Of a stretch of 64,000 nucleotides of DNA, positions 1 through 64,000 are shown piece after piece. This DNA comes from Sporichthya brevicatena (lineage in GTDB: Bacteria > Actinomycetota > Actinomycetes > Sporichthyales > Sporichthyaceae), in contig NZ_BAAAHE010000015.1 of assembly GCF_039525035.1 (NCBI RefSeq), positions 77,012-141,011 of the forward strand. The letters are read 5' to 3'. The notes under the pieces were generated by a model. It ran no database searches. It saw only the letters and a program-made list of their open reading frames with translations, and was not told the origin of the DNA. How positions within the stretch are numbered: the first letter of the stretch is position 1; every line of letters begins with the position of its first letter. The position numbers and the translations under genes were made by a program.

Positions 1-3000
1 GAAGGTAGCCACGGGCCAGACCGACGCCGGTGATGTAGAGCTCCCCGGCGACACCGGGCGGCACGGGGCGCAACCGGGAGTCCAGGACGTAGGCGACCGT
101 GTTGCGGATCGGGCGGCCGACCGTCGGCGTCGTGCTGTCGTCGGTCCCGCCGCCGAGGGTGTTGATCGTGTACTCGGTCGGGCCGTAGAGGTTGTAGCCG
201 GTGACACCGGGCGTCGTGAGCAGCCGCGACCACACGTGCTCGGGCACCGCCTCGCCGCCGAGCAGGACGAGCGGCGGGACGTGCGGGCCGTCGAGCAGCC
301 CGTGCTCGAACAGCTGCGCGGCGTAGGTCGGCGTCACGTTGACCACGTCGACGGCGTGCGCGGCGCAGTACGCCACCAGCGCCTCCGGGTCGCGGCGCAG
401 ATCCTCGTCGCAGACGTGGACCTCGTGCCCCTCGACGAGCCAGAGCAACTCCTCCCACGACATGTCGAAGGAGAACGAGACCGTGTGCGCGATCCGCAGT
501 CGCCGCCCGCCCGCCTGCGCCACCACCGGGTCGAAGATGTGCTGACGGTGATTCAGCTGCATGTTCGTCAGACCGCGATAGGGCGTGACAACGCCCTTGG
601 GCAGGCCGGTCGAGCCGGAGGTGTAGATGACGTAGGCCGGGTGCTCCAGCCGGTGCGGCACCCCGGGGGCGAAACCGGGCCGCTCGGCGTCGGCCAGCGG
701 CTCCGCGGAGAGCGCCGTCAGCGCGGCGGCCGTCGCCGGGTCGTCGAGCCGGACCTGCTCCGGGCCGCCGACGGGCAGCTGCCCGTCGCGGGCAGCGGTG
801 GTCAGGACGCAGACGGGCTCGGCGTCGGCGAGCACGAACGCGACGCGGTCGGCCGGGGTGTCGGCGTCGATCGGCAGGTAGGCCGCGCCGGTGCGCAGCA
901 CGGCGAACAGCGCGGCCACCATGTCGGCGGCACGCGGGAGCGCGAGCGCGACGACGCGTTCGGGCCCGGCGCCGCGGGCCAGCAGGGCCCGCGCGATGCG
1001 GTTGACCCGCGCCTCTAGCTCGGCGTAGGTCCAGGAACCGTCGGCGGTGACGAGCGCGACCGCGTCGGGGCAGAGCGCGGCGCGCTCGGCGAGCAGTTCG
1101 GAGATCGACTCGATGCCCGAGTCGGCGGCGGTGTCGTTCCACTCGACGAGCACCTGCTGCCGCTCGGCCGCGGTCAGGGTGTCGAGCTCGCCGACGCGGA
1201 CGCCGGGATCCGCGACGAGAACCTCGAGCACCGCCGCGAACCGGTCGAGAACGGCCTGCGCCGCGGCATCGGTCACGACGTCGGGCCGGTGGTACAGCCC
1301 GAGCACCAGCTCTGTCGTCGGGGTGACGACGAGGGTGAGCGGGTAGTGCGTGGCGTCCGCGTAGCCGACGTCGGTGATCCGGTGCCGGCGCCGGAACGCC
1401 TCCTCCTCCTCGGCGTCGTCGCCGAGGAAGTTCTGCATCACCGAGAGCGTGTCGAACAGCTGCGGGTGCCCGGACTCGCGCTGGATGCGCGCGAGCCCCA
1501 GCCAGTCGTGGCCGAGCACGGCGGAACGCTCGCGGTGCAGGCGACCGAGGAGTTCGGTGACGGTCTCGGCCGGGTCGATCCGCACGCGCGCGGGCACGGT
1601 GTTGAGGAACAACCCGATGACCGTCTCGACGTCGGGCACCGCCGGTGGGCGGCCCGACACCGTCGTGCCGAACACGACGTCACCGGAGCCGGTCAGCCCC
1701 GAGAGCACCAGGCCCCAGGCCGCGCTGACGAGCGTGTTCAGCGTGACTCCGGCGGCGCGCGCGGCGGCGCGGATCGCGTCCGACGCAGCTTCGTCGAGCG
1801 TGATGCGGCGGATGCCCGGCGGCACCGGCTCCGCCTCACCGAGCCCGGGGTGGACAAGCGTCGGGGAGTCGAGCTCGGCGAGCGCGTCGCGCCACACCGC
1901 GGCCGAGACCTCGGCGTCCTGCTCCCCCAACCAGTTCAGGTAGTCGCGGTACGAGCCGCGGCGCGGCAGCCCGGTCGCGTCGCCGCCGGAGGCGTAAAGC
2001 TCGAAAAGGTCCGCGAACAGCAGCGCGGCCGACCAGCCGTCCCAGAGCAGCAGGTGGTGGCTGAGCACGATGCGGCTGCGGTTGCCGTCGCGCAGCACGA
2101 CCGTCACCGCGAGCAGTGGCGGCGACGTGACGTCGAAGCGCCGGGCGCGGTCCGCGGCCATCACGGCAGCGAGGCGGTCGGCCTCGACGCCCGGCTCCAG
2201 GCCGCGAAGGTCCACGACGTCGAGCGGCGGCTCGACGGCGGACGCGAGGAACTGCACGGGCGCGGCCAGCCCGTCGTTGGTGAAGCCCGCGCGCAGGACC
2301 GGGGTGCGGGCGAGCAACGCCGCCAGTGCCGTGCGCAGGCGCTCGACGTCGACGGTCGTGTCGAGGTCGAAGTGGTCCTGGACGGTGTAGATGTCCCGGC
2401 GACCGGCGTCGAAGGACGCCAGGAAGAACAGGCCCTCCTGCAGCGGCGAGAGCGGCCAGATGTCCGTCACGGCCCCGCCGGGGGTCCGCGCACGATGAAA
2501 GGCGCAGACGCGGTCGATCTCCTCCTGACGGAGCGTCACGGCGGGTAGGTCGGCGGGCGTGAGCCCGGTGTTCCCGGCGGCGGCCCACGCACGCAGCTCC
2601 GCCACGGCAGCGGCGAAGTAGGTGCTCAGGGCGTCGACGTCCGCAGCGCTCAGGGCGTCGGGCACGAAGGTCCACGTCACCGCGAGCTCGGGCCCGTCCG
2701 GGCCGTCCTCGGTCAGCGCGTCGAGGGTCAGGACGTACGGGACCGGCTGCTCCGGGTCGGCCGCGGCGCCGAGCACGCCCGCCTCCGGTGCGGGCGTCCA
2801 CGGGGTGGCCGTTCCGTCGGCCGCCGGCATCCGCCCGAGGTAGTTGAACAGCACCTGCGCGCGCTCGCCGGCCGCGAGCAGTGGCGCCGACTGCGGGTTG
2901 ACGTACCGCAGCAGACCGTGGCCGAGCCCGGCGGCGGGCACGGCGCGGACGGTCTCCTTCACCCGGCGCACCGCGCCCTCGAGGGAGTCGCCCCCGGTGT

Positions 3001-6000
3001 CGAGGCGCAGCGGGTGCACGGTCGTCAGCCACCCGACGGTGCGCGAGAGGTCGAGCTCCGCCGCGCCCAGCGCGGAGGCGTCGCGGCCGTGGCCTTCGAC
3101 GTCGACGAGCACCGGACCGGTGGCGCGACCGGCGTCGGCGCGCCAGCGGTCGACGGCCCGCCCGAAGGCGACGAGCAGGACGTCCTGCACCCCCGCCCGG
3201 GCGGCTGCGGGAACGGCACCGAGCACAGCGACCGTGTCCGCAACCGGCAACCGGGTGACGGTCCGTGCGGTGTCCGCCTGTGTCCAGGTCGCCGCCGCGG
3301 CCGGGACCTCCGCCGCGACGAGACGTGCGCCCGGTGCGGTGGTGGCCGTCCAGTGCTCGAGTTCGCCCAACCGCGCGGGGCTCGCCGCCTCGTCGGCCAG
3401 GCGCCGTGCCCACGTACGGAGGGTGGTGGGCACGGCGTCCAGCGGTTCCCCGGCCCACGCCGCGGCGAGGTCGGGGAGCAGGATCCGCCACGAGACGCCG
3501 TCGACGGCGAGGTGGTGGACCACGAGCAGGAGTCGGCCCGCCTCGGCCCCGCGGTCGAACCAGACCGCGGCGACCATCTCGCCGGCCTCCGGGTCGAGCC
3601 GGTCGGCGGCCGCGGAGGTCTCGGCGGCGATGGCGGCCCGGAGGGCGTCGGCGCCGAGAGCGCGGGCGTCGACGCGGCGGAGCACGTCGGCGGCGCGGAC
3701 GCGGCCGGTCGGCTCCACCGCCAGCGACCACAGCTGCGGGACCGGCCGGGTCAGCCGCAGGCGGAGCGCGTCGTGCCGGTCGAGCAGGGCCTGCAGGGCC
3801 GTCTCGAGCCGGATCGCGTCGGCACCGGCCGGCGTGTGCACGAGCACCGACTGGCTGAAGCGGCCGATCGGCCCGCCCCGTTCGCGCAGCCAGTGGACGA
3901 CCGGCACCAACGGCACGTTCCCGACGCCGTCGGGGTCGCCGGCCGGCAGCGCTCCGGGGGCGCCGTCGGCCGTACCGTCGGTCGCGGTCTCGGCCGGCAC
4001 GGTCTCGGCCGGCACGGTCTCGGCCGGCGCGATCGCCGCCAGCGCGGCCGGGGTGCGGAGCTCGAAGATCTGGCGGGGCGTCAGGTCGATGCCGCGGCGG
4101 CGGGCCTGCGCGACCAGCGAGATCGAGATGATGCTGTCGCCGCCGAGGAAGAAGAAGTCGTCGTCGACCCCGACCTCGTCGAGGCGCAGCACGGCGGCGA
4201 ACACCTCGCACAGGGTCTGCTCGGCCGCCGTTCGTGGTTCGCGCTGCTCACCCCGCGCACGTTCGGGCGCCGGCAGCGCGGCCCGGTCCAGCTTGCCGTT
4301 CCCGGTCACCGGCAGAGCGTCGAGGACGACGACCGCGCCGGGCACGAGCCCGGCGGGGAGCGTGGCCGTCAGCTCGGCGGTGACCGCGTCCGGGTCGAGC
4401 TCCGCCCCGGTCGCCGGGACGACGTAGGCGCACAGGTACGTCCCGCCCGGCCCGTCCGTGCGCGGCACGGCAACCGCGGCGGCGACGTCGGGGCGCGCGA
4501 GGAGCGCGGCCTCGAGCTCACCGGGCTCGACCCGCTGACCGCGGATCTTCACCTGGTGGTCGGTGCGGCCGAGGTAGGTCAACGCGCCGTCGTGCCGCCA
4601 GGCGACCAGGTCACCGGTGCGGTACAGCCGCTCCCCCGGCGCCCCGTACGGGTCGGCGACGAAGCGTTCGGACGTCAGGCCCGGCCGGCCCGCGTAGCCG
4701 CGCGCCAGCTGCACGCCCGCGAGGTAGAGCTCGCCCGGGACCCCGACCGGCGCCGGCCGCAGCCAGGCGTCGAGCACGCGGACCTGCGTGTTCCACACCG
4801 GCCGGCCGATCGGCACGCCGGGCACGGACGGGAGCTCGGCGCCCGGCCGGCACGCCCATGCGGTCACGTCGACCGCGGCCTCGGTCGGACCGTAGAGGTT
4901 GTGCAGCTCGACCCCGGTGCGGTCGAGCCAGCGCTGCGCGAGCTCGGTGGAGAGCGCCTCGCCGCTGCAGACACAGCGCCGGAGCGTCGCCGGCCAGTCC
5001 GGGCCCGCTGCCGCCGCACCGCCGTCGGAGGCCAGGAACGCCGCCAGCATCGACGGGACGAAGTGCAGGGTCGTGACGCCCTCGGCGGCGATCAGCTCTC
5101 GCAGGTACGCGGGGTCGGCGTGACCGCCGGGCCGCGCGAACACCACCGCGGCGCCCTCGCAGAGCGCCCAGAAGAACTCCCACACCGAGACGTCGAAGCC
5201 CGCCGGGGTCTTCTGCAGGACGCGGTCGTCGGCGGTCAGCGGCATCGCCGACTGCATCCAGTCCAGCCGGTTCACGATCGCGCGGTGCGAGACCGCGACG
5301 CCCTTCGGCCGGCCGGTCGATCCGGAGGTGTAGATCAGGTACGCCGCGCCGTCGGGGTGCGGCTCGCGCGGGGCGGCGACGGGACACCTCGCGAGCTCCG
5401 CGGCGGTCGTGGGGTCGTCGAGCACGATCCAGCCGAGATCGCCGAGGGCCGCAGGCTCGTCCAGACCCGCACGGACGGTGATGCCGACGACCGGCCGGGC
5501 GTCGGCCACGAGGTCCCGACGCCGGGCGGCGGGCAGGTCGACCTCGACGGGCAGGTACGCGGCGCCCGCGAGCTCCACCGCGAGCAGGGCGACCATCAGC
5601 TCCGCGGATCGCGGCACCGAGACGGCGACGACGGACTCCGGGCCGACGCCGCGTTCGGCCAGCAACCCCGCCAGGCGGCCGGCCTCGTCGTGCAGCTGAC
5701 GGTAGGTCAGGTGGCGGTTTTCAGCGACGACGGCCAGCGCGTCCGGAGTCCGCGCGGCCTGGGCGGCGAGCCGGCCGGTCAGCGTGGCGTCCGGATCGGC
5801 CGGCGCGACAGCGGTGTCGTTCCAGTCGGTCAGCACCCGCGTGCGCTCGGCCGCGGCGAGCAGGTCGAGGCCGGCCGGCGTGCGGTCCGGTGCCGTGGCG
5901 AGCGACCGCAGGGCCGCGACCAGCCGGTCGGCGACGCGCTCGGCGGTCCCGGCGTCGACGAGGTCGAGCCGGTGGTGGACGCGCAGTTCGAGCTCGCGCT

Positions 6001-7207
6001 CGGGCCGGGCGACGAGGTAGAGCGGGTAGTGGGTGGCGTCGCGGCAGGTCATGCCGGTCAGGCGAACGCCACCGACCTCGGTTACCGGCGCGGTCTCCGG
6101 CCAGTTCTCGACGACGGTCATGGTGTCGAAGAGCTCACCGGTGCCGGCCGCCCGCGCGATCTCGGGCAGGCCGAGGTGCTGATGGTCGAGCAGCGCGGTC
6201 TGCGTCCGCTGCAGCGCCGTCAGGTTCTCGCCCAGCGATGCCGCCGGATCGAGTGAGACCCGCACCGGAACGGTGTTGATGCACAGGCCGAGGATCCGTT
6301 CGACGCCCTCGACCTCCGGCGAACGGCCGGCGACCGTGGTGCCGAACACGACGTCGGTGCGCCCGGTCAGCGTCGCGACCGTGAGCCCCCACGCCAGCTG
6401 GATCACCGTGCTGACGGTCGCCCCGTACTCACGGGCGACCGCGGTCAGGCGCGCGGTCGTCGCCGCGTCGAGGCGGCGGGTGACGGTGAGCGGCGACCGG
6501 TCGGCCGGCCGCCCCCGGCCCTCGGGGCGCACCAGCGTCGGCCCCGGGACGCCGGCCAGGACCGTCCGCCACTCCTCCACCGCAGCGGTGCGGTCCTGAC
6601 CGGCGAGCCATTCGAGATGGGCGCGGAAGGGCACGGGCGCCGGGAGGGCGCCGGCGTCCCCACCGGCCGCGTAGAGGTCGCAGAGCTCCTGCACGAGGAG
6701 CGGCATCGACCAGCCGTCGAGCAGGATGTGATGGTGCGTCAGTACGAGCGTGTGACGATCGGCGTCGAGGCGCACGAGCGCGAAGCGCACCAGCGGCGGG
6801 ACGCCCGGGTCGAACGGCGCGCCCTGCTCCTCGTCCGCGAAGCGCGCCAGTTCGTGCTCGCGCTTGTCGGGGTCGTCGCCCGAGAGGTCGAGTTCGCGCC
6901 AGGGCAGCTCGACGGAGCGCGGGATGAGGGCGACCGGGGCGCCGTCCTTGCGCTGGCGGAACGCGGCCCGCAGGTTCGGGTGCCGGTCGAGCAGGGCCTG
7001 GCCCGCAGCCCGTAGCCGCTCCGCCCGCAGCGGGCCTGCGAGATCGAGCGTCAGCTGGCTCGTGTACAGGTCGAGCCCGCCCGCGTCCGCGAGCCGGTGG
7101 AAGAACAGGCCCTCCTGCAGCGGGGTCAGCGGCAGGATGTCCGCGAGTCCGGAACCTTGGGTACCTGTCACAGCCCCTGTCACAGCCCCTGTCACAGCCC
7201 CTGTCAC
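1..7207 (-). CDS. Siderophore NRPS, modules 2 and 3 (C-A-T-E-C-A..., 3' end outside window)
   Basis: Multimodular non-ribosomal peptide synthetase; 2402 codons are visible and the gene continues past base 1. Domains in order: C ([15 protein letters not shown] near residue 22, HHHILLDGW near 160), A ([11 protein letters not shown] near 630), T (FFFLGGDSI near 1022), a PAETV-repeat linker (about 1060-1075), E ([10 protein letters not shown] near 1230), C ([11 protein letters not shown] near 1720), A ([11 protein letters not shown] near 2195), then the cut. Specificity residues read by eye: the first A domain gives DVWHVSLVDK, close to the serine code DVWHLSLIDK; the second gives DMENLGLINK, the code I recall for (hydroxy)ornithine. 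Module 2 should therefore add Ser and epimerise it, and module 3 should add N5-hydroxyornithine. The first GTG overlaps the upstream NRPS stop (GTGA), but four in-frame GTGs lie in a 12-bp tandem repeat, so the exact start is open. Family assignment is certain; substrates are inferred. Confidence 0.95.
3981..4031 (-). repeat. 15-bp repeats encoding a PAETV interdomain linker
   Basis: Three near-identical 15-bp units encode [14 protein letters not shown] inside the second NRPS, in the linker between the T domain of module 2 and its epimerisation domain. It resembles the Pro/Ala/Glu linkers common between NRPS domains; no function beyond a flexible spacer is inferred. Confidence 0.75.
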
Positions 7208-7211
7208 AGCC
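7166..7211 (-). repeat. 12-bp tandem repeat reiterating the GTG start of the second NRPS
   Basis: On the minus strand the unit GTGACAGGGGCT occurs three times in full plus a partial fourth copy. Every copy supplies a GTG in the frame of the downstream NRPS (7207, 7195, 7183, 7171). The first copy also contains the TGA stop of the upstream NRPS (7206-7204). The encoded N-terminus is (VTGA)3-VTG before the conserved start of the C domain. Confidence 0.9.
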
Positions 7212-10200
7212 ATTCCGCCTCGAACTCCTCGATCTCTTCCTGACTCAGCGACACCAGCGACAGGTCCGAGGGCGTGTGCCCGCCCGCGCCGGGTCCGTCG
7301 GCATGGCGCACCAGGCCCCGCAGGGCCGTGAACCAGCCCTCGGCGAGGACCCGCACGTCGGCCGGGTCGAACAACGCGGTGGGGAACGTCCAGCTGACGC
7401 CGAGTTCCGGTCCCGTCGCGGTGTCCGCCGTGAACGCGTTGACCTCGAGCGCGTAGGGCACGACGGGCATCGCCTCGTCGGCGCCGCCGGCGAGCATGCC
7501 CGCGCCCGCGACCGGGGCCCACGGCTCCCGGTCCCGCCCGACGGCGAACCGCCCGAGATAGTTGAAGCTGATCTGCGGTGCGGCGTAGCGCGCGAGCACC
7601 GTCTCCGTCTCGGGGTTGAGGTGACGCAGCAGCCCGTAGCCGATGCCGGCGTCCGGGATCGCGCGCAGCTGCTCCTTCACCCGCTTCACCGCCGCTCCCG
7701 CGGCCGGACCGCCGGCGAGCGCGTCCGCGCGGTCGACGTCGCCGGGGTCGAGCCGCACCGGGAACACGGTCGTGAACCACCCCGCGGTGCGGGAGAGGTC
7801 GACGGTCGTCCCGGTGCCCTCGGCGACCTGCTCCTCACGCCCGTGGCCCTCCAGCGCGATGAGCACGTCGGAGACGTCCGCCGTCCCGCGCCCGGCGCGC
7901 CAGTCGGCGACGGCGAGCGCGAACGCCGTGAGCAGGACGTCGTTGACGCCGCCGTGGAAGACCGCGGGCACCGACGACAGGAGCGGCTCGGTGACGTCCG
8001 CCGGCAGGGTCAGCGTCAGGCGAGTGACGGTGTCGAGGTCGCCCAGCCGGTCGAGCGCCCGGGCTCCGAGTTGCGGGTCGGCGGCGTCGAGGACGGCGGT
8101 CCACCGCTCGAGTTCGGCCACCCGCTCGGGCCGGAGGGCCTCGGCGTGGAGCACCTCCGCCCAGCGCCCGAAGGGCGTCGTCGGCTCCGGGGCCGGTTCA
8201 CCCGCCGCGGCCGCGGCCAGTTCGGGCAGCAGGACGCGCCAGGTGACCCCGTCCGTGACCCAGTGCTGAACCGCGAGCAGGAGGCGGCCCGGCCCGTCGG
8301 CGCCGGCGTCGAACCAGGTCGCGGCGAGCATCACCCCGGCCGCGGGGTCGAGCCGGCGCGCGGCCGCCGCGCCCTCGGCCCCGGCGAGTTCGTCGAGCGC
8401 CACCGCTGAGAGCGCTCCGCACTGACGAACCGTCAGCAAGGAGGTGGCGTCCACCGAGCCGCGCGGCGGCACGACGAACGACCGCTCCCCGGCCGCTTCG
8501 GAACGAACGATCCGCGCCCGCAGGACGTCGTGCCGGTCGAGCAGCGCCTGCAGGGCGTCGGTGAGCCGTTCGCGACTGAGTCCGGCCGGGGTCGCGACGA
8601 CCATCGTCTGGCTGAAGCCGTCGACGTCCGCGCCGAGCGCAGCGCACTCGTCCAGCCAGCGCATGATCGGCGTCAGGCCGAAGGTGCCGATCCCGGCGTC
8701 GGGGTCGATCGGACCAGCCGCGGCGACCGGGGTCGCGGCCCGCGCGAGCGCGGCGACCGTGCGGTGCTCGAAGACCGTGCGCGGGGTGAGCCGCAGCCCG
8801 GCCGCACGGGCGCGGATGACCAACTGGATCGCCACGATGCTGTCGCCACCGAGCGCGAAGAAGTCGTCGTCGGCGCCGACGCGCGGCAGACGGAGCACCT
8901 CGGCGACGACGCCGCAGAGGATCCGCTCCGCAGCCGTCGCCGGGGGACGATCGCCCGCCACCGCGGCGAAGTCCGGCAGGGGCAGCGCATGGCGGTCGAG
9001 CTTGCCGCTCGGGAGCAGCGGCAGGCGATCGAGGGCGACGAACGCCGACGGGACCATGTAGTCCGGCAGCCGCTCGGCGGCGTAGGTGCGCAGCGCGCCC
9101 ATCAGGGCGTGCGGGTCGCGGTGACGCGCGGGCCGGTTCGCGTACGCGCCCGGCTCGGCGCCGGTCCGCCCCGGTCGGTAGTCCCCCACCGACTCGGTGT
9201 CCCGGGTGAGCAGGGCGTCCAGTTCCCCGGCGCGGCCGGTCGCCGACCAGGTGAGGGCGACGGCGTACCCGCGGGCGCGCGCGGCCGCCGCGATCTCGCC
9301 CGGCACGGCGTCGGGAGCTGCCGCCTCCCCGCCGTCCACGGTGGCCAGCGCAGCCAGGTCGAGGGCGAGCCGCCCGTTCGGGACGCCCGTGACACGCAGC
9401 CCACGCGGGGCCCGCTCCAGACGGTCCGTCAGATCCGCGAGCCCCGCCCAGGGCACCTCGGGCAGCCCGGGCGCCTGGTCGACCGCGCCGGTGCGCAGCA
9501 CGACGTCGTAGCGGTACCGGCTCAGCTCGTTGGGGTGGTCGGCGTCCTTGACCCGCAGGTCGACGGCGGTGACGGCGGGCAGCGCCCGCGCCAGGGCCGG
9601 GAAGAAGTCCGGGTCGAGCAGCAGCTCGCCCTCCCACGCCACCGCGGCGTCGACCGCGCGGCGCAGATCCTCGACGCCGTCGACGGAGTCCCGGCGTGCC
9701 ACCTCGATCCCGGCCCGCAGGGTCCGGAGCAGCCGAAGGTTCCGCACGTCCCCGACGAACACCGCCCCGCCGGGAGCCAGGAGATCCAGCGCGCCGCGCA
9801 GGACGTCGAGCAGGTAGTCCGCGCTCGGGAAGTACTGGACGACGGAGTTGAGCACGACGGTGTCGAAGAACCCGCCCGGCAGGCCGGTCAGGTCGTCGGC
9901 GGGCTGGGCGCGCAGCTGGACGCGCTCGGCCGACGCCGGATCGGCGGCGACCCGGCCGCGCAGGCTCTCGACCGCTTCGGGCGAGAGGTCGGTACCCCAG
10001 TACGCCTCGCACTCCGGGGCCAACTCGGTCAGCAGCAGCCCGCTGCCGACGCCGAGCTCCAGCACCCGTCGCGGCCGCAGCGCGCGGATGCGCGCGACGG
10101 TCTCGGCGCGCCAGGCGCGCATCTCGGGCAGCGGGATCGGGGTCCCGTCGTAGCTGGAGTTCCAGCCGGCGAAGCCCTCGTCGAGGGCCTCGGGGCCGGC

Positions 10201-11676
10201 GGCCGTGTAGAGCAGCCGGTGCACGTCCTGCCAGGCCTGCACCTGCGCGCTCTCGGCCTCGACGTCCCGGCCGGAGCTCCGTCCGCCGGTCGCGGGGACG
10301 ACGTAGGCGACGAGCCGGCGCGCGCTCGCGCCGTCGGGTCCCGGCACGTCCCGGGCCAGCACGGCCGCGGTCTCGACGGCCTCGTGCGCGACGAGGACGG
10401 ACTCGACCTCCCCGGGCTCGATGCGGTACCCGCGGATCTTCACCTGGTCGTCGGTGCGGCCGAGGAACTCCAGCGCGCCGTCCTCGTTGACCCGCACCAG
10501 GTCGCCGGTCCGGTAGAGCCGCTCACCGGGCGCACCGAACGGGTCGGCGACGAAGCGGCCCGCAGTCAGGCCGGGGCGGTTGAGGTAGCCCCGGGCGAGG
10601 CCCGGCCCGCCGAGGTAGAGCTCGCCGGGTTCCCCGTCGGCCACGGGCACGAGCCGGTCGTCGAGGACGCGCGCGGTCGTCTGCGGGTCCGGGATCCCGA
10701 TCGGGACGATCGGGCCGGTGATGCGGTCCGGGTGCGACTCCCCCAGCGTCGAGTTCACGGTCGCCTCGGTGGGCCCGTAGGCGTTGAACATGCGCTGGTG
10801 CGGCCCGTAGCGCGCCACGAGTTCGGGCGAGACGCGTTCGGTGCCGGCGAGCAGGGTCGCGCCCGGCGGCAGCGAACAGTCCGGCGGGAGGACGGCGAGC
10901 AGCGCCGGGGGCAGGATCAGAAAGGTCGCGCCGTGCTTCGCGGCGTACTCGGTCAGTTCGGGGCCGGCCACGCGCCGCTCGGACGGGACGACGATCAGCC
11001 GCCCGCCGGAGAGGAGCCCGAGGCACAGGTCCCAGAACGCGACGTCGAAACTCGGCGACGCGAACTGCAGGATGCGATCGTCCGGGCCGATGCCGAACCG
11101 CTCAACCTGAGTGGCAATCAGTTTGTCGACGCCCCGGTGCGAGAGGACGACGCCCTTCGGTCGGCCCGTCGACCCCGACGTGTAGATCACGTACGCCGCG
11201 GAGTCGAGCAGCAGTGGTCCCCCGCGCTCGGCCGGCGTCGGTCGGTGCGGAGGCGCCGCCGCGAGAGCCGCCACGGTCGCCGGGTCGTCCAGCACCACGC
11301 GCGGCACTCCCGTGTCCGGGATCTCCGGCGCGAGGTCGGTCGTCGTCACCACGGCGACCGGGGCCGCGTCGGTGAGCATGTACTCCAGTCGCTCCGCGGG
11401 GTGATCGGCGTCGAGCGGCAGGTAGGCCGCCCCGGTGGCGAGCACCGCGACGTGCGCGACCACGAGATCGACCGTGCGCGGCAGTGCCAGCGCGACGATC
11501 CGCTCCGGACCCGCCCCCACCGCGAGCAGCCGGTGCGCGAGCCGGTTCGCGGCGGCGTCGAGCTCGGCGTAGGTGAGCGAGACGTCCTCGACGACGACGG
11601 CGACGGCGTCCGGGGCCTCCGTCACGCGGGTGGCGAAGATCGCGGGCCAGGTGCGGTCGGAATCCGGGGTGGACAC
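7204..11676 (-). CDS. Siderophore NRPS starter module: A with embedded methyltransferase, T, E
   Basis: Starter NRPS of 1490 residues with no N-terminal condensation domain. The A domain starts near residue 10 ([11 protein letters not shown] near 165, A8 motif [10 protein letters not shown] near 418). A SAM-dependent methyltransferase is inserted between A8 and A9 (motif [13 protein letters not shown] near 542), after which the A domain resumes ([10 protein letters not shown] near 872, LPSGKLDR). Then come T (FFALGGDSI near 942) and E ([10 protein letters not shown] near 1137, EGHGREE, FNYLGRF). In the E motif the first His is Gln while the second, catalytic His is kept. The specificity residues read DVWILAAVNK, which I cannot assign. 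Expected product: an N-methylated, epimerised first residue passed to the next NRPS. GTG at 11676 is preferred because an AGGGAGA stretch lies just upstream; GTG at 11730 is an in-frame alternative adding 18 residues. The gene follows the ornithine monooxygenase by 82 bp and overlaps the next NRPS. Confidence 0.95.
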
Positions 11677-11758
11677 GCGCAGGGTTCTCCCTCGGCGAGA
11701 TCGGGTGGGGATCGGGCGGGGCACGGGCACGGTCGGCGGGGCGTCGCCGACCGGTGGC

Positions 11759-13174
11759 TCAGCCCACGAGCGAGCGGGTGCGCCGGGAGACCGAGTCGAG
11801 GATCTCGCCGGCGCGGATGGCGATGTTCGACAGCAGGGACGAGGTCAGCCCGTGCGAGTGCTCCGTGCCGCCCTGGAGGTAGATCCCGGCCTGCAGTTCC
11901 GGCGAGGTCTCCAGCCGGTAGTCCCGCTGCACGCGGTACCGGCCGTCGAGGTCACGCCGGCAGTGGCCGACGAGGTTCCCGAGGAGCGTCGCCGGGTCCA
12001 CCGGGTCGTAGCCCGTGCAGAAGACGATCGCGTCCGCCGTCAGCTGAGTCTTCTGACCCGTCGTCATGGAGATGATGTCGACGCTCAGGCCGTCGGGCCC
12101 CTCGACCACGTCGGCGACCCGCGACACGTTGAAGCACCGCAGTCGTTGCCGTCCGAGCACCTTCTCCCGGTACTCCCGGTGGTACAGGTCCTGGATCAGC
12201 TCCAGGTCCACGACCGAGTAGTTCGTGTTGCCGTGGTAGTCGAGGATCATCCGCTTGACGTCCGCCGGCGCGGCGTAGAACTCCTCCACGGCCTCGGGGT
12301 CGAAGACCCGGTTGGCGTAGGGGCTGTCGTCGGCCGGGCTGTAGCCGAAGCGTGCGAAGACCGCGCACACCTCGGTGTCCGGGTAGCGGTCGTGCAGGTA
12401 CGCCGTGACCTCGGCCGCGCTCTGCCCGGCACCCACGACGACGAAGCGCTCCGGCGCCACGGGGTCGAGGTCGGAGAGCCGGGTGAGCATGTGCGCGTTG
12501 TGCCAGATCCGGCCCGAGGTGCTGACGCCGTCCGGCAGCCGCGGGACCAGCCCGGTGCCGACGACGAGGTTGCGCGTGCGCGCCGAGACCGTGGTGCCGT
12601 CGCCGCGGCGGGCGAGGACCTCGAGCTCGGCGATTCGGCTGCCGTCCCGGCCCGACCGCACCGGCCGGACCGCGAGCACCTCGTGGTCGTAGCGGATCTG
12701 GTCGGCCACCCGGGCCGCGACCCAGGTGAGGTAGTCGTGAAACTCCTCGCGGAGCGGGAACAGCGTCTTGTGGTTGATGAAGTCCACGAGCCGGGCCCGG
12801 GCGTGCAGGTACGACAGGAAGCTGAAGTCGCTGGTCGGGTTCCGCAGCGTCACGAGGTCCTTGAGGAACGAGACCTGCATCGTCGTGTCGTCGAGCAGCA
12901 TGTCGCGGTGCCACCCGAACCGCACCGAGCGCTCGAGGAACAGCGCGCGGCTCTCGGCCCGCTCCGCCACCGCGATCGCGAGCGCGAGGTTCGACGGACC
13001 GGCTCCCACCCCGATCAGGTCGAACGTTCCGTCCTCCAAAGCCGGAACGTTCGGGCGGGTGGTCCGGAGCGGGTCCCCGCGACCGGGTGACGGTGGTCCT
13101 AGGGTCGGAGCGCCGGGTCTGGGCGTCCCGGGTCTGGGGACGCCGGGTCTCGCGATGGGATCCGGCACGGGCAT
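11759..13174 (-). CDS. L-ornithine N5-monooxygenase (PvdA/SidA family)
   Basis: Flavin-dependent N-hydroxylating monooxygenase of 471 residues. It uses FAD, NADPH and O2 to convert L-ornithine to N5-hydroxyornithine, the hydroxamate precursor of the siderophore. Visible motifs: FAD-binding GVGAGPSNLALAI near residue 55, the family block FLKDLVTLRNPTS near 105, an NADPH-binding VVVGAGQSAAEV near 240, and the C-terminal FCTGYDP. The ornithine-type RNPTS block and the hydroxyornithine code of NRPS module 3 favour ornithine over lysine. About 45 N-terminal residues are Pro/Gly-rich, encoded by roughly 15-bp repeats, and precede the conserved core, so initiation could be internal. It is the first gene of the leftward biosynthetic arm; an iron box lies 72 bp upstream of its ATG. 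Confidence 0.93.
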   Translation of the reverse strand: MPVPDPIARPGVPRPGTPRPGAPTLGPPSPGRGDPLRTTRPNVPALEDGTFDLIGVGAGPSNLALAIAVAERAESRALFLERSVRFGWHRDMLLDDTTMQVSFLKDLVTLRNPTSDFSFLSYLHARARLVDFINHKTLFPLREEFHDYLTWVAARVADQIRYDHEVLAVRPVRSGRDGSRIAELEVLARRGDGTTVSARTRNLVVGTGLVPRLPDGVSTSGRIWHNAHMLTRLSDLDPVAPERFVVVGAGQSAAEVTAYLHDRYPDTEVCAVFARFGYSPADDSPYANRVFDPEAVEEFYAAPADVKRMILDYHGNTNYSVVDLELIQDLYHREYREKVLGRQRLRCFNVSRVADVVEGPDGLSVDIISMTTGQKTQLTADAIVFCTGYDPVDPATLLGNLVGHCRRDLDGRYRVQRDYRLETSPELQAGIYLQGGTEHSHGLTSSLLSNIAIRAGEILDSVSRRTRSLVG

Positions 13175-13245
13175 CGCGCCTCCTCGTTCGGCTTGGTGGG
13201 TTTCCGCGGCGGCCGCCCCGGTAAAGCCCGCTACGTTGACGCTGG

Positions 13246-13264
13246 TTTGGTAAGCCTTGCCTTA
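13246..13264. promoter_or_regulatory. IdeR/DmdR1-like iron box in the divergent promoter region
   Basis: The minus strand reads TAAGGCAAGGCTTACCAAA, matching the actinobacterial iron-box consensus TTAGGTTAGGCTAACCTAA at 14 of 19 positions. It lies between the leftward ornithine monooxygenase (start 13174) and the rightward ABC exporter (start about 13375), so one box could repress both arms when iron is replete. The consensus is established knowledge; binding here is inference. Confidence 0.75.
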
Positions 13265-13374
13265 CTTTCATGCGGCCCGCAAGCTCATGACCAAGGACGC
13301 GCCCGCGCAAACCAGCGATTTTTGATTTCTGCGCAGGAGTGACGTTCCTCACGATCCGTCGAAGGGCCGCAAGG

Positions 13375-15093
13375 GTGGAGAACCAGGACGACGCCGTCGG
13401 AAACGACAGCCGATCGGTGCTGCGGGGTGCGCTGGGTCGCCAGCGGCGCTGGGTGGGGGCGGCGGGCGCGCTGTTCATCTGCCACCAGGCGGGCGAGGCG
13501 CTGGTCCCCGTGCTGATCGGCGTGATCATCGACGAGGCCGTCGCCACCGGCGACGGGTCGCGGCTGCTCGCCTGGCTCGGGGCCTTGGCCGCGGTGTTCG
13601 CGTTCCTCTCGTTCGGCTACCGCCTCGGGGCGCGGTGCGCGGAGCGGGCATCCGAGCAGGCCGCGCACGACCTGCGGCTCCGCCTGGCGGAGCGGGTGCT
13701 CGACGACCGTGGCGGCGCCGAGGCGGGACGACTCCCCGGCGCCCTCGCCGGCCTCGCGACCTCGGACACCGCCAAGGTCGGGATCCTGGCCTTCGCCCTC
13801 CCCAGCGGTATCGCCGCGCTGGCCGGTCTGCTGGTCGGCGGGGCGGCCCTGCTGCGACTGTCGGTGCCGCTCGGACTGGTCGTCCTCCTCGGCGCTCCCC
13901 CGATGCTCTGGCTGGTCAACCTGCTGGGCAAGCCCCTCGAGGCCCGGAGCGCCGAGCAGCAGGAGCGCGCCGCGGCCTCGTTCGGCGTCGCCGCCGACCT
14001 CGTCGCCGGCCTGCGCGTCCTCAAGGGTGTCGGCGCCGAGCCGGCCGCGGTCGCGCGGTACCGGAGGGTCAGCCAGGACTCGCTGCAGGCGACGCTGCGC
14101 GCCGCCCGCGCCGACGCCGCCTACGAGGCCGCGATGATCGCCATGACCGGGCTCTTCCTCGCCGGCGTCGCCCTCCTCGGCGGCTACCTCGCGACGCAGG
14201 ACCACATCACTGTCGGCGAGCTGGTCGCCGCCGTCGGCCTCGCGCAGTTCCTGATCGGCCCGATGCAGGCGATGGCGTGGGTCGGGTCCGAGCTCGCGGC
14301 GGCCCGGGCCTCCTCCCGCCGGATCGCCGAGGTGCTCAGCTCGCCGCCGGCGATCGCGGGCGGGACGGCCGTCCCCGTCCGGCCCGTGCGCGGCGACGTC
14401 GAGCTGCGAGGCGTCCGCAGCGGATCGCTCGCCGGGCTGGACCTGACGGTCAGCTCCGGCGAGTTCGTCGGCGTCGCGGCCGACCCCGCCGACGCCCGGG
14501 CCCTGCTGCGCTGCCTGGCGCGCGAGACCGACCCCGACGGCGGCGCCGTCCTGCTCGACGGCCGGCCACTGACCGAGCTCGACCCCGGTCCGCTGCGCCG
14601 GACCCTGCTGGTCGCCGCCCACGACGCTCACCTGTTCGAGGGCAGCCTGCTCGACAACGTCCTCGACGGGCGCGGGGACGACGCACCCCGGGAGCCGGCA
14701 GCCGTCCGGGCGGCGTTGACCGCCGGCGGCGCCGACGAGGTCGCCGCGGCGCTCCCGGAAGGTGTGGCGACGACGGTCGGCGAGCGCGGACGCGGCCTGT
14801 CGGGTGGACAGCGCCAACGCGTCGCCCTGGCCCGAGCGCTCGCGGCCGACTCCCCGGTGCTCGTCCTGCACGACCCGACGACCGCCGTCGACGCGGCCAC
14901 CGAGGCCCGGCTCGCCGCCGGGATCCGCGACCTGCGGCAGGGCCGGACGACGGTCCTGCTCACGACGAGCCCGGCCCTGCTCGCGGTCACCGACCGCGTC
15001 GCGCTGGTGCGCGCGGGCCGGGTGGACGAGGTCGGCACCCACGCCGACCTCGTCGCCCGCTCCGCCGGCTACCGGGAGCTGGTGCTCCGATGA
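13375..15093 (+). CDS. ABC exporter half, TMD-NBD, with degenerate ATPase site
   Basis: Half-transporter of 572 residues: a six-helix-type exporter TMD (about 20-300) followed by an NBD. The NBD keeps the signature RGLSGGQRQR near residue 475 but has lost its own catalytic motifs. The Walker A position reads GVAADPADARAL (no GKS/T), Walker B reads VLVLHDPTT (Asp to His, Glu to Asp), and the H-loop position reads LLTTSP. It overlaps the next gene by ATGA, and that gene has the complementary intact motifs, so the two should form a heterodimer with one working composite site. In this locus a role in siderophore export, or import in the manner of mycobacterial IrtAB, is plausible. GTG at 13375 follows a GAAGGG stretch at 9 nt; GTG at 13339 is an alternative adding 12 residues but leaves no room for its AGGAG. 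Confidence 0.9.
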   Translation: MENQDDAVGNDSRSVLRGALGRQRRWVGAAGALFICHQAGEALVPVLIGVIIDEAVATGDGSRLLAWLGALAAVFAFLSFGYRLGARCAERASEQAAHDLRLRLAERVLDDRGGAEAGRLPGALAGLATSDTAKVGILAFALPSGIAALAGLLVGGAALLRLSVPLGLVVLLGAPPMLWLVNLLGKPLEARSAEQQERAAASFGVAADLVAGLRVLKGVGAEPAAVARYRRVSQDSLQATLRAARADAAYEAAMIAMTGLFLAGVALLGGYLATQDHITVGELVAAVGLAQFLIGPMQAMAWVGSELAAARASSRRIAEVLSSPPAIAGGTAVPVRPVRGDVELRGVRSGSLAGLDLTVSSGEFVGVAADPADARALLRCLARETDPDGGAVLLDGRPLTELDPGPLRRTLLVAAHDAHLFEGSLLDNVLDGRGDDAPREPAAVRAALTAGGADEVAAALPEGVATTVGERGRGLSGGQRQRVALARALAADSPVLVLHDPTTAVDAATEARLAAGIRDLRQGRTTVLLTTSPALLAVTDRVALVRAGRVDEVGTHADLVARSAGYRELVLR

Positions 15094-16862
15094 CCGCGAC
15101 GGATCGGCGACTCCCCGTCGCCCCCGGCCGGCGGACCTGGGCCGCGCTGCGCACCCTCGCGCGGCCGCATCGGACGCTGGCGACGGCCGCCCTGCTGACG
15201 GCGGTCGCCGCGACCGCCGTGTTCCTGCTGACGGCGCCCGTCCTCGGCAACATCGTCGACCGGGTGATCGACGACCGGCCGGCCTCGGCGCTGACCGGCC
15301 CGATCACGCTGCTCGTCGCCATTGCGGTGGTGTACGCGGTCCTCGCGATGGTGAGCATCGTCCTGATCGCCCGCCTCGGCGAGCAGATCCTCGCCGGCCT
15401 GCGTGAGCAGTTCGTCGAGCGCGCGCTCGCGCTGCCGCTGGAACAGGTCGAGGCCGCGGGCTCCGGCGACCTGACCTCCCGCGTCACCAACGACGTCTCG
15501 GTCATCAGCCAGGGCATCCGGCAGGCACTGCCCGAGTTCACGCGGGCGGCGCTCACGATCGCCCTCACCGTCGTCGGCCTGGCGGTGCTCGACTGGCGCT
15601 TCGCGCTCGCCGCCCTCTGCGCGGCGCCGATCCAGGTGATCACCGTCCGCTGGTACCTGCGCCACGCTCCGCCGCTGTACGCCGAGCAGCGGGCGGCGGT
15701 CGGTGACCTGCAGCAGGAGCTGCTCGACTCGATCTCCGGCGCCCCGACGGTCCGTGCGTTCGGGCTCCGGCACTCGCACCTGGCGAAGGTGACCACCCGC
15801 TCCCAGCACTCGGTCGACCTGACGCTCGCGGCCGTCCGGCTCCAGACGCGGTTCTTCGCGCGGCTGAACCTGGCCGAGCTCGTCGGGCTGTCCGCGGTGC
15901 TCGCGACCGGCTACGTGCTGGTCGAGAACGGTGACGTCACCGTCGGCGCCGCGAGCGCTGCCGCGCTCTACTTCGCGAACCTGTTCAACCCGATCAACGT
16001 CGCCCTCGCCTCCCTCGACGAGGCGCAGTCGGCCGCGGCGAGCCTGGCCCGGCTCGTCGGCGTCCTCGACCTCCCGCCCGAGCCCGAGCCGGCGAACCCG
16101 GCCGCGCCGCCGTCCGACCCGGCCCGCGTCGACGTTCAGGGCGTGGGGCACGCCTACGTCGCCGGGCACGACGTGCTCGACGGCATCGAGCTGACGGTGG
16201 CGGCGGGCGAGCGGGTCGCCGTGGTCGGCACGAGCGGCGCCGGCAAGACGACGCTGGCCAAGCTCGTCGCCGGCGTCCACACCCCGGCGCGGGGCCGGAT
16301 CCGGCTCGACGGCGTCGACGCCGCCGACCTGGGTCCCGCCGGCGTGCGCCGGACGGTCGCCCTGGTGACCCAGGAGGTGCACGTGTTCGCCGGGCCGCTG
16401 GCCGACGACCTGCGCCTGGTCCGCCCGGACGCGTCCGACGAGGCCCTGCGCGGCGCCCTGACCGCCGTCGGTGCGGCCGCGTGGGTGGACCTGCTCCCCG
16501 AGGGTCTCGCGACCGAGGTCGGCGAGGGCGGGCACCAGCTCACCGTGGCGCAGGCGCAGCAGCTCGCGCTGGCGCGGTTGCTGCTGGTGGACCCACCGGT
16601 GGCGATCCTCGACGAGGCCACCGCCGAGGCCGGCAGCGCGGGTGCCCGGGCGCTGGAGGCCGCCGCGACCGAGGCCATCACCGGCCGTACGGCGCTGGTC
16701 GTGGCCCATCGGCTGACGCAGGCCGCCACGGCCGACCGCGTGGTCGTCCTGGACGCCGGCCGCGTGGTCGAGGTGGGCACCCACGACGACCTGGTCGCGG
16801 CCGGGGGCACCTACGCCCGGCTGTGGTCGGCGTGGTCCGCCGAACGACCGGATTCGCCGTGA
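15090..16862 (+). CDS. ABC exporter half, TMD-NBD, with intact Walker motifs
   Basis: Partner half-transporter of 590 residues. The TMD (about 25-310) has hydrophobic segments such as LLVAIAVVYAVLAMVSIV. The NBD has Walker A GTSGAGKTT near residue 380, Walker B VAILDEAT near 505 and H-loop LVVAHRLT, all intact. Its signature is degenerate: QLTVAQAQQLALAR instead of LSGGQ. Paired with the preceding half, which supplies LSGGQ, it forms one consensus ATP site; the other site is degenerate on both faces. The ATG overlaps the upstream TGA (ATGA), consistent with translational coupling and a 1:1 complex. Probable siderophore-related transport; the substrate is inferred from context. Confidence 0.93.
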   Translation: MTATDRRLPVAPGRRTWAALRTLARPHRTLATAALLTAVAATAVFLLTAPVLGNIVDRVIDDRPASALTGPITLLVAIAVVYAVLAMVSIVLIARLGEQILAGLREQFVERALALPLEQVEAAGSGDLTSRVTNDVSVISQGIRQALPEFTRAALTIALTVVGLAVLDWRFALAALCAAPIQVITVRWYLRHAPPLYAEQRAAVGDLQQELLDSISGAPTVRAFGLRHSHLAKVTTRSQHSVDLTLAAVRLQTRFFARLNLAELVGLSAVLATGYVLVENGDVTVGAASAAALYFANLFNPINVALASLDEAQSAAASLARLVGVLDLPPEPEPANPAAPPSDPARVDVQGVGHAYVAGHDVLDGIELTVAAGERVAVVGTSGAGKTTLAKLVAGVHTPARGRIRLDGVDAADLGPAGVRRTVALVTQEVHVFAGPLADDLRLVRPDASDEALRGALTAVGAAAWVDLLPEGLATEVGEGGHQLTVAQAQQLALARLLLVDPPVAILDEATAEAGSAGARALEAAATEAITGRTALVVAHRLTQAATADRVVVLDAGRVVEVGTHDDLVAAGGTYARLWSAWSAERPDSP

Positions 16863-16882
16863 CCCCTGGCGCCCGGCCCATC

Positions 16883-16901
16883 GCAGGCTAGCCTTGCCTA
16901 A
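16883..16901. promoter_or_regulatory. IdeR/DmdR1-like iron box before the siderophore uptake genes
   Basis: The minus strand reads TTAGGCAAGGCTAGCCTGC, matching consensus TTAGGTTAGGCTAACCTAA at 14 of 19 positions. It lies in the 78-bp gap after the exporter genes and about 40 bp upstream of the first FecCD permease, the right place to repress an iron-uptake transcript. It implies that the permease genes have their own iron-controlled promoter. Confidence 0.8.
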
Positions 16902-16940
16902 CCTGGTCGGGTTCCGCACGCTCGATCCGGTTCGCCGAGG

Positions 16941-18023
16941 ATGGGTTCCGACCGCATGACCGTGACGCACGACCGCCCGAACGCTTCGGCGTCGGCCCGG
17001 CCGTCGGCATCCGGCTCCTCGGCGCGGCCACGGCGGCGCCGCCCGCTGATCGTCCTCGGCCTGACCGGGGTGGTCCTGCTCTGCATCGTCCTGTCGATCG
17101 CGATCGGGGCCAAGCCGATCCCGATCGGCGACGTCTGGGCCGGGCTGGTGAGCCCGGAGAACAGCGAGAACGACGTCATCATCCGATCGCTGCGGGTGCC
17201 CCGGACGGTCCTCGGCCTGCTGGTCGGAGCAGCGCTCGGCATCGCCGGGGCCCTCATGCAGGGCCACACGCGGAACCCGCTCGCCGACCCGGGGCTGCTC
17301 GGCGTCGAGGCCGGCGCTGCGTTCGCCGTGGTCCTCGCGATCTACTCCTTCGGCGTCACCGACACCCTCGGCTTCGTCTGGTTCGCGTTCGCGGGGGCGC
17401 TGGTCGCCTCCTTGGTCGTGTTCGCGCTCGGGTCGCTCGGGCAGGGCGCCGCGACCCCGGTGACGCTCGCCCTCGCGGGGGCGGCCGTCTCCGCCCTGCT
17501 CGGGTCCTTCACGTCCGCGCTGATCCTGATGGATCGTCAGACCCTCGACGTGTTCCGGTTCTGGCAGGTCGGCGCGCTGACCGGCCGGCCGACCCGCGTG
17601 ATCTGGGAGGTGCTGCCCTTCCTGATCGTCGGGCTGCTCCTCGCGCTCTACAACGCGCCCGCGCTGAACCTGCTCTCCCTCGGCGAGGACGTCGCGCGCA
17701 GCCTGGGCCAGTCGGTGTTCACCACCCGCGCGATCGGCATCGCGTCGATCACCCTGCTGACGGGCGCAGCCGTCGCCGCCGCCGGCCCGATCGGCTTCGT
17801 CGGGCTGGTGGTGCCGCACGTCGCGCGCATCTTCACCGGTCCCGACTACCGCTGGCTGCTGCCGTGCTCGGCCCTGCTCGGCGGCTCGCTGGTGCTGCTC
17901 ACCGACACGATCGGCCGCGTCGTCGTGCGGCCCGGGGAGATGCAGGTCGGCATCATCATGGCCCTCGTCGGCGCACCGTTCTTCATCTGGCTCGTCCGCC
18001 GTCGCCGGTTGGCGGCGCTGTGA
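16941..18023 (+). CDS. Ferric-siderophore ABC importer permease, FecCD family (first)
   Basis: Polytopic inner-membrane permease of 360 residues, the usual FecCD/BtuC length. After a short Ser/Arg-rich cytosolic N-terminus the first helix is LIVLGLTGVVLLCIVLSIAIG. The family block LRVPRTVLGLLVGAALGIAG is present, as are NPLADPGLLGVEAGAA and, near the C-terminus, GPIGFVGLVVPHVAR, the cytoplasmic coupling region that contacts the ATPase. It probably pairs with the second permease and the FecE-type ATPase downstream. No substrate-binding protein is encoded nearby. ATG at 16956 is an alternative start; neither has an ideal ribosome site (GAGG directly abuts 16941). The gene is under the iron box at 16883. 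Confidence 0.95.
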   Translation: MGSDRMTVTHDRPNASASARPSASGSSARPRRRRPLIVLGLTGVVLLCIVLSIAIGAKPIPIGDVWAGLVSPENSENDVIIRSLRVPRTVLGLLVGAALGIAGALMQGHTRNPLADPGLLGVEAGAAFAVVLAIYSFGVTDTLGFVWFAFAGALVASLVVFALGSLGQGAATPVTLALAGAAVSALLGSFTSALILMDRQTLDVFRFWQVGALTGRPTRVIWEVLPFLIVGLLLALYNAPALNLLSLGEDVARSLGQSVFTTRAIGIASITLLTGAAVAAAGPIGFVGLVVPHVARIFTGPDYRWLLPCSALLGGSLVLLTDTIGRVVVRPGEMQVGIIMALVGAPFFIWLVRRRRLAAL

Positions 18024-18055
18024 GCGACACCGTGAGCGACACCGTGAGCGCCACC
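18020..18055 (+). repeat. 12-bp tandem repeat reiterating the GTG start of the second permease
   Basis: Three head-to-tail copies of GTGAGCGACACC, the last with one change (GCCACC), begin at the GTGA stop/start overlap of the two permease genes. Each copy puts a GTG in frame. The arrangement is the same as at the NRPS junction at 7166-7211, although the repeat sequence is different. Confidence 0.9.
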
Positions 18056-19138
18056 GCGACGACGAGGGACCCCGCCGTCCCCGGCCGGCCGCCGTTCCGC
18101 CTCGGCCCGGCGATCTCGGGCGTCTGGCGGCCGCGGTTCCTGGTCGTGGCGCTGATCGGCGCCGTGCTGGCACTGCTCGCGCTCGCCGCCGACGTCGGCC
18201 GCGGCGACTACCCGATCTCGATCGTCGACGTCCTGCGCGTGCTCGCCGGCGGCGGGACCGACGCCCAGCGGTTCATCGTCATCGACCTCCGCCTGCCCCG
18301 CGCGCTCACCGGGGTTCTCGTGGGTGCGGCGCTCGGCCTGTCCGGGGCGATCACGGCCTCGATCGCGCGCAACGCCCTCGCGACGCCCGACATCCTCGGC
18401 ATCACGCAGGGCGCCAGCGCGGCCGCCGTCGCCGTGATCCTGCTCGGCGGGTCCGGCGGCGTCATCGGCACGGTCGGCACCCAACTCGGCCTGCCGCTCG
18501 CGGCGCTGGCCGGGGGCGTCGCCACCGCGACCCTGATCTATCTGCTCGCCTATCGACGAGGCATCGACGGGTACCGCTTGGTGCTCGTCGGCATCGGCGT
18601 GAACGCGGTGCTCGCGTCGGTGGTCAGCTACCTGCTGGTCAAGGCCCGTGTCGAGGACGCCGCGCGCGCCCAGGTCTGGATGACCGGCAGCCTCAACGGC
18701 CGCGGCTGGGAGCACGTGCGCCCGGTGGCGGTCGCGCTGGCGATCCTCGTCCCGATCTCGCTGATCCTCGTCTTCGTCCTCGGTGCGCTGCAGTACAGCG
18801 ACGACACCGTGCGGGGTCTGGGCATCCGCCTGAACGCCGCGCGGACCGGGCTGCTGCTCTGCGCCGTCGCCCTCGCCGCCGTCGCCACCGCGTGCGCCGG
18901 CCCGATCGGCTTCGTCGCGTTCGTCGCCCCGCAGGCGGCGATCCGCGTCACCGGCGGTTCGCGACCACCGTTGCTCGCGTCCGCCACGTTCGGGGCCGCG
19001 CTCGTGGTCGCGTCCGACGTCGTCGCCCGCACGATGCTCGGCGACCTTGAGCTCCCCGTCGGGATCGTGACCTCTGCCGTCGGGGCGCCGTTCCTGCTCT
19101 ACCTGCTCGCCGTCAACACGCGGAAGGTGCGCCTGTGA
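18020..19138 (+). CDS. Ferric-siderophore ABC importer permease, FecCD family (second)
   Basis: Second BtuC/FecCD-type permease, 372 residues, expected to heterodimerise with the first. Conserved segments: LRLPRALTGVLVGAALGLSG, ARNALATPDILGITQGASAAA, and the coupling region CAGPIGFVAFVAPQAAIRVTG. The GTG start overlaps the upstream TGA (GTGA) and sits in a 12-bp tandem repeat that supplies three in-frame GTGs (18020, 18032, 18044). The encoded N-terminus, (VSDT)2-VSAT, is not conserved in the family, so any of the three could initiate. Confidence 0.95.
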   Translation: MSDTVSDTVSATATTRDPAVPGRPPFRLGPAISGVWRPRFLVVALIGAVLALLALAADVGRGDYPISIVDVLRVLAGGGTDAQRFIVIDLRLPRALTGVLVGAALGLSGAITASIARNALATPDILGITQGASAAAVAVILLGGSGGVIGTVGTQLGLPLAALAGGVATATLIYLLAYRRGIDGYRLVLVGIGVNAVLASVVSYLLVKARVEDAARAQVWMTGSLNGRGWEHVRPVAVALAILVPISLILVFVLGALQYSDDTVRGLGIRLNAARTGLLLCAVALAAVATACAGPIGFVAFVAPQAAIRVTGGSRPPLLASATFGAALVVASDVVARTMLGDLELPVGIVTSAVGAPFLLYLLAVNTRKVRL

Positions 19139-20169
19139 CCTCGACGCTCCCCGTGGGTCCGCTGCCCACCGCCCCGCCGCCCGGAGCTGCCTATCCGGCG
19201 CCCTCGACGCCGGCTGCCACCGCGTCGAACGGCACCGCCCCGAACGGCACCGCGCGGGCGATCGGGGGCCCGTCGCGTCTGCGCGCCGAGGGGATCCGCC
19301 TCGGCTACGGCGAGCAGGTGATCGTCGAGCACCTCGACCTCGACCTGATGGCCGGTGCGGTCACCGCGGTGATCGGCCCCAACGGGTGCGGCAAGTCCAC
19401 CGTGCTCCGGGCGCTGGCGCGGCTGATGCCGACCCGGGCGGGCCACGTGGTCCTCGACGGCAAGCGGATCGACAAGGTGCCGACCAAGGAGGTCGCGCGC
19501 ACCCTCGGCGTCCTCCCCCAGGCGCCGACGGCGCCCGAGGGCCTCACGGTCGCCGACCTCGTCGCGCGCGGCCGGCACCCCCACCAGGCCTGGTACCGGC
19601 AGTGGTCCTCCGACGACGAGGAGTCCGTCGCCGCCGCGCTGCAGTGGACCGGGATCGCCGACCTCGCCGAGCGCACCGTCGACACGCTCTCCGGCGGTCA
19701 GCGCCAGCGCGCGTGGATCTCGATGGCGCTCGCGCAGGGCACCGACCTGCTCCTGCTCGACGAGCCGACGACCTTCCTCGACCTGGCTCACCAGGTCGAC
19801 GTCCTCGACCTCGTCGAGCGCCTGAACCGCGAGGCCGGCCGGACCGTGCTGATGGTCCTGCACGACCTCAACCTCGCGGCCCGCTACTCCGACCACCTGA
19901 TCGCGATGAAGGCCGGCCGGATCGTCGCCGCCGGTCCCCCGCGCGAGGTGCTCACCGAGCAACTGCTCGCCGAGGTGTTCGGCCTCGAGGCCCGCGTCAT
20001 CCCGGACCCGGTCTCCGGAAGCCCGCTCGTCGTCCCGATCGGCAGTCGGCACCGCTACGTCGCCGACGGCCCGGCCCTCGAGGACCTCGACGCCGAGGGC
20101 CTGCACGCCGGGAACCCGCCGGCCGAGCTCGACGACCCGTTCCCGCCGGACCCGGTCTACGGACCCTGA
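19135..20169 (+). CDS. Ferric-siderophore ABC importer ATPase, FecE/FepC family
   Basis: Cytoplasmic ATPase of 344 residues that powers the two FecCD permeases. Walker A GPNGCGKST near residue 82, Q-loop region LGVLPQAP, signature DTLSGGQRQRAWISMA, Walker B LLLLDEPTTFLDL and H-loop VLHDLNLA are all present. About 55 N-terminal residues rich in Pro/Ala/Ser, including a repeated NGTAP/NGTAR encoded by a 15-bp duplication, precede the core and exceed the usual family length of about 260-275; the acidic Pro-rich C-terminus is also long. The GTG overlaps the upstream TGA. It is the last gene of the rightward siderophore arm and converges on hisH. Confidence 0.95.
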   Translation: MTSTLPVGPLPTAPPPGAAYPAPSTPAATASNGTAPNGTARAIGGPSRLRAEGIRLGYGEQVIVEHLDLDLMAGAVTAVIGPNGCGKSTVLRALARLMPTRAGHVVLDGKRIDKVPTKEVARTLGVLPQAPTAPEGLTVADLVARGRHPHQAWYRQWSSDDEESVAAALQWTGIADLAERTVDTLSGGQRQRAWISMALAQGTDLLLLDEPTTFLDLAHQVDVLDLVERLNREAGRTVLMVLHDLNLAARYSDHLIAMKAGRIVAAGPPREVLTEQLLAEVFGLEARVIPDPVSGSPLVVPIGSRHRYVADGPALEDLDAEGLHAGNPPAELDDPFPPDPVYGP

Positions 20170-20200
20170 CGCCCCGTCCCGTCAGCAACCTCGCCCTGTC

Positions 20201-20219
20201 AAAAAAGGGTGTCACCCTT
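20201..20219 (-). terminator. Intrinsic-type terminator after hisH
   Basis: A perfect inverted repeat, AAGGGTG-T-CACCCTT (20205-20219), lies between the convergent ATPase gene and hisH. Read leftward, the stem runs directly into six Ts, giving a classical stem plus U-tract for the his transcript. Read rightward, there is no T-tract, so the signal favours the his side. An operator cannot be excluded because the repeat is perfectly palindromic. Confidence 0.65.
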
Positions 20220-20220
20220 G

Positions 20221-20859
20221 TCAGGCAGCATTAAGGGTCTTCAGCCAGTTGCGGAGCAGGGCGGCGCCGGCGTCCCCGGACTTCTCCGGGTGGAACTGGG
20301 TCGCGGACAGCGCCTCGTTCTCGACGGCGGCGACGAAGGGCTCGCCGTGCTCGGCCCACGTCACCTGCGGGGGCTTGAACGGGCCGGTGGCCTCGAGCGT
20401 CCAGGCCCGCGCCGCGTAGGAGTGGACGAAGTAGAACCGCTCGTTCTCGATCCCCGCGAACAGGCGCGAGCCCTCGGCCGCGGTGACGGTGTTCCAGCCC
20501 ATGTGGGGCAGCACCGGCGCGTGCAGGCGCTCGACGGTGCCGGGCCACTCCGCGCAGCCTCGCGTCGTCACGCCGTGCTCGACGCCGTACTCGAACAGGA
20601 TCTGCATACCGACGCAGATGCCGAGCACCGGGCGGCCGCCGGCGAGGCGGCGGCCGATGATCTCGGGCCCGAAGACCTGCTCGAGGCCCTTCATGCACGC
20701 CTCGAACGCCCCGACGCCGGGGACGACGAGGCCGTCGGCCTCCTGCGCCGCCCGCCGGTCGGCGGTGACGGTGACGTCCGCCCCGGCGCGCTCCAGGGCA
20801 CGCTCGGCGGAGCGGAGGTTGCCCGACCCGTAGTCGAGGACGACGACGCGGGGGCTCAC
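20221..20859 (-). CDS. hisH: Imidazole glycerol phosphate synthase, glutamine amidotransferase subunit
   Basis: Class I glutamine amidotransferase, 212 residues, that supplies ammonia to HisF for imidazole glycerol phosphate formation in histidine biosynthesis. It begins [13 protein letters not shown]. The nucleophile Cys is in [16 protein letters not shown] and the His/Glu of the triad are in [10 protein letters not shown]. The GTG start overlaps the hisB stop (GTGA). It is the last gene of hisD-C-B-H. Its partner hisF, and hisA/priA, which normally follow, are not here: the siderophore locus begins 51 bp downstream. Confidence 0.97.
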
Positions 20860-21467
20860 GAGGAACGGGTGTCGGCGGACAGGGTGCCCTTGGTGGAGGG
20901 CACGCCGGTCTCGCGCGGGTCGAACGCGACGGCGTCTCGCAGGGCCCGGGCCACGCCCTTGAACTGGCACTCGGCGACGTGGTGCGCGTTGCGGCCGCGC
21001 AGCACGTCGATGTGCAGGCAGATCTGGGCGGAGTTCACGAACGACTCCCAGATGTGCCGGGTCAGCGCAGTCTCGTACTCGCCGATCATCGGCGCGAGAT
21101 TCTCGGGCTCGGTGTGCACGAGGTACGCCCGGCCGGCGAGGTCGACGGCCACGCGCGCGAGCGCCTCGTCCAGCGGCACCAGCGAGTTCGCGAACCGGCG
21201 CACGCCCTTCGCGTCGCCGAGCGCCTGCCGGAACGCGGCGCCGAGCGCGATCGAGGTGTCCTCGACGGTGTGGTGCGGGTCGATGTGCAGGTCGCCCTCG
21301 GTCTTCACGGTCAGGTCGAACAGACCGTGGCGGCCGAGCTGGGACAGCATGTGGTCGTAGAACCCGACGCCGGTCGAGACCTCGGTGCGCCCGGAGCCGT
21401 CCAGGTCGATCTCGACGAGGACGTTGGACTCCTTGGTGACGCGCTCGACGCGTCCCGTCCGACTCAT
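20856..21467 (-). CDS. hisB: Imidazoleglycerol-phosphate dehydratase
   Basis: Monofunctional IGPD of 203 residues (no phosphatase domain), which dehydrates imidazoleglycerol phosphate to imidazoleacetol phosphate. The two metal-binding repeats are visible: [14 protein letters not shown] and [12 protein letters not shown], along with [16 protein letters not shown]. The ATG overlaps the hisC stop (ATGA) and the gene's own stop overlaps hisH, so translation is probably coupled along the operon. Confidence 0.97.
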
Positions 21468-22561
21468 GTCTGACTCTCCCTCAGCAGTTGCTCTCTCAGC
21501 ACGTCGGCCAGCGCGGCCAGGAACGCGTCGTTCTCCTCCGGTGTACCCGCGGTGACGCGCAGCCAGCCGGTCAGCCCGACGTCGCGGATGAGCACCCCGC
21601 GGTCGAGCAGGCCCTGCCAGGTCACGGTCTGGTCGCCGAGCCCGCCGAACAGCACGAAGTTCGCGTCCGACGGCACGACCCGGCAACCGAGCGCGGTGAT
21701 CTCGGAGACCAGACGGTCGCGCTCCGCGCGCAGGGTGCCGACGGTGTTCAGCAGCTCCGGCGCGTGCTTGAGCGCGACGCGCGCGGCGGCCTGGGTGAGC
21801 TCGGAGAGGTGGTACGGCAGTCGGACCAGCAGCAGGCAGTCGACGAGCTCGGGGTCGGCGGCGAGGTAACCCACGCGCAGGCCGGCCATCGAGAACGCCT
21901 TGCTCATCGTCCGCGTGACGACCAGTCGGGGCCGGCCCGGCAGCAGCGTCAGCGCGCTCGGCACGCCGTCGCGCGCGAACTCGGCGTACGCCTCGTCGAC
22001 GACGACGATTCCCGTCGCCGCCTCGTAGACCGCCTCGATCACCGAGAGGTCGAGCGCGGTGCCGGTCGGATTGTTCGGCGAGGTCAGGAAGACGACGTCG
22101 GGCTGGGCGGCCGAGACCTCGGCCACGACCCGCTCCGGGTCGAGGGTGAAGTCGTTTTCGCGGTAGCCCTCCACCCAGTCGGTCTGCGTCGCCAGCGAGA
22201 TCAGCCGGTGCATCGAGTACGAGGGCTCGAAGCCCATCGCCGTGCGCCCGGCGCCACCGAAGGCCATCAGCAGCTGCTGCAGGATCTCGTTCGACCCGTT
22301 GGCCGCCCAGATCTGATTCGGAGTCAGGTTGTGGCCGAGGTAGGCGGCGAGGTCGGCACGCAGCGCCGTCGCGTCCCGGTCCGGGTAGCGGTTGAGCTCG
22401 GACGCGGCGAGCGCCACGGCGGCGGCGAGGTCGGCGGCCAGCGCCGGCGAGGGCCCGTACGGGTTCTCGTTGGTGTTGAGCCGGACCGGCACGTCCAGTT
22501 GCGGCGCACCGTAGGCCGACCGGCCGCGCAGGTCGTCGCGCAGCGGGAGAAAGGTGTCCAT
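21464..22561 (-). CDS. hisC: Histidinol-phosphate aminotransferase
   Basis: PLP-dependent class II aminotransferase of 365 residues that converts imidazoleacetol phosphate plus glutamate to L-histidinol phosphate. Visible: [12 protein letters not shown] at the N-terminus, [19 protein letters not shown], and the PLP-binding Lys in [18 protein letters not shown] at 22561 shares its A with the hisD stop (TGATG). The length fits the family. Confidence 0.97.
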
Positions 22562-23886
22562 CAGTTCTGGTCTTCCCGCGGGCTCTGGTCCTTCGGCACC
22601 CGGACCCGGACCGCGTTGACGTGGGCGAGCAGGTTCTCCGCCCCGCCGAGCGCGTCGATGTGCCCGGCGACCTCGGCGAGCGCCGCGCGGTCGTACTCGA
22701 CGACGTGGACGCTGCGCAGGAACGAGTGGACGCTCAGCCCGCCGGTGTGGCGGGCGGTGCCGCCGGTCGGCAGGACGTGGTTTGACCCGGCGAGGTAGTC
22801 GCCGAGGCTGACCGGCGCGTAGGGGCCGACGAAGATCGCGCCCGCGTTCCGGACCCGGCGCGCCAGGGCCGACGCGTCCGCGGTGAGGATCTCCAGGTGC
22901 TCGGCGGCCCACTCGTCGACGACGGTCAGGCCGGCCGCCAGGTCGTCCACGAGCACGATCGCCGACTGGTTGGCCAGCGCCGCGTCGACCTGCTTCTGGT
23001 TCAGCGAGACGCCGCGCTGGCGCTCGACCTCGGCCTGGACCTGCTCGACCAGCGCCGGGGCGTCGGTGACGAGCAGGCAGGAGGCGTTCTCGTCGTGCTC
23101 GGCCTGGGAGATCAGGTCCGCCGCGACGTGCGCCGGGTCGGCGGTGGCGTCGGCGAGGATGCCGATCTCCGTGGGGCCGGCCTCGGCGTCGATGCCGATG
23201 ATGCCCTTGAGGAGTCGCTTGGCGGCGGCGACGTAGACGTTGCCCGGCCCGGTGACCAGGTCGGCCGGGGCGCAGTCCTCGGTGCCGTGGGCGAACATCG
23301 CGATCGCCTGGGCGCCGCCGACCGCGTAGACCTCGTCGACGCCGAGCAGGGCGCACGCCGCGAGCACGACCGGGTGCGGCCACCCGTCGTTGTCGCGCTG
23401 CGGCGGGGACGTGACCGCGATCGAGGAGACGCCGGCCACCTGCGCGGGAACGACGTTCATCACGACGCTCGACGGGTACGCGACGACGCCGCCGGGCACG
23501 TACAGGCCGACGCGCCGGACCGGGATCCAGCGCTCGGTGACCGTGCCGCCGGGGCTGACCTCCACGACCGCGTCGGGGTGTTTCTGCGCCGCGTGCACGA
23601 GGCGTGCGCGCCGGGCGGCCTCCTCCAGCGCGGCCCGGACCGCCGGGTCCAGGTCGATGAGGGCCTTGTCCAGCACCTCGGCCGGGACCCGGATCGACGC
23701 CGGGCGGACGCCGTCGAAGCGCTCGGCGAAGTCGAGCAGGGCCGCGCTCCCCCGGTCCCGGACCTCGTCGCAGATCGGGCGCACCGTCTCCAGCGTCGCC
23801 GCGACGTCGGCCGCGGCGCGCGGCAGCACGCTGCGCAACGCCGCCGGCGTCAGCGCAGATCCACGCAGGTCAAGGACGGAAAGCAC
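22561..23886 (-). CDS. hisD: Histidinol dehydrogenase
   Basis: Zn-dependent NAD+ oxidoreductase, 441 residues, for the last two oxidations of L-histidinol to L-histidine. Conserved blocks: [51 protein letters not shown], the catalytic Glu/His region [16 protein letters not shown], and [22 protein letters not shown]. It is the first gene of the operon. The GTG start is preceded by TAGACT at 6 nt, which suggests a leaderless transcript. Confidence 0.97.
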
Positions 23887-23892
23887 CCCCTG

Positions 23893-23898
23893 AGTCTA
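23893..23898 (-). promoter_or_regulatory. Candidate -10 hexamer for leaderless hisDCBH mRNA
   Basis: The minus strand reads TAGACT, then six bases, then the hisD GTG. A TANNNT hexamer at that distance would place transcription initiation at or next to the start codon, the actinobacterial leaderless arrangement. It lies 13 bp from the opposing candidate -10 for the LON-domain gene. No clear TTGACA-type -35 was seen. Confidence 0.5.
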
Positions 23899-23911
23899 GT
23901 CGCCGGGGAAC

Positions 23912-23917
23912 TAGGCT
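23912..23917 (+). promoter_or_regulatory. Candidate -10 hexamer for leaderless LON-domain gene mRNA
   Basis: TAGGCT followed by six bases and then GTG at 23924, mirroring the hisD side. The whole hisD-to-LON gap is 37 bp, so the two promoters must overlap each other's upstream region and probably interfere. Confidence 0.5.
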
Positions 23918-23923
23918 CGACCC

Positions 23924-24628
23924 GTGACGGCTCCCCGGACGGCTCGGCTGCCGCTGTTCCCGCTGGGGACGGTGCTCTACCCGGGTCTGCTGCTGCCGCT
24001 GCACATCTTCGAGGAGCGCTACCGGGCGCTGGTCACGACGCTGACCGGGGGCGGGGACGGCGAGCTGCCCGAGGCCGGCGCGCCGGAGTTCGGCGTGATC
24101 GCGATCCGGCAGGGTCGGGAGGTCGGGGCGGACGGCGTCGCCGAGCTCCACGAGATCGGCTGCGTGGCCCAGATCCGGCGCGTCGACGCCCTCGCCGACG
24201 GGCGCTTCGACCTCGTGACGACCGGCACGCGCCGGTTCCGGCTGCTCAAGGTGGACGAGCACGCGGCGCCGTACCTGACCGGGGAGGTCGAGTACCTCGC
24301 CGAGGAGGCCGGCGACGAGGCCGCCGAGGTGCTGGCCCGCTCCGTCGCGGTGCACTACGCGGCGTACCGGGACCAGTTGCTCACGCTGCAGGGCCAGCCG
24401 CCGCGCGTGCGCGGGCCGCTGCCGCCCGACCCGATCGTGCTGTCCTACCTGGTGGCCGCGGCGATGGTGCTCGACCGCTCGGACAAGCAGGCCCTGCTGG
24501 AGGCCCCGGACGCCGCCGCCCGGCTACGAGCCGAGGTCGCGCTGCTCCGCCGGGAGCGGGTCATGCTCACCCATCTGCCGTCGCTGCCCGGCGCCGACCT
24601 CGCCCGCGAGGCTCCGAGCCCCAACTGA
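23924..24628 (+). CDS. LON peptidase substrate-binding (LON/PUA-like) domain protein
   Basis: Stand-alone N-terminal domain of Lon without ATPase or protease, 234 residues. It opens with LPLFPLGTVLYPGLLLPLHIFEERYR, the hallmark of the LON substrate-binding domain; FGVIAIRQG and the C-terminal helical part follow. Such proteins are widespread in actinobacteria, often near hisD, and their role is undefined. The gene is divergent from hisD and converges with a membrane protein gene that overlaps its last 105 bp on the other strand. Confidence 0.9.
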   Translation: MTAPRTARLPLFPLGTVLYPGLLLPLHIFEERYRALVTTLTGGGDGELPEAGAPEFGVIAIRQGREVGADGVAELHEIGCVAQIRRVDALADGRFDLVTTGTRRFRLLKVDEHAAPYLTGEVEYLAEEAGDEAAEVLARSVAVHYAAYRDQLLTLQGQPPRVRGPLPPDPIVLSYLVAAAMVLDRSDKQALLEAPDAAARLRAEVALLRRERVMLTHLPSLPGADLAREAPSPN

Positions 24629-25222
24629 GGCCTCGGCCAGCTCGTCGGTGTCGGCGTCGCTCCTCGTGGGAGGCGCGTCGAGCTCGTCCTCGGTCTGGCC
24701 ACGCTCCAGCCCGACGATCAGCGAGAGGTACACCAGCAGGATCCCGACGCCCCAGGCGAACAGGATTCCGTCGGAGGCGAGCTCCAGGGAGCCGGAGATG
24801 GTCTGCCCGTCGGCGAGGGTGAGCGCGGTCTGCTGGATCGGGGGCGGCCCGAAGGCCTCCCCGACCTCGCGGGCGATCAACGACGCCAGGATCGAGGACC
24901 CGGTCAGCGCGACGATCACCGTCAGGTCGCCGCGGCGCCGCCAGTAGCCGATCGCGCCGGTGCCGATGCCGAGCAGGAGCCCGAGGATCAGGAACCAGCC
25001 GTCGGCGGCGATGAACTCCGAGGTGTCCTGGTTGTTGAGGTACACCTCGCCGCTGAGGTTCACGTAGGTCGGCTTCGGGGCGATCCACTCCCAGACGATG
25101 CCGATGTAGGGAGCGGCCAGCAGCGGGGCGAGGAACGCCAGCGCGGCCGGCCGGAACTGAGCGAGCAGGCGCGGCCCGGCGCCCTCCTCCGGGCGCGGTG
25201 ACGGCTTCGCCCGGGTCCCCAC
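24524..25222 (-). CDS. Small membrane protein, possibly DUF2567-like
   Basis: Predicted membrane protein of 232 residues with four hydrophobic segments: about 27-47 (ALAFLAPLLAAPYIGIVWEW), 75-92 (GWFLILGLLLGIGTGAIGYW), 100-117 and 155-175 (ILFAWGVGILLVYLSLIVGL). The extracytoplasmic part has PTYVNLSGEVYLN and a second loop. The layout recalls DUF2567 proteins near the his genes in related genomes, but I did not compare them. The charged C-terminal 55 residues include the 3' overlap with the LON-domain gene; an in-frame stop appears only at 24524. The GTG start has GATACT 6 nt upstream, a possible leaderless promoter. Function unknown. Confidence 0.75.
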   Translation of the reverse strand: MGTRAKPSPRPEEGAGPRLLAQFRPAALAFLAPLLAAPYIGIVWEWIAPKPTYVNLSGEVYLNNQDTSEFIAADGWFLILGLLLGIGTGAIGYWRRRGDLTVIVALTGSSILASLIAREVGEAFGPPPIQQTALTLADGQTISGSLELASDGILFAWGVGILLVYLSLIVGLERGQTEDELDAPPTRSDADTDELAEASVGARSLAGEVGAGQRRQMGEHDPLPAEQRDLGS

Positions 25223-25228
25223 CCGCTC

Positions 25229-25234
25229 AGTATC
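25229..25234 (-). promoter_or_regulatory. Candidate -10 (leaderless) for the small membrane protein gene
   Basis: The minus strand reads GATACT, six bases, then GTG at 25222. This is the same spacing as the candidate leaderless promoters of hisD, the LON-domain gene and the single-chain ABC exporter gene. The hexamer is a partial match to TANNNT, so support is modest. Confidence 0.35.
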
Positions 25235-25424
25235 TCGCAGCCGGGGTTCCGGTTCGCGATTCCCCCGCGCCCGTTCGGGCGCAGAACGCGTGTCCGGACG
25301 CCCTGTACCGGCCCTTTGCCGAACGCCTGTGCGGCAGTTGTGGAGGGTTTGTGAGACGCCGTGCTACAGATTTCCGCAGCCCACGACGAGGTGGGTCCCC
25401 ACGGCGAGGAGGCCGAGAGCGGCC

Positions 25425-27692
25425 ATGGCGATCACCGCGGACCCCGGGCCGCCCTCCACTGCGCCCGCGCCCCCGGCCCCGGCACCTCCCCGCGAGGCAC
25501 TCCGGACCTGGGGCCGGTTCGTGGCCCGGCGGCCGCGGCGCGTGCTCACGGCGGCCCTCGTCGCGGTGGTGGCCTTCGCCGCGCTGACGCCCGTGTTCCT
25601 GGCCCGCGTCCTCGGCATCGGCTACGACACCCCGGGCTCGGAGTCCGCGCGGGCGACGGCAGCGGTCGAGCAGGCGCTCGGCGCGCAGGAGGCCGTGCTC
25701 CTGGTGCTGTCCTCGACGGAGCGCACGTCCACCGACCCGACCTTCACCCGGGCGATGGACGCCGCGCTGGCCGTGGTCCGGGCGAACGACGGCGTGGTCG
25801 ACGTGCCGCCGGCCGACCTCGCCGGCCGTGTCTCGCCGGACGGCCGGGTCGAGTACCGCACGGTGCTGCTGTCCGGCGACGCCGGCGACCGGCAGAAGAC
25901 CGCGAAGGAGCTCAAGCACGACCTGGAGGAGCTGGACGCCTCCCCGCTCGGCGGACCCGACATCGAGATCGGGCTGTCCGGGGAGAGCCCGTTCTTCGTC
26001 GACCTGCTCCACTCCGAGGAGGAGGGGCTGGCGATGGCCGAGGCGATCGGCCTGCCGCTGGCGATGCTGATCCTGTTCCTGACGCTCGGCTCGATCCTCG
26101 CTGCCGGACTGCCGGTGCTGACCGGGCTCGCCGGGGCGGTGGTCGCCCTCGGCGTCCTCGGCGCGGCGAGCTTCTGGACCGAGTTCGACATCTTCGCCGA
26201 GAACGGTGTCGTGATGCTCGGCATCGCCGTCGGCATCGACTACGCGCTGCTCATCGTCCGCCGCTACCGCGAGGAACGCACCCGCGCCGGCGCGGAGATC
26301 GCGCTCGCGACGACGATGGCCACGGCGGGCCGGACGGTGGTGTTCTCCGGGCTCACCGTCATGGTCGCGCTGCTCCCGATGGCCCTGCTCGACGTCCCGA
26401 CGTTGAGCAAGTACGCCCTCGCCGGTCTGCTCGGCGTCGCCGGGTCGGTCGCGATGGCGCTGATCCTGCTGCCCGCGCTGCTGGCGGTGATGGGCGACCG
26501 CGCCCTGACGGTCCGTCTGAAGCGGATGCGCGAGCGCGGCTTCGAGGCCGGCGGCGCCTCCGACCGCTGGGACCGTCTCGCGCGCTGGGTGATGAAGTGG
26601 CCGGCGGCCGTCCTGACCGTCGGCACCTGCGTGCTGATCTGTGCCGCGGCGCCGCTGATCGACGTCAAACAGGGCATCGATCTGAACGTGCGGGCCTACG
26701 AGGACGAGCCGTCGGTGCGGACCCTGACCACGCTCTCGTCCGCGTTCCCGGGCATCACGCTCGGCCGGGTCGAGGTGGCCGTGGCCGGGGACCGCGACGC
26801 GGCGGCGACCGCCGAGCGGATCCTCGCCGAGGACTCGCGGCTCACCGGCGTCGCCGTCCAGGAGCTCGACGCGGAGTCGTTCCTCGTCACCGGCAACCTC
26901 ACCGTCCCGGACGACTCGAAGGCCGCCGAGGACGTCGTGAAGACCGCGCGCACCCGCCTCGACGCCGAGCTGGGCTCAGCCGCCGACGCCGACGTCGGCG
27001 GCACGACCGCGCGCAGCATCGACTACGCGGACAAGGTCCTCGACAAGACCCCGCCGATCGTCATCGCGACCCTCGCGCTGTGCTTCCTGCTGCTGCTCGT
27101 CATGCTCCGCAGCCCGGTGCTCGCGCTCAAGGCCGTGATCATGAACCTGCTCTCGATCGCCGCCGCGATGGGCCTGACGGTCTGGGTCTTCCAGGAGGGC
27201 AACGGCGAGAGCCTGCTCGACTTCTCCTCCCCCGGCTATCTCCAGGCCTGGCTGCCACTCACGCTGTTCGTGATCCTGTTCGGCCTGTCCATGGACTACG
27301 AGGTCTTCCTCGTCACCCGCATCCGCGAGGAGTACCTCCGCACCGGCAGCAACACCGAGGCCATCGCCGCGGGCCTCGCCAAGACCGGCGGTGTCATCAC
27401 CTCCGCCGCGCTGATCATGATCGCCATCTTCGGCGCGTTCATGATCTGCCCCGCCCCCGAGATCAAGCAGCTCGGCTTCGGCCTCGCCGCCGCGGTTCTC
27501 ATCGACGCCACGATCATGCGCGCGTGCCTCGTCCCCGCGTTCATGAAGCTCGCGGGCGGGGCGAACTGGTGGTGCCCCCGCTGGCTAGACCGCATCCTGC
27601 CGCGGCTGGAGCACGGCGAAGCGCCGACCTCCCCTGCACTGGAGATGTCATCTCCACTGCAGGCGGGACGTCAGCGGGATCGGGCGCTATGA
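25425..27692 (+). CDS. MMPL family transporter (RND superfamily)
   Basis: Inner-membrane RND-type transporter, 755 residues, the length of a simple MmpL without large extra domains. Layout: TM1 about 33-53, an extracytoplasmic domain to about 195, a cluster of helices (IGLPLAMLILFLTLGSILAAG onward) with the conserved GIAVGIDYALLIVRRYREE, a second soluble domain, then a second cluster with LFGLSMDYEVFLVTRIREEY. The paired GIDYALL/SMDYEVFL motifs with charged followers mark both MMPL domains. Such proteins export lipids or drugs; the substrate is unknown. ATG at 25425, preceded by GAGGAGG at about 12 nt, is chosen because the 45 residues before it look non-coding. The stop codon sits in the loop of an inverted repeat. 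Confidence 0.9.
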   Translation: MAITADPGPPSTAPAPPAPAPPREALRTWGRFVARRPRRVLTAALVAVVAFAALTPVFLARVLGIGYDTPGSESARATAAVEQALGAQEAVLLVLSSTERTSTDPTFTRAMDAALAVVRANDGVVDVPPADLAGRVSPDGRVEYRTVLLSGDAGDRQKTAKELKHDLEELDASPLGGPDIEIGLSGESPFFVDLLHSEEEGLAMAEAIGLPLAMLILFLTLGSILAAGLPVLTGLAGAVVALGVLGAASFWTEFDIFAENGVVMLGIAVGIDYALLIVRRYREERTRAGAEIALATTMATAGRTVVFSGLTVMVALLPMALLDVPTLSKYALAGLLGVAGSVAMALILLPALLAVMGDRALTVRLKRMRERGFEAGGASDRWDRLARWVMKWPAAVLTVGTCVLICAAAPLIDVKQGIDLNVRAYEDEPSVRTLTTLSSAFPGITLGRVEVAVAGDRDAAATAERILAEDSRLTGVAVQELDAESFLVTGNLTVPDDSKAAEDVVKTARTRLDAELGSAADADVGGTTARSIDYADKVLDKTPPIVIATLALCFLLLLVMLRSPVLALKAVIMNLLSIAAAMGLTVWVFQEGNGESLLDFSSPGYLQAWLPLTLFVILFGLSMDYEVFLVTRIREEYLRTGSNTEAIAAGLAKTGGVITSAALIMIAIFGAFMICPAPEIKQLGFGLAAAVLIDATIMRACLVPAFMKLAGGANWWCPRWLDRILPRLEHGEAPTSPALEMSSPLQAGRQRDRAL
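27634..27662. repeat. 29-bp inverted repeat in the 3' end of the MMPL gene
   Basis: Two 14-bp arms (27634-27647 and 27649-27662) around a single T, complementary at 13 of 14 positions. It lies in the last 60 bp of the coding region and encodes part of the unconserved C-terminal tail. It precedes a second hairpin at 27668-27711. Confidence 0.8.
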
Positions 27693-27711
27693 CGCGCGAT
27701 CTCGCTGACGT
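27668..27711. terminator. Probable bidirectional terminator hairpin between convergent genes
   Basis: The outer 9-bp arms ACGTCAGCG and CGCTGACGT pair perfectly, and inner GATCG/GCGC segments extend the stem. The loop TATGAC contains the MMPL stop codon (27690-27692). The hairpin is 9 bp from the stop of the leftward ABC exporter gene. There is no T-tract on either strand, as is common for terminators in high-GC actinobacteria. Confidence 0.55.
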
Positions 27712-27720
27712 TGCGGGGAA

Positions 27721-30700
27721 TCAGCCGGCGAGGTGGGCCCAGTCGGGGGCGAGGGTGTCCCAGGTCCCGATGGCGACGACGGTGCCGGCGTCCAGGACGA
27801 CGACCACGTCCGCCTGCGCCAGGGCCGCGGCTTTCGAGGTCGCGGCGACGACGGTCGACCCGCGCATCCGGAGCGCACGCCAGAGCTCGAGCTCGGTCCG
27901 GGCGTCGAGGGCGCTGGAGACGTCGTCGGCGACGACGAGTTCGGCGTTGGCGGCGAGTGCCCGGGCGAAGGCGACGCGCTGGGCCTGACCGCCGGAGAGC
28001 CGGACGCCGCGGTGCCCCACCCGCGCCTGCAGTCCCCCGGCGGCGGAGACGTCGAGCGCGAGCCGGGAGTCCTCCACCGCGGACTCGACGCTGTGGCCCG
28101 GGTGGTCGAGCCGGACGTTGTCGGCGAACGTCCCCGACAGCACCCGCGGAACCTGGGCCACGTAGGAAACCTGACTCGGCCTCAGAAACAGTTCGGGGTC
28201 GGAGACCACCACCCCGTTCCACCGCACCCGGCCCTGGTGGTGCGCCAGCCCCGCGAGCGCTGCGAGCAGGCTGGACTTCCCCGAGCCCACCGATCCGACC
28301 ACGAGCACGAGCTGCCCCCGCGCGACGCTCAGGTTCACGTGCGCGACCCCGACGGTCCCGTCCGGGTGGACGACGGTGAGGTCGTCGAGGTCGAGCCGCG
28401 ACAACGGAACCCGCGACGGCGCGTCCGGGGCGGGCGCCTTCCCGTGGACGAGGTCGACGCCGTCCGGCTGCGTCATCAGGTCGGCGCCGGCGGCGAGGCG
28501 GCAGGTCGCGTCCTTCCACGCCCGCACGCCCGGCGCCTCGGTCACCACCGCGGCCGTGACCCGGCCGAAGAAGTCGAAGCCCTCGAGCGCCGTCGTCACC
28601 AGCAGCGCCGTCGCGAGACCCCAGCCGCCGGTCAGGTAGATCAGCCAGCACAGGACCATCCCGCACTGCACGAGCAGCGGTGGCACGGAATCCAGCACCG
28701 CGCGCACCCGGTGCTCGCGGATCGCCGCCCCCACGCGCGGGGAGTCGACGCCGAGCAGATGCCGGTGCAGCTGCGGCGTCGCGGCCGCGAGCTTCACGGT
28801 CCGCGCGGCGTCGAGCGTCGACACCAGCGACCGGCCGAACCGCGCGCGGGTCTCCGACGCCCGCGCGGCCGACCGGCCCGCGATCGGGGCACCCACCAGC
28901 GCCGTGAGCGCGGTCAGGACCGTCACCGCCAGCAGCAGCCCACCCGCCAGCAGGCTCTGCGCGAGCAGCACCGTCAGCAGCACGACGAGCACGCCGTTGA
29001 CGAAGTCCACCCACCGGTCGGCGTACTGAACGAAGCGGTCGGCGTCCATCGCCCGCGCGACGACCTCGCCCGGGGGCGTGGGCGGCAACCGCCGCGGCAA
29101 CGTCTGCCCGCGGAGGACGGCCAGCCGGACCCGCAGGTGCACGGCCCACCACCAGCGCATGTACAGCGGCATCGCGGCGAACACGAGCACCGGGCCGGCG
29201 ATCAGGCTCCCCGCGAAGGCGAGCGTCGTCACCCCGACCTCGCCGCCCGCGGCGAGGCTCGCGACGACCTTCCCCCACACCAGACCGGTGACGACGCCGT
29301 ACGGCCCGACGACGGAGGAGAGCAGGAACAGCACCGCCCCCGCGATCCCCCAGCGCGGGTGGATGCGTAAGGCGCTGACGATCGACCGCGCGAGACTCGG
29401 CCCGGTCCCGGGGTCCCACTCCGGCGGGGCCTCCGCCGTCCGGCGCGGGCCGGGGATCGTCCCCCGCGCGGTTCGGGCCGACGCCAACCGCTGCGGAGGC
29501 ACCGCGAACCGGGGCACCGGGCCGCGCACCGTGGCCTCGGCGTCGTCCCCCGCCGCACGCAGCAGGTCACGGTACGGCCCCGGGTTGCGGGCGAGCTCGA
29601 CGCGCGGGCCCTGCGCGAGGACACGGCCACCGTCGAGCACGGCGACGGTGTCGGCGCGCGTGGTCGTCGACATCCGGTGGGCGACGAGGATGCCCGTCCG
29701 CCCGGCCAGCAACCGCGCGGTGGCGGCGACGACCCGGGCCTCGGTGTGGCGGTCCATGCGCGCGGTGGCCTCGTCGAGCACGACGACGCGCACGTCCCGG
29801 ACCAGCAGCCGCGCGAACGCGACCAGCTGCTCCTCCCCCGCGGACAACGTCGTGCCGTCGGGGCCGAGCTGGGTGTCGAGGCCGTCGGGCAGCCCGGCGA
29901 CCCAGGCGGTCAGCCCGAGCTCGTCGACCGCGCGCTCGATGACCGGGCGCGGGACGTCGGCGAACAGCGCGATGTTCTCGGCCAGCGTCCCGACCAGGAT
30001 CTCCGTGCGCTGCCCGGCGACGCCCACGGTCCGCCGCAGGTCGTCGAGGTCCAGGTCCCGCACGTCGACGCCGCCGAGGAACACCGACCCCGGCGGCGGG
30101 TCGATCGCGCGCGACAGCAGCGCAACGAGCGTCGACTTGCCCGATCCCGTGCGTCCGACGAGCGCGAGCGTCCGGCCCGCCGGGATCGTCAGGCTGACGT
30201 CGGAGAGCGCGAACGGCCCCTGCGGGTAGGCGAAGTGCAGCCGCTCGATCCGGACGTCCAGCGGACCGGCCGGCACCGGCGCCCCGCCGGTGGGCTCACT
30301 GTCGGCCTCCAGCAGGGTCCGGATCCGGCGCAGCGCCCCCAGACCCGCCTGCAGGTCGGGCAGGTAGCGGCAGATGACGTCGACCTGCCCGACGAAGGAG
30401 ATGCTGACCAGGTACAGCGTCACGAGCGCGGCGGTCGAGAGCCGACCCGCCGCGACGAGCAGGATGCCGCTGACCGCGATGCCCGCGAGCACCAGGTGCA
30501 GCACGACCCCCGCCCGTCGGCCGAGCCGCGACGCCAGGCGCACCGTCGTGCGGACCCGCCGGTGCACGACCGCGGACGCCTCGGCGCAGCGCCGCAGCAC
30601 GAACGCCTGGCCCCGGCTCGCGCGCAGGTCGTCCCGCGCCGCGACGGCCTCCTCGAGCACCGCGGCGTGGTCGGTCCAGGCGATCTCCTCCGCCACCTTG

Positions 30701-31218
30701 GCGCGCGTGACGGCCTCGGTCAGCGGCCGGACCACGGCCGCGGCGAGCAGTCCGACGACCGGGAACAGGATCCACGCCGGCCACCACGTCAGGCCGGCGA
30801 CCACCCACATCGGGATCGCCGCGAGCAGCGTCCGGCCGGTCTCCCAGCCGACCTCGCGCAGCAGTTCACCGAGCTGGTGCGTGTCGTCGTCGACGCGGTC
30901 CAGGACCTCCCCGACCGCCTGCTCCGAGAGCGCCGGCAGCGGCTGGTGCAGCGCGGCCGCGAGCAGATCGGCCCGCAGTCGGCCCTCCGCGCGGTCGACG
31001 ACCGTCGACCACACCGCGCGCCCCACCATGTCGAGCACGCCCGCCCCGATCAGGCAGACGGCCAGCAGGACGATCAGCCCACCCGAGGGACGCTCGGCGA
31101 GGCGGCCGGCCGTCCAGGCGCCGACGGCGAAGCCGACCGAGGCGAGCAGGGCGCCGGCGAGACACCACCAGGTCGCCGGGCCGCGAAGCCTGCTCGCGGT
31201 CACGGTCCGGCTGGTCAC
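27721..31218 (-). CDS. Single-chain ABC exporter, TMD-NBD-TMD-NBD
   Basis: Fused full transporter of 1165 residues. TMD1 about 10-300; NBD1 with Walker A GRTGSGKST near 362, signature TTLSAGEEQL, Walker B VVVLDEAT and H-loop LVAHRM; a Pro/Arg linker about 560-600; TMD2 about 620-890; NBD2 with Walker A GSVGSGKSS near 973, signature VRLSGGQAQR, Walker B LVVADDVSSALD and no H-loop His (VVAATSKA). NBD1 Walker motifs plus the NBD2 signature give one consensus ATP site; the other combines an atypical LSAGE with an Asp-for-Glu and missing His. It is therefore an asymmetric exporter. The substrate is unknown. TAACGT 6 nt before the GTG suggests a leaderless transcript. It converges with the MMPL gene and follows dnaE's stop closely on the same strand. 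Confidence 0.92.
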   Translation of the reverse strand: MTSRTVTASRLRGPATWWCLAGALLASVGFAVGAWTAGRLAERPSGGLIVLLAVCLIGAGVLDMVGRAVWSTVVDRAEGRLRADLLAAALHQPLPALSEQAVGEVLDRVDDDTHQLGELLREVGWETGRTLLAAIPMWVVAGLTWWPAWILFPVVGLLAAAVVRPLTEAVTRAKVAEEIAWTDHAAVLEEAVAARDDLRASRGQAFVLRRCAEASAVVHRRVRTTVRLASRLGRRAGVVLHLVLAGIAVSGILLVAAGRLSTAALVTLYLVSISFVGQVDVICRYLPDLQAGLGALRRIRTLLEADSEPTGGAPVPAGPLDVRIERLHFAYPQGPFALSDVSLTIPAGRTLALVGRTGSGKSTLVALLSRAIDPPPGSVFLGGVDVRDLDLDDLRRTVGVAGQRTEILVGTLAENIALFADVPRPVIERAVDELGLTAWVAGLPDGLDTQLGPDGTTLSAGEEQLVAFARLLVRDVRVVVLDEATARMDRHTEARVVAATARLLAGRTGILVAHRMSTTTRADTVAVLDGGRVLAQGPRVELARNPGPYRDLLRAAGDDAEATVRGPVPRFAVPPQRLASARTARGTIPGPRRTAEAPPEWDPGTGPSLARSIVSALRIHPRWGIAGAVLFLLSSVVGPYGVVTGLVWGKVVASLAAGGEVGVTTLAFAGSLIAGPVLVFAAMPLYMRWWWAVHLRVRLAVLRGQTLPRRLPPTPPGEVVARAMDADRFVQYADRWVDFVNGVLVVLLTVLLAQSLLAGGLLLAVTVLTALTALVGAPIAGRSAARASETRARFGRSLVSTLDAARTVKLAAATPQLHRHLLGVDSPRVGAAIREHRVRAVLDSVPPLLVQCGMVLCWLIYLTGGWGLATALLVTTALEGFDFFGRVTAAVVTEAPGVRAWKDATCRLAAGADLMTQPDGVDLVHGKAPAPDAPSRVPLSRLDLDDLTVVHPDGTVGVAHVNLSVARGQLVLVVGSVGSGKSSLLAALAGLAHHQGRVRWNGVVVSDPELFLRPSQVSYVAQVPRVLSGTFADNVRLDHPGHSVESAVEDSRLALDVSAAGGLQARVGHRGVRLSGGQAQRVAFARALAANAELVVADDVSSALDARTELELWRALRMRGSTVVAATSKAAALAQADVVVVLDAGTVVAIGTWDTLAPDWAHLAG

Positions 31219-31224
31219 CGAGGG

Positions 31225-31230
31225 ACGTTA
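31225..31230 (-). promoter_or_regulatory. Candidate -10 (leaderless) for the single-chain ABC exporter gene
   Basis: The minus strand reads TAACGT, six bases, then the GTG at 31218. The hexamer matches TANNNT and the distance fits leaderless initiation. It lies in the 41-bp gap after dnaE, so the exporter may have its own promoter in addition to any read-through from dnaE. Confidence 0.4.
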
Positions 31231-31259
31231 CCTCGCCACCCTGAGTGAACTCATCCGGG

Positions 31260-34200
31260 TCATCCCAGGCACGACGGCCCGAGCAGGGCCTTCAGGTCGC
31301 CGAACAGCGCCGGGGACGGGGCCACGAACGGGCCCCGCTCCAGCCGCATGACGATCGTCCGCGCCCGGGAGTCGAGTTGCAGGTGGACCTCGCTCTGGCC
31401 CGGGTGGTCGGCCAGGACCGACTTCAGCCGCTCGACCAGCGGCGGCGTGCACCGCATCGCCGGCAGCCGGACCACGACCGGTCCGCTGGAGGACTTCGTC
31501 GTGTCGAGGATCTGCAGGTCTGAGGCCATCAACGAGATCTCGTCCTCGTTGCGGCGCAGGCGGCCCTTGACCGCGACGACGGTGTCCGTCGCGAGCACCG
31601 TGCCGAACTGCTGGTACGAGCCCGGGAAGAACATGCACTCGATGGCGCCGCCGAGGTCCTCGACGGTCGCGATCGCCCAGGTGTCGCCCTTCTTCGTGAC
31701 CTTGCGCGCCAGGCCGGTGATCAGGCCGGCGATCGTGACGATCGACCCGTCGGCGCGGTCCTCGCTCGAGGTCAGCGTCGTGATCGCGCAGTCGGCCGCC
31801 GCGGCGAGGACGTTCTCGATGCCGAGCAACGGGTGGTCCGAGACGTAGAGACCGAGCATCTCGCGCTCGTACGCGAGCAGCGCCGGCTTGTCCCACTCCC
31901 CCGTCGGGATCTCGATGTCGAAGGACGTGTCGGTGGCGTCGCCGTCGTCGTCGAACGCGCCGAACAGCGAGTCCTGGCCGATGGCCTCGTTGCGCTTGAT
32001 GTCGATGATCGCGTCGATCGCGCGCTCGTGCGCGTGGATCAGGCCACGGCGGGTGTGCCCGAGCGAGTCGAACGCGCCGCCCTTGATCAGCGACTCCACG
32101 GTCTTCTTGTTGCAGACCTGCGCCGGCACCTTGCGCAGGAAGTCGGCGAAGTCGGTGAACGCGCCCTGCTCGGTCCGCGCCTCGACGATCCCGGTCACGA
32201 CGTTCGCGCCGACGTTGCGGATCGCGGTCAGGCCGAAGCGGATGTCCTCGCCGCGCGGGGTGAAGTTCGCGTCCGAGGCGTTGACGTCCGGCGGCAGCAC
32301 CTTGATGCCCATGCGCCGGCACTCGTTGAGGTACAGGGCCGACTTGTCCTTGTCGTCCTTGACCGAGGTGAGCAGCGCCGCCATGTACTCCTGCGGGTAG
32401 TTCGCCTTGAGGTAGGCGGTCCAGTAGGAGACGAGGCCGTAGCCGGCGGTGTGGGCCTTGTTGAACGCGTAGTCCGAGAACGGGACGAGGATGTCCCAGA
32501 GGGTCTTGATCGCCGCCTCGGAGTACCCGTTCTTCTTCATCCCTTCCGAGAACGGGATGTACTCCTTGTCGAGGATCTCCTTCTTCTTCTTGCCCATCGC
32601 GCGACGGAGCAGGTCGGCGGCGCCGAGCGAGTAGCCCGCGAGCTTCTGCGCGATCGCCATGACCTGCTCCTGGTAGACGATCAACCCGTAGGTGTCGCCC
32701 AGGATGTCGGCCAGCGGCTCTTCGAGCTCGGGGTGGATCGGCACCACCGGCTTGCGGCCGTTCTTGCGGTCCGCGTAGTCGTTGTGCGCGTTCGCGCCCA
32801 TCGGACCCGGCCGGTACAGCGCGAGGACGGCGGAGATGTCCTCGAAGTTGTCGGGGACCATCGAGCGCAGCAGCGCACGCATCGGCCCGCCGTCGAGCTG
32901 GAAGACGCCGAGGGTGTCGCCCCGGGCCAGCAGCTCGTACGCCTTACGGTCCGTCAGTTCGAGTTCCTCGAGGACGATCTTCTCGCCCCGGTTGGACTCG
33001 ATGTTGATCAGGCAGTCGTCGAGGACCGTGAGGTTGCGCAACCCCAGGAAGTCCATCTTCAGCAGCCCGAGCGACTCGCAGGCGCCCATGTCGAACTGCG
33101 TGATGATCGCGCCGTCCTGCTCGCGGCGCTGGATCGGGATGACGTCGAGCAGCGGCTCGCTCGAGAGGATGACGCCCGCGGCGTGCACGCCCCACTGCCG
33201 CTTCAGGCCCTCGAGACCCTTGGCCGTGTCGACGACCTTCTTCACGTCCGGGTCGGACTCGTAGAGCGCCCGGAACTCGCCGGCCTCGGCGTAGCGCTTG
33301 TGGTCGGGGTCGAAGATCCCGGACAGCGGGATGTCCTTGCCCATGACGGCCGGCGGCATCGCCTTGGTGATGCGGTCGCCCATCGCGAACGGGTAGCCGA
33401 GGACGCGGGAGGCGTCCTTGATCGCCGCCTTCGCCTTGATGGTGCCGTAGGTGATGATCTGCGCGACCCGCTCCTCGCCGTACTTCTCGGTGGCGTAGCG
33501 GATCATGTCGGCGCGACGACGTTCGTCGAAGTCCATGTCGATGTCGGGCATCGACACACGCTCGGGGTTGAGGAACCGCTCGAAGATCAGGCCGTGCGCG
33601 AGCGGGTCGAGCTCGGTGATGCCCAGCGCGTAGGCGATCAGCGCACCGGCCGCGGACCCACGACCGGGACCGACGCGGATCCCGTTCTCCTTCGCGTACC
33701 GCACGAGGTCGGCGGTGACGAGGAAGTAGCCGGGGAACCCCATCTTGATGATCATGTCGACCTCGTAGGCCGCCTGATCCCGGTGCGTCTGGGGCACGTT
33801 GCCGTGGAAGCGCTCGTTCAGGCCGCGGTCGACCTCCTTGCGCAGCCAGGTCTCCTCGGTCTCCCCCTCGGGCACCGGGAATCGCGGCATGAGGTTGCGC
33901 GCGGAGAACGACATCTGGCAGCGCTCGGCGATGAGCAGCGTGTTGTCGCAGGCCTCCCGCAGGCCGTAGCGGCCCTGCCAGAGCTCGCGCATCTCGGCCG
34001 GGCTCTTGAGGTAGAAGTCGGTCGCGTCGAACTTGAAGCGGTTCGGGTCCGCGAGGGTCTTGCCGGACTGCACGCAGAGCAGCACCTCGTGCGCGGACGC
34101 GTCCTCGGCCGCGGCGTAGTGCAGGTCGTTGGTCGCGACCAGCGGCAGGTTGAGGTCCTTGGCCAGGCGCATCAGCCCGTCGTGCGCGCGCTTCTCGATG

Positions 34201-34796
34201 CCGATGCCGTGGTCCATCAGCTCGCAGAAGAAGTTCTCCTTGCCGAAGATGTCCTGGAACTCTCCGGCCGACGCGCGCGCCTTCTCGTAGTCGCCGATGC
34301 GCAGCCAGGTCTGGATCTCGCCCGACGGACAGCCCGTCGTCGCGATCAGGCCCTTGCCGTAGCGGTGCAGCAGCTCGCGGTCCGCGCGGGGCTTGTAGAA
34401 GAAGCCTTCGAGGCTCGCCAGCGACGAGATGCGGAACAGGTTGTGCATCGAGTCGTTGTCGGTCGCCAGCAGCGTCATGTGCGTGTACGAGCCGGAACCG
34501 GAGACGTCGTCCTCGCCGCCGTCCGCCCACCGCACGCGGGTGCGGTCGGAGCGGTGGGTGCCCGGCGCGAGGTACGCCTCCATGCCGACGATCGGCTTGA
34601 TGCCGGCCTCGTTCGCCTTCTTCACGAAGTCGTACGCGCCGAACACGTTGCCGTGGTCGGTCATCGCGAGGGCCGGCATGCCCATCTCGTTGCAGCCGCG
34701 GAAGAGGTCGTCCAGGCGCGCCGCGCCGTCGAGCATCGAGTACTCGGTGTGGACGTGCAGGTGGACGAACGAGTCGTTCATGCCTGCCGAACTCAC
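31260..34796 (-). CDS. dnaE: DNA polymerase III alpha subunit
   Basis: Replicative polymerase, 1178 residues, the size of actinobacterial DnaE1. The N-terminal PHP domain begins FVHLHVHTEYSMLDGA, keeping the HxH metal motif of PHP proofreading exonucleases. The catalytic palm motif MPDIDMDFDE is near residue 418. The C-terminal part has the OB fold (VTIAGLITGLARKVTKKGD). GTG at 34796 is chosen because GGGGAGG (34804-34810) sits 7 nt upstream; an ATG five codons in lacks such a site. It follows rluD by 75 bp in the leftward group. Confidence 0.98.
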   Translation of the reverse strand: MSSAGMNDSFVHLHVHTEYSMLDGAARLDDLFRGCNEMGMPALAMTDHGNVFGAYDFVKKANEAGIKPIVGMEAYLAPGTHRSDRTRVRWADGGEDDVSGSGSYTHMTLLATDNDSMHNLFRISSLASLEGFFYKPRADRELLHRYGKGLIATTGCPSGEIQTWLRIGDYEKARASAGEFQDIFGKENFFCELMDHGIGIEKRAHDGLMRLAKDLNLPLVATNDLHYAAAEDASAHEVLLCVQSGKTLADPNRFKFDATDFYLKSPAEMRELWQGRYGLREACDNTLLIAERCQMSFSARNLMPRFPVPEGETEETWLRKEVDRGLNERFHGNVPQTHRDQAAYEVDMIIKMGFPGYFLVTADLVRYAKENGIRVGPGRGSAAGALIAYALGITELDPLAHGLIFERFLNPERVSMPDIDMDFDERRRADMIRYATEKYGEERVAQIITYGTIKAKAAIKDASRVLGYPFAMGDRITKAMPPAVMGKDIPLSGIFDPDHKRYAEAGEFRALYESDPDVKKVVDTAKGLEGLKRQWGVHAAGVILSSEPLLDVIPIQRREQDGAIITQFDMGACESLGLLKMDFLGLRNLTVLDDCLINIESNRGEKIVLEELELTDRKAYELLARGDTLGVFQLDGGPMRALLRSMVPDNFEDISAVLALYRPGPMGANAHNDYADRKNGRKPVVPIHPELEEPLADILGDTYGLIVYQEQVMAIAQKLAGYSLGAADLLRRAMGKKKKEILDKEYIPFSEGMKKNGYSEAAIKTLWDILVPFSDYAFNKAHTAGYGLVSYWTAYLKANYPQEYMAALLTSVKDDKDKSALYLNECRRMGIKVLPPDVNASDANFTPRGEDIRFGLTAIRNVGANVVTGIVEARTEQGAFTDFADFLRKVPAQVCNKKTVESLIKGGAFDSLGHTRRGLIHAHERAIDAIIDIKRNEAIGQDSLFGAFDDDGDATDTSFDIEIPTGEWDKPALLAYEREMLGLYVSDHPLLGIENVLAAAADCAITTLTSSEDRADGSIVTIAGLITGLARKVTKKGDTWAIATVEDLGGAIECMFFPGSYQQFGTVLATDTVVAVKGRLRRNEDEISLMASDLQILDTTKSSSGPVVVRLPAMRCTPPLVERLKSVLADHPGQSEVHLQLDSRARTIVMRLERGPFVAPSPALFGDLKALLGPSCLG

Positions 34797-34871
34797 CGCT
34801 GCGCCTCCCCGGAATCGGGCCTCACTCTAAGGCGCCCCACTGACAACTCGAGCGCCCGTCTCAGTGTGTGG

Positions 34872-35813
34872 TCAGCCCTCCGAGACAACCTGCAGGGCGC
34901 GCGCAAGGTCGTCCGGATAGTCGCTGGAAAACTCGACCCAATCGCCGGAATCCGGGTGCTCGAACCCCAGCGACACCGCGTGCAACCACTGTCGCTCCAG
35001 ACCCAGGCGCTCGGCCAGGGTCGGGTCCGCGCCGTAGGTCAGGTCGCCCGCGCACGGATGCCGCAGCGCCGACATGTGCACCCGGATCTGGTGGGTGCGG
35101 CCGGTCTCGAGCTTGATCGTCAGCAGGCTCGCGGCGCGGAACGCCTCGAGCGTGTCGTAGTGCGTGACGCTCGCCTTGCCGCCGGCGTCCTCGGCGATCA
35201 CGGCCCACTTCCAGTCGTGCACCGGGTGCCGCCCGATCGGCGCGTCCACGGTGCCGCGCGACGGGTCGGGATGACCCTGCACGAGCGCGTGGTAGATCTT
35301 CTCGACCGTCCGCTCCTTGAACGCGCGCTTGAGCAGCGTGTACGCCCGCTCGGACTTCGCGACGACCATCAACCCGCTGGTGCCGACGTCGAGCCGGTGG
35401 ACGACACCGGCTCGCTCGGCCGCGCCCGAGGTCGAGATCCGGAAGCCGGCGGCGGCCAGGCCCCCGATGACGGTCGGGCCGGTCCAGCCCGGGCTCGGGT
35501 GCGCCGCCACGCCCACCGGCTTGTCGACGACGACCAGATGCTCGTCGTCGTGGACGACCTTCATGCCGGGCACCGGCTCGGCCACGATCTCCACGCCGGC
35601 CGGCTCGACGGCCGGGAGCTCGACCTCCAGCCACGCCCCGGCGACGAGGCGGTCGCTCTTGCCCGCGGCCGCGCCGTCCATCCGGACGCACCCCGCGGCC
35701 GCGAGTTCGGCCACGCGGGTCCGGGAGAGCCCGAACAACCGGGCGAGCCCGGCGTCCACCCGCTCCCCCGCGAGCCCGTCGGGCACCGGCAGCGCACGCA
35801 GGTCGGAACTCAC
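34872..35813 (-). CDS. rluD: RluD-type 23S rRNA pseudouridine synthase
   Basis: RluA/RluD-family pseudouridine synthase of 313 residues. The N-terminal S4 RNA-binding domain includes [20 protein letters not shown]. The catalytic Asp is in [19 protein letters not shown]. Later blocks [12 protein letters not shown] and [13 protein letters not shown] fit the family. The expected target is uridine in helix 69 of 23S rRNA, by homology only; the exact site is not proven by sequence. It lies directly after lspA (65 bp) in an order common in actinobacteria. Confidence 0.95.
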
Positions 35814-35878
35814 GCCGCTCAGTGTGGTCTATCGCCCAGGCCGGTCTTCGACCCGGTGGCGGCGACGGACCGGCGCGC

Positions 35879-36496
35879 TCAGTACCGGCGACAGCGACGG
35901 CCGTCGAGCGGGACGTTGCGGCACGCCAGCGCCACCATCAGGCCGCCGGCGACGCAGATCGAGAGGTCCGCGACGTTGAAGATCGGCCAGCCGGGGATCT
36001 CGACGAAGTCGACGACGTGCCCGGACAGGAACCCCGGCGACCGTGCGAGCCGGTCCGTGAGGTTGCCCAACGCGCCGCCGAGCAGCAGCCCCAGGGTGAG
36101 GGCCCACGGGCGGCTGCCGAGCCGCCGGGAACTGGTCAGCACCGCCCCGACGACGCAGACGGTGATGACCGTGAACACCGCGGTGACGTCGACCCCGACC
36201 CCGAACGCGGCGCCCGGGTTGCGGATCAGCCGCAGCGAGACGCCGGTGCCGCCGATCTCCACCGGGTCGTCCTCGGTGAGGAACGCGACGATCGCGATCT
36301 TCGTGGCGAGGTCGACCAGGTAGACCGCCGCGGCGACCCCGCCGAAGAGCGCGAGCCGGCTGCGTCGGATCGCGGCGGGTGGGAGGTAGACCGGGGCCGC
36401 GTGCCGGGCCCGGGTCGGCGCCGCCGGTTCGGTGACTCTCGGTGACGGCGCCAGCAGGTCCCGGACCGGGCCGGGATCAAGCGCCGTCTCGGACAT
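35879..36496 (-). CDS. lspA: Lipoprotein signal peptidase (signal peptidase II)
   Basis: Membrane aspartic protease, 205 residues, that cleaves signal peptides of diacylglyceryl-modified prolipoproteins. Four TM segments; family boxes RNPGAAFG, GGALGNLTDRL (first catalytic Asp) and VVDFVEIPGWPIFNVADLSI (second Asp in VAD). The cytosolic N-terminus of about 45 residues is longer than in E. coli LspA, as in other actinobacteria. Last in the run DksA-like, lspA, rluD, dnaE. Confidence 0.96.
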   Translation of the reverse strand: MSETALDPGPVRDLLAPSPRVTEPAAPTRARHAAPVYLPPAAIRRSRLALFGGVAAAVYLVDLATKIAIVAFLTEDDPVEIGGTGVSLRLIRNPGAAFGVGVDVTAVFTVITVCVVGAVLTSSRRLGSRPWALTLGLLLGGALGNLTDRLARSPGFLSGHVVDFVEIPGWPIFNVADLSICVAGGLMVALACRNVPLDGRRCRRY

Positions 36497-36635
36497 CGCA
36501 GCAGAGTCTCACGCGGACCACCCGGCCCGAAATGTCCCAATTCTCACGTTTCGGTAAGGCGACGCTAAGCCCGCCGAAGACTCCGCGTGGGCCCACCCGG
36601 GCCGTTCATGATCACGAAGAGCGACGAATCGGTGA

Positions 36636-37835
36636 TCAGTACCGGCGCTCGGCCCGCTGCTTGCAGGCGACGCAGAGCGTGGCCCGCGGGAACGCCTGGA
36701 GCCGGGCCTTCCCGATCGGGTCGCCGCACGACTCGCACTGGCCGTAGGTGCCGTCCTCGAGGCGCGCGAGCGCCCGCTCGTCCTGCTGGAGCATGTCGAG
36801 GGCGTTGTTGACCAGCGACATCTCCTGCTCGCGCTCGAGCGTCTTGGTGCCGGCATCCGCCTGGTCTTCCCCGGAGCCGTCGCCGTAGTCGCGCAGCAGC
36901 GCCTCCCGGTCGGCCTGGGCGACCGCGATCTCGGCCCGGAGCCGGTCGACGTCCTTGCCGAGCTCGGCCCGGACCTCCTTGAGCTCCTCGTTCGTCCAGG
37001 CCGTCTCCCCCTCCCGGACCGCGAGCTTGCCGGTCGGCTTCGCGGCCGGCTTCGCGGCCGGAGCCGTGGCGGGAGCCTTTGCCGCGGTCTTGGTCGGGGC
37101 CTTCGCCGGCACCGGGGCCGGCGCCTCCGGGGCGGGTTTCGCGGCGGGAGCGGCCACCTGCCGGGCGATCGCGGCGGCCTTGCGCGCGGGAGCCGTCGCC
37201 CGCCGCGCGAGCGTCGCCGCCCGGGCCAACGTCCCGGTCTTCTTCGCGGGTGCTGCCTTCTTCGCGGGTGCTGCCTTCTTCGCCGCCGGGGCCTTCTTCG
37301 CGGGCGCCGTCTTCTTCGCCGCCGGGGCGTTCTTGGCCGGGGCCTTCTTGGCCGGCGCGGACTTCTTCACCGCCGCCGGCTTGGCGGGCGCAGCCTTTTC
37401 CGCCGGCGCGGTCTTTTTCGCCGGGGCCTTCTTCACCGCCGCCTTCTTCACCCCCGCCTTCTTGGCGGGCGCGGCTTTTCTCGCCGGCGCGGATTTCGTG
37501 GCGACGGCCTTCTTCGCGACCGGGCTCGCCTTTTTCGCCGAAGCCTTCTTCGCGGCCGCCTTCGTGGCCGGGGCCGCTTTTGTGGCCGCGGCCTTCTTCA
37601 CCGGGGCGGCCTTCTTGACCGCGGCCTTCTTCGCCGGGGCGGCCTTCTTCACCGGGGCGGACTGCTTCGCCGGCGCAGCCTTCCTCGCGGCCGGGGCCTT
37701 CTTCGCCGGGGCGGCCTTCTTCACCGGGGCGGACTGCTTCGCCGGCGCAGCCTTCCTCGCGGCCGGGGCCTTCTTCGCCGGCGCGGCTCGCTTCGCCGAG
37801 GCCGCCTTCGTTGCCGGCCCTCCGCTCCTCACCAT
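36636..37835 (-). CDS. DksA/TraR zinc-finger protein with histone H1-like Lys/Ala tail
   Basis: 399 residues in two parts. Residues 1 to about 265 are a low-complexity tail of PAKK/APVKK/KAAP repeats like histone H1 or mycobacterial HU tails, predicted to bind nucleic acid. The C-terminal about 125 residues have a coiled-coil-like helix ([22 protein letters not shown]) and a C4 zinc finger, [26 protein letters not shown] in two pieces (Cys pairs near residues 366/369 and 387/390), typical of DksA/TraR proteins acting in the RNA polymerase secondary channel. The tail contains a perfect 72-bp tandem duplication. A GAGAAGGG site lies about 7 nt before the ATG; GTG at 37832 is possible. Function inferred: a nucleoid- or RNAP-associated regulator. 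Confidence 0.88.
37633..37776 (-). repeat. Perfect 72-bp tandem duplication in the histone-like tail
   Basis: Two identical head-to-tail 72-bp units (37633-37704 and 37705-37776), each encoding 24 residues that include [19 protein letters not shown]. The exact nucleotide identity contrasts with the diverged shorter repeats around it and indicates a recent expansion within the tail. Confidence 0.9.
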
Positions 37836-37977
37836 TGCGGACCCTTCTCGTCCGTCACCAGGCCGTGAACACGATCCGTAGCCAGACGATCACCGACCGT
37901 TGGCTGACGGTTCGTCACGGTGCGGGGCCCACCGTACCCACCCGACACGCCGGAAGTCCGAACCCCTGCTCCGAAGA
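37836..37977. other. 142-bp gap upstream of the DksA-like gene with an imperfect inverted repeat
   Basis: No gene seen. It contains an imperfect inverted repeat around 37892-37924 (CACCGACCGTTGG... and its partner ...GTCACGGTG) that could be an operator or a terminator for the DUF167 gene. No convincing -10/-35 pair was found. Confidence 0.35.
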
Positions 37978-38256
37978 TCAGGGCGCGTCGCGCAGGCGCT
38001 CCAGGGCGGCGGTGAGGACCTGCTCGTCCCCCTCGACGGCGACCACCTTGTCGCGGCTCGTCGCGCCTCTGACCAGGCGAATCTCGCGCCGCGGGACCCC
38101 GAGCGCCTTGGCCAGAGCCGTCAGCGCGGCCTCGGTCGCCCGGCCGTCCACGGCCCGCTCGCTGACCTTCACCACTAGCGCGCCGGCGTGCGTCCCCCCG
38201 ACGCCGGCCCGGGAGGACCCCGGCCGGACGCGGATCGCCACCCGTAGCTCGGTCAC
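37978..38256 (-). CDS. DUF167 (YggU) family protein
   Basis: Small protein of 92 residues, the full DUF167 length. It starts MTELRVAIRVRPGSSRAGVGG and ends with the family's RGATSRDKVVAVEG block and a short helix. The function is unknown in the family; yggU genes often sit near yggT/yggS. Here it lies alone, leftward, back to back with the ileS leader. CAGACT 7 nt before its GTG is a weak leaderless -10 candidate. Confidence 0.88.
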   Translation of the reverse strand: MTELRVAIRVRPGSSRAGVGGTHAGALVVKVSERAVDGRATEAALTALAKALGVPRREIRLVRGATSRDKVVAVEGDEQVLTAALERLRDAP

Positions 38257-38344
38257 GCCCGGCAGTCTGCCCCGCCCGCCCGCGGCGTCCGCGGGTAGGC
38301 TGAGCGCCCTGCACGAGGCGTCGATGGGGACAGCGCCGCCCGTA

Positions 38345-38603
38345 CGCAGCCGATGAGCGATCCGGGGACGGTGCGAGCCCGGACGGTGTGCGCGGGCGTG
38401 AGATCACCCCGGAGTTGCCGGAAGAAACGGCGTTCCTGTCCGCGGAGCGCCGCGTAGACCCGGTGGTGCAGGTCCACGAGAGGGTCGCGCTCGTCTCCTT
38501 CGGGAGGCAGCCGCGGCCAAGGAGGGTGGTACCGCGGGTCCCCGGCGTCCGGGGGTGCTCGTCCCTCCGGCGTCGCTTCGTCAACGTCCGGAGGAAGTTC
38601 CCG
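38345..38603 (+). promoter_or_regulatory. T-box riboswitch controlling ileS translation
   Basis: The leader carries the T-box core AGGGTGGTACCGCGG (38524-38538). CCGCGG at 38511-38516 can pair with CCGCGG at 38533-38538, placing TGGTACC in the bulge that binds the uncharged tRNA acceptor end. A 6-bp stem, TCCGGG/CCCGGA, lies immediately 3' of ATC (38360-38362), making that ATC the best isoleucine specifier; ATC at 38403 is a second candidate. Downstream, CCTCCGG (38565-38571) is exactly complementary to CCGGAGG (38588-38594), which contains the ileS ribosome site. The same pyrimidine run can instead pair with GGAGGG (38522-38527). There is no terminator, so control is translational, as in other actinobacterial ileS T-boxes. 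Stem boundaries were drawn by eye. Confidence 0.9.
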
Positions 38604-41600
38604 GTGAGCCAGTACCGCGCCGTGCCGCCCCAGGTGGACCTGCCCGCCCTCGAACGCGAGGTCCTCGCGTTCTGGACCGACGCCAAGGTCTTCGAGCGCA
38701 CCATCGACGCCACGGCCGACGGCCCGCTGTGGGTCTTCTACGAAGGCCCGCCGACGGCCAACGGCATGCCCGGCACCCACCACGTCGAGGCGCGCGTCTT
38801 CAAGGACGTCTTCCCGCGCTTCAAGACGATGAAGGGCTACCACGTCCCCCGCAAGGCGGGCTGGGACTGCCACGGCCTGCCGGTCGAGCTCGCGGTCGAG
38901 AAGGAACTCGGGTTCTCCGGCAAGGGCGACATCGAGGCCTACGGGGTCGCGGAGTTCAACGCGCGCTGCCGCGAGTCCGTGCACCGCCACGTCGACGCCT
39001 TCGCGCAGATGACCGAGCGCATGGGCTACTGGGTGGACCTGTCCTCGGCGTACTGGACGATGGACCGCGCCTACGTCGAGAGCGTCTGGTGGAGCCTGGC
39101 GAAGATCTTCGACGACGGCCGGCTGGTCCAGGATCACCGCGTCGCGCCGTACTGCCCGCGCTGCGGCACCGGTCTGTCCGACCACGAGCTGGCCCAGGGC
39201 TACGAGACGGTCGTCGACCCGTCGGTCTACGTGCGTTTCCCGTTGACCAGCGGTCCGCACGCCGGGGCCGCCGACCTCCTGGTCTGGACGACGACTCCCT
39301 GGACGCTGGTCTCCAACACGGCGGTCGCCGCCCGGGCGGACGTCACCTACGTGCTCGCGCAGCCGGCCGACGGGAGCACGCCCGTCGTCGTCGCGGAACC
39401 GCTCGTGGCGTACGCGCTCGGCGAGGGCGCGCAGGTGCTCGCGTCCTTCCCCGGCGCCGAGATGGAGCGCTGGCACTACGCGCGCCCGTTCGAGTTGATC
39501 GCGTTCCCCGACGGCGCGGACACCCACTTCGTCGTGCTCGACGACTACGTCACCACCGAGGACGGCACCGGTCTGGTCCACCAGGCCCCGGCCTTCGGTG
39601 CCGACGACCTTCGGGTCTGCAAGGCCTACGGGCTGCCGGTGGTCAACCCGATCACCTCGGACGGGCACTTCGCCCACGACGTCCCACTCGTCGGCGGGCA
39701 GTTCTTCAAGAAGGCCGACGAGGCCCTGGTGGCGGACCTGCAGAGCCGCGGCGTGCTGTTCAAGCACGTCGCGTACGAGCACGCGTACCCGCACTGCTGG
39801 CGCTGCCACACGGCGCTCATCTACTACGCGCAGCCGTCCTGGTACATCCGCACGACCGAGGTGAAGGACGAACTACTCCGCGAGAACGAGCGGACGACCT
39901 GGTACCCCGACACCATCAAGCACGGCCGCTACGGCGACTGGCTGAACAACAACATCGACTGGGCCCTGTCCCGCAACCGCTACTGGGGCACGCCGCTGCC
40001 GATCTGGCGGTGCGAGGAGGGCCACCTGCGCGCCGTCGCGTCGATGGCGCAGCTCGGCGAGCTCGCCGGTCGCGACCTGTCGGACGTCGACCCGCACCGC
40101 CCGTACATCGACGACGTCACCTTCGCCTGCGAGACCTGTGGCCACCAGGCCCGCCGCGTCCCCGAGGTGATCGACGCCTGGTACGACTCGGGCTCGATGC
40201 CGTTCGCCCAGTGGGGCTACCCGCATCAGGGCGTCGCGGAGTTCGAGAAGGCCTACCCGGCGCAGTTCATCTGCGAGGCGATCGACCAGACCCGCGGCTG
40301 GTTCTACACGCTGATGGCGGTCGGGACGCTGGTCTTCGACCGGTCCTCGTACGAGAACGTCCTCTGCCTCGGGCACATCCTCGCCGAGGACGGCCGCAAG
40401 ATGTCCAAGCACCTCGGCAACATCCTCGAGCCGATGCCCTTGATGGACCAGCACGGCGCCGACGCCCTGCGCTGGTTCATGGCCTGCTCGGGCTCGCCCT
40501 GGTCGGCCCGGCGCGTGGGCCACAACGTCCTGCAGGAGATCGTCCGCAAGTCGCTGCTGACGTACTGGAACACCGTCGCCTTCCAGTCGCTCTACGCCCG
40601 CACCGCGGGCTTCGAGCCGGGCGTGACCGCCGCTCCCCCGGTCGCCGAGCGGCCGGCGCTGGACCGGTGGGCGATCTCCGAGGCCCACCGCCTCGCGCAG
40701 GGCGTCGACGCGGCGTTGGAGGACTTCGACACCCAGAAGGCCGGGCGGCTGCTCGCGGCCTACGTCGACGACCTGTCGAACTGGTACGTGCGCCGCAACC
40801 GCCGCCGGTTCTGGGCGGGCGACCCGGCCGCGCTCGCGACCCTGCACGAGTGCCTGTACGTCGTCACGCTGCTGATGGCCCCGATCACCCCGTTCATCAC
40901 CGAGCGGGTCTGGCAGGACCTGTTCCGGCCGACCAGCCCGGAGCTGCCGGACTCGGTGCATCTCGCGGCGTGGCCGGCGGTCGACGGCGCGCTGATCGAC
41001 GACGACCTCGCGGCCCAGGTGGCCCTCGCACGGCGCCTGGTCGAGCTGGGGCGCGCGGCGCGGGCCGACAGCGGGGTGAAGACCCGTCAGCCGCTCTCGC
41101 GGGCCCTCGTGGGCGCGCACGGCTGGTCCACGCTCTCCGAGGATCTCCGCACGCAGATCGCCGAGGAGCTGAACGTCACCCGGTTGGAGTCGCTCGCGGA
41201 GGCCGGCGGCGACCTCGTCGACTACTCGGCGAAGGCCAACTTCCGCGCGCTCGGCAAGCGCTTCGGCAAGGGCACCCAGCCGGTCGCGGCCGCGATCGCG
41301 GCGGCGGACCCGGTGGCGCTGGCGGCCGAGCTGCGCGCCGGCCGCCCGGCGACGATCGTCGTCGACGGGCAGGAGATCACCGTCGACGCGGACGAGGTCG
41401 TCATCACCGAGACGCCCCGCGAGGGCTGGTCGGTGGCTCGCGAGGGCGAGACCGTCGCCCTCGACCTGACGATCACGCCGGAGCTCCGCCGGGCCGGTCT
41501 GGCCCGCGAGGCCGTCCGCGTCATCCAGGAGGCCCGCAAGACCTCCGGCCTGGAGGTCGCCGACCGGATCACCCTGGAGTGGCACGCGGCCGGTGAGGAG

Positions 41601-41750
41601 GCCGTCGCGGCGCTCCGCGAGCACGCGGACCTGGTCGCCGGCGAGGTCCTCGCGACCTCCGTCGCCGAGCTGGCCGAGGCCCCGTCCGGTGACGGGGTCA
41701 CCAGCACCGACGCCGAGCTCGGCATGACCTTCCGGATCACCAAGGCCTGA
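38604..41750 (+). CDS. ileS: Isoleucyl-tRNA synthetase, type 2, with altered HIGH motif
   Basis: Class I synthetase, 1048 residues, charging tRNA-Ile. WVFYEGPPTANGMPGTHH near residues 43-60 holds the signature, which reads GTHH rather than HxGH; KMSKHLGN near residue 600 is the KMSKS loop. The central editing domain (VWTTTPWTLVSNTAV) is present. The long C-terminal region fits the eukaryote-like IleRS2 type typical of actinobacteria. GTG at 38604 is chosen: GGAGGAA ends 7 nt upstream and homology starts at once (QVDLPALEREVLAFW). The open frame upstream is the T-box leader. It runs rightward, opposite to the flanking dcw and lspA-dnaE groups. Confidence 0.97.
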   Translation: MSQYRAVPPQVDLPALEREVLAFWTDAKVFERTIDATADGPLWVFYEGPPTANGMPGTHHVEARVFKDVFPRFKTMKGYHVPRKAGWDCHGLPVELAVEKELGFSGKGDIEAYGVAEFNARCRESVHRHVDAFAQMTERMGYWVDLSSAYWTMDRAYVESVWWSLAKIFDDGRLVQDHRVAPYCPRCGTGLSDHELAQGYETVVDPSVYVRFPLTSGPHAGAADLLVWTTTPWTLVSNTAVAARADVTYVLAQPADGSTPVVVAEPLVAYALGEGAQVLASFPGAEMERWHYARPFELIAFPDGADTHFVVLDDYVTTEDGTGLVHQAPAFGADDLRVCKAYGLPVVNPITSDGHFAHDVPLVGGQFFKKADEALVADLQSRGVLFKHVAYEHAYPHCWRCHTALIYYAQPSWYIRTTEVKDELLRENERTTWYPDTIKHGRYGDWLNNNIDWALSRNRYWGTPLPIWRCEEGHLRAVASMAQLGELAGRDLSDVDPHRPYIDDVTFACETCGHQARRVPEVIDAWYDSGSMPFAQWGYPHQGVAEFEKAYPAQFICEAIDQTRGWFYTLMAVGTLVFDRSSYENVLCLGHILAEDGRKMSKHLGNILEPMPLMDQHGADALRWFMACSGSPWSARRVGHNVLQEIVRKSLLTYWNTVAFQSLYARTAGFEPGVTAAPPVAERPALDRWAISEAHRLAQGVDAALEDFDTQKAGRLLAAYVDDLSNWYVRRNRRRFWAGDPAALATLHECLYVVTLLMAPITPFITERVWQDLFRPTSPELPDSVHLAAWPAVDGALIDDDLAAQVALARRLVELGRAARADSGVKTRQPLSRALVGAHGWSTLSEDLRTQIAEELNVTRLESLAEAGGDLVDYSAKANFRALGKRFGKGTQPVAAAIAAADPVALAAELRAGRPATIVVDGQEITVDADEVVITETPREGWSVAREGETVALDLTITPELRRAGLAREAVRVIQEARKTSGLEVADRITLEWHAAGEEAVAALREHADLVAGEVLATSVAELAEAPSGDGVTSTDAELGMTFRITKA

Positions 41751-41776
41751 CCCGCATCGCCACGGCCTGGCCCCGC

Positions 41777-41912
41777 GGGATGACGTCCCGCACGGGGTGC
41801 CTGTCAGCCCTCGTGCGGGCTGACACCCCCCTGCTCAGGGATGACGTCCCGCACGGGGTGCCTGTCAGCCCTCGTGCGGGCTGACACCCCGGGCGCCCGG
41901 GACGTCATCCCG
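41777..41912. repeat. Duplicated 53-bp palindromic (REP-like) element downstream of ileS
   Basis: Two identical 53-bp copies (41777-41829 and 41838-41890) separated by 8 bp, followed by an inverted copy of the first 13 bases (GGGACGTCATCCC, 41899-41911). Within each copy CCCGCACG pairs with CGTGCGGG and TGTCAGCC with GGCTGACA, so a unit can fold into nested stems. It lies in the 262-bp gap between convergent ileS and divIVA. No protein coding is apparent. Confidence 0.85.
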
Positions 41913-41948
41913 CAGTGGGAGCGGGGCCGCAGAGCTGCTGCAGACGCG

Positions 41949-41980
41949 AAGGAGCCCGGCCTCGTCGGGCCGGGCTCCTT
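41949..41980. terminator. Strong bidirectional terminator between ileS and divIVA
   Basis: A 13-bp perfect inverted repeat, AAGGAGCCCGGCC and GGCCGGGCTCCTT, with a 6-nt loop, located between the two convergent stop codons. The stem is flanked by A/T pairs that provide short T-ends on both strands. It is the strongest hairpin seen in the window. Confidence 0.85.
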
Positions 41981-42012
41981 CGACGTCGACTAGCGAGGTC
42001 GTACGGGGGTGA

Positions 42013-42744
42013 TCAGCCCTCGTCCTCGTCGATCAGGAAGCCGCGCATCGGCTGACGCGGCGTCGTCGCCGCGGGCCGAGCGGCCGCCGACCGCGGACCG
42101 TTCGAGAGGTTCTCGCCCTCGGCGCTGTTCTCCAGCTGCCGGAGCTGCCCCTCGAGGAAGCTCTTGAGGCGGCTGCGGTACTCACGCTCGAACTGACGGA
42201 GCTGGTCGAGCTGGGTCTCCAGCGCGGTGCGCTGGGTCTCCAGGACACCGATGATCGAGCGGTGCTTGTCCTGGGCGTCCCGCTCGAGGGCGTCGGCCTT
42301 GGAGCGCGCCTCGCGCTCGATGGCCTCCGCGCGCTGCCGCGCGTCGCCAACGATCTTGTTCGCCTCCGTGCGGGCCTCGGCGATGGCCTGGTCAGCGGTC
42401 TGCTGAGCCAGCGCCAGCACGCGGGCCGCGCTGTCGGACGAGCTCGCCTCGACCGCGGCCGGCGCCGGGGGCGCGGGAGCGGGCTTGGGGGGCTCGGGCG
42501 CGGGAGGCGGCTCCGGCGCCTTGACGACGGGCTGGGGCGCGGTCGTGGAAGCAGCCGGTGCCGCCGACGCGGCCCGGGTGGCGGCGGCGAGCTTGGCTCG
42601 CAGCTCGTCGTTCTCCCGGATCAAGCGCCGAAGCTCGGTCTCGACCTCGTCGAGGAAGGCGTCAACCTCATCCTCGTCGTAGCCCTCGCGCAGACGGACG
42701 GTCGTGAACTGCTTGTTCCGCACGTCCTCGGGGGTCAGCGGCAT
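42013..42744 (-). CDS. divIVA: DivIVA/Wag31 polar growth and septum-site protein
   Basis: Coiled-coil cytoskeletal protein, 243 residues, that marks negatively curved membrane and directs polar cell-wall growth in actinobacteria. It opens with the DivIVA domain MPLTPEDVRNKQFTTVRLREGYDEDEVDAFLDEV, read in two parts, which includes the membrane-binding loop. A Pro/Ala linker spans about 65-105, followed by a second coiled coil (residues 115-205) and a short Arg/Pro tail. GAGGTG lies just upstream of the ATG. It is the last gene of the dcw-associated run. Confidence 0.97.
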   Translation of the reverse strand: MPLTPEDVRNKQFTTVRLREGYDEDEVDAFLDEVETELRRLIRENDELRAKLAAATRAASAAPAASTTAPQPVVKAPEPPPAPEPPKPAPAPPAPAAVEASSSDSAARVLALAQQTADQAIAEARTEANKIVGDARQRAEAIEREARSKADALERDAQDKHRSIIGVLETQRTALETQLDQLRQFEREYRSRLKSFLEGQLRQLENSAEGENLSNGPRSAAARPAATTPRQPMRGFLIDEDEG

Positions 42745-42792
42745 CCTGTCACCTCAGAGTGATCGTCGACGTTCGGGATAGACCGTACCGCG

Positions 42793-43077
42793 TCACGCTT
42801 GCTGCACGAGTGACAGCCCGATGGTGACGATGACAAATAACACAAGGAAGGATAGGTCAAGTGACACCCCTCCCAAACGTAATGGCGGAATGAACCGCCT
42901 CAAGAACTTGAGCGGCGGATCGGTCACGGAGTAAATCACTTCGAGCACGACCACCACGGCACCCTTCGGCTCGTACGACCTGGCGAAGAGGAAGACGTAC
43001 TCCATCACCAGGCGTGCGACCAGCAGGATGAGAAAAGCAAACAGGACGAAGTACACGACCTGCGCCACTGGACTCAC
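42793..43077 (-). CDS. YggT family membrane protein
   Basis: 94 residues with two hydrophobic segments (VVYFVLFAFLILLVARLVME and LDLSFLVLFVIVTIGLSLV) and the YggT signature VYSVTDPPLKFLRRFIPPL (here IYSVTDPP). The family is found between sepF and divIVA in many Gram-positives and has been linked to division or osmotic shock, but its role is not settled. Codon use is less extreme than in its neighbours (several A/T third positions). Confidence 0.92.
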   Translation of the reverse strand: MSPVAQVVYFVLFAFLILLVARLVMEYVFLFARSYEPKGAVVVVLEVIYSVTDPPLKFLRRFIPPLRLGGVSLDLSFLVLFVIVTIGLSLVQQA

Positions 43078-43142
43078 CGCAGGTCACCGCCCCTTCGAAG
43101 ATTCTTACGCAGAGTAACGAGGGCGACCTTATCGGACGCCAC

Positions 43143-43652
43143 TCAGCTCTGGTTGAAGAAGCCACCCGAAGCGATGCGGGCCTTGTCCTCGGCACTCACA
43201 TCGACGTTCGCGGGCGAGAGCAGAAACACTTTCTGCGTCACCCGTTCGATGGCTCCGTGGCATCCGAACACGAGTCCCGCGGCGAAGTCCACGAGCCGCT
43301 TCGCGTCCGTGTCGTCCATCTCCGTGAGATTCATGATGACCGGAACGCCTTGACGAAACTCCTCGCCGATCTGGCGGGCCTCGTTGTAGGTCCGGGGGTG
43401 CAGCGTGATGATGCGGTACGGGTCCGCGACGACCGGCGACGGTGCCGGAGTCGGCGCGGCGGCAGGGGCCGGGATCCGGCGCTGCGGAACCCGCACATCC
43501 GTGCGCGCGACCGGCTCCATCGGCTGTCGCGTTGCCGGCTGCGGGCGCTCGTAGCGGCGCTCCTCCTCGACGTGGTCGTCGTAGTAGTCGTCGCGCTCGT
43601 CGTCCTCGACCAGCCCGAGATAGACGCCCATCTTGCGCATCGCGCCGGCCAT
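43143..43652 (-). CDS. sepF: Cell division protein SepF
   Basis: FtsZ membrane anchor, 169 residues from ATG 43652. The N-terminal amphipathic stretch [14 protein letters not shown] inserts in the membrane; an acidic/Pro linker spans about 20-85; the SepF core follows ([52 protein letters not shown]). The ATG is chosen over GTG 43688 because the membrane helix begins there and a GGAAGG/CAGG purine stretch precedes it. In actinobacteria, which lack FtsA and ZipA, SepF is the main anchor. Confidence 0.95.
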
Positions 43653-43718
43653 TGAAGCCTGCCTTCCGGAGTGCGTCTGCACAGCCACTAGAGAAGCAAT
43701 TCCCCTTACTCAAAGAGG

Positions 43719-44459
43719 TTAGGGGCGCAAGGGCCGGTTACCGAGCAACCCGGACCCGACACGCACATGTGTCGCGCCTGCACCTACCGCCACTTCCAGA
43801 TCGCCACTCATCCCCGCGGAGATCCAGCGGGCCTCGGGATGGGCGCCGCGCAGGTCCGCCGCGACCGCGGCGAGACGGTCGAATGCCGGTCCGGGCGGAG
43901 CCCCGAGTGGCGCCACCGCCATCACCCCGCGCAGGCGCAGACCGGGGGCGGCGGCCACCGCGTCGGCGAGGGCCACCACCTCGGCCGGGGCGGCGCCGCC
44001 GCGGCCGCCCGGCGCACCCTCCTTCGGGCCCGCCTGCGGACCCTCGGCGGCGGGCGAGAGGTCCACCTGGATCAGGGCGTCGAGTTCGCGCCCGGCCTCG
44101 GTCGCCGCCGTCGACAGGGCCCGGACCAGACGCAGCCGGTCGACCGAATGCACCACATCGGCGTAACGAGCCACCGACCGCGCCTTGTTCGTCTGCACCT
44201 GGCCGACGAAGTGCCAGCGCAGGTCGGTCACCCCGGCGGCGGACAGGGCCGCGGCCTTCTCGGCGGCCTCGCCGTCGCGGTTCTCCCCCAGGTCGCGGAC
44301 GCCGAGCGCCGCGAGGTGTTCGACGTCGGAGGCCGGCCAGGTCTTCGTGACCGCGATCAACGTCACGTCCGCCGGGTCCCGGCCGGCGGCCCCGCACGCC
44401 GCGGCGATCCGCTCCCGGACCGCGGCGAGGTTGGCGGCCAGCTCCTCCCGACGCCCCAT
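43719..44459 (-). CDS. YggS/PLPBP family pyridoxal-phosphate homeostasis protein
   Basis: Non-catalytic PLP-binding protein of 246 residues with a single alanine-racemase-like barrel. The PLP Lys is in LIAVTKTWPASDVEHLAALG; further blocks are LGENRDGEA, WHFVGQVQTNKARSV, LRGVMAVAP, and the phosphate-binding WISAGMSGDLEVAVGAGATHVRVGS, given here as two joined parts. It carries a Gly/Ala-rich insert near residues 135-150. The ATG shares its A with the pgeF stop (TGATG). Confidence 0.95.
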   Translation of the reverse strand: MGRREELAANLAAVRERIAAACGAAGRDPADVTLIAVTKTWPASDVEHLAALGVRDLGENRDGEAAEKAAALSAAGVTDLRWHFVGQVQTNKARSVARYADVVHSVDRLRLVRALSTAATEAGRELDALIQVDLSPAAEGPQAGPKEGAPGGRGGAAPAEVVALADAVAAAPGLRLRGVMAVAPLGAPPGPAFDRLAAVAADLRGAHPEARWISAGMSGDLEVAVGAGATHVRVGSGLLGNRPLRP

Positions 44460-45208
44460 CAGGAGTCCTCGGACTCCCGCCAGATCAGTCCGGCGAAGCG
44501 ACCGGTCACGCCGTCGCGGCGGTAGGAGAAGAAGTCGGGGTCGTCGTTGGTGCAGCCGCCGGTGAGGCCGACGTCGTGGACGCCGAGGGCCGCGAACTGC
44601 TCGGCCAGCCCCGGCCGCAGGTCGAGCGACGGCGTACCCGCCCGCGTCCGGCCGGTCCCCGCGACTGCGCCGGGCGCCGCGGCCGCCACCTCCCGCTGCA
44701 TCGACTCCGGCACCTCATAGCAGCAGCCGTTGATCGAGGGCCCGAGCTGGACGCGGACCCGGCCGGGCTGGGCGCCGAGGTCCTGCATGGCGGCGAGGGC
44801 CCGCGCGACGACTCCCAGCTCGACCCCCTTGCGCCCGGCGTGCGCCGCGGCGACCACCCCGGCGTACGGGTCGGCCATCAGGACCGGCACGCAGTCGGCC
44901 ACCAGCACGACCAACGCGAGCGCGGGGGTCGTGGTCACCAGGGCGTCGGCGACCGGCGGAACGGGCGTCGGCCCCGCCACGACCGCGACGTCGTTGCCGT
45001 GCACCTGCTCCATGAAGACGAGGCGCTCCGGGGGCAGGCCGACGGCCGCGGCGACCAGAGCGCGGTTGGCCGCGACGGTGCGGGCGTCGTCCCCGACGTG
45101 CGTCGCGAGGTTGAGCTCCGCGTAGGGCGGGATCGACTGGCCCCCGGCCCGGGTGGTGAACACACCGCGCACCCCGGGCGGCCACGACGGCATCAGCAAC
45201 GGGATCAC
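44459..45208 (-). CDS. pgeF: Peptidoglycan editing factor (laccase-domain, YfiH/YlmD family)
   Basis: 249 residues. Multicopper-oxidase-like fold proteins encoded after ftsZ; E. coli YfiH (PgeF) removes mis-incorporated residues from peptidoglycan precursors, and other members act on purine nucleosides. Metal/active-site motifs: MEQVHGNDV, VLVADCVPVLMADP, AAAHAGRKGVELGVV and the C-terminal CTNDDPDFFSYRRDG. Start GTG 45208, 151 bp after ftsZ with a stable RNA hairpin between. Confidence 0.93.
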   Translation of the reverse strand: MIPLLMPSWPPGVRGVFTTRAGGQSIPPYAELNLATHVGDDARTVAANRALVAAAVGLPPERLVFMEQVHGNDVAVVAGPTPVPPVADALVTTTPALALVVLVADCVPVLMADPYAGVVAAAHAGRKGVELGVVARALAAMQDLGAQPGRVRVQLGPSINGCCYEVPESMQREVAAAAPGAVAGTGRTRAGTPSLDLRPGLAEQFAALGVHDVGLTGGCTNDDPDFFSYRRDGVTGRFAGLIWRESEDS

Positions 45209-45256
45209 GTGACCAGTGTCCTTCTCTTCTCCACGTCCCTCACCCCGGACACCCGA

Positions 45257-45307
45257 GAGCGCACCCCTGCAGCCGCTTGCGCGGGTGTCGCCTGCAGGGA
45301 TGCGCTC
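45257..45307 (-). repeat. Stable hairpin between ftsZ and pgeF
   Basis: 16-bp arms (45257-45272 and 45292-45307) with a 19-nt loop. The single imperfect position becomes a G-U wobble in the leftward ftsZ-pgeF transcript but an A-C mismatch in the opposite one, so the RNA stem is specific to the dcw transcript. An outer ACACCCG/CGGGTGT pair offers an alternative fold. No T-tract; it could attenuate or protect the ftsZ 3' end. Confidence 0.6.
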
Positions 45308-45359
45308 CGGGTTTCGGTCCTTCTCGGGCCGCCGGGGGGTTGGCCCGAGAATCCGTGGC

Positions 45360-46529
45360 CTACTTCATGAAGTCCGGGACGTCGAGGTCGTCGAGCGAGT
45401 CGCCCGCGGGCCGCGCGACCGGGGCCGGCACCGGGGCACCGCCCTGGCGCGGGACCTCGCCGAGGGTGCCGATGCGCTCCGGCTCGGCCTCGGCGGGGCT
45501 CTCCTCGGACGTCGCCGCAGGGGCGGCGCCCTCGGCGGGCGCGGTCTCCGGACGCTTGGTGGGCTCGCGGTACTTCTGCGGCTCACCGCCGTCGAAGCCG
45601 GCCGCGATGACGGTGACGCGGGCCTCGTCGCCGAGGGCGTCGTCGATGACCGCACCGAAGATGATGTTCGCCTCGGGGTGCGCGGCCTCCGCGACGAGCT
45701 GGGCGGCGTGGTTGATCTCGAACAGGCCGAGGTCGCTGCCACCGGAGATCGAGAGCAGGACGCCGCGGGCGCCGTCGATCGACGCCTCCAGCAGCGGCGA
45801 GGAGATCGCCGCCTCGGCGGCCGCGATCGCGCGGTCCTCGCCGCGGGCCGAGCCGATGCCCATGAGGGCGGACCCGGCGCCGCTCATGACCGACTTCACG
45901 TCGGCGAAGTCGAGGTTGATCAGACCCGGCGTCGTGATCAGGTCGGTGATGCCCTGGACACCGGAGAGCAGGACCTGGTCGGCCGACTTGAACGCGTCGA
46001 GCACCGAGACCTGGCGGTCGCTGATCGAGAGCAGCCGGTCGTTCGGGATGACGATGAGGGTGTCGACCTCTTCGCGCAGCCGCGAGATGCCGTCCTCGGC
46101 CTGCGTGCTGCGGCGGCGGCCCTCGAAGTTGAACGGGCGGGTGACCACACCGATCGTCAGAGCGCCGAGCGAACGCGCGATGTTCGCGACGACCGGGGCA
46201 CCACCGGTGCCGGTGCCGCCACCTTCGCCGGCGGTCACGAAGACCATGTCGGCGCCGCGGAGCACCTCCTCGATCTCGTCGCGGTGGTCCTCGGCGGCCT
46301 TGCGCCCGACCTCGGGGTTCGCGCCGGCGCCGAGGCCCCGGGTGAGCTCGCGACCGACGTCGAGCTTGACGTCGGCGTCGCTCATCAACAGGGCCTGAGC
46401 GTCGGTGTTGATCGCGATGAACTCGACGCCCTTGAGGCCGACCTCGATCATGCGGTTGATGGCGTTGACGCCACCGCCCCCGATGCCGACCACCTTGATC
46501 ACTGCGAGGTAGTTCTGCGGAGCTGCCAC
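45360..46529 (-). CDS. ftsZ: Cell division GTPase FtsZ
   Basis: Tubulin homologue that forms the Z ring, 389 residues. Begins [29 protein letters not shown] signature [12 protein letters not shown] near residue 105; T7-loop region [14 protein letters not shown]; a variable linker rich in Pro/Glu/Ala about 315-380; conserved C-terminal peptide LDVPDFMK that binds SepF/FtsW-type partners. GTG at 46529 is chosen because GAGAGG lies 9 nt upstream and the frame further upstream is unconserved. Separated from ftsQ by 258 bp that probably hold its own promoters. Confidence 0.98.
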
Positions 46530-46628
46530 GGTCGGTGCCTCTCGCGTCGGAAATTTCTGATCGTGCGCTGGGTGGTGCTGGGTGGTGCTGATGTCTCGGT
46601 CCGCAGGCCCTCCCTCAACCCTCCACCT

Positions 46629-46654
46629 CAACTAGAGGTTTAGAGTTATGTCAA
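46629..46654 (-). promoter_or_regulatory. Candidate ftsZ promoter element
   Basis: In the 258-bp ftsQ-ftsZ gap, A+T-rich for this genome, the minus strand holds TTGACA (46654-46649) followed by TAACTCTAAACC and TAGTTG (46634-46629). TTGACA is a perfect -35 but the 14-nt distance to TAGTTG is short, so the true -10 may differ. The element is about 100-125 bp before the ftsZ GTG, a plausible place for the strong ftsZ promoter known from other actinobacteria. The rest of the gap holds no gene I can support. Confidence 0.5.
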
Positions 46655-46787
46655 CCTGCGATGGACATGAAGGTAGGGCGGGCGCACATCCGCACCTAGG
46701 ACATCCGTGGCGTGTCGCGTCGCTTAAAACTGACGCTGCATCAGAACTGGTGACGGCCGTCACCCACCCGTCCCCGGGCCGCGCGGG

Positions 46788-47609
46788 TCAGCGCTTGACG
46801 GTGGGGGCCTCGGGGACGCTGACGTCGTAGCGCTTCGCGCCGCGGGTGGACTTCTCCCGCCACAGGACGTCGAGCACGCGGACCTTGAACTCGGTCTGGT
46901 CGGGAGCGCCCCAGACGATCTCCCGGCCGCCGTCGAGGCTGACGGTGAGGTCCGCCGTCGTGTCGGCCTGCACGGACTCGACCTTCTCGCGGATGGTCTC
47001 CGGGAGCGCGGCGACGACGGCCTGGATCGCCTTCAGGTCCGCGGGCGTCAGCGCCGAGTTCGAGCTCTTCACCAGCAGGAACCGCTTCGCCGCGTCCCCG
47101 GCCGGCGCGAACGCCACGCCCTCGGCGTCGACCAGCCGCCGGCCCTCGGGGGTGTCGAGCACCGCCACCGGCGTGCGCTCGGTCACCGAGATCTTCACCG
47201 TGCTGGGGAACTTGCGGGAGACGTCGACGTCCGCGACCTGCGGGAGCGTCCGTACGCGCGCCGCGATCGCCGCCGTGTCGAGCCGGGCCAGCGGCTCCCC
47301 CTCCGGCACCTGCGCCACACGTTCGACCTGTCCGACGCTGAGGCGCTTGACCCCGGCGATCTGGACCGACCGGACCGCGAGCACGTCCGAGAAGAGCACG
47401 ACCCACCCGGCGGCGAGCACCACGGCCGCGACCAGCACGCCGATGCCCGTGCGGATCCAGCGCGTCCGGCGGCGTTGCCGGGCCCGCTCGGCGAAGCGAG
47501 CAGCCTCGGCCGCCGCGGCCGCCGGGGTGGACGGTCGCGGGATCGTGCGTCCGCCGGCGGGACGCGAGACCGGCGGGCGGGACGAGGGCGGGCGGGCGGC
47601 GGGGGTCAC
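46788..47609 (-). CDS. ftsQ: Cell division protein FtsQ (POTRA domain)
   Basis: Bitopic divisome protein, 273 residues. Arg/Pro-rich cytosolic part 1-50, one TM segment about 53-73 (IGVLVAAVVLAAGWVVLF), then POTRA (VRSVQIAGVKRLSVGQVERVAQ), and the FtsQ beta domain (FPSTVKISVTERTPVAVLD, VDAEGVAF). It links FtsB/L to the ring. The GTG overlaps the murC stop (GTGA). Confidence 0.93.
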   Translation of the reverse strand: MTPAARPPSSRPPVSRPAGGRTIPRPSTPAAAAAEAARFAERARQRRRTRWIRTGIGVLVAAVVLAAGWVVLFSDVLAVRSVQIAGVKRLSVGQVERVAQVPEGEPLARLDTAAIAARVRTLPQVADVDVSRKFPSTVKISVTERTPVAVLDTPEGRRLVDAEGVAFAPAGDAAKRFLLVKSSNSALTPADLKAIQAVVAALPETIREKVESVQADTTADLTVSLDGGREIVWGAPDQTEFKVRVLDVLWREKSTRGAKRYDVSVPEAPTVKR

Positions 47610-49018
47610 GCGGGCCCCAGCAACTCCAGGACCTCCGGCCCGATCATCGTGACGTCACCGGCCCCGAGCGTGAGCACGAGATCCCCGACACCGGCGCGCT
47701 CGGCGAGCCGGGCCGCGACCTGCGTCCAGGACGCCTCGAAGACGACGTCGCCGGCGGGCAGGGGCACCGCGGCCGCGACGGCCGCGCCACTGACGCCGGG
47801 GATCGGGTCCTCCCCCGCCGCGTAGACGTCCATCACGACCACGGAGTCCGCGAGGCCGAGCGCCGTGCCGAACTCCTTGGTGAACGCCGCGGTGCGCGAG
47901 TAACGATGCGGCTGGAAGGCGACGACGAGCCGGCCACCGAGCGCCACCTCGCGCGCCGCCTTGAGGACGGCCTCGAGCTCGGTCGGGTGGTGGGCGTAGT
48001 CGTCGTAGACGCGGACGCCGGCCCGCGTGCCCTTGAGCTCGAAGCGCCGGCGGGTGCCGGTGAAACCGCTCAGGCCCTCGCGCAGGTCGGCGGCCGAGTA
48101 CCCCAGCCCGATGCCGACCGAGAGCGCGGCCGCGGCGTTCAGCGCGTTGTGCGCGCCCGGCACCTGGAGCTCGATCGCCCCGAGGCGGCGGCCCTTGGCG
48201 ACGGAGTCGAACGCGTACCCGCCCCCGGAGGTCACGGTCAGGCCCTCGAGGCGCACGTCGGCGTCCTCGGCCAGACCGTAGGTGCGCACGTCGACGCCGT
48301 TCGCGGCCGCGGCGAGCCCGAGCGCACGGGAGCCGGGGTCGTCGGCGCACACGACGAGGAAGCCGTCGGGCGCAATGCGGCCGCTGAACTTCACGAAGGC
48401 GTCCTCGACGGCCTCGGCGGTGCCGTAGTGGTCGAGGTGGTCGGCCTCGACGTTGGTGACGATCGCCGCGTCCGGCCGGTAGAGCAGGAACGAGCCGTCG
48501 GACTCGTCGGCCTCGGCGACGAACACGTCGCCGCTGCCGTCGTGGGCGTTCGCGCCGGACTCGTTCAGGCTGCCGCCGATCGCGAACGACGGGTCGGCCC
48601 CGCAGTGCTGCAGGGCGACGGTGAGCATCGAGGTCGTCGTGGTCTTGCCGTGCGTCCCGGCGACGGCGACCGCGCGGCGGCCCGACATCACCGAGGCGAG
48701 CGCGGCGGCCCGGGGCAGGACGAGCTTGCCCGCGGCGCGGGCCGCGGCGAGTTCGGGGTTGGACTCCCGGATCGCGGTCGAGACGACGACGGTGTCGGCC
48801 GCCCCGATCTGCTCGGCCCCGTGACCGACGTACACGGTGGCGCCGAGGGCCCGCAGCGCCGCGAGCGCCGTCGAGTCCTTCGCGTCGCTGCCGGAGACGG
48901 ACACGCCGCGGGCGAGCAGGATCCGGGCGATGCCGGACATGCCGGCGCCGCCGATGCCGACGAAGTGGACCTTGCCGAGCTCCTCGGCGGCCGGGATCCG
49001 GTCCGGGATGTCGATCAC
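47606..49018 (-). CDS. murC: UDP-N-acetylmuramate-L-alanine ligase
   Basis: Cytosolic ATP-dependent Mur ligase adding the first L-Ala to UDP-MurNAc; 470 residues. N-terminal nucleotide fold [18 protein letters not shown]-loop [16 protein letters not shown] near residue 115; middle-domain motif ADESDGSF; ligase motif [11 protein letters not shown]-terminal [10 protein letters not shown] and FQPHRYSRT. The GTG overlaps the murG stop (GTGA). Confidence 0.97.
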
Positions 49019-50178
49019 TTCTCCCCCACGCTGCGGTCATCGGCACTGCGGTGGTCGGCGCCGGCCGGCCGGGAGGCGACGGCCTCCAGGACGAGGTCGA
49101 CGAGGGCTTCGTCGGCGTCGCGGCGACCGTGCGCGGCGGCCGCCGCTCCCATGGCCGTGACGCGCGCCGGGTCACCGAGCAGCGGCACGACGTTCTCGGC
49201 GATCCAGGCGGCGCTCACGGTGGAATCCTCCACCACGATGCCGCCGCCCGCCTCGACGACGGGCAGGGCGTTCAGCCGTTGTTCACCGTTGCCGATCGGC
49301 AGCGGGACGTAGACGGCGGGCAGGCCGACCGCCGCGAGCTCCGCACACGTCATCGCGCCGGCTCGGCACAGGGCCACGTCGGCGGCGGCGTAGGCGAGGT
49401 CCATCCGCTCCAGGTAGGGCACGACCACGTACGGCGCCTGCCCGGGCTCGGCCGGGACCGAGATCGACTCGGCGTGCTCGCGGCCGACCGAGTGCAGGAC
49501 CTGGATGCCGGCCGCGCGCAGGGCCGCGGCGGCGCCGGTCGCCGCCTCGTTCAGCCGCCGCGCCCCCAGCGAACCGCCGAAGACCAGCAGCGTCGGCCGG
49601 TCCTCCTCGAGTCCGAAGTGCCGGCGCGCCTCGGCGCGGGTGGCCCCCCGGTCGAGCGTGGAGATCGTGCGGCGCAGCGGGATCCCGATGAGGCGGGCGC
49701 CGCGCAGGTCGTCGGCGCGGGCGGTGACCGCGACGAACGGGGTCAGTCGCGCCCCCAGGCGGTTGGCGACGCCGGGCCGGGCGTTCGCCTCGTGCACGAC
49801 GATCGGCAGCTTGCGCCTGCGCGCTGCGAGGTAGGCCGGGACGGAGACGTAGCCGCCGAACCCCACGACGACGTCGGCGCCGACGTCGTCGAGCACCTGG
49901 CCCGCGGCCCGGACCGCCCCGCGCAGGGTGGCGGGGAGCCGGACCAGGTCGAGGTTCGGCCGGCGCGGCAGCGGGACCCGCGGGACGTGGCGCAGCTCGT
50001 ACCCGCGGGCGGGCACGAGGGTGTTCTCCATGCCGGTCGGCGTGCCGAGCGCGGTGACGGTGATGTCCGGGTGCCGGCGGCGCAGCGCGTCGGCCAGGTT
50101 CATCGCCGGCTCGATGTGCCCGGCCGTGCCGCCACCGGCGACGACGACCGACACCTCAGCGGGGTCCTTGGGCGGCAA
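49015..50178 (-). CDS. murG: UDP-GlcNAc:undecaprenyl-PP-MurNAc-pentapeptide GlcNAc transferase
   Basis: GT-B glycosyltransferase making lipid II from lipid I at the inner membrane face; 387 residues. Glycine-rich loop [50 protein letters not shown], and in the C-lobe [31 protein letters not shown] and [16 protein letters not shown] at 50178 is chosen because GAGGGG lies about 6 nt upstream. The C-terminal tail after about residue 365 is not conserved. Confidence 0.96.
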
Positions 50179-50188
50179 TCCGATCCCC

Positions 50189-51448
50189 TCAGGTGCGGGG
50201 CGAGCGCCCGAAACCCAGCCACGCCATGGCCCGGCGCAGCGGGCCCGGACCGCGCGCGGCGAGCGCGGCCTGAGCCCCGGGTTCCTGTCTCGCGAACGAC
50301 AGCAGCATGCCCAGCGCCGCCATCACGGGGAGCAGGGCGGAGCCACCGTACGACACCAACGGCAGCGGGATCCCGGTGATCGGGAGGACTCCCAGCACCG
50401 CGCCCATGTTCACCAGCGCCTGCACCGCGATCCACGCCGTGATCGCGGACGCGGCGAGCGTGACGAACATGTCGCGGCTGCGCGCCGCGATCCGGAAACC
50501 GGCGACCACGAGCGCGGCGAACAGGGCCAGGACGGCGAGGGCGCCGATCAGCCCGAGCTCCTCGCCGATGATCGCGTAGATGAAGTCGGTGTGGGCCTCC
50601 GGCAGGTAGCCCCACTTCTCACGGCTCGCCCCGAGTCCGACGCCGGTGAGCCCGCCCGAGGCGAGCGCGAAGATGCTCTGCGCGCCCTGCCACCCGCTGT
50701 CGTGGTAGGACGCGAACGGGTCCAGAAACGAGGTGACCCGGCGCATCCGGTACGGCTCGGTCCAGATCAGCAGGAGCACCAGCGCGCCGGCGAAGGCGCC
50801 GAAGAACCCGAAGAACCGCATCGGCGTCCCGGCGAAGAACAGCAGCGCGAGCAGGATCGCGAGCAGGACGACCGTCGTCCCGAGGTCGCCGCCGAGCATG
50901 ACGAGGAAGATGACCCCGGCCGCCATCGGCACCAGCGGGATCATCAGGTGGCTCCACCGGTCCAGCAGCCGCTGCTTGCGGGCCAGGACGGTGGCACCGA
51001 ACAGGACGAGGGCGAGCTTCGCCGCCTCGGAGGGCTGCAGCTGGAACGGCCCGCCGAAGTGGATCCAGTTCCGGTTGCCGTTCACCTCGTGGCCGACGCC
51101 GGGCAGCAGCACGGCGGCCAGACCGAGGAGCGAGATCGCCATCCCCGGGAACGCGAGGCGGCGGAAGGTGGCCACCGACATCCGGGAGGTCACCCACATC
51201 AGCGGCAGGCCGATCGACACCCAGATCGCCTGCTTCTGCACGACCGAGAACACCGAGCCCGACGTCCGGTACGACTCGACGCTCGAGGCCGAGAGCACCA
51301 TCACCAGGCCGAGCGCGACCAGCAGCAGGGTCGAGGTGAGCACGAGGTAGTACGAGGTCAGCGGACGGTCGAGCGCCCGCAGCCGGGCGGCCACGCCGAC
51401 GCCGGACAGGCCGCGGGAGGAACCGGTCGAATCGACCGTGACGGCCAT
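50189..51448 (-). CDS. ftsW: SEDS peptidoglycan glycosyltransferase FtsW
   Basis: Ten-TM septal polymerase, 419 residues, working with FtsI. Conserved: [23 protein letters not shown], the catalytic Asp region [34 protein letters not shown], and [27 protein letters not shown] ribosome site precedes the ATG. Ten bp from murG and 27 bp after murD. Confidence 0.96.
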
Positions 51449-51475
51449 CGCCCCTCCCCCGGAAGCTCGTGCTGC

Positions 51476-52939
51476 CTATCCCGGACGGTCCGCCAGCTCC
51501 AGCACGGCGGCCGCGAAGCGGTCCCCGCGCTCGCCGTAGTTGGCGAACATGTCCATCGACGCGCACGCCGGGGCGAGCAGGACGGTGTCCCCTGCCTCGG
51601 CGAGTGACGCCGCGGCCGCGACCACCGCGGCCATCGCTCCAGTGTCGGTCGCCGCGACCTCGTGGACGGGCACATCCGGGGCGTGTCGCGCGAGTGCGGC
51701 GGCGATCTCACCCCGATCGGCGCCCATCAGCACGACGCCCCGCAGCCGCGCGGCGGCACCCGCGACGAGCTCGTCAAACGTGGCGCCCTTGGCCAGGCCC
51801 CCCGCAATCCAGACGATTCGGTCGTAGGACCCCAGCGACGCCGCGGCGGCGTGCGGGTTGGTGGCCTTGGAGTCGTCGACGTAGCGGACGCCGTCGACCG
51901 TCGCGACGTCCGCGATGCGGTGCGCGTCCGGCCGGAAGGAGCGCAGTCCCTCGCGGATCGCGGCCGGCTCGACGCCGAACGCGCGGGCGAGCGCCGCGGC
52001 CGCGAGGGCGTTCGCGACGTTGTGCGGCGCGTTCGGGACGACGTCCGCGACGTTCGCGAGCTCGAGCGCGGCGGTCCGGCGGTCGTCGGTGAAGGCGCGG
52101 TCGACGAGCAGGTCGTCGACGACACCCAGCATCGACAGGCCGGGGGCGCCGAGCGTGAAGCCGATCGCGCGGGCGCCCTCGGCGACCTCGGCGTCCTCGA
52201 CGAGGCGCTCGGTCACCGGGTCGGCGACGTTGTAGACGCAGGCGACCTGAACGCCCGTGTAGATCTTGCCCTTGGCCCTCGCGTACTCGTCGAGGTCGCC
52301 GTGCCAGTCGACGTGGTCGGGGGCGACGTTGAGGACCACCGCGGAGTGGCAGCGCAGCGAGGACGACCAGTGCAGCTGGAAGCTGGAGAGCTCCACCGCG
52401 AGGACGTCGTAGCGCTGCTGGCCCGCGGTCTGCTCGGCCATGACGACCTCGAGCAGCGGGGTGCCCACGTTGCCCGCGGCCACGGCACGGAAGCCGCCGG
52501 CGTTCAGCATCGAGGTGAGCATCCGCACGGTCGTGGTCTTGCCGTTGGTGCCGGTGATCGCGAGCCAGGGCGCGGCGCCGGTCGTCGGCCGCAGCCGCCA
52601 GGCGAGCTCGACCTCGCCCCACACCTCGAGCCCGGCGGCCTGCGCGGCGACCAGCAACGGCGACGACGGCTTCCAGCCCGGCGAGGTGACGACGACGTGC
52701 GCCCCGGCCGGGAGGGTGTCCGCCTCGCCCAGCCGCACGGTGGCGCCGAGGGCCTCGAGGACGCCGGCGCGTTCCCGCGCGACGTCATCGGCCTTGCCGT
52801 CGACCACCGTGACCGTCGCGCCGAGGCCGAGGAGGGCGTCGGCGGCGGCGAAGCCCGAGACGCCGATCCCGGCGACCACGACGTGGACGCCGGACCAGTC
52901 GGCGTCGCGGTTCAGGCCGGCGACGCGGTCACCGGACAT
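51476..52939 (-). CDS. murD: UDP-N-acetylmuramoylalanine-D-glutamate ligase
   Basis: Mur ligase adding D-Glu; 487 residues. VVVAGIGVSGFAAADALLGLG at the N-terminus, P-loop LAITGTNGKTTTVRML near residue 123, middle motif LNVAPDHVDWHGDLDEY, HNVANALAAAALA, and the C-terminal YVDDSKATNPHAAAASL. ATG at 52939 shares its A with the mraY stop (TGATG); a GTG six codons earlier is less likely. Confidence 0.97.
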   Translation of the reverse strand: MSGDRVAGLNRDADWSGVHVVVAGIGVSGFAAADALLGLGATVTVVDGKADDVARERAGVLEALGATVRLGEADTLPAGAHVVVTSPGWKPSSPLLVAAQAAGLEVWGEVELAWRLRPTTGAAPWLAITGTNGKTTTVRMLTSMLNAGGFRAVAAGNVGTPLLEVVMAEQTAGQQRYDVLAVELSSFQLHWSSSLRCHSAVVLNVAPDHVDWHGDLDEYARAKGKIYTGVQVACVYNVADPVTERLVEDAEVAEGARAIGFTLGAPGLSMLGVVDDLLVDRAFTDDRRTAALELANVADVVPNAPHNVANALAAAALARAFGVEPAAIREGLRSFRPDAHRIADVATVDGVRYVDDSKATNPHAAAASLGSYDRIVWIAGGLAKGATFDELVAGAAARLRGVVLMGADRGEIAAALARHAPDVPVHEVAATDTGAMAAVVAAAASLAEAGDTVLLAPACASMDMFANYGERGDRFAAAVLELADRPG

Positions 52940-54009
52940 CAGACGCCCGCAACCCACTCGGCGTAGAACACGCCGAGGCCGCCGGCGACGAACAGGCCGG
53001 CGATGATCCAGAAGCGGATGACGATCGTGACCTCCTGCCAGCCCACGAGTTCGAAGTGGTGCTGCAGGGGTGCCATCCGGAAGACGCGGCGCTTGGTGAG
53101 CTTGAAGAAGCCGACCTGGACGATCACCGAGACCGTGATGAGGACGAACAGGCCGCCGAGCAGGATCAGCAGCAGCTCGGTGCGGGTCGTGATCGCGAGA
53201 CCGGCGATGACGCCACCGAGGGCGAGCGAGCCGGTGTCACCCATGAAGATCTTCGCCGGGGACGCGTTCCACCACAGGAAGCCGAAGCACGCGCCCATCA
53301 CCGCGGCTGCGACGATCGCCAGGTCGAGCGGAGCCGGGGTCTCGTAGCACTGCGGTTGCGGGACGGCGGGGTTCGGCAGGCAGGAGTTGCCCGACTGCCA
53401 GATCCCGATCAGCACGAAGGCACCGGCCACCATCGCCGAGGCGCCGGTCGCCAGGCCGTCGAGGCCGTCGGTCAGGTTCACGCCGTTCGAGGTCGCGGCG
53501 ATCATCAGGTACGCGAAGACGATGAACCCGATCGTGCCGAGCTGGAAGCCGGTGTCGCGGATGAACGAGATCTCGGTCGAGGCCGGGCTGAAGCCGCGGT
53601 AGTCCTCGAACCGGAGCGCGCCGATCGCGAAGACCAGCGCCACGACCGACTGGCCCGCGAGTTTGGCCTTGCTGCGCAGGCCGAGGCTGCGCTGCTTGGA
53701 GACCTTGATGTAGTCGTCGAGGAACCCGACGAGCCCGAGGCCGGTCATCAGGAACAGCACGAGCAGCGCCGGTGCCGTCGGGGACTTGTCCCGCAGCACC
53801 AGGTGCGCGGCCAGGTAGCCGCACAGGACGGCGATGATGATGACCGCGCCGCCCATGGTCGGCGTGCCGCGCTTGGTCTGGTGCGTGGTCGGGCCGTCGT
53901 CCCGGATGAGCTGGCCGTAGCCCTGCCGCACCAGGATCCGGATCGCGATCGGGGTTCCGAGCAGGGTGATGATCAGCGAGACGGCGGCCGCCGCGAGGAC
54001 GCCTCTCAT
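52939..54009 (-). CDS. mraY: Phospho-N-acetylmuramoyl-pentapeptide transferase
   Basis: Polytopic enzyme forming lipid I from UDP-MurNAc-pentapeptide and undecaprenyl phosphate; 356 residues. Motifs: [20 protein letters not shown], the Asp pair in [44 protein letters not shown], and the C-terminal [13 protein letters not shown]. It has an extracytoplasmic Cys-containing loop ([16 protein letters not shown]) that could hold a disulphide. ATG overlaps the murF stop (ATGA). Confidence 0.97.
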
Positions 54010-55445
54010 GCGGTGCCCGCCGGGGTGCCCGCCGGGTCGCCGTGCGCACCGGCCAGCAGCGCCTCGGCCACCTGCTCCAGTCCCGCGGCTCGGGAGGCCT
54101 TGACCAGGACGACGTCCGCGGGCGCGAGCTCGCGGGCCAGCAGGGCCGTGGCGGCCACGGTGTCCGGGACGAAGACCGGCTCCTGCGCCCACGCACGCGC
54201 GCCGAGCGCGCCGTCGTGGGCGGCCCGGGCGCCGTCGCCGACGACGACCAGCCGGGAGATGTTCATGTCGGCGACCAGCCTGCCCACCGCGGCGTGCTCC
54301 GCGGCGGACGACTCGCCGAGTTCGCGCATCTCACCCAGCACGGCCCAGCTGCGCCGCTCCCCCGCGATGGCCACCAGCGCCTCCAGCGCGGCCCGCATCG
54401 AGTCCGGGTTCGCGTTGTAGGCGTCGTTGACGACCGTGACCCCGTCCGGACGGGTGGTGACCTCCATGCGCCACCGGCTGCGGGGCGTGGCCGCGGTCAG
54501 CGCGGCGGCGATCGCGGCCGGCGTCAGCCCGAGCTCGAGGGCGACCGCGGCCGCCGCGAGCGAGTTCGGCACGTGGTGGGCGCCGTGCAGTCCGAGCGCG
54601 ACCTCGGCGCTGCCCGCCGGCGTGACGAGGGTGTAGCGGGCCCGGCCGTCGACGAGCGTGACGCCCTCGGCGCGCACGTCGGCGGCATCCCCCGGGCCGT
54701 CCCCCAGCCCGTACGTCACGACCCGGGCCGTCGTCCGGCTCGCCATCGCGGCGACCAGGGGGTCGTCGGCGTTGAGCACGGCGACCCCGTCCGCGGGCAG
54801 GGCCTCGACCAGCTCACCCTTCGCCTGCGCGATCGCCTCCCGGCTGCCGAACTCGCCGACGTGCGCGACGCCGACGTTGAGCACGACGCCGATGCGCGGC
54901 GGGGCGATGTCGCACAGGTAGCGCACGTGGCCGATGCCGCGGGCGCCCATCTCCATGACGAGGAAGCGCGTGCCGGGGTCCGCCCGCAGCGCGGTCAGCG
55001 GCAGGCCGATCTCGTTGTTGAACGACCCCGGCGGGGCGATCGTCGCGCCGGCCGTCTCCAGGACGGAGGCGATCAGGTCCTTGGTGCTGGTCTTGCCCTG
55101 GGAGCCGGTGACGCCGACGACCGCGAGCCCGTCCGGCGTCGCGAGGCGGCGCACGACCAGCCCGGCGAGCTTGCCGAGGGCGGTCACGGTGTCGTCGACG
55201 ACGACCGCCGGCACGCCGACCGGGCGGGTGGCGAGCACGGCCCGCGCGCCCTGCTCGACCGCGGCGGCCGCGAAGTCGTGACCGTCCACGCGTTCCCCGG
55301 GCACCGCGACGAACAGGGCGCCGCGAGCGACCTCGCGGGAGTCCACGACGACGGGTCCGTCGACCGGCCGCCCGGGGTCCGCCCCCTCACCGTCGATGCG
55401 GCCGCCCGTCGCCGCCGCGATCTCGGCGAGCGACAGCGGGATCAC
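54006..55445 (-). CDS. murF: UDP-MurNAc-tripeptide-D-Ala-D-Ala ligase
   Basis: Mur ligase adding D-Ala-D-Ala; 479 residues. Begins [39 protein letters not shown]-loop [16 protein letters not shown] near residue 109; [40 protein letters not shown]. The C-terminus has GTP-AGT repeats from a 12-bp duplication. The GTG overlaps the murE stop (GTGA). Confidence 0.97.
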
Positions 55446-57010
55446 TGGCCCTTGCCTTCCAGCGCCTCGAGCAACGCCTCGCCGAGGACCTCCCGGTCGT
55501 CGAACGGCTTCACCACGCGCTTGCCCTGCTTGTCCACGGACTCCTGGCCCTGCTCGTGACCCTTGCCGGCGACGACGACCGCGTCCCCGGCCTGCGCCCG
55601 TCCGACCGCGAGGGCGATCGCCTTGGCGCGGTCGTGCTCGACGAGGATCTCGGCCCGCTCGTCGGCGGCGACGGACTCCGCGCCGGCGCGGACCGCGGCC
55701 AGGATCTCCTTCGGGTCCTCCGAGCGCGGGTTGTCGTCGGTGAGGACGACGACGTCGCCCAGCCGGGCGGCGACCTCCCCCATCAGCGGCCGCTTGCTCT
55801 TGTCCCGGTCGCCACCGGCGCCGAGGACGACGATCAGACGCCCGGTCGCGACCGGGCGCAGGGCGGTGAGGACGGTCTCGACCGCGTCGGGGGTGTGCGC
55901 GTAGTCGACGACCGCGAGGAAGTCCTGGCCGGCGTCGACCTTCTCCATGCGGCCGGGGACGCCCGGGCACTCCGCCACGCCGCGGACGGCGTCCTCCAGC
56001 GGGACGCCCGCGGTCACGAGCGCGACGATCGCGCCGAGCGCGTTGGCGACGTTGAACGCACCGGGCAGCGAGACCGAGGCCGTCGTGCCGACGCCCTTCG
56101 GGCCCTGAATCGTGAACGTCGAGGACGCCGGGCCGAGCTCGACGGCCACGGCACGCCAGTCGGCGTCCGGGTCGCCGGTCGCCGAGTACGTGGTGATCGG
56201 GATCTGCCGGTTCGCGGCCAGGCGCTTGCCGTACGGGTCGTCGACGTTGACCACGCCGGCCTTCGCGTGCGCCGGGGTGAACAGCGCGGCCTTCGCCTGG
56301 AAGTAGGCCTCCATCGTGAAGTGCCAGTCCAGGTGGTCCTGCGACAGGTTGGTGAACAGCGCCGCGTCGTACACGATCCCGTCGACGCGGTGCATGTCGA
56401 GCGCGTGGCTGGAGACCTCCATGGCCACCGCGTCGACCTTGCGCTCCTTCATCACGGCGAGCAGCGCGTGCAGGTCGGGTGCCTCGGGGGTCGTCCGGGC
56501 GCTGGGCAGCGCCTCGTCCCCGATCCGGGTGGCGACCGTGCCGAACAGGCCGGTGCTGCGCCCGGCGGCCCGCAGTCCGGCCTCGAGCAGGAACGCGGTC
56601 GTCGTCTTGCCGTTGGTCCCGGTGACGCCGAGGGTGAGCATCGCCGCCGCCGGGTCGCCGTAGATCGCGGCGGCCAGCGCCCCGAGCGACGCGCGGGCGT
56701 CGGAGACGACCAGCACCGGCAGGTCGGCGACGCGCGACCGCTCGCGGCCGAGCGGGTCGGTGAGGATCGCGACCGCCCCGGCCTCGGCGGCCTGGCGCAC
56801 GAACTCGGCGCCGTGGACGTTCTCGCCGATCATCGCGGCGTACAGATCACCCGGTTGGACCTGCCGGGAGTCGTGCGTGAGGCCGGTGACCTGCACGGTC
56901 CGCTGCGCCGGATCGGGCAGCTCGGCGCCGACCAGCGTGCCCAGTTCGGCCACGGTCCGCGGGACCGACTTCTGCGGGCGCAGAGGCGGCGTCGAGGAGG
57001 AGGGGGGCAC
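55442..57010 (-). CDS. murE: UDP-MurNAc-L-Ala-D-Glu:meso-diaminopimelate ligase
   Basis: Mur ligase adding the third stem residue; 522 residues. THDSRQVQPGDLYAA; P-loop LGVTGTNGKTTTAFLL near residue 131; MEVSSHALDMHRVDG; FTNLSQDHLDWH; and the meso-DAP specificity motif DDNPRSEDP, predicting DAP-type peptidoglycan. GTG start 36 bp after ftsI with no obvious ribosome site; TACCCT 8 nt upstream is a weak internal promoter candidate. Confidence 0.97.
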   Translation of the reverse strand: MPPSSSTPPLRPQKSVPRTVAELGTLVGAELPDPAQRTVQVTGLTHDSRQVQPGDLYAAMIGENVHGAEFVRQAAEAGAVAILTDPLGRERSRVADLPVLVVSDARASLGALAAAIYGDPAAAMLTLGVTGTNGKTTTAFLLEAGLRAAGRSTGLFGTVATRIGDEALPSARTTPEAPDLHALLAVMKERKVDAVAMEVSSHALDMHRVDGIVYDAALFTNLSQDHLDWHFTMEAYFQAKAALFTPAHAKAGVVNVDDPYGKRLAANRQIPITTYSATGDPDADWRAVAVELGPASSTFTIQGPKGVGTTASVSLPGAFNVANALGAIVALVTAGVPLEDAVRGVAECPGVPGRMEKVDAGQDFLAVVDYAHTPDAVETVLTALRPVATGRLIVVLGAGGDRDKSKRPLMGEVAARLGDVVVLTDDNPRSEDPKEILAAVRAGAESVAADERAEILVEHDRAKAIALAVGRAQAGDAVVVAGKGHEQGQESVDKQGKRVVKPFDDREVLGEALLEALEGKGQ

Positions 57011-57046
57011 GGCGAGTCAGGGTAGTCAGGCGGCGACCGCCCGCCG

Positions 57047-58939
57047 TCACCAGGTCAGCGGCAGACGAGCCGGTTTGGTGCCGGTCGGGCGGATGCCCAT
57101 CGTCCGCAGCGTGAACGTCATGACGTCGAGGAACACCGGACCGCCGAGCATGCCGCCGTAGTGACCGCGGACGGGCTTCTGCAGCGTCACCGAGACGACG
57201 ATGCGCGGGTCGTCCGCCGGCGCGAACCCGGCGAAGGACGCGGTGTAGCCGCGGTAGCACTTGCACTCGGAGTCGGCGAACTGCGCGGTGCCGGTCTTGC
57301 CCGCGATCCGGTAGCCGTCGATCTTCACGTGCGGCGCGGTCCCGCCCGGGGCGGTGACCTGCTCGAGCATCTTCGCCACCGTCGACGCGGTGGCCGCGCT
57401 GACGACCGGGCGGGCCTCCGGCGGCTGCGGCGTGTGGGTGACGCCGTCGGCGTCGGTCCAGGAGCGCACCAGCGTCGGCGCGATCCGGACGCCGCCGTTG
57501 GCGATGGTCTGGTAGACCGACGCCGCCTGGACGGTGTTCATCGAGAAGCCCTGGCCGAACGGGATCGTGTAGCGGGTCGTGCCGACCCACTTCTCCGCCT
57601 TCGGGAGCAGACCGCGGCTCTCGCCGGGGAACTGCAGCCCGGTGGGCTCGGCGACGCCGAACGCCTTGAAGTAGTCGTGGAGGATCTGGGCGTCGAGCTT
57701 GTCGGCCGCCAGCACCGTGCCGATGTTGGAGGACTTCGCGAGGATGCCCGCGAGCGTCCAGCGTTCGGTGCCGTGCGGGTCGGAGTCGTGCAGCACGTGG
57801 CCGGCGCGGCGCAGCTCGCCGGGGACCGTGAACTTGTCGGTCGGTTTGACGACGCCCTGCTCGATGAGGGCCGCCATCGTCAGCGCCTTCATGATCGAAC
57901 CGGGCTCGTAGATCTGGGACAGCGCGCGGTTGCCGCGGTTGTCGTCGGAGCCCTTGCCCGGGTTGTTCGGGTTGAACGTCGGCGCGGTCGCCATGGCGAG
58001 AATCTCGCCGGTCTTCACGTCCTGGACGATCACCGTGCCGCTCTGGGCACGCGTCTCCCGCACCTTGGCGGCGATGGCCTGCTGGGCGGCGTACTGGATG
58101 TCGCGGTCGATCGTGAGCTGCAGGTCCTGGCCGGAGACGGGCTCGCGGTTGCGGATGCCCGCGGTCGCGATCTTCCCGCCGTTGCTGCTGCGCTCGTAGG
58201 TCTGTTCGCCGTCGACACCGGAGAGCAGGGCGTCGAACTCGCGCTCGATGCCGCCGCCGGCCTGACCGGAGGCGTTGAGGAAGCCGAGAATGTTCGCGGC
58301 CAGGGTGTCCGCCGGGTAGACGCGCTTGCTGGTGACCTCGGCGAAGATCCCCATCACGGGCTTGCCGGTGCCGGGGTCGAGGGTCGCGGCGATGTCCCGC
58401 CACCGGTCCGGGTCGATGTTGCGGGCCAGCACGACGTAGCGGCGCGGGCGGTCGCCGAGCCGGCCCGCGAGCCACTCCTCGTCGACACCGAGCTTGGGCG
58501 CGAGCACGTGTGCGTAGGCGCGGGGGTCGGGGATCAGCGTCGGGTCGGCGGTGACCGTCCGGGCCTCCACCGAGCGCGCGAGCACGTCGCCGTCACGGTC
58601 GAAGATCACACCCCGGGTCGCGGGGATGGCGACCGTCCGCAGGCGCTCGTTCTGTGCCACCGCGGCGTAGCTGCTCGCCTCGAACCCCTGGACCTGGAGC
58701 AGTCGGCCGATCAGCAGCGCGACCACGAGCGACAGGCACAGCAGCGCGGCCTGCAGCCGACGGCCGGGGTTGCCCAGCTTGGTCCCGCGGCGCGGGGGCC
58801 GCCGCGGACCACGCGGCGGCTTGCGGGCGGGCTTGCTCGCGGACGGCGTGCGGGGTGCGGGTCTGCGCGCGGGCTGACGGGCGGCGGGCTTGCGCGCCGG
58901 TGCGCCTCGACGGGCCGGAGGTTCCCGACGGCCAGTCAC
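57047..58939 (-). CDS. ftsI: Septal penicillin-binding protein FtsI/PBP3
   Basis: Class B PBP, the septal D,D-transpeptidase; 630 residues. Arg/Pro/Ala-rich cytosolic tail about 1-58, TM about 63-83, pedestal domain (RGVIFDRDGDVLA), then the transpeptidase with SxxK EPGSIMKAL, SxN AKSSNIG and KTG AGKTGTAQF. A SECKCYRG stretch has two Cys after KTG, unusual for a PBP. GTG at 58939 is preferred: AGGAG sits 5 nt upstream; GTG 58945 would directly abut it. Partner of FtsW and FtsL/Q. Confidence 0.96.
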   Translation of the reverse strand: MTGRREPPARRGAPARKPAARQPARRPAPRTPSASKPARKPPRGPRRPPRRGTKLGNPGRRLQAALLCLSLVVALLIGRLLQVQGFEASSYAAVAQNERLRTVAIPATRGVIFDRDGDVLARSVEARTVTADPTLIPDPRAYAHVLAPKLGVDEEWLAGRLGDRPRRYVVLARNIDPDRWRDIAATLDPGTGKPVMGIFAEVTSKRVYPADTLAANILGFLNASGQAGGGIEREFDALLSGVDGEQTYERSSNGGKIATAGIRNREPVSGQDLQLTIDRDIQYAAQQAIAAKVRETRAQSGTVIVQDVKTGEILAMATAPTFNPNNPGKGSDDNRGNRALSQIYEPGSIMKALTMAALIEQGVVKPTDKFTVPGELRRAGHVLHDSDPHGTERWTLAGILAKSSNIGTVLAADKLDAQILHDYFKAFGVAEPTGLQFPGESRGLLPKAEKWVGTTRYTIPFGQGFSMNTVQAASVYQTIANGGVRIAPTLVRSWTDADGVTHTPQPPEARPVVSAATASTVAKMLEQVTAPGGTAPHVKIDGYRIAGKTGTAQFADSECKCYRGYTASFAGFAPADDPRIVVSVTLQKPVRGHYGGMLGGPVFLDVMTFTLRTMGIRPTGTKPARLPLTW

Positions 58940-59052
58940 GTGCACTCCTGTCCCACGAGCACCATCGTGCAGTTCAGAGCTTTGATCGGGCGTTCGCCAC
59001 GCCGAACCGGCCGAACTGATTCCCCGTCAGTTCCCAGCCTCGGTTCTGCGGG

Positions 59053-59748
59053 TCAGTTGGACCAGGAGCCCGAGGGGGGTTCGACGACCTGCTCGCCGCC
59101 GGCTCGCGAGCCGCCCTTCTCCTGCTCGGCGAGCTTGCGCTTCCACTCCTTCTCGGCCTTCTCCTGCGCGGCCTTCTGCGCGGCGGCGGCCTGCTCGGCC
59201 GCGATGCGCGCCCGTTCGGCCTCGGCCGCCGCGGCGGCGCGCTCCTTGCGGGCCTGAACCCGCGCGGCCCGGGCGGCGGCCTGCTCGGCCTCGAGCTGCT
59301 GCCGGGCCTCGAGCTCGGCCCGCTCCTCCGGCGTCAGCGGCTTCGGGGCCGCCGGCGCCGGGACCGCGCCGTCGGTGACCGTGCCGTCGGCGAGGGAGAC
59401 GAAGGAGACACCGGGCGCCGGGACCATGCCGATCTCCCGGGCGGCCTTCGCCAGCCGGTCGGGGGCGGCCGCCCGAGCGAGCGCCTCCTCCAGGTTCTGG
59501 CTGCGGTCCTCGAGGGCCGTGGCCTCCTTCTGGAGCTTGCTCGCCGTGAACGAGCCCTGCGCGAGCGCGGTGTTGAACCCGAGCAGCGCGGCGAGCCCGC
59601 CCGAGAGAACGAGCAGGAGCAGCATCACGAACGAGGCGCGCCCGGCCCGCGGCACGCGGTCGGGGACCACGGCCAGGGACGGGACGGCGCTCCCCGCCCG
59701 GGTGGTGCGCGGCGGCACGGGCCGCGGGGACTGCAGCACGGAGCTCAC
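59053..59748 (-). CDS. ftsL: FtsL-like divisome protein with long charged coiled-coil tail
   Basis: 231 residues at the ftsL position. N-terminal cytosolic 1-38, TM about 40-60 ([20 protein letters not shown]), a short coiled coil ([22 protein letters not shown]) and [16 protein letters not shown], the typical FtsL end. A further 115 residues are Ala/Glu/Lys/Arg/Gln-rich helix (residues about 140-215), ending in Gly/Pro/Ser. Bacterial FtsL is often about 100-130 residues, so the tail is extra. Assignment rests on position and layout, as the family is poorly conserved. The GTG overlaps the rsmH stop (GTGA). Confidence 0.8.
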
Positions 59749-60710
59749 GCCGCCGCCTCCCGCACCTTCTCCGCCGCCCGCACCCGCGCCGACCCGGCGC
59801 GGGGGTTGGCGGCGATCTCGGCCTCGTCCGGTGCGTCGCCCTTGGCGAGCAGGCGTAGGACGGGGGCCGTGCCGGGCAGCTCGACCGGGAGGTCGAGCGG
59901 GCCGCCGGCGGTGGCTCCGGCGACGAGGACGCGCTTGACGATGCGGTCCTCCAACGAGTGGTACGTGAGGACGACGATGCGCCCGGAGACCGCGAGCGCG
60001 GCGACCGCGGCCGGCATCGCCCGCTCCAGGGCCGCGAGCTCGCCGTTGACCTCGATGCGCAGGGCCTGGAAGGTCCGCTTGGCGGGATTGCCCCCGGTCC
60101 GGCGGGCCGGCGCCGGGATCGCCGCACGGATCAGGTCGACGAGGCGGGCGGAGGTCGAGAAGGGCTCCCGGGCCCGCTCGCGCACCACGGCGTCGGCGAT
60201 GCGCTTCGCGAACTTCTCCTCCCCGTAGGCCCGCAGGATCCGGGCGAGATCCCTCGCGTCGTAAGTGTTGAGCACGTCCGCGGCCGTGGGGCCCGTCGTC
60301 GGATTCATCCGCATGTCGAGCGGGGCGTCCTGCGCGTAGGCGAAGCCGCGGTCGGCCTCGTCGAGCTGCATCGAGGAGACGCCGAGGTCGAACAGGACCC
60401 CCTGCACGTGCGGGAGCCCGAGCCGGTCGAGCACGTCCGGCAGTTCGTCGTAGACGGCGTGGACGAGCGTGACCCGCTCGCCGAAGGGGGCCAGCCGGGT
60501 CGCGGACAGCTCCAGGGCGTGCGGGTCGCGGTCCAGGCCCACCAGGCGCAGGCCGTCGAACCGGCGCAGCATCGCCTCGCTGTGGCCGCCGAGCCCGAGG
60601 GTGGCGTCGACCACGACCGCGCCGGGGGTCTCCAGCGCCGGCGCGAGCAGGGCGAGCACGCGGTCCAGCAGCACCGGCACGTGCCGGTCGGCAGGCCCAC
60701 TACTGGTCAC
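59745..60710 (-). CDS. rsmH: 16S rRNA (cytosine-1402-N4)-methyltransferase
   Basis: SAM-dependent methyltransferase RsmH (MraW), 321 residues. [13 protein letters not shown] at the start; SAM motif [79 protein letters not shown] complete and typical member at the usual place after mraZ. Confidence 0.97.
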
Positions 60711-60724
60711 GGTGCGCGTCCTTC

Positions 60725-60924
60725 GTGCTCGGGTCGTGCTCGGGTCGTGCGGGAAGTTGCTGGTCCGTCGGTGGCGCTGGGACGTGGGGCCAGGTCCCCG
60801 CCCGCTCGGTCTCCGGCACCGGGGAAGGTGAGCCGGAGTCCTGGAGCGGGGGGAGACCTCACGCCACGTCGGCGTTCGGGGTCGTGCTCGGGTGGTGCTC
60901 GGGGGTGCAGATGGGGGTGCAGAT
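60725..60924. repeat. Short tandem repeats at both ends of the mraZ-rsmH gap
   Basis: GTGCTCGGG occurs as an 11-bp-spaced pair at 60725-60744 and again as an 11-bp-spaced pair at 60884-60903, followed by a 12-bp tandem (GGGGTGCAGAT repeated, 60901-60924). They flank the 222-bp gap between mraZ and rsmH, in which no gene is apparent. Confidence 0.7.
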
Positions 60925-60932
60925 CAGGGCCG

Positions 60933-61364
60933 TCACATCAGACCGGGGAACACCTCCTCCGACAGGTCGGCGAAGGCCTGCTCCTGGGCGGCGAGGTAGC
61001 GGTCCCAGGCGGCGGAGTCCCAGACCTCGACCCGGGCGTTCGCGCCGATGACCACGCACTCGCGCTCCAGCCCGGCGTAGGACCGCAGCTGGGGCGGGAT
61101 CGTGATCCGGCCCTGCTTGTCGGGCACCTCGTCGGAGGCGCCGGCGTACAGGACACGCATGAAGTCGCGGGGCCCCTTGGACGTCACCGGCGCGGTGCGG
61201 AGCTGCTCGGCGATCCGGGCGAACTCGGCGACGGGCCAGATGTAGAGGCAGCGCTCCTGGCCCTTCGTGATCACGAGCCCCTCCGCCAGTTCGTCCCGGA
61301 ATTTCGCCGGGAGGATCAGCCGCCCTTTGTCGTCCAGCCGCGGTGTGTGGGTGCCGAGGAACAC
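60933..61364 (-). CDS. mraZ: Transcriptional regulator MraZ
   Basis: 143 residues, the standard MraZ length; two AbrB-like SpoVT domains, each with a DxxGR core: [22 protein letters not shown] and [20 protein letters not shown] (written in parts). It represses its own dcw operon in characterised bacteria. GTG at 61364 is chosen because GGAGGGG sits 7 nt upstream; the upstream open frame is only the MraZ-box region. First gene of the dcw cluster. Confidence 0.96.
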
Positions 61365-61401
61365 CTCTCCACCCCTCCAACCGCCCGTGGAGCCCATTTT
61401 C

Positions 61402-61443
61402 CTCCACTGGACTCCACCGTACTCCACTTCACTCCACGGTCAA
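61402..61443 (-). promoter_or_regulatory. mraZ promoter with four MraZ-box repeats
   Basis: The minus strand has -35 TTGACC (61443-61438), a 16-nt spacer and -10 TACGGT (61421-61416). Four GTGGAG hexamers at 61437-61432, 61427-61422, 61417-61412 and 61407-61402 recur every 10 bp through the spacer, the -10 and the initial transcribed region. Helically phased short repeats are the known target of ring-shaped MraZ, so autorepression is inferred. The leader to the GTG would be about 45 nt. Confidence 0.8.
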
Positions 61444-61655
61444 CGCCAAACCAGGGGTTTTGTGGCCCGACTCGCGCCCGCCGGGCCGGGACCGGGAGGG
61501 TTGCGGGCCGATTCGTGGTGGGAAGCCCGATATGGCGCCGAAATCCGGGGTGCGCGAGCGGGGGTGAACTCACCCGGTCGGCGCTGTCTCCGATGAACCC
61601 CTGCCACAGATCGCGGCGGCGGGTGGAGAATGACTGCCCACGACCGACGCACGGC
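61444..61655. other. Divergent mraZ/moxR intergenic region
   Basis: About 210 bp upstream of the moxR ribosome site. Apart from the mraZ promoter at its left edge I see no gene, RNA or convincing promoter for moxR. Confidence 0.5.
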
Positions 61656-61666
61656 CTGGAGGATTT

Positions 61667-62680
<1,014 letters not shown>

Positions 62681-62719
62681 GAGCCGTCGCGGCCGACCCC
62701 CGCCGACCTCGACGGCAGG

Positions 62720-62725
62720 TACTTT
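62720..62725 (+). promoter_or_regulatory. Candidate -10 (leaderless) for the DUF58 gene
   Basis: TACTTT followed by seven bases and the GTG at 62733. It matches TANNNT at leaderless distance. No -35 was identified, and co-transcription with moxR (52-bp gap) remains likely. Confidence 0.35.
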
Positions 62726-62732
62726 CGCAACC

Positions 62733-64000
62733 GTGCGGATATTTTCCGGGCTGACGCTCCGCGGCCGCTGCTTCCTGGTCGCCGGAGTCGCCGCGTTGGG
62801 CTGCGCCCTCGTCCTCGGCCAGCAGGACGTCCTGCGCGTCGCGATCCTGCTGATCAGCCTGCCGCTGGTGTGCGCGGCGGTCGTGTTCCGCACCCAGCAC
62901 AAGCTCTCCACGTCGCGCGTCATCGAGCCGATGCGGGTGCCGGCCGGTGAGGAGGCCCGGGTCTCCCTGCGCGTCGACAACACCTCGCTGGCCCCGAGCG
63001 GCCTGCTGCTCGCGGAGGACAGCCTGCCGCGCGGCATGAGCGCGCGGCCGCGGTTCGTCATCGACCGCCTCGAACCGCGCGGCAAGCGCGAGGTCTTCTA
63101 CCGGGTGCGCAGCCAGGTCCGCGGCAAGTTCCCGATCGGGCCGCTGCGGCTGCGCCTCGCCGACCCGTTCGGCATGTGCGAGATCTCCCGCTCCTACGCC
63201 GGCACCGACGACCTGATCGTGATCCCGGTGGTCGAGCCGGTGCCGTTCGTGGTGCTCGGCGGCGAGTGGACCGGCGGCAGCGAGAGCCACCCGAGCTCGA
63301 TCCCCTCCGCCGGCGAGGACGACATCGGCACGCGCGAGTACCGCTACGGCGACGCGCTGCACCGCGTCCACTGGCGCTCGACGGCCCGCCGCGGCGAGCT
63401 GATGGTCCGCCGCGAGGAGCACCCCCGGCAGAGCCAGGCGACCCTGCTCGTCGACGTCCGCGCCGAGGCGCACGCCGGTGAGGGCCTGCACTCCTCGCTG
63501 GAGTGGGCGGTCTCCGCCGCCGCGTCGCTGTCCATCCACCTGATCCGGCGCGGGTTCTCCCTGCGCCTGCTGACCGAGACCGGGCAGCCGCTGGCGGGGA
63601 TGGCCGCGGACGTCGTCTCCCCCTCCCCCGACGTCGAGGGCCTGCTGCTCGACGCGCTCGCCATGCTGGCGCCCTCGCACACCCCGACGCTCAACGACGC
63701 CCTGCGCGGCCTGCACCGGGCCGGCAGCGACAGCCTGGTGATCGCGCTCCTCGGTGACCTCAGCGAGGCCGACGCGGCCGCCCTGGGCCGGCGCCGCCAG
63801 GGCACGCAGACCGCGATCGCCCTGATGCTGCGCCCACTGAGCTGGACCCCCGGCGGCGCCGAGGCACGGACCGAGGAGCAGCGCCGGTTCGAGCACAACA
63901 TCGCGCTGCTGCGCAACGGCGGCTGGCGCGCGGTCCCGGTCTCGGCCGGCGACCGTCTGCCCGACGTCTGGCTCGGGGTCGCCCGCGGCGGCCCCGTCAC
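62733..64000 (+). CDS. DUF58 membrane-associated protein (3' end outside window)
   Basis: 422 codons visible. Two N-terminal TM segments (FLVAGVAALGCALVLGQ and VAILLISLPLVCAAVVF) precede an extracytoplasmic-type beta domain, then the DUF58 core with DDIGTREYRYGDALHRVHWRSTARRGELMVR (written here across parts) and a vWA-like fold (TLLVDVRA). DUF58 proteins act with MoxR ATPases; their job in actinobacteria is not defined. Start GTG is inferred from homology onset (GLTLRGRCFLVAG). The end lies beyond the window. Confidence 0.93.
   Translation, partial: MRIFSGLTLRGRCFLVAGVAALGCALVLGQQDVLRVAILLISLPLVCAAVVFRTQHKLSTSRVIEPMRVPAGEEARVSLRVDNTSLAPSGLLLAEDSLPRGMSARPRFVIDRLEPRGKREVFYRVRSQVRGKFPIGPLRLRLADPFGMCEISRSYAGTDDLIVIPVVEPVPFVVLGGEWTGGSESHPSSIPSAGEDDIGTREYRYGDALHRVHWRSTARRGELMVRREEHPRQSQATLLVDVRAEAHAGEGLHSSLEWAVSAAASLSIHLIRRGFSLRLLTETGQPLAGMAADVVSPSPDVEGLLLDALAMLAPSHTPTLNDALRGLHRAGSDSLVIALLGDLSEADAAALGRRRQGTQTAIALMLRPLSWTPGGAEARTEEQRRFEHNIALLRNGGWRAVPVSAGDRLPDVWLGVARGGPV

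Follow-up and report, generated by a model that had tools for sequence, protein, structure and literature searches.

The junction of two NRPS genes of Sporichthya brevicatena carries a 12-bp tandem repeat which places a start-type codon in every unit. The question raised by this locus is whether these codons act as alternative starts that set the ratio of the two subunits, or whether the repeat has simply lengthened the tail of a protein. It was addressed in the 64,000-nt stretch of DNA analysed here (the window, from the genome G000) and by comparison with a sister species (G001).

Anatomy of the junction and the start of the downstream NRPS

The features of the junction are as follows.

1..7213, minus strand: downstream NRPS subunit, about 5,600 aa, running past the window edge, C domain first
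7164..7211, minus strand: tandem array of four perfect 12-bp units, coding strand GGCTGTGACAGG x4, encoding (TGAV)n
7204..7207, minus strand: GTGA overlap, made up of GTG1 (7207-7205) and the upstream NRPS stop TGA (7206-7204)
7204..11730, minus strand: upstream NRPS subunit, A-MT-T-E, whose C-terminus is the COM donor region
7211..7213, minus strand: in-frame ATG directly preceding the array, at which the downstream NRPS may start (MAVTGAV...), giving a 10-nt overlap with the upstream gene
7218..7230, minus strand: SD-like region GAGGAGTTCGAGG, common to ATG and GTG1, including GAGGAG/GAGG

TRF analysis of positions 7164-7211 (minus strand) revealed a period of 12, 4.0 copies and 100% matches. 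On the coding strand, GGA ATG GCT is followed by GTG ACA GGG GCT three times and then by GTG ACA GGT ACC, and the four in-frame GTGs lie at 7207, 7195, 7183 and 7171 (minus strand). The upstream NRPS ends in ...EAEWL*, its TGA being placed inside the first GTGA, and TGA recurs in the upstream NRPS frame in every repeat unit. The preliminary description of a 12-bp repeat with four in-frame GTGs, the first in a GTGA overlap, and of a unit that keeps the downstream frame while carrying a start-type codon, is thereby borne out. With the upstream stop situated in the first unit and a unit length divisible by 3, extra copies leave the upstream protein as it is and keep the downstream frame.

Being composed of tandem units of one length, a multiple of 3, within a coding region, the array is an in-frame coding minisatellite. 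It is not expected by chance from base composition, as the window holds 5 perfect arrays of at least 2.5 copies and a period of at least 9, against 0 in 40 random 64-kb sequences matched to it in order-2 composition. The 12-bp unit is private to the NRPS junction, with no other site in the G000 genome. The stop and start lie as close as in TeRe-coupled pairs, with a GTGA overlap, or a 10-nt overlap when counted from the ATG.

The ATG at 7213-7211, two codons 5' of GTG1, was absent from the preliminary description. The best SD duplex energies are −8.2 kcal/mol for the ATG, −6.7 for GTG1 and −5.7 for GTG2-4, as compared to medians of −5.3 kcal/mol for called starts and −2.7 for interior GTGs. 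The moderate pairing of GTG2-4, equalled by 15% of interior GTGs, is a point against confining initiation to the ATG and GTG1. Since the array is preceded by an ATG with an SD-like sequence, which the sister species retains, the GTGs may be plain valine codons. Reinitiation is reported to drop steeply with distance from the stop, and where start codons are added near a stop the closest one wins, in data from E. coli and Haloferax (PMC10666635). As GTG2, GTG3 and GTG4 lie 8, 20 and 32 nt beyond the upstream stop, translation of the downstream NRPS is likely to begin at the 5'-most starts, ATG or GTG1.

These observations bear on the proposal, made in the preliminary description, that each unit adds a usable reinitiation start and that copy number sets the downstream:upstream subunit ratio. 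It is in keeping with the in-frame GTG of each unit, with the difference in copy number between the sister species (below) and with the association of 4-nt overlaps with subunits of heteromeric complexes (PMC10666635), and the three repeat junctions described below all join likely partners (NRPS/NRPS, ABC/ABC and FecCD/FecCD). However, the distances of GTG2-4 and the stronger initiation region already present at ATG/GTG1 argue against it, and the junction gives no structural RNA signal (z −0.76). Tuning of the subunit ratio through start number is therefore improbable; the general turnover of arrays, and tail repeats which lack start codons or lie off the junctions, leave it further without support.

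Position of the repeat-encoded tail at the COM docking site

Sequence matches to the TycA, TycB, BacC and PvdL structures identify the two subunits as a COM docking pair, in which an upstream E domain with its COM donor faces a downstream N-terminal C domain. When the two subunits are aligned to BacC (9rde), a fused E-COM-C protein, the match of the upstream NRPS ends at chain residue 470 and that of the downstream NRPS begins at 474, corresponding to query residue 20. Residues 1-19 of the downstream NRPS, the whole repeat included, have no counterpart in BacC (9rde). These alignments place the (TGAV)n tail between the E and C domains, at the point where the COM docking domain is split.

Counted from the ATG up to the PL[ST]P motif, the tail comprises 27 residues, and that of the sister species 23. 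In other actinobacteria, 17 homologous starts of N-terminal C domains have tails of mostly about 10-16 residues, and a TGAV-like repeat was found in none (0/17). Nine of the 17 overlap the upstream NRPS gene by exactly 4 nt (NTGA), with tails of 10-11 residues.

Repeat length might alternatively set the length of the N-terminal linker and hence E/C docking, selection then acting on the protein and not on translation. The location of the tail exactly at the COM split site and the variation of tail lengths across the cluster fit such a role. Yet a 3-residue GGS insertion at the COM split site of BacC caused no discernible loss of product, unlike nearby changes (PMC12402864), which suggests little effect of length, and relatives do with tails of about 10 residues. 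Selection on the linker is accordingly considered unlikely.

Array turnover between the sister species and in the siderophore cluster

The only orthologue of the junction elsewhere in the GTDB order (five genomes) is that of the sister species, which is 95% identical here and carries three diverged units, GCTGTGACCGGG, GCTGTGACAGGG and GCTGTGCCGGGT, with the ATG and SD region unchanged. Copy number at the NRPS junction thus differs between species, 4 units in G000 against 3 in G001, as in a VNTR, one genome per species being compared. An invariant copy number, which the preliminary description named as counting against its proposal, is not seen at the species level. Because the sister species carries three units, the array is older than the species split.

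It is scarcely credible that the copy-number difference is an assembly error. G000 is indeed a draft of 89 contigs with short N runs; the 48-bp array, however, is shorter than ordinary reads and free of N, and the sister genome is a single 5.5-Mb contig whose three units bear their own substitutions.

Tandem arrays generally differ in length between the two species, whether or not they contain start codons. Length differs in 21 of the 27 G000 arrays with an orthologous G001 site, most of them without a start codon, and in 17 of 22 in the reciprocal test of G001 arrays against G000, both sets being biased toward difference by their choice as arrays in the query genome. Further arrays and junctions of the window are listed below.

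3985..4028, minus strand: 15-bp x 2.9 array inside the downstream NRPS, off any junction; three units versus one in the sister species
15090..15093, plus strand: ATGA junction of two ABC exporter genes; single copy in the window, about 3 copies of the 15-bp ATGAGCGGGACCGAG in G001
18020..18056, plus strand: second array, GTGAGCGACACC x about 3, at the GTGA junction of two FecCD permease genes

Elsewhere in the window, an intergenic 61-bp unit with internal inverted repeats is present in 2.3 copies (41777-41914), and a long degenerate Lys/Ala-rich repeat (37235-37818) precedes a DksA/TraR zinc-finger protein (36636-37835).

The neighbours of the NRPS genes include an L-lysine/L-ornithine monooxygenase, an ABC exporter pair, two FecCD permeases and an ABC ATPase, a gene set which points to a hydroxamate-type siderophore cluster. 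The second case noted at 18020 in the preliminary description is real, with 3.1 copies and 96% matches by TRF at 18020-18056, reading VSDTVSDTVSAT. The corresponding site of the sister species has only one GTGA start, and the tail after it is longer and unrelated. At the ABC/ABC exporter junction of that species (G001 4893714, L167), about three copies of the 15-bp unit give MSGTEMSGTGMSGTN.

The junction census covered 1.25 Mb of G000 and 1.6 Mb of G001, using a simple home-made codon-usage gene caller. Start-multiplying repeats were found at 4 of 8 GTGA/ATGA-type (NTGA) junctions in the siderophore cluster versus 0 of 470 outside it (478 junctions, two genomes), the four being NRPS/NRPS in both species, FecCD/FecCD in G000 and ABC/ABC in G001. 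The corresponding p of 3e-8 is overstated, because there are three independent events, two of which had prompted the finding; the ABC/ABC case in G001 is the independent evidence for the concentration. None was found at 35 NTGA junctions in 79 other actinobacterial NRPS loci, and literature searches yielded no direct precedent for start-codon tandem repeats.

Duplications containing start codons are not enriched at starts (1.8 per 1000, versus 1.5 per 1000 at interior start-type codons, p = 0.57; G000 and 1.2 Mb of G001), nor in the start zone (4.3 versus 2.4, p = 0.16). Genome-wide enrichment at gene starts, as for contingency loci, was therefore not observed, the enrichment being restricted to the siderophore cluster. 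A genome-wide system of start-codon repeats was rejected in view of the 0/470 NTGA junctions outside the cluster. Two start repeats were recorded at other kinds of site: a GTGAACCCGACT-type degenerate 12-bp repeat (VNTTVNPTVNPAVNPTV) at a gene start outside operon junctions (G001 4536742-4536790, L209), and a 9-bp start repeat GTGACTGAGATGACTGAG at a short overlap, conserved in both species (G000 C7:94346, L194; G001 1143168, L179).

Indels in N-terminal tails amount to 15.6 per 1000 residues between the species in the cluster (7 events in 10 genes), against 2.4, while those in coding interiors are ordinary (1.28 in the cluster versus 1.0), and a general mutational hot spot in the cluster is thus unsupported for coding interiors. 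The density of perfect arrays in the cluster is about twice the genome average (16.5 versus 7.5 and 16.4 versus 9.4 per 100 kb), on small counts. Ser, Thr, Ala, Pro and Gly abound in the tails. Hypervariable, repeat-prone tails with ordinary interiors are seen between the species over window positions 13375-20169 and their G001 counterpart. Tail repeats without a start codon occur in the same cluster, APAT in the ATPase of the sister species and NGTA in that of G000, and a VIDG repeat lies 19 codons into the first exporter gene (ABC1) of the sister species, away from any junction.

The recurrence of start-codon repeats at cluster junctions (NRPS/NRPS in both species, FecCD/FecCD in one, ABC/ABC in the other) could reflect selection on the number of restart sites or on tail length per subunit pair, amounting to slippage-driven tuning of ratios across the cluster. 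This is very improbable. Relaxed tail length is a better explanation of the recurrence than start-site tuning, because N-terminal tails in the cluster are hypervariable in general, including repeats without start codons. The concentration of start repeats at NTGA junctions in the cluster (half of them there, none outside) counts against a purely uniform neutral process, and it is the accumulation of tail repeats in a single cluster that deserves further attention.

Proposed origin and relation to known systems

The array is most probably the result of in-frame minisatellite turnover, which has lengthened a disordered N-terminal linker of the downstream NRPS, translation starting at the ATG or GTG1. 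Such turnover would be harmless both at the stop/start overlap and at the COM split site, and known processes would then account for all of the observations. The ancestral junction was probably an ordinary 4-nt RTGA overlap with a short N-terminal tail, as in other actinobacterial NRPS pairs, with the extra ATG two codons 5' of the overlap start. In the common ancestor, a 12-bp unit lying directly 3' of the start would have been multiplied by replication slippage or unequal recombination, and one unit would have been gained or lost since the species split. Each copy inserts four residues, TGAV, after the end of the COM donor helix and ahead of the first C-domain strand, where insertion is known to be tolerated. 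Translation may be coupled to that of the upstream gene, from the ATG or the overlapping GTG1, with the later GTGs serving mainly as valine codons.

The array resembles in-frame coding minisatellites/VNTRs, which arise by slipped-strand mispairing, in its short unit of a multiple of 3, its variable copy number between close relatives and the change of protein length without frameshift; it differs in straddling a stop/start overlap, with the upstream stop in unit 1 and a start-type codon in every unit. Like TeRe gene pairs with 4-nt NTGA overlaps, it joins two subunits of one complex through a GTGA overlap (PMC6728339, PMC10666635), but here start-type codons repeat 3' of the overlap and an extra ATG lies upstream. 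As in the COM docking E/C pairs of TycA/TycB and BacB/BacC, the C-terminus of E with its COM donor faces an N-terminal C domain, whereas the repeat-encoded tail of about 15-19 residues before the acceptor is absent from the 17 homologues. The MIRU repeats of mycobacteria, likewise actinobacteria, are variable-copy tandem repeats at overlapping stop/start operon junctions. They are, however, much longer, dispersed elements, as compared to the private 12-bp unit here.

If the array is ordinary, it illustrates how an in-frame repeat can expand without damage where a stop and a start overlap, since one gene is protected by the upstream stop and added residues are tolerated at the COM split site, and it cautions against taking serial start-type codons for regulation. 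Should selection lie behind the cluster-wide pattern, this would represent a simple, testable adjustment of subunit ratios in assembly lines.

Follow-up and report, generated by a model that had tools for sequence, protein, structure and literature searches.

REP-like elements of bacteria are usually put down to RAYT transposases or regarded as selfish DNA in decay. In Escherichia coli, the BIMEs are mosaics of alternating palindromic modules, with a variable number of units and a 3' intergenic location. REPINs, known from Pseudomonas fluorescens SBW25 and others, are REP doublets that form hairpins, and the pairing of their spacers is kept by compensatory changes (PMC3116915). REPs tagged with GTAG or CGTC lie mainly between convergent and unidirectional open reading frames, in the convergent case often no more than 20 bp from both 3' ends; their ends sometimes supply a stop codon, and some copies are intragenic (PMC3733652). 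The same study describes CGTC REPs as having no dedicated transposase and reports these repeats from five phyla, which do not include Actinobacteria (PMC3733652).

The doubled palindrome behind the ileS gene of Sporichthya brevicatena, in the 64-kb stretch of DNA analysed here (the window), is probably a two-unit copy of a dispersed nested-palindrome element, A-B-a, which is restricted to the genus and resembles REPINs and BIMEs at gene 3' ends.

Structure of the doubled element behind ileS

The element occupies the gap between ileS (isoleucyl-tRNA synthetase, 38604-41750, forward strand, start approximate) and a convergent DivIVA/Wag31-like gene (42013-42744, reverse strand, named from reading its sequence), and starts 26 nt after the ileS stop codon. 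The architecture given in the preliminary description is confirmed throughout 41777-41911: two identical 53-bp copies (41777-41829 and 41838-41890) are separated by 8 bp, and an inverted 13-mer, GGGACGTCATCCC, follows the second copy at 41899-41911. On the forward strand, the first module A has its core, GGGATGACGTCCC, at 41777-41789, within a 21-nt quasi-palindrome (41773-41793), and the first module B (41802-41825) is a hairpin of 9-bp arms and a 6-nt loop, TGTCAGCCC-TCGTGC-GGGCTGACA. The second A core (41838-41850) and the second B (41863-41886, with the same loop) repeat this order, and a module a on the reverse strand (41899-41911), whose core is the reverse complement of A, closes the element with a GCAG end at 41915. 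The copy in the window reads A-B-A-B-a, which is two units. Its proposed ability to fold is borne out by RNA folding of 41748-41992 and by single-stranded DNA folding of 41773-41915, both far above shuffled sequences (z -8.4 and -7.1, respectively).

What had been called the true terminator at 41949 is indeed a separate GC-rich hairpin (41947-41982, forward strand) with 15-bp, 100% complementary arms, and is likely the terminator of ileS and divIVA; the T-run of a classical terminator is missing from it. Such T-run terminators are rare in GC-rich actinobacteria. A scan of 41600-42100, with terminators that have no T-run outside its reach, found no T-run after either the hairpin or the element, which removes the element from the Rho-independent (T-run) class. 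A known RNA family is likewise ruled out, since no part of the window matches Rfam at gathering score. The GC-rich hairpin is also present in a close relative and in a Sporichthya metagenome-assembled genome (MAG), both of which have no doubled unit. With this neighbouring conserved hairpin present, the element after ileS would be redundant and not needed there.

The repeat unit, its copy number and its range

Three genomes of the genus are compared: G000, from which the window comes, its close relative G001, and a third, G002. The natural unit is A-B-a, of ∼82 bp, repeated with a 60-61 bp period. Because all parsed units share the A-B-A/a geometry, the 53-mer is a segment cut from the 61-bp period: the identity of the two copies stands, but not their standing as the natural repeat. 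Module A is the quasi-palindrome (CTGC)GGGATGACGTCCC(GCAG), a is its reverse complement, and module B is TGTCRGCCC-N6-GGGCYGACA. All 68 units parsed from regions of G000 and G001 and from the window have the same layout, in which 11 or 12 nt separate A from B, the B loop measures 6 nt, and a further 11 or 12 nt lead to A or a; the parser would accept other spacer lengths, and the B pattern allowed loops of 3 to 8. The exact 13-mer is found at 60 of the 68 first-position cores, the bases flanking the cores are mostly CTGC or GCAG, and most outer core pairs are inverted (A...a). Modules lie about 30 bp apart from centre to centre, a distance that would correspond to nearly three helical turns.

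A search of G000 with a 146-bp query gives 81 alignments, both strands counted. By pattern count, the exact A core occurs 98 times in G000, 30 times in G001 and once in G002; chance is excluded because the reversed-pattern control has no match in the face of these 98 cores. The B hairpin pattern occurs 55 times per strand in G000, 11 times in G001 and three times in G002 (controls: none). In G000 these modules make up 43 elements, of which 15 have more than one unit; the 13 elements in G001 all consist of a single unit. The version in G002 has diverged: its consensus core is GGGACGACGTCCC, and the pairing about B extends further. Trained on 27 units, a covariance model finds the family in all three genomes of the genus. 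In the two genomes (G003 and G004) of the only other genus sampled in the family and order, there is no match at E 1e-4 and one marginal match at 5e-4, and a class-wide search of 296 genomes at E 1e-6 with stricter filters finds the family in three. A literature search found no paper with the cores as strings, and no title on such an element in Sporichthya.

The preliminary description had named one finding that would refute it: a unique sequence whose conservation is confined to the ileS 3' region. This explanation has practically no probability left: the family is dispersed over 43 elements in the genome, the 80 named ileS loci of other actinobacterial records, the Sporichthya MAG included, hold no convincing match (best E 0.47), and nothing was found in its favour. 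In the C-terminal part of IleS, the nearest named relatives are that MAG, with 91% identity, and then one with 67%, which places the window most likely in Sporichthya; the window's own record may be left out of this comparison.

Placement relative to genes

With genes called by a simple codon-usage gene caller, 42 of the 43 elements in G000 lie between called genes: 21 are in tandem gaps, 20 in convergent gaps, one is in a divergent gap, and the remaining one is inside a gene. Against the 164 tandem, 58 divergent and 40 convergent gaps of 30 nt or longer in these regions, the elements are enriched in convergent gaps (p 2e-8) and depleted in divergent gaps (p 2e-4); these p values are approximate, as element gaps were subtracted by hand and two elements share one gap. 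With the divergent and the intragenic element left out, the element starts within 36 nt of a stop codon in 37 of 41 cases (median 12), and in six elements the gene caller placed the stop codon on the TGA within the A core. Many convergent gaps are nearly filled by the element. Two solitary A cores were inspected, and both are behind called genes. At L080:6149, a G000 site, the A core of the element provides the final codons and the stop of the preceding gene, and by eye the gene seems to end Thr-Ala-Gly-stop both there and at the G001 site (L121).

The fixed sequence dyads and the constant distance of ∼30 bp between their centres might also be those of operator sites for one transcription regulator. 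This is very improbable, as the elements sit behind genes, with only one of 43 in a promoter-bearing divergent gap, and their spacers share ancestry between loci.

Conservation at orthologous sites

Eleven units can be compared at orthologous sites of G000 and G001. In the A cores, 5 of 286 positions have changed, three of them through an A/a orientation flip, although the choice of G001 sites via exact A cores favours A conservation; B is outside that choice, and its stems without position 5 differ at 1 of 176 positions. Position 5 of B differs in 5 of 22 cases, the loops at 18 of 66 positions and the spacers at 34 of 254. Taken together, the cores differ at 6 of 462 positions, compared with 52 of 320 for spacers plus loops (p about 1e-15).

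It is conceivable that the elements act at the RNA level only, as bidirectional intrinsic terminators or 3'-stabilising hairpins in which folding alone matters. Strong folding (z about -6 to -8) and a location immediately after stop codons and within convergent gaps, which are often nearly filled, are consistent with this. However, the A loop, TGACG, and the B arms have a fixed sequence, and no T-run follows. At position 5 of B, one side changes and the other does not compensate (A-T 28, G-T 21, A-C 18 and G-C 1 among the 68 units), and the outer bases, CTGC and GCAG, show no more covariation than shuffles do. Two pairing schemes, one with three separate hairpins and one in which A and a form a single long stem, likewise stayed within the level of shuffles across the outer bases, the cores and B, with part of the spacer bases outside the schemes. 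Conservation driven by pairing alone is rejected on this ground, and the RNA-only explanation as a whole is improbable. Since the cores are kept, spacing and loop length are fixed and pairing shows no covariation, the pattern points to sequence-specific recognition and not to hairpin formation alone.

Gain, loss and copying between loci

The insertion polymorphism for which the preliminary description proposed a check exists between G000 and G001, both as presence or absence and as a difference in unit number. At the ileS site there are two units in the window and one in G001, and three other sites show the same difference. Alignments were obtained for 24 orthologous sites (18 of 20 tried and 6 of 25 tried in a second set); G001 has the full unit at 11 of them and not at 13, a ratio biased by the fact that 18 of 28 G001 regions were picked by their own A cores. 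G001 sites that miss the unit often have a solitary A or a, or a half (TCCCGCAG or CTGCGGGA), beside the junction. The 8-mers CTGCGGGA and TCCCGCAG, which have only six occurrences in the window, are direct repeats common to A and a, so that 61 bp may be gained or lost by slippage between them.

One intact A-B-a (L071:6245-6316 in G000) lies in frame within a biotin carboxylase-type gene, and the G001 protein has a 22-residue gap at this point. The direction of this change is not proven, because G002-G004 gave only distant, paralogue-level matches to the gene (42-51% identity); two PDB alignments of the carboxylase are not usable across the inserted stretch. Spacers and loops are also alike between loci: with one unit taken from each of 43 loci, 52 pairs are at least 70% alike, against a shuffle maximum of 2, and 8 are at least 80% alike, against none in shuffles, a likeness to which the semi-conserved GCAG and CTGC spacer ends contribute. 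The loci L067 and L087 have identical variable parts and different flanks, L067 abutting an N gap.

These observations bear on the idea of a purely selfish, non-autonomous MITE or REPIN, which has lost its transposase or has one that goes unrecognised, and which is found behind genes since insertion elsewhere is harmful. The in-frame carboxylase copy missing from G001, the spacer likeness and the L067/L087 pair (with the N gap at L067) speak for it. So does the half-A sequence that remains at five unit-less G001 sites, which is reminiscent of the asymmetric excision scars described for REPINs (PMC3116915). On the other side, in old orthologous copies the cores persist, and it is the spacers and loops that diverge. 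The RAYT-type domain Y1_Tnp (PF01797), whose search had been suggested, is absent from all three genomes of the genus, while controls are positive in 5 of 14 genomes. Of the traits of a MITE, the inverted ends are present, and inspection by eye of the 24 aligned sites, whose empty counterparts have diverged, gave no clear case of a target-site duplication. The selfish explanation is for these reasons unlikely, though the strongest of the rivals. As for the small mobile unit envisaged in the preliminary description, the carboxylase copy and the spacer likeness between loci support it indirectly; neither a transposase of the PF01797 family nor a clear target-site duplication was found.

At two places, elements enclose other DNA. 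At L095:6466-7842, a gene with an AbiEi_4 domain (P0001) has an ABAB array on one side and an inverted BaBa array on the other; at the orthologous site in G001 this gene is missing, and other short repeats (CTTCACCGGC...) are present. With this domain and its absence from G001, the gene looks like cargo or chance, not like the transposase of an autonomous element. At L073:6428-7154, two elements that share the B loop GCAGGA are separated by ∼0.7 kb, in which there are an uncalled small open reading frame and another long inverted repeat.

Comparison with REPINs, BIMEs and tagged REPs

The A-B-a element shares several traits with REPINs as described in PMC3116915: two short, conserved palindromic ends, inverted and a constant distance apart (71 bp in REPINs, 60-61 bp in A-B-a), with a less conserved spacer between them; nearly identical units in tandem arrays; lone ends left as remnants; and an intergenic, multicopy distribution. 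It differs in having a second conserved palindrome, B, in mid-element, and in a spacer pairing without compensatory changes (no covariation excess in two pairing schemes, taking in the outer bases, the cores and B). The element is moreover limited to one genus of Actinobacteria, and that genus has no RAYT. With the tagged REPs it has in common the placement at gene ends, core-supplied stop codons and an intragenic copy, and with the CGTC REPs among them the lack of a detected dedicated transposase (PMC3733652). Membership of the GTAG- or CGTC-tagged families is rejected, as the tag must form an unpaired foot (PMC3733652) and the feet here are mostly CTGC or GCAG; a CGTC does occur, within the A module and not at the hairpin foot. 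Because both the tag and a RAYT were looked for and neither was found in the form required, the element is not filed under these families.

The likeness to BIMEs lies in the alternating palindromic modules, the variable number of units and the 3' placement. In contrast with BIMEs, A-B-a has other sequences, a strict A-B-A order, a fixed module spacing and no known binding protein. The assignment to a REP/BIME type made in the preliminary description is apt for an element that is short, palindromic, dispersed, multicopy, polymorphic and placed behind genes as singles or arrays, and falls short at the missing RAYT and GTAG/CGTC tag. The element is best read as a new REP-like variant that works like a REPIN or BIME.

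Other palindrome families in the same genomes

Further families (types 2, 3 and 4) of long or nested palindromes occur in these genomes, mostly behind genes. Type 2 (GGGTGACACCCCTTACTGCGCAGTAAGGGGTGTCACCC; AAGGGTGACACCCCTTAC...) resembles A-B-a in its outer-inner-outer layout and in lying, within the same species, chiefly at the 3' ends of genes; it differs in its unrelated outer sequences, shorter unit and higher copy number, with 86 + 84 half-sites in G000, 65 + 66 in G001 and none in G002-G004. A short type 2 form (TGTCAAAAAAGGGTGTCACCCTTGTCA) is found in the window at 20194-20222, between two convergent genes. A palindrome of the third family (TGCACTGGAGATGTCATCTCCACTGCA) is near the 3' end of a gene at 27636-27660, with tandem copies elsewhere, e.g. 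L075:3506-3597. The fourth family (GTCCGACGATGTGG...CCACATCGTCGGAC) is seen in G001 at L103:1902-1941, L104:19088-19127, L105:16979-17018 and L110:16294-16333, often directly after stop codons.

Different families can face each other at one site. Opposite the G000 element at L083, the G001 site (L123) has a different hairpin. In the Sporichthya MAG, the gap between ileS and divIVA carries an unrelated nested palindrome, CACCCCCGAAAGCGCAC...GTGCGCTTTCGGGGGTG (L147:3748-3830), which adjoins the same terminator-like hairpin as at ileS in the window.

A possible role at gene 3' ends

For the genus-restricted A-B-a element, the most likely role, judged from sequence, would be to close genes off in both directions, as a module at their 3' ends whose sequence is recognised. 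Units would be copied to new loci by some process, and a 61-bp unit would double or collapse via slippage between the CTGCGGGA and TCCCGCAG direct repeats of A and a. The cores would be kept because a putative sequence-specific nucleic-acid-binding protein reads them, and the element, being symmetric on both strands, would act as a putative terminator or insulator for gene ends on either side. The complete absence of the element from several G001 sites counts against this reading, as do the second hairpin after ileS, next to which the element is dispensable, and the lack of a transposase linked to it.

A more specific and speculative proposal, of low probability, is that A-B-a may be a double-stranded DNA docking array of three dyads, regularly spaced at ∼30 bp or some three turns of the helix, on which a putative sequence-specific Sporichthya protein would mark and seal gene 3' ends, with a spread independent of Y1 transposases. 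If this were true, palindrome families of unrelated sequence could replace one another as cassettes in a single task at 3' ends: opposite an element, a G001 site can have another palindrome, and a third lies behind ileS in the related MAG.

The family is REPIN-like in a genus without a detected Y1 transposase, and its old copies keep their cores while the loops drift, which makes recognition at the level of the host or of a factor directly testable. Should elements of several families swap at the same gene ends, this would amount to a natural experiment on the requirements of a gene 3' end in GC-rich actinobacteria.
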